Notes under the pieces: model-generated
Told to the model about the DNA's origin: nothing
What the model saw: the letters and a program-made list of their open reading frames with translations, nothing else
Database searches by the model: none
In this document: in pieces, positions 1 to 13,896 of the stretch
How positions within the stretch are numbered: position 1 is the first letter of the stretch
Layout: each line of letters opens with the position of its first letter
Position numbers and translations under genes: made by a program
NCBI GenBank assembly: GCA_026770575.1
Contig: MU657190.1
Location: 67,433-81,328, forward strand
Direction: 5' to 3'
Length of the DNA: 13,896 nt
Source of the DNA: Pelagophyceae sp. CCMP2097
Taxonomy: Eukaryota > Sar > Pelagophyceae

Positions 1-95
1 TAGACCTGCCGCTCTTCCGAGACCGCGCGCAGCTGGCCGCCGCTTTTGACTTTGCGCTGGCAGAGGAGAACTTCGACGTCTTCACCATGGACTAG
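1..95 (+). CDS. HECT E3 ubiquitin ligase, C-terminal end only (first tandem copy)
   Basis: Only the last 30 codons and the TAG stop (93-95) lie in the window; the reading frame starts at base 3. The peptide begins [15 protein letters not shown] and ends in VFTMD. This is the end of a HECT C-lobe, just after the catalytic cysteine, with the conserved phenylalanine four residues from the C-terminus. It aligns without gaps to 4892-4986, the end of the complete copy downstream. There are four base differences before the stop, all synonymous, and the stop is TAG instead of TAA. Similarity ends at the stop codon. The gene is therefore the upstream member of a tandem HECT pair in the same orientation. 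Whether it shares the receptor-like N-terminus of its neighbour cannot be seen. The bases after the stop include a TGTAA at 136-140, of unknown significance. Confidence 0.85.
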   Translation, partial: DLPLFRDRAQLAAAFDFALAEENFDVFTMD

Positions 96-666
96 CTAGC
101 CTCGACGGTGGACCGACGCAAGGGTCTTTTTGTGCTTGTAAACTGTTTAATGTGACCACCGCGCGGGCAGCGTGTAATGCAGGACGACTGGAGAAAGTGC
201 CGAGGATGGGCAGACCCAGATCATCGTATTGCAAGGACGCCTGCATAAAGCCACCCCTCTGAGGCCTGTCATGCGTGACAACCTGAGGGTGTGATCAAGA
301 TGGGTCTCCCCGGATCATCGTATTGCGAGGGCGCTTGCAAAGAGAACCCCGTCTGGGGCTCGCCGGGGCGGTCGTAGCACGACGGCACACCGAGGCATAT
401 GGACCATGTTCAAGGAGTTATACTCTTGCAGTTCAAGTTGCCTCGCTGCGGCGCACGCAACTCTCTCAAATTTCGGATCTTTCTGAAACATTTAATCGCC
501 TGCAGGGGTTTCAAATTTGAAGAGCCAAGTTTCATTTCCGAGAAATGGCTACTTCAAAGCAGTTTCGGGTTTGCTTCCAGCGGAACCCAGAGAAGGGACT
601 CGACGCGTCGGCTGTATCCCGAGCGGCCTTCGGGGCGCCGGCCGCCTCCTCCGCGGCGGGGCGGCC
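96..666. other. Intergenic region between the two HECT copies
   Basis: These 571 bases hold no convincing gene. Reading frames here are short and lack family signatures. The stretch contains a 94-bp-spaced imperfect direct repeat (203-358) and a more AT-rich patch at about 485-560. It presumably carries the 3' end of the first HECT transcript and the promoter and 5' leader of the second. An ATG at 545 in good context (G at -3 and +4) opens a 73-codon frame that ends at 766, overlapping the HECT start at 667 in another frame. I see no TATA box. Confidence 0.6.
203..358. repeat. Imperfect direct repeat, two copies offset by 94 bp
   Basis: Bases 203-264 match 297-358 at 46 of 62 positions without gaps. 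The core GATCATCGTATTGC is identical at 219-232 and 313-326, and GATGGG is identical at 205-210 and 299-304. Similarity fades on both sides. The copies could be an eroded tandem duplication or paired regulatory elements upstream of the second HECT gene. No other copy was noticed in the window. Confidence 0.7.
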
Positions 667-3600
667 ATGGCGCTTCGGAAGAGCCGTAAGTGGCTCAGCA
701 TGGTCGCCGCCGCCGCCGCCGTGGCGTTTACCTCTGGCGACGCAGCGACGGCAGCGTTCGACGTAATACGACCCGCGACGCAGCGTCCCGTGGCGCGGCC
801 GCGAGCGACACGGCGCCGGGGCCGGCGCGAGAGCGAAGCCGGGCGCGCGCGCGAAAAAAGTCCGCGCGACGGCTCCGCGCCTCGCCTCATGGAAGCGACG
901 TAGGCCTCGCCTTGCGCCTCTGCGCCGCGCCCTGACCTCGCCGGAAACGGCATCTGCAACGTTGAAAACGACGTCGACCCGTGCTGGGACGGCGGCGATT
1001 GCGCTCGAAGGCTGCAGTGGAAGGATTCATCGCGGCGCCTGCAGAAGGATGCCGTTTGCGACGATAGTTGCCAATACGCCCACGACGGCGTCTGCGACGA
1101 CGGCGAGGCCAAATCGGCCTTTGACGTCTGCGCCTGCGGGTCCGATTGCGCCGATTGCGGCGACCGGGCCAAGGCACGGTGCGACGGTGAAGAAAGCGTG
1201 TGCGAGAACAGCTGCGCGTTTGCAAACGACGGCGAGTGCGACGACGGCGAGCCGGGCTCCGCGTTTTCGGACTGCGCCTGCGGGACTGACTGCGACGACT
1301 GCGGGGCCCGGTCGTCTTGCGCAGGCGACGACGTTCAAGTCGAGAGCGGCATTTGCGACAACAGCTGTGCGTTTGCAAACGACGGCGAGTGCGACGACGG
1401 CCAGGCCGGTGCGCTCTTCATCGATTGCGCCTGCGGCACCGACTGCGCCGACTGCGGGGTCCGGGAAACATGCGACGGCGACGATGACGGCCCGACGCAG
1501 AGGCCATCTCTCGAACCAATCGGCCAACCCAATCGGCAACCTACTCGCAGCAAACAGCCTACGGGCAAACCCGCGCCCAAGCCGACGCCGCAGCCGACGC
1601 CGCAGCCGACGCCGCCTCCGACGCTGTCGCCGACGCGTAAGCCCACCGACGCGCCGACGCCGCAATCCACGTTGGCGCCGACGCCGCAGCCGACGCTGCA
1701 GCCGACGCCCAAGCCGAGTCCCAAGCCGACACCGCCTCCGACGCTGCCGCTGACGCTGCCGCCGCTGCCGCTGTCGCTCCCGCCGACGCCGCAGCCGACG
1801 CCAAGGCCCACCGACGCACCGACGCCGCGACCGACGCCGCAGCCGACGCCGCAGCCGACGCCGCAGCCGACGCCAAACCCGACGCCGACGCCGACGCCGC
1901 AGCCGACGCGCCGGCCCACCATAGCTCCGACGCAGCGGCCGACGGCATCTCCGACCCCCAAGCCTGGCGACCCGAGTCGACAGCCGACGACCCCACAGCC
2001 GACGACCCGAGAGCCGACGCCGGCGCCGACGCCGCGACCCACTTCGGCTCCTTCGCAGGAGCCGACGCCCACGCCGACGTCCAAGCCGACGCCGCAGCCG
2101 ACGCCGCAGCCGACGCCAAATCCGACGCCAAATCCGACGCGGCAGCCGACGCCGCAGCCGACGTTCCGGCCCACCGTAGCTCCGACCGCACGGCCGACGC
2201 AGCGGCCGACGCCGTCTCCGACTCCCGAGCCAGGAAACCCGACTCGAGTGCCGACGACCCGAGAGCCGACGACTCGACCTACGCCGGCTCCGACGCAGCG
2301 GCCGACGCCCAAACCCACCGCCGCGCCGACGCGTAAGCCCACGTCAGCTCCGACGCCGCAGCCGACACTGCAGCCGACGCTGCAGCCGACGCCAAACCCG
2401 ACGCCAAACCCGACGCCGACCCCAACGCGCCGGCCACAGCCGACGCCGCAGCCGACGCCGCAGCCGACACCGGCGCCGACGCAACGGCCCACCGACTCGC
2501 CGACGACCAAACCGACCAGAGCTCCAACTGCACAGCCGACGCAGCGGCCGACGTCGTCTCCGACCCCAAAGCCAGGCAGCACGACACAAGAGCCGACGAC
2601 TCGACGGCCGACGCCGGCGCCGACGCCGCGACCCACGTCGGCTCCGACGCAGCGGCCGACGCCCACGCCGACGGGCCTGCCGGTGCCTGCGCCGACGGGG
2701 ACGCCCGGCAAGCCGACTGTGACGCCGAAGCCGCAGCCCACGCCGCCTCCGACGTGGAGCCCGACGCCGCAGCCCACGCCCACGCCGACGTCGCGGCCAA
2801 CGGCAACGCCCGGCAGTCCGACCGACGCCCCGACGCCGCGGCCGTCACCGTCGCCGACTCTATCGGCGCCGCCCCTGACCGTGGTCTCAAAAGCCTCTGT
2901 GGTGATCCAGGGCGTCTCCGCGGCAGCGTTTGCGGTTCCGGCGTCCGTGTCGACGTTTAAGATCGCGGTCGTCGAGAGCTCGGACCTCGTGGACGACGCC
3001 AGTAACGTCGTCATCGTGTCGGCGACGGCGGCGTTTACGCGGCGGCGCGGGCGGCGGCTTGACGACGGCGGTGCCGTCGTCGTCGTATTCAGCGTCGTGC
3101 TGATCGACGGCGGTGGCGCCGTCGCGGACGCGGCGTTCTTATTCGACGTTGCCGCCTCCATCGGCGCCGGCACATTCGTGCAGCGCCTGCGGCAGGATGC
3201 TGAGTTTGTGGCGGCGACGGTGAACAGAGCGTCGCTCACGAGCCTCGGCTTTTTGGAGCGATCACTCTTGCCGATGGTGTCCGCGAGATCGAGCGGCGTG
3301 AGCGGCGCCTCAAAGTCAGACGCAACGGCATTTATGGCCATCGTCTTGGGCGTCGTCGGCGGGGCATTGCTCCTGTTCACCGCCGTCGCCTGCTGCGCGT
3401 GCTCCCGGAGGGGCCGTCTGCAGCGCGTGACCACGAAAAAAGCGGCCGCCGCGACCGACGACGCCGCGGAGCGACAGGACTGGCTAGTGGAAGACGAGCC
3501 CGACGATATCGACAACGTCCGCATTACGTTCGGGGCTCGGCCGTCGCTCGTGCAGCGACGGCGATCCATCGACTGGGAGGACACGGACGGGATCCGCGTA

Positions 3601-4986
3601 AGGTGGCACCTCGACGAGGAGGACGAGGAGAAGTTCGTCCGCATCTTCGGGGACGATTCGGACCTCGTCGACTTTGTCAGCGCTTCTCAAGGCCTGCGGC
3701 TCTTCCGAAATGCCCGTGGCGCGCAAACGGCAAGCGTGATGGCCGCGCTCCGCGAAACGCCGTGCGCGCGAGAGTCGTTCAATACGTCGGCTGGCGGTGC
3801 GGCGGCCAAGGCGGCGGCCGACGTCGGGTTCGGGGAGCGCGTCGCCGCCTTCCGCAAGTGCGCCGACGGCCTGCGCGTGCCCTGGCAGCAGGGGCGGGTG
3901 GAGTTCACCGTCGAGCGGCGCGAATGTTTGCAGCAGGGCTTTGACGCTTTGGCGCGGCTATCGGTGGCGCAGTGGCGGCAGCCGTTCTTCGTCACGTTCA
4001 AGGGCGAGGCGGGCCTCGACGCGGGCGGCCTCTCGCGCGAGTTCTTCCGGCTTGCGTCCAAGACGCTGTTCGACACGAACAACGGGCTGTTCAAGTTTGT
4101 CGACTCGACGTACCTCATCAGCGACGATGCGGCGTCGAGTTTGGTCGAGGGCGCCGTCGATTGGTACGTCTTCGCGGGCAAACTCGTGGGCAAGGCGCTG
4201 CTCGAAGGCCACCTCCTCGACGCGCCGCTGAACCGCGTCCTGCTGAAGCACATCGTCGCCGAGCCCGTGGGTATCGACGACCTACGCCTCGTCGACTACG
4301 ACCTCTGGAGGCATCTCCGGCAGCTGCGCGATATTGACGACTTGGACGCGCTGGCGCTGACGTTTTCCATCGACCAAGTGTCGTTTGGCGCCGTCTCGCA
4401 GCGCGAGCTCGTGGTGGGCGGCGATGACGTGGCAGTGACCGCCAGCAACCTTGAGGATTATCTTGGGCTGCGCATGCGCGAGCGTCTGCTGGAAGTGTGC
4501 CGCCGCGGCCTCTCGGCGTTCCTGAAAGGCGTCTACGCGGTCGTTCCTCCAGAGGCACTCATGCTTCTGTCGGCGCGCGAGCTCGAGCTGGCCATCTCGG
4601 GCCTGCCCGACATCGACGTCGACGAGTGGATGCAGCACACGAAATACAAGGGCGAGTTTGCAGGCGATGCGACAGCGCACGCCGTGATCGCAATGTTCTG
4701 GGACGAGGTCCGGAGCTGGGACTCGGCGCGGCGCGCGACGCTGCTGCAGTGGTGCACGGGTGCGTCGCGGCCGCCGATCCAGGGCTTTGAGTTTCTGCAA
4801 GGGCGGGACGGCGTGGCTCGCAAGTTCACGCTCCTCGCCGTGCCGCTCGCGTCGGCGGTCTACCCGCGCGCGCACACGTGCTTCAACCGTATAGACCTGC
4901 CGCTCTTCCGAGATCGAGCGCAGCTGGCCGCCGCTTTTGACTTTGCGCTGGCAGAGGAAAACTTCGACGTCTTCACAATGGACTAA
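667..4986 (+). CDS. Receptor-like transmembrane HECT E3 ubiquitin ligase
   Basis: Predicted type I membrane protein of about 1392 residues, joining exon 667-762 to exon 904-4986; one TAG (901-903) otherwise separates the two in the same frame. The ATG at 667 has strong context (GCGGCCATGG). Residues 1-29 form a signal peptide (basic start, [13 protein letters not shown] core, ATA end). Then come an LNR-like module (NGICN...CWDGGDC), three 8-cysteine modules, a Pro-Thr stalk (about 229-690), a juxtamembrane domain (about 691-838) with a furin-like RGRR at 747-750, and a membrane span (about 842-865) followed by CSRRGR. The HECT domain (about 1033-1392) is complete: [23 protein letters not shown], catalytic Cys1358 in PRAHTCFNR, and Phe at -4. 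HECT domains accept ubiquitin from E2 on this cysteine and pass it to substrate. Extracellular sensing is inferred. The two-exon model is unverified; the long exon itself is secure. Confidence 0.85.
763..903 (+). other. Predicted intron of the HECT gene
   Basis: The donor GAC|GTAATA at 763 and the acceptor ACGTAG|GCC at 903 give a 141-nt phase-0 intron. It joins the signal peptide to the cysteine-rich ectodomain, and its last three bases are the in-frame TAG. The retained sequence would encode Arg-rich low-complexity residues unlike either flank. Other GT donors are possible, so the 5' boundary is less certain than the 3' one. Confidence 0.55.
1492..2880 (+). repeat. Pro-Thr stalk-coding microsatellite-like repeat
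   Basis: About 1.4 kb built on degenerate CCGACGCCGCAG-like 12-mers, encoding [10 protein letters not shown] and variants (RPT, KPT, NPT, APT). It forms the extended stalk between the cysteine modules and the membrane-proximal domain. Blocks such as PTPxPTxAPTxRPT and PTPxPGxPT recur, suggesting longer units duplicated inside the tract. The length is likely to vary between strains or alleles. The opposite strand stays open through the tract only because the repeat lacks stop-generating triplets. Confidence 0.9.
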
Positions 4987-5224
4987 CTTAGGAATCATTT
5001 TACAATGGACCCTGTCTCCGTCCAAAGAGCCCTCGGCGGGCCCGGCCCGTCCCGGTCACCGCTCCGTCGCGAGACCCGAAGCCTTTGAAAGACGAGACCC
5101 ACCGCGCTAATTCGGTACCACGGCCCGGAGGACTCGTCACCACGGCCCGAGGCCCCCACCCTATCCCACCTCTCGCCTATTTTGGCGATCCGCACATTTT
5201 GGCGCCGGGCTGCCTCTTGGGCGC
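4987..5224. promoter_or_regulatory. Intergenic region with two E2F-like sites upstream of the NEPRO-like gene
   Basis: This is the 238-bp gap between the HECT stop and the next predicted start. ATTTTGGCG occurs twice, at 5179-5187 and 5196-5204, 17 bp apart. The second copy continues as TTTTGGCGCC, matching the E2F/DP consensus TTTSGCGC. Both lie within 50 bp of the ATG at 5225. Near the HECT stop, TTYACAATGGAC occurs at 4972-4983 and 4999-5010, a small duplication. E2F control is an inference from motif match only. Confidence 0.35.
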
Positions 5225-6687
5225 ATGGCGCCGACGCCGCTCCTCGACGAGCTCTCGGTGCGCTCCGCAACGCGGCCGCCCGCGGGGGTGGTTGTATAGC
5301 GTCGTCGGAGCGTTGGAGCGGCTGCGTCGCAGGTGCTGCGGTGCCAGCTGTCCCGGAACCGGACGCAGCACCGCGCGGGGCTCTACTTCCAGGCGCTGCA
5401 GATCGCCGAGCGCCGTGCGGCCCGCGATCCTCTGGCGCAATCGGAGGTGGGACGTAGGTGTCCGCGGCTTGACTGACGTCGAAGGCCTCGAGAAGCGCTT
5501 CGAGTGCGTCCGTGCGGGGCACCCGCGTCGGTGGCGCCGCCGCGTCATATCGCGTCGCCAGGCGCGTGGCCCGCGGTGGTGCGCATCACTCAGTCGAATA
5601 TCACTCCGTCGAACATTGCCCCTTGGCCTGCCCTCGCTTTGAAACGCTATACCGCCAGGCGGCGACGCGGGCCTCGGCGCGGCCGTGTGCGCGGCACTGG
5701 CTGGGCACGTTGCGTCGCTGCGCGCCACGTCTGAAGCGGCGTCCGGGGGGCGATGTCGCGGAGATAACCACCGTCGAATGGCCCGCGACGCCCGCGGCAG
5801 GCTCCGCGCCGCCACGCTCGTGCGACAAGTCCTCGCGCGGGGTTTCTTCGTGCCACTGTCAGTTGCCGCGTCCGCGTGCTGACCAAAGGGTCCAGGCCTC
5901 ATCTGTGCGTCTCAGGACTGCGTGCTGGCTCGCGTGCACCGCGCGGCTCTTCACGTGAGGCCCGCGCTTTTGTCTCGCGCGGCGGCGGTCAAGCGTCGGC
6001 GAGGCGGTCGAGGGTCCGACGTTCTGCCCTAGTCTCGTGCTCCACGACGCGCGGCGCCTCCGGACGTGGCGCGCGCCCGCGCCCCTGTGGATGGTCGATG
6101 GGTTACCCGGAGCGCTTTCATGACTCAGGCTCGCGGCGGTCGGCGGCGTGGGCGACGACGCGCTTTCGTACCTGGCGCAGTTCGACGCCGCGGCCTCCCC
6201 CGACGACGGCCCGCGGCGACGGGCGCCGATGCAGCAGCCGCAGGTGCGCGGTGGCCCCGCGCACGACAAGGCAAACGTCGCGGGAGTTTAGGCGATGCGC
6301 GACGACGACGACGACGATATGGGCGAGGCCGTGGCGGTGCCGGCGGCCCGTGATGGCGACGGCGCGCCGCCGGCGGCGGCGGCGCCCGTGGCGTCGCACC
6401 GGCTGGCCGCGGCGGATATCGTCTACTCTGACTCTGAGTCTGACGACGACCCCGGCGGCGGCGCGCGCCCCGGCGGCGCGGCGGCGGACGAGGCCGGCTT
6501 CTTTTTAGACACAGAGCGGCCTGCCGACAAGCGTCCCGCCGCGGCGCCGCCGGGCAAGGCGCCACCGGGCAAGAAACCAAAGGCCGACACCCGTCCGCCG
6601 CCCGCGCGGCTGCCGGGCTCCGACGCCCGCCGCCCAACCGGCGCGGCGCAAACGAAGAAGAAGCGCAGGCCTCAGGGGTTCGCCTAA
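5225..6687 (+). CDS. NEPRO/Rmp1-like RNase MRP-associated nucleolar protein, multi-exon
   Basis: Proposed exons: 5225-5287, 5333-5453, 5659-5861, 5916-5971, 6033 to about 6065 or 6086, 6129-6243 and 6292-6687 (stop TAA). Either choice keeps one frame and gives about 330 residues. The second exon encodes LSRNRTQHRAGLYFQALQ, resembling the RNxNQHRxxxWWxxL signature of yeast Rmp1, a protein of RNase MRP (rRNA processing), and of animal NEPRO. The joined third and fourth exons give LARGFFVPLSDCVLARVHRA, matching the family's later GxFxPLxxxxLAxxARI helix. The tail has an acidic run (DDDDDDM), SDSESDDD, and a basic end (KKKRRPQGFA), as in nucleolar proteins. Seen: motifs, frames, GT/AG signals. 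Inferred: family and location. Weak points are the 205-nt third intron gap (5454-5658), the donor near 6066/6087 and the start codon. Confidence 0.55.
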
Positions 6688-6770
6688 GCGCCGCCTCAGT
6701 GACGATGGACTTTGGTGACACGACGCGGCCTGCGTCGAGGGTGGCAACCATGGTGTTTTACGGGAGTTCA

Positions 6771-6804
6771 TGGCACTCGCTCCAGAATGGCACTCGCTCC
6801 AGAA
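6771..6804. repeat. Exact 17-bp tandem duplication
   Basis: TGGCACTCGCTCCAGAA occurs twice head to tail (6771-6787, 6788-6804). It lies in the 147-bp gap where the NEPRO-like gene (stop 6687, +) and the RRM/repeat gene (stop 6835, -) converge, so it is probably 3' untranslated or intergenic. Confidence 0.9.
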
Positions 6805-6834
6805 TCACCCCTTCTTCGCGTATTTCGGCAACGA

Positions 6835-8292
6835 TCAGGGTCGTTCCAGGCGTCCGCCCCGCCTCCGATGCTTCTCTCGAGTGATCGCCTCGAACAGTGC
6901 CGACGCCTCGACTCTAGCCGTCGCATAAGCCCACACGGTGTTCGCGAGCTCTTGCGGGGTGAACGTCGCGATCTTCTTCGATGCTTCCGCAGCGACCGCC
7001 TCGAACAGTGCCGGCGCCGCGACCTCCGCCTTCGCATAGGCCCACACGGTGTTCGCGAGGTTTTGCGGGTTGAACATCGCGATCTTCTTCGGTGCCTCTG
7101 CGGCGACCGCCTCGAACAGCGCCGGCGTCTCGACGCCCGCCGTCGCAAAAGCCCAGACAGTGTTCGCGAGGTCTTGGGGGTTAAACGTCGCGATCTTCTT
7201 TGATTCTACAGCGACCGCCTCGAACAGCGCCGGTGCCTCGACTCCTGCCGTCGCATAAGCCCAGACGGTGTTCGCGAGCTCTTGTGGGTTGAACGTCACG
7301 ATCTTTTTTGGTGCTTCTGCAGCCACCGCCTCGAACAGCGCCGGTGCCTCGACGCCCGCCGCCGCATAAGCCCACACCGTGTTCGCGAGGTTTTGGGAGT
7401 TGAACGTCGCAATCTTCTTCGATGATTCTGCAGCGACCGCCTCGAACAGCGCCGGCGCCTCGACTCCCGCTGTCGCATAAGCCCAGACGGTGTTCGAGAG
7501 GTTTTGCGGGTTGAACATCGCGATCTTCTTTGATGCTTCTGCAGCGGCCGCCTCGAACAGCGCCGGTGCCTCGACGCCCGCCGTCGCATAGGCCCACACA
7601 TTGTTCGCGAGGTCTTGCGGGTTGAGCGTCGCGATCTTCTTTGATGCCTCTGCAGTGACCGCCTCGAACAGCGCCGGCGCCTCAACTCCCATTGTCGCAT
7701 AAGCCCAGACGACGTTCGAGAGCGCTTGCGGTATAAACGTCGCGATCTTCTTTGATGATTCTGCAGCGACCGCCTCGAACAGCGCCGGCGCCTCGACGCC
7801 CGCCGTCGCAAAAGCCCACACAGTGTTCGCGAGGTTTTGCGGTTCGAACATCGCGATCTTCTTCGGTGCCTGTGGGGCGACCGCCTCGAACAGCGCCGGC
7901 GCCTCGACTCCCGCTGTCGCATAAGCCCAGACGGTGTTCGCGAGCGCTTGCGGGTTGAACGTCGCGATCTTCTTTGGTGCTTCTGCAGTGACCGCCTCGA
8001 ACAGCGCCGGTGCCTCAATTCCCATTGTCGCGTAGGCCCACACGGTGTTCGAGAGCGCTTGCGGTTCGAACGTCGCGATCTTCTTCGGCGCTTCAGCAGC
8101 GACTGCTTCGAACAGCGCCGGCGCCTCGACGCCCGCCGTCGCAAAAGCCCAGACAGTGTTTGCGAGCTCTTGCGGCTTGAACGTCGCGATCTTCTTCGGT
8201 GCCACGGCAGCGACCGCCGCGAACAGCGCCGGCGCCTCGATGTTGCCAATCGTGGCGATGCCCCAGCACGCATTTGCGAGTTCCTGTGGTTT
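6835..8292 (-). repeat. 111-bp tandem coding repeat, 13 units
   Basis: The period is 111 bp (37 codons). Unit 1 (from 8292) is diverged and 38 codons long; unit 10 (7290-7183) has lost one codon near 7205; unit 13 (from 6960) departs from the consensus after EAITRE. Units 2-4 (8178-7846) and 5-7 (7845-7513) share an ordered FATAG / YATMG...VTAEA / YATAG pattern, indicating a 333-bp higher-order duplication. Units are very similar to each other, as expected from recent expansion or gene conversion. Confidence 0.9.
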
Positions 8293-8859
8293 CCACTGGT
8301 TCGCCTCGTTGACGATGGTCAAAGTAGCGCGGTCCACCAACTTGTGCAGGAGCGGTGCAGACGACTTTTCGAGCGAATGCCTGCGGACTCCGAGGAGATG
8401 CAGCGACGTCGCGATGTTTATAGAGTCGTAATGAGCGCCGTTTTCCTCGAAGAGCGAAAGCACTTCGTCAGCGGTCTTGCCCGCAATGAGCAGCTTGTTG
8501 AGGAAGATCGCCACTTTTGTATCACGGGAGAGTCCCGGCCGATTCGCGGACATCTTTCGAGGTGGTGCCGTGCTGGAAGCGAGCTTCACAGCGATCTTGC
8601 AGCCGCACATGATCGTGCCGTCCATGTCGTCGCGCACGACATCTGGATCTGCCGTCAAGATGGTCACGACACCTCGGCCCGTCGAGCCGGTGACTTTGAC
8701 GCTGATCACCTCGCAGTACGGCTCAAACGCCCGCAGCACGTCGCCCTCCGTGGCGTCCTTGGGCAGGTTGCGCACGACGAGCGCCGCCTCGGCACGGGCG
8801 GCGAACCGGCGGACCGGGAGGCGGCGCGCCAGCGACGCGAGGGGGGCGAGCTTGCGCAT
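6835..8859 (-). CDS. Organelle-targeted RRM protein with 13 helical 37-residue repeats
   Basis: A single 674-codon frame from ATG at 8859 to TGA at 6837-6835. I chose this start because the next 22 residues (MRKLAPLASLARRLPVRRF...) are rich in Arg, Leu and Ala with no acidic residue, as in a mitochondrial targeting peptide. The frame is open upstream to an ATG at 9066, but that extension crosses the divergent promoter. Residues 26-94 form an RRM (RNP2-like LVVRNL, RNP1-like GRGVVTIL) lacking the usual RNP1 aromatics. Residues 115-189 are a helical lead-in seen before such repeats. Residues 190-674 are 13 units of consensus F-NPQxLANTVWAYATAG-VEAPALFEAVAAEA-KKIAT, a helical-pair repeat of the FASTK/RAP or OPR type common in algal organellar RNA-binding proteins. 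No RAP domain follows. A role in organellar RNA processing or translation is inferred. Confidence 0.8.
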   Translation of the reverse strand: MRKLAPLASLARRLPVRRFAARAEAALVVRNLPKDATEGDVLRAFEPYCEVISVKVTGSTGRGVVTILTADPDVVRDDMDGTIMCGCKIAVKLASSTAPPRKMSANRPGLSRDTKVAIFLNKLLIAGKTADEVLSLFEENGAHYDSINIATSLHLLGVRRHSLEKSSAPLLHKLVDRATLTIVNEANQWKPQELANACWGIATIGNIEAPALFAAVAAVAPKKIATFKPQELANTVWAFATAGVEAPALFEAVAAEAPKKIATFEPQALSNTVWAYATMGIEAPALFEAVTAEAPKKIATFNPQALANTVWAYATAGVEAPALFEAVAPQAPKKIAMFEPQNLANTVWAFATAGVEAPALFEAVAAESSKKIATFIPQALSNVVWAYATMGVEAPALFEAVTAEASKKIATLNPQDLANNVWAYATAGVEAPALFEAAAAEASKKIAMFNPQNLSNTVWAYATAGVEAPALFEAVAAESSKKIATFNSQNLANTVWAYAAAGVEAPALFEAVAAEAPKKIVTFNPQELANTVWAYATAGVEAPALFEAVAVESKKIATFNPQDLANTVWAFATAGVETPALFEAVAAEAPKKIAMFNPQNLANTVWAYAKAEVAAPALFEAVAAEASKKIATFTPQELANTVWAYATARVEASALFEAITREKHRRRGGRLERP

Positions 8860-9050
8860 GTTGACCGAGTGGAAACTTCCGGGGACCGGACGTCCGAGGC
8901 TGTTGGTCCGACGTCCACGTGACTCCCCTTGGGCCCACAGAACCGTGAGTCGATCGCGGACTTCTCTTTTTCGTCGAAAATTCAGCGATACGTCAAATTT
9001 ACCACGCCGCGCGCCGCAGCGCGGGTGGGCAGCGCCGAGGAGCGGCCGCG
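8860..9050. promoter_or_regulatory. Divergent intergenic region, likely bidirectional promoter
   Basis: 191 bp separate the start codons of the RRM/repeat gene (-) and the SAAL1-like gene (+). There is an AT-richer centre at about 8965-9005 in otherwise GC-rich surroundings. TTTTTCGTCGA at 8967-8977 recurs at 12430-12440, upstream of the nucleoplasmin-like gene. No TATA box was seen. Both 5' leaders must lie inside this interval. Confidence 0.5.
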
Positions 9051-11058
9051 ATGTCCGCGCCGCCACACGACGGTGGCGACGCGGCCATGTCGTCGCCGTC
9101 GCACGACGGCGGCGACGACGACGGCGACGACGGCGCTAGTGCGTCGCTGCTGGAGCCGGGTTCGGTGATCAAGCTCCTCATTTCGTTCCTCGGCGCCGCC
9201 GGCGCCGGCGCGGCTCAAGACGAGGCGCGCTCGAACGACGAGGCGCGGTCGCGCGCGGGCGAGTTCCTCTGGGACCTCAGCGCAGAGACGGCGCCCGCGA
9301 TGCGAAACCCGGACGACGAGAGTCGGCCAGAGCCGCGAGCGGCAGAGGAGGCAGACGGGAGTCTTCGAGGCACACCGTGTGATGCCACAAACCGTCACCA
9401 ACGCTAGGCGCCGACGTCTCTCACGCCGAAACGCTCTTCTCCAACAAGGCCCTCGGCGTCCTCGCCTCCGTCGTCACAGAGGCGCCGCCGGACTTCGCCG
9501 CGCAAGCGCCGACCGCCGACGACGGCGCGTTCGACGCCTTTGACTGCGGCGAAGACGACGACGACGGTCCTCTGCGGTGGCGCTCATCGCTGGCGCGGCG
9601 CACGGAGTTGGCTCTGGGCATCGCGGCCAACTTGGCCTCGCACGCCTCGCTGCGCCGGGCCGTCATTGCAGACGACGGTCTTTTACACATGGCGCAGTTT
9701 TGCCTCATCTGCGCGGAAGACTCGTCCATTCTCCGCGAGGCTTGCCGCCTCTGGGCCGCCGCCGCCGCCGCGGGCGACGGCGGCGCGTGGGCGGACTTTA
9801 TCGGGACGCAAGTGTTTTCGGCAAAGGTAGGGTTTATAATGCACAATGCCTTGAACATTCACCTCCTCGCCTCCGCGTTCCAGCTCGCGCTCGCAATCGC
9901 AGCCTGGCCATCAGACGGCGGGCCGTCTGCCGTGAGCGGCGGCGCGTTTTCCGCGCTGGTCCGCGACCAAGATCTCTTTGGGGCGTGCATCACCGTTCCG
10001 CGCGGCGTCCGACGCTTCTGTGAAACGCGCCATCTCATGCTGTGCAACCGTCCACTGAAACGTGCCACCTCAAAAGGCCCCATGTCAAAAGACGCAGTCG
10101 GCGGAGACGCTCGTTAGGCGCTTTCAGAGGCGGAGACTTTGGTACAAGATGGGGTGTCGCCCGACGCGCTCCCGAGGCTCGACGTGGTCCTCCGCGTGGC
10201 CGCGTTGGCCACCGACCGCCACCGGCCAACACGGCCGGTTGAAACGGCCCTGGCCAAGGCACTCTTGGGGACGCTCGCCTCTGAACGTACGTAAGGAGTC
10301 TTTTGTTGTCGGTGGGTTGACCGAGTACGTAGGCTCGCGCTCCGAGCACTCTTGCGTGCGCTCTTCTGGCCCCGCACGTCAAAGGCCTCGCCTTTGAGAG
10401 ATGGTCGCGCTGGCGCGCATCCTCGACTGCGTCCCCCAAAGTGACACTAGGCCGTCGTCGCTTTGTCCAAACTCAACCCGAGCGAGTTCCTGAGCCCCGC
10501 ATACTTCGAAGACGCCTCGAGACGAACTGCCGTCGTCGCAGCGCTCGCCGCCGTGCCGCGCCGCGTCCCTCCGACCGGAACGGCACAAGGATCGCTCTGG
10601 CACAAGGATCGCTCTGGAAGAGCCACGCGGTAGGTCCTCGACGACGCCCTCGACGACGTCCTGGACGACGACGACGTTCTGGACCCCACCGACGAATTTT
10701 CCGCGGCGGCCGCCGCCGTGCGTCGCCCGACGCGGATGCCGTGATGCGCCGTCGATGCGGGCGCACGTAGGGACACGCGTTGAGACTTGCGGCCAACGTC
10801 TTTTCCGCGGCGGAGGCAGCGGCCCGTGCGGCAGCCGACGGCGCGCCCCGCGTGCCGTCCGACCCGGCGCTGCACCTCGCGACGACGCGCCTCCTGGGCA
10901 TAGTGCTCCGCCTCGTCGAAAATGCAACGGAACCAGCCGCGGCCAAAATGCGCCTCGGACATCTTCGCGACCGCTACGCCGACGTCGTCCGGTACGCTGA
11001 AGACGCCACCGCGCCCGCGCCGCTCGCCGGGAGCAAACGGGCCCGCGACGGCGGTTGA
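9051..11058 (+). CDS. SAAL1-like armadillo-type protein, multi-exon
   Basis: Coding blocks: 9051 to about 9360 (or 9321), 9408 to about 9994, 10118-10290, an unresolved block within 10333-10450, 10451 to about 10564, 10634-10717 and 10771-11058 (stop TGA). Total length is about 500 residues, near that of animal SAAL1 (about 470). Matches follow the family's order: GEFLWDLSAE for the ICRVWDMS motif; SNKALGVLASVV; TELALGIAANLASHASLR for the helix around ICVGILGNMAC; ILREACRLWAAA; KVGFIMHNALNIHLLASAFQL; RLDVVLRVAALAT; and a C-terminal LHLATTRLLGIVL segment. SAAL1 is a helical-repeat protein linked to cell proliferation in animals; its molecular action is unclear. The first exon starts with an Asp/Gly-rich low-complexity segment, and the protein ends in GSKRARDGG. 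Junctions at 10718-10770 (53 nt) and the GTAAGG donor at 10291 look strong; the rest need transcripts. Confidence 0.65.
10584..10617. repeat. Exact 17-bp tandem duplication in a predicted intron
   Basis: CACAAGGATCGCTCTGG is repeated head to tail (10584-10600, 10601-10617). It lies between the SAAL1-like coding blocks ending about 10564 and starting at 10634, in what is probably an intron (acceptor GCGGTAG|GTC). The unit length equals that of the duplication at 6771-6804, but the sequences differ. Confidence 0.9.
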
Positions 11059-11279
11059 TGAAGGCGCCGAAGTAAGCAACACCTTGCTCGTACGGCAACG
11101 GCTTTGCGTCGCGCCGGGCCGACGCGCTCCAGCCCTGCGGGCCGCGCGTGAGGTTGCGTCGTCGATCCCCCGCGACCGCCGGCGGAGATTCGAAGACCGG
11201 CGGGCCCGAAGAAGTTCGGTCCGGCTCTGTAACACCGATTTCAGGTAGCCCATAACCTCGAATCGGGCGTACTTTTTAA

Positions 11280-11975
11280 AACTTTTCAAATTGGTTCAAA
11301 CGCCTTCGAAGGAGCCCTCGGCTGGGGGAAGTCGGGTATAGAGTCCGGCGCAGCGCGGCGGACTGGCGCCGATGCGTCCTGCTTCGCGGCGTGCAGGTTG
11401 GTCTTAAAGTTGGGACAGAATTGGCCGCCTATAGGCCGCGGGCCGTGAGCGTCTACTTTGGCGGCCCGGCGGTGGCGATGGACACTACCGAGGGCCAAGA
11501 CGGTAGTGTTAGAGCCTCGGAGGTGCTCCTCGATGTGCTGCGAGTCACTGGCCAAGTCGGCGCCGCTGGCGAAGCACTGATGACTTCAGAGTGCCCGCAT
11601 GGCGCCTGAGATCAAGGGCTACTCCGGCGCTGCGCCGCTTGACGTCATGGGCAGCCGCTTTCCTCTGGTCGTACGAGCCGTGGACGCCTCGTCCCATGAG
11701 CCACCACGCGGCACGAGAGGTGTGTCTCGCAGCGGGACCGTAGCTGTTCGCCGTCATCCGCCGCGCTCCGCCGCGCGTCCCTAGAGCAGGTCCCACGCGA
11801 CGGCCGAAGACACGCCCCGCCGCATCACCGACGACACGCTGCCCGAGTGTACTGCAGGCACAGTTGCCCGACGGGCCGCACCATGGACGCCGATAAGCCG
11901 AGCGAGGACACGGCCGTACGCACCGACTCGCCCGCGCTGCGCGGAACCGAGTCGCCCAAGCGTCGACGACGCTAG
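11280..11975 (+). CDS. Possible unrecognised multi-exon gene
   Basis: Low-confidence call. Three blocks look like coding sequence but lie in different frames, so introns would be needed. Frame A (about 11280-11609) includes VLLDVLRVTGQVGAAGEALM. Frame B (about 11645-11740) includes SWAAAFLWSYEPWTPRP and ends at TAG 11741-11743, the usual place of an acceptor in this window. The last block ends with a 30-codon frame, ATG 11883 to TAG 11973-11975, reading MDADKPSEDTAV and closing with TESPKRRRR, a nuclear-localisation-like tail. No junction set that joins all three in frame was found. No family was recognised. It could also be chance open frame in GC-rich DNA. Confidence 0.2.
11482..11509. other. 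Perfect 9-bp inverted repeat (hairpin)
   Basis: ACACTACCG (11482-11490) is the exact reverse complement of CGGTAGTGT (11501-11509), with a 10-nt spacer AGGGCCAAGA. A G-T pair can extend the stem at the base. There is no T-run after it. It falls inside an open frame of the doubtful plus-strand gene. Confidence 0.8.
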
Positions 11976-12271
11976 GCGTCGCGCCCGTCCTCCAACATGA
12001 TCCGCACGAGCAGCGACCGCATGACCGTACGTCGTCGTGGCGCGTCGCGCGCATCCACCGCCGGCGTCAATTTCGCCATCGACGCTGCCGGAGGCTGATA
12101 CTTCATCGCCGCCGCCACAGCCCGGGGCTTGAAGACGTAAGCGGCGCTGGCACGAATCGCGGTCGATATTTGCGCAGCATCCTCCTTGAGACGTCGCCGC
12201 CGCGCCCAAACGCGCGGCAGAAGAGAATTCTCAGCGCGAGATGGCGTTGTAATTGCAAGAAAAGTGATGAA
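11972..12271 (-). CDS. Coding-like C-terminal exon of an unrecognised minus-strand gene
   Basis: Reading right to left, a frame is open from a TAG (12274-12272) to a TAG stop at 11974-11972. It encodes a stretch with balanced, protein-like composition: LKEDAAQISTAIRASAAYV, FKPRAVAAAMKYQPPAASM and TVMRSLLVRIMLEDGRDA. An acceptor could be the TAG at 12272 or CTGAG near 12230. No ATG starts this frame far upstream, so it would be a terminal exon, with earlier exons between about 12272 and 12480, head to head with the nucleoplasmin-like gene. I recognise no family. Its stop shares CTAG with the stop of the plus-strand frame ending at 11975. Confidence 0.33.
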   Translation of the reverse strand, partial: FITFLAITTPSRAENSLLPRVWARRRRLKEDAAQISTAIRASAAYVFKPRAVAAAMKYQPPAASMAKLTPAVDARDAPRRRTVMRSLLVRIMLEDGRDA

Positions 12272-12429
12272 CTATGGGAGGCTCGTATGCGCGCCCCAGG
12301 AGGGCTACGGGAAAAAGGGTTTGCGCCAGCCGCCAAGTCGCGCCGAGCCGCGTCGTTTAAGACCGGTCTCGCCGCAATTGGCGGAAATAACCCGAGGCCC
12401 AAATCGGTGTTAGGCTCTGGCAATCGCTG

Positions 12430-12440
12430 TTTTTCGTCGA
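12430..12440. promoter_or_regulatory. Shared TTTTTCGTCGA motif upstream of the nucleoplasmin-like gene
   Basis: The 11-mer TTTTTCGTCGA ends 39 bp before the ATG at 12480. An identical 11-mer lies at 8967-8977, 73 bp before the SAAL1-like ATG and within the divergent promoter. It could be a core-promoter or 5'-leader element. Two copies are weak evidence. Confidence 0.3.
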
Positions 12441-12479
12441 GACCGCTGAGACCGCTGACTCCCGCACCCCCCGCGTAGC

Positions 12480-13641
12480 ATGTCTTCGTTCTGGGGCGGC
12501 TCCGTCTCCGCGGCGGCGCCGCTGGTCTACGAGCCGGACTTTTCCGAGTTGACTCTCGCAAGGGCGGTGGTCGTCTCGGGCAAGGCGGGGGGGCGCTGTA
12601 CTTTGTACATACAAGCCGACGACGGCAAACGGTTCGCCTTGTGCACCTTGAGCACGGACTGCGGGTCCGCCAAGCTGGACATGCAGTGCGGGACTGGAAA
12701 CGAGGAAATCACCTTCTCCGTCGAAGGTGCGTTTTTCCGACGCAGACGTTTGTGCGACGCAGACCCGACGCTCTACGCTTCTAGGCGGCGACGCCACCGT
12801 GCATCTCACGGGTTACGTGAACCCTCCGGCGGAGTACGAGATGGACTCTGATGAAGAGGCGGACGATGAAGAGGAAATCGATGACGATGGCGAGGTCGTG
12901 GACGAAAAGGTCCTCGCCGTCTCCAAATTCGGCATCGCGCGAATGGCCACCGACGAAGATGACGAGGACGACGACGACTTTGAGGAGGGCGACGAGGACG
13001 AGGACGAGTTGGATGGCGCCGAGGAACGGGCCGCTTCCAAGGCGCTTTACGCAAACGACTCGGACGACGAAGACTCCGACGAAGACGAGTTCGGCGTGCA
13101 ATCGCTCATCGAGACGCAGGCCAAGGTGAAGAAGGCGAAGTCGCCGAAGGCCAAGGCCGAGGTGAAGAAGTCTCCCGCGCCCGCCGTGAAGTCGCCGGCC
13201 GTGAAGTCGCCGGCGCCGACGACGCTCAAGCCGCCGGCGGCCAAGTCGCCCGCGGTCAAGTCGCCGGCGCCGACGACGCTCAAGTCGCCGGCGGCTAAGT
13301 CGCCGGTGGTCAAGGGCGAGGCCAAGTCGCCGGCTGTGAAGTCGCCGGCCGCCGCCAAGTCGCCGGCCGCCAAGTCGCCGGCCGCCGACGCTGGGAAGAC
13401 CAAACGGAAGCTGGAGGAGAATTCGCCTGTGGCGGCGAAGAAGGTCAAGACGGAGGAGGGCGACTCTGCTGGGTGGAAGACTTCTATCGTAGACTACCTC
13501 AAAACCAACGGCACCTCTGCCCTCTCCGCGCTGGGCAACCACTGCAAGAAACCGACGGGCGTGCAGACAAAGCTCAAGGCGTTCCTGGCGAGCCATCCTG
13601 ACACGTTCAACTTTGACGGACCCAACGTCGCCTTAAAGTAA
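12480..13641 (+). CDS. Nucleoplasmin-like histone chaperone (HD2/NPL type)
   Basis: Two exons, 12480-12726 and 12785-13641 (TAA stop), encode 367 residues. The protein starts MSSFWGGSV, like the FWG start of plant HD2 and FKBP-NPL proteins. Residues 1 to about 98 fit the nucleoplasmin-like beta domain, including FALCTLSTDCGSAKLDMQC and, across the splice, FSVEGGDATVHLTGYVNPP. Three acidic tracts follow (DEEADDEEEIDDD, DEDDEDDDDFEEGDEDEDE, DSDDEDSDEDE), then a Lys-Ser-Pro repeat region, a basic KTKRK / KKVK segment, and a C-terminal domain of about 55 residues (WKTSIVDYL ... FLASHPDTFNF). There is no FKBP domain and no zinc finger. Such proteins are nuclear or nucleolar histone chaperones; acidic tracts bind histones, and KSP sites suit CDK phosphorylation. 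The family call is strong at the N-terminus; the C-terminal domain is described by pattern only. Confidence 0.8.
12727..12784 (+). other. Predicted 58-nt intron of the nucleoplasmin-like gene
   Basis: Donor GAAG|GTGCGT and acceptor TTCTAG|GCGG give a phase-1 intron. Splicing rebuilds the conserved end of the NPL domain (EGGDATVHLTGY). Without splicing, the frame runs into Arg-rich sequence and loses the acidic and KSP regions. This is the best supported intron in the window. Confidence 0.85.
13201..13308 (+). repeat. 54-bp tandem repeat within the KSP region
   Basis: Two 54-bp units (13201-13254, 13255-13308) encode VKSPAPTTLKPPAAKSPA and VKSPAPTTLKSPAAKSPV. They sit in a longer run of KSPA motifs (about 13170-13390), resembling histone H1 tails. 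The degenerate GTSAAGTCGCCGGC core recurs outside the pair. Confidence 0.85.
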
Positions 13642-13896
13642 CTTTTAAGGGATGTTCGGAGCTGGCTACGGCCCTGGGTTGGAGGTTCGAACACGTTTTA
13701 TTCTGACAAGTATCTTCGTTCTCACTGCACCGTCCATCTTCCTATTCGATCTCAGGCTTTCCGTGAGATCGTTCAGCACTGACAGCAGGGCGCTGATTAC
13801 AATTGTATGATTCGAAGAACAGGACCCTCAACGGATTCTTTACCGAACTGCTGGTTCGAAAGTTTCGTTTTCGTTGCGACGTCGCGACAGTGTCAA
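13642..13896. other. 3' flank of the nucleoplasmin-like gene with a hairpin
   Basis: No gene was recognised in the last 255 bases, which are visibly less GC-rich than the coding regions. CGATCTCA (13747-13754) and TGAGATCG (13764-13771) form a perfect 8-bp stem with a 9-nt loop. TTCGAA occurs three times (13686, 13821 and 13855 areas). The stretch probably contains the 3' untranslated region and intergenic DNA. Confidence 0.5.

What the first reader, a model, noticed from the sequence alone, without database searches (positions are those of the whole stretch)
667..4986. Receptor-shaped HECT ubiquitin ligase: cysteine-rich ectodomain, stalk and membrane span fused to a catalytic HECT domain
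One continuous 1360-codon exon joins LNR-like and cysteine-rich modules, a Pro-Thr stalk, a membrane span and a complete HECT domain with its catalytic Cys and Phe at -4. A short upstream exon supplies a signal peptide. Known HECT ligases are almost all soluble or peripheral and reach membranes through C2 domains, adaptors or PY motifs. A single-pass receptor carrying its own E3 would link an outside signal directly to ubiquitination, much as a receptor kinase links to phosphorylation. The architecture is read directly; the signalling role is inferred.
Basis: partly seen in the sequence, partly recalled or inferred. Interest (0 to 1): 0.88.

Follow-up and report, generated by a model that had tools for sequence, protein, structure and literature searches.

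The report
Receptor-like transmembrane HECT ubiquitin ligase
A marine alga encodes a cell-surface-type protein that joins an outside region, one membrane crossing and a HECT ubiquitin-tagging enzyme inside the cell, and relatives of it in other algae of its group keep this layout.

Summary
Window 904-4986 is one 1360-codon frame; exon 1 (667-762) adds a signal peptide through a phase-0 GT-AG intron (splicing inferred). Order: Cys-rich ectodomain, 457-residue Pro-Thr stalk, membrane-proximal domain, span, linker, complete HECT with catalytic Cys and Phe at -4. It is not a chance fusion: all 10 pelagophyte-type relatives retrieved have a span before HECT, one of them an MMETSP transcript ORF marked complete, and a tandem paralogue and a third gene lie in the same genome. 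Their HECT domains form one clade. New here: the membrane-proximal domain is predicted SEA-like (modest margin), with a basic RRxL-type motif in a loop where SEA domains and Notch are cut (recalled); 11 of 12 sequences have it. The LNR label is motif-level only. Oomycetes have a related anchored zinc-finger HECT family. Closest known: AREL1 (HECT, N-terminal span, no ectodomain) and ZNRF3/RNF43 (same layout, RING). Topology is predicted; ligand, substrate, cleavage and signalling are inferred. New variant of a known kind.

The parts
667..762 (+). Exon 1: signal peptide [32 protein letters not shown]
   Evidence: Basic n-region and hydrophobic core (10-mer mean 2.39); joins exon 2 in phase 0. 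The tandem paralogue has an equivalent signal-like exon. Splicing is inferred.
763..903 (+). Intron, 141 nt, GT...AG, phase 0, with an in-frame stop at 901-903 if unspliced
904..4986 (+). Exon 2, 1360 codons plus stop
913..1002 (+). LNR-like element ([21 protein letters not shown])
   Evidence: Read directly; a similar element (GDGVCDAGNAYAPCFDGGDC) opens exon 2 of the tandem paralogue; no Pfam match
1057..1473 (+). Three 8-Cys modules (about 1057-1182, 1201-1320, 1354-1473)
   Evidence: Direct repeat D5, 3 copies, 72% to the reference; Cys positions; relatives of the module at 3 other loci of the genome
1489..2859 (+). Pro-Thr stalk, 457 residues, 37% P, 25% T
2878..3258 (+). Membrane-proximal SEA-like domain (strand-helix-strand-strand-helix-strand)
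3040..3060 (+). Basic motif RRRGRRL in the loop between strands 2 and 3 (putative processing site)
   Evidence: Pattern present in 11 of 12 family sequences; loop of low confidence in the model
3322..3399 (+). Membrane-spanning helix, followed by CCAC and basic residues
   Evidence: Hydropathy 2.52; helix 165-190 in the model, at low confidence; net charge 0 outside, +6 inside
3559..3702 (+). Small predicted beta module before HECT (W...W...FVR...FV)
   Evidence: Strands within 232-279 of model mbb3d5bc4af63, block pLDDT 57-77; Arg 233 and Trp 247 invariant in the 14 rows of A1, four oomycete rows included
4051..4965 (+). HECT domain
   Evidence: PF00632 E 1.4e-64; NEDD4 4bbn_A E 5.7e-59
4879..4881 (+). 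Codon of the catalytic Cys in [10 protein letters not shown]
   Evidence: TCFNR invariant in the 14 rows of A1; aligns with NEDD4
4972..4974 (+). Codon of Phe at -4
   Evidence: 11 of 11 family proteins end F[ST][MI][DE]
3..95 (+). 3' end of the HECT gene of the upstream tandem paralogue; the middle of that gene lies across an assembly gap
   Evidence: 95% identical to 4892-4988; 5 of 5 codon differences synonymous, stop codon included; 9833 N in the 9933 bases of L021 before the window; 5' part at C27:55008-57302

Best explanation
The gene encodes a type I single-pass transmembrane HECT E3 ubiquitin ligase of a family found so far in pelagophytes and unnamed sources. The signal peptide sends the Cys-rich ectodomain, stalk and SEA-like domain to the lumen or cell surface; the span and its basic inner flank anchor it; the HECT domain faces the cytosol and passes ubiquitin through its catalytic Cys. 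Most likely it works as a receptor-type E3: the variable ectodomain binds an outside ligand or partner, and this sets which membrane neighbours (receptors, transporters, itself) are ubiquitinated and sent for endocytosis or turnover, as ZNRF3/RNF43 do with a RING domain. Shown by sequence: architecture, family conservation, catalytic residues. Predicted: topology, SEA-like fold. Inferred: ligand binding, substrates, cleavage at the basic motif, signalling.
For: Open frame, splice and domains. All 11 family proteins tabulated (window, P0002-P0010, P0048) have a span, TCFN and Phe at -4, with the catalytic Cys 448-614 residues after the start of the span; the inner flank is more positive than the outer in 10 of 11. 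P0006 is an MMETSP transcript ORF named complete and carries a hydrophobic N-terminus, Cys modules, PT stalk, span and HECT on one ORF. Tandem paralogue with the same plan but no 8-Cys modules; third gene at C19 with signal-like exon, PT stalk, span and HECT, no Cys module, its exons joined by inference. HECT clade support 100/100 for 10 rows. 5 of 5 synonymous changes at the paralogue's 3' end suggest purifying selection. Ectodomain modules differ between members while span and HECT stay. ZNRF3/RNF43 layout.
Against: No activity, localisation, ligand or substrate data. Three of 11 family proteins (P0002, P0005, P0048) start inside the PT stalk and show no signal peptide, and P0009 has a weak one, perhaps from truncated models. 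In P0006 the outer flank is more positive than the inner (+3 against +1). P0007 has further hydrophobic stretches near its N-terminus, so its topology is less clear, and the window has a second stretch of 2.11. P0008 and P0010 are gene models with damaged HECT parts. The PT stalk and Cys modules could serve adhesion rather than sensing.
Confidence: 0.62

Rival explanations
1. A constitutive membrane-anchored E3 with no outside signal: the ectodomain is structural (adhesion to wall, mucilage or other cells) and HECT ubiquitinates nearby membrane proteins as housekeeping.
For: Cys content before the span ranges from 0 to 71 in the family; the C19 gene has a PT stalk only; AREL1 is an anchored HECT without ectodomain.
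Against: A folded membrane-proximal domain and a basic loop motif are kept in most members, which a plain anchor does not need; the tandem copies differ in ectodomain.
Confidence: 0.27
2. Translation starts at internal Met 791 (nt 3274), giving a signal-anchor HECT with no ectodomain; the upstream frame belongs to another transcript or is not translated.
For: The first Met of exon 2 is residue 791, 22 residues before the best span window; oomycete relatives have short regions before the span; AREL1 has an N-terminal span.
Against: 790 codons stay open upstream, the SEA-like domain is conserved with the paralogue (70 of 145 identical), a signal exon joins in phase 0, and transcript-derived P0006 runs through.
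Confidence: 0.06
3. Assembly or gene-model artefact that joins two genes.
For: An assembly gap and a second copy of the 3' end lie just upstream.
Against: One uninterrupted frame, and the same order of stalk, span and HECT in 10 relatives from other sources.
Confidence: 0.03

Closest known systems
ZNRF3/RNF43 (transmembrane RING E3 ligases of Wnt receptor turnover)
   Same: Signal peptide, extracellular domain, transmembrane domain, intracellular E3 domain (PMC4931619 passage)
   Different: RING instead of HECT, so no Cys-thioester step (recalled); a different ectodomain; animal
AREL1 (human HECT E3)
   Same: HECT ligase with a single span (PMC12864862 passages)
   Different: Span at the very N-terminus, the rest cytosolic, no ectodomain; ER; the window's protein scores lower against AREL1 than against NEDD4 (125 and 203 bits)
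Oomycete HECT proteins with hydrophobic segment and zinc finger (P0019, P0036-P0047; P0030 similar)
   Same: Hydrophobic segment before HECT, invariant pre-HECT Arg and Trp in the four rows aligned, same larger HECT clade for the eight rows used
   Different: Short or no region before the segment, no PT stalk or SEA-like domain seen, a RanBP2-like zinc finger after it (pattern match; name recalled)
NEDD4/RSP5 family
   Same: Best solved-structure match for HECT (4bbn_A, E 5.7e-59)
   Different: C2 and WW domains not found; separated in the HECT tree
Notch / SEA-domain membrane proteins
   Same: LNR-like motif, and a membrane-proximal SEA-like domain with a basic loop motif before the span
   Different: LNR not at Pfam level and far from the SEA-like domain; no EGF or ankyrin found; HECT inside; cleavage untested

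Membership tests
HECT E3 ligases | HECT domain over Pfam cut-off | tested here: met
   219.2 bits against 23.9
HECT E3 ligases | Catalytic Cys in the C-lobe and Phe at -4 | tested here: met
HECT E3 ligases | Ubiquitin thioester and transfer | not testable with these tools
   needs biochemistry
NEDD4 family | C2 and WW domains | tested here: not met
   Only HECT and PT found by Pfam
NEDD4 family | HECT clusters with NEDD4 | tested here: not met
   The six fungal-type NEDD4 rows and the pelagophyte rows fall on opposite sides of a 97/100 branch; the root is arbitrary and no animal NEDD4 was in the tree
Transmembrane RING E3 (ZNRF3/RNF43) | RING domain | tested here: not met
   No RING in the Pfam scan
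SEA domain | Strand-helix-strand-strand-helix-strand fold next to the membrane | tested here: met
SEA domain | Pfam-level sequence match | tested here: not met
   0 families for 2857-3405
SEA domain | G-S-x-x-x self-cleavage motif (recalled) | tested here: not met
   Sequence at the start of strand 3 is GGAVVVVF
Notch-type LNR | Pfam Notch/LNR match | tested here: not met
   No match
Notch | EGF, LNR and ankyrin set (PMC2770060 passages) | tested here: not met
   None in the Pfam scan of exon 2
Type I membrane protein | Cleavable signal peptide and one span, positive inside | tested here: inconclusive
   Hydropathy and charge agree for the window; no dedicated predictor and no experiment

The most novel reading that the evidence does not exclude
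A Notch-like switch with an E3 inside: the receptor is cut at the conserved RRxL-type motif in the SEA-like loop and stays as a non-covalent heterodimer; ligand, force or wall contact separates the halves and changes the position, clustering or activity of the HECT domain, so an outside event is turned directly into ubiquitination, by a class of receptor E3 that arose in stramenopiles separately from the RING type.
Probability: 0.18. Interest if true: 0.87.

Novelty: new variant of a known kind. Interest (0 to 1): 0.67.

Why it matters
Cell-surface ubiquitin ligases with an ectodomain are known with RING domains. A conserved family with the HECT mechanism would mean that receptor-type E3s arose more than once. 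HECT domains are often held in check by neighbouring domains (recalled), so control across a membrane would be a testable new mode. It may also bear on oomycete HECT proteins with signal peptides, which one genome paper discusses in a paragraph that mentions secreted effectors (PMC2926784 passages): 13 of 13 retrieved here carry a hydrophobic segment that could be a span, though in two (P0043, P0047) it is at the very N-terminus, and these may not be the proteins meant there.

Tried and rejected
Foldseek against PDB gave no hit at E <= 0.001; its top rows were amidases and other folds. Only the VIA-align second look ranks SEA domains first; the tool's note gives 7 to 8 as a typical best Z for models without a clear match, and HMG-CoA reductases reach 8.3, so the SEA call rests on fold plus position. 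The larger model has low confidence in the SEA part (blocks 32-68), so I used the smaller one. Alignment A3 placed the query's ends badly and was not used.

Processing partners: presenilin PF01080 gave 0 matches, but no control genome rang, so it says nothing. The proprotein-convertase domain PF01483 gave 0 in G000 and rang in 1 of 14 controls: weakly against a furin/kexin-type cut. The protease of the diatom RXL domain is called unknown (PMC5525289 passage). PMC5647440 (passages) says that RXL sites had so far been found only in biosilica-associated proteins and that their role in precursor processing remains to be proven.

A chassis shared with other catalytic domains: in the own genome only the window and its tandem paralogue match the SEA-like region at E <= 1. 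The 8-Cys module has relatives at C2, C53 and C221; none of these is on the HECT list, and I read them in part only. The last protein search gave 13 proteins: the query, one further family member (P0048) and 11 mammalian HECT proteins (7 named HECW1) matched over 37% of the query.

Shuffle control of the basic motif: 5-36% of residue shuffles of each sequence contain it; shuffles ignore relatedness, and the pattern was chosen after looking. P0010 lacks it. P0008 has it in an Arg-rich stretch that looks frame-shifted, so it counts for little. P0002 has it 141 residues before the span, in a longer loop by alignment. P0048 was judged by eye.

Limits of the searches: each of the three protein searches scored only about 8000 candidates. 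The other HECT genes of G000 were not checked for spans systematically; the output was cut.

Tree: 33 rows. Left out: P0010 (broken model), P0048 (found later), P0035, oomycete P0038, P0040-P0042, P0045, P0046, the other NEDD4-type rows, and the own-genome HECT places at C70, C102, C222 and C336. P0033 is unnamed and was put with the fungi by its domain set. Three rows have very long branches. Grouping of the oomycete rows is weak (76/81), and own-genome HECTs in which I saw no span (C516, C65, C23) fall in the same larger clade, so one origin of the span in stramenopiles is not shown.

Papers: 10 searches. The phrase 'transmembrane HECT' gave no paper in that library. I read find-passages only, in PMC5913265, PMC4327156, PMC12864862, PMC5525289, PMC2837046, PMC2926784, PMC3790786, PMC4931619, PMC2770060 and PMC5647440; in PMC3712016 the terms transmembrane, membrane, stramenopile and heterokont gave no passage. 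The eukaryote-wide HECT survey PMC3673628 is not held, so an earlier mention there cannot be excluded.
Full report
WHAT IS THERE. The window lies in an unnamed 66.2 Mb, 638-contig genome (G000, contig C27:67433-81328). The frame 904-4986 (+) runs 1360 codons. Exon 1 (667-762) encodes a 32-residue signal-peptide-like leader; a 141-nt GT-AG intron in phase 0 joins it to exon 2 (splicing inferred). The first Met within exon 2 is residue 791, so the ectodomain needs an upstream exon. The 1392-residue product has 28 Cys within residues 36-222 (one LNR-like element, three 8-Cys modules), a 457-residue Pro-Thr stalk, a membrane-proximal domain, a span and about 525 cytosolic residues ending in HECT. 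HECT matches Pfam over positions 2-303 of 306 and NEDD4 structures best; the catalytic Cys aligns and Phe stands at -4. A weaker hydrophobic stretch (2.11) lies in the membrane-proximal domain.

IT IS A CONSERVED FAMILY. A search with residues 655-1360 gave 34 proteins, 7989 candidates scored. Nine (P0002-P0010) are of the same kind: two of Aureoumbra lagunensis (Pelagophyceae), two of Aureococcus, one MMETSP transcript ORF named complete (P0006) and four unnamed. One more (P0048) came later. In the table of these 10 with the window, 11 of 11 have a span, TCFN and Phe at -4; 7 of 11 have a hydrophobic core of 2.3 or more at the N-terminus, P0009 a weak one, and P0002, P0005 and P0048 start in the stalk. 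P0008 and P0010 are models with damaged HECT parts. Of the other 25 hits, three have a segment of hydropathy 1.8 or more: P0019 and P0030 (oomycetes) and P0025 (a fungal protein, near its N-terminus); 22 have none. Two more family genes lie in G000. One is a tandem paralogue upstream: its 5' part (C27:55008-57302) has the LNR-like element, stalk, SEA-like domain, span and linker, then runs into an assembly gap; window nt 3-95 hold its last 30 HECT codons and stop. The other, at C19, has a signal-like exon, Pro-Thr stalk, span and HECT but no Cys module; its exons are joined by inference. Between window and paralogue the SEA-like domain is 70 of 145 identical, the linker 89 of 171, and the 3' coding end differs by 5 synonymous changes only. 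The 10 pelagophyte-type HECT rows (P0001-P0009 and C19) form one clade with 100/100 support in a 33-row tree.

OOMYCETES. P0019 and 12 relatives all carry a hydrophobic segment of 2.0 or more that starts at residue 7-87; in P0043 and P0047 it is at the very N-terminus. A RanBP2-like zinc-finger pattern follows in 13 of 13, and in P0030 too (name recalled). 12 of these 13 keep TCFN; P0038 does not and carries PF02204 (VPS9, name recalled) as well. The eight oomycete rows in the tree share the larger clade (97/100) with the pelagophyte rows and with three own-genome HECTs in which I saw no span. The four rows in A1 share the pre-HECT Arg and Trp. A Pythium ultimum genome paper counts 56 HECT ligases, 16 with signal peptides and 10 with signal anchors, in a paragraph that mentions secreted effectors and relates the expanded group to UPL1/UPL2 (PMC2926784 passages); whether these are the same proteins was not tested.

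HOW IT MOST LIKELY WORKS. Shown: architecture, conservation, catalytic residues. Predicted: type I topology, SEA-like fold. Inferred: the ectodomain meets an outside partner, and HECT ubiquitinates membrane neighbours, which directs their endocytosis. The nearest working model is ZNRF3/RNF43 (signal peptide, extracellular domain, span, RING; PMC4931619 passage). The nearest HECT is AREL1, with a span at the very N-terminus and the rest cytosolic (PMC12864862 passages).

VERDICT. I searched 10 times for print and saw no receptor-type HECT in the listings, but the library is partial and the main HECT survey is not held. New variant of a known kind; interest 0.67.

Noticed in passing
window 3-95 and G000 C27:55008-57302 (L039): Tandem paralogue of the gene, interrupted by an assembly gap; its ectodomain lacks the 8-Cys modules.
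   Followed up: yes
window 3559-3702: A small conserved beta module before HECT, with Arg and Trp shared with oomycete HECT proteins; Pfam shows no family there.
   Followed up: partly
P0019, P0036-P0047: Oomycete HECT proteins with a hydrophobic segment (leader plus span in most) and a RanBP2-like zinc-finger pattern.
   Followed up: partly
window 6835-9135 (-): 766-residue frame with 11 repeat copies at 108-111-nt spacing, matching FAST_1 and DUF1601; an RRM match lies below its cut-off.
   Followed up: no
window 12459-13641 (+): Nucleoplasmin-like domain (NPL, E 1.4e-7) followed in another frame by an acidic stretch and KSPA-type repeats; probably one spliced gene.
   Followed up: partly
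G000 C2:346742, C53:26685, C221:12163: Relatives of the 8-Cys module occur at other loci of this genome; the module matched no Pfam family here.
   Followed up: partly
window 219-326: A short stretch (GATCATCGTATTGC) occurs twice upstream of the gene, about 94 nt apart (by eye).
   Followed up: no
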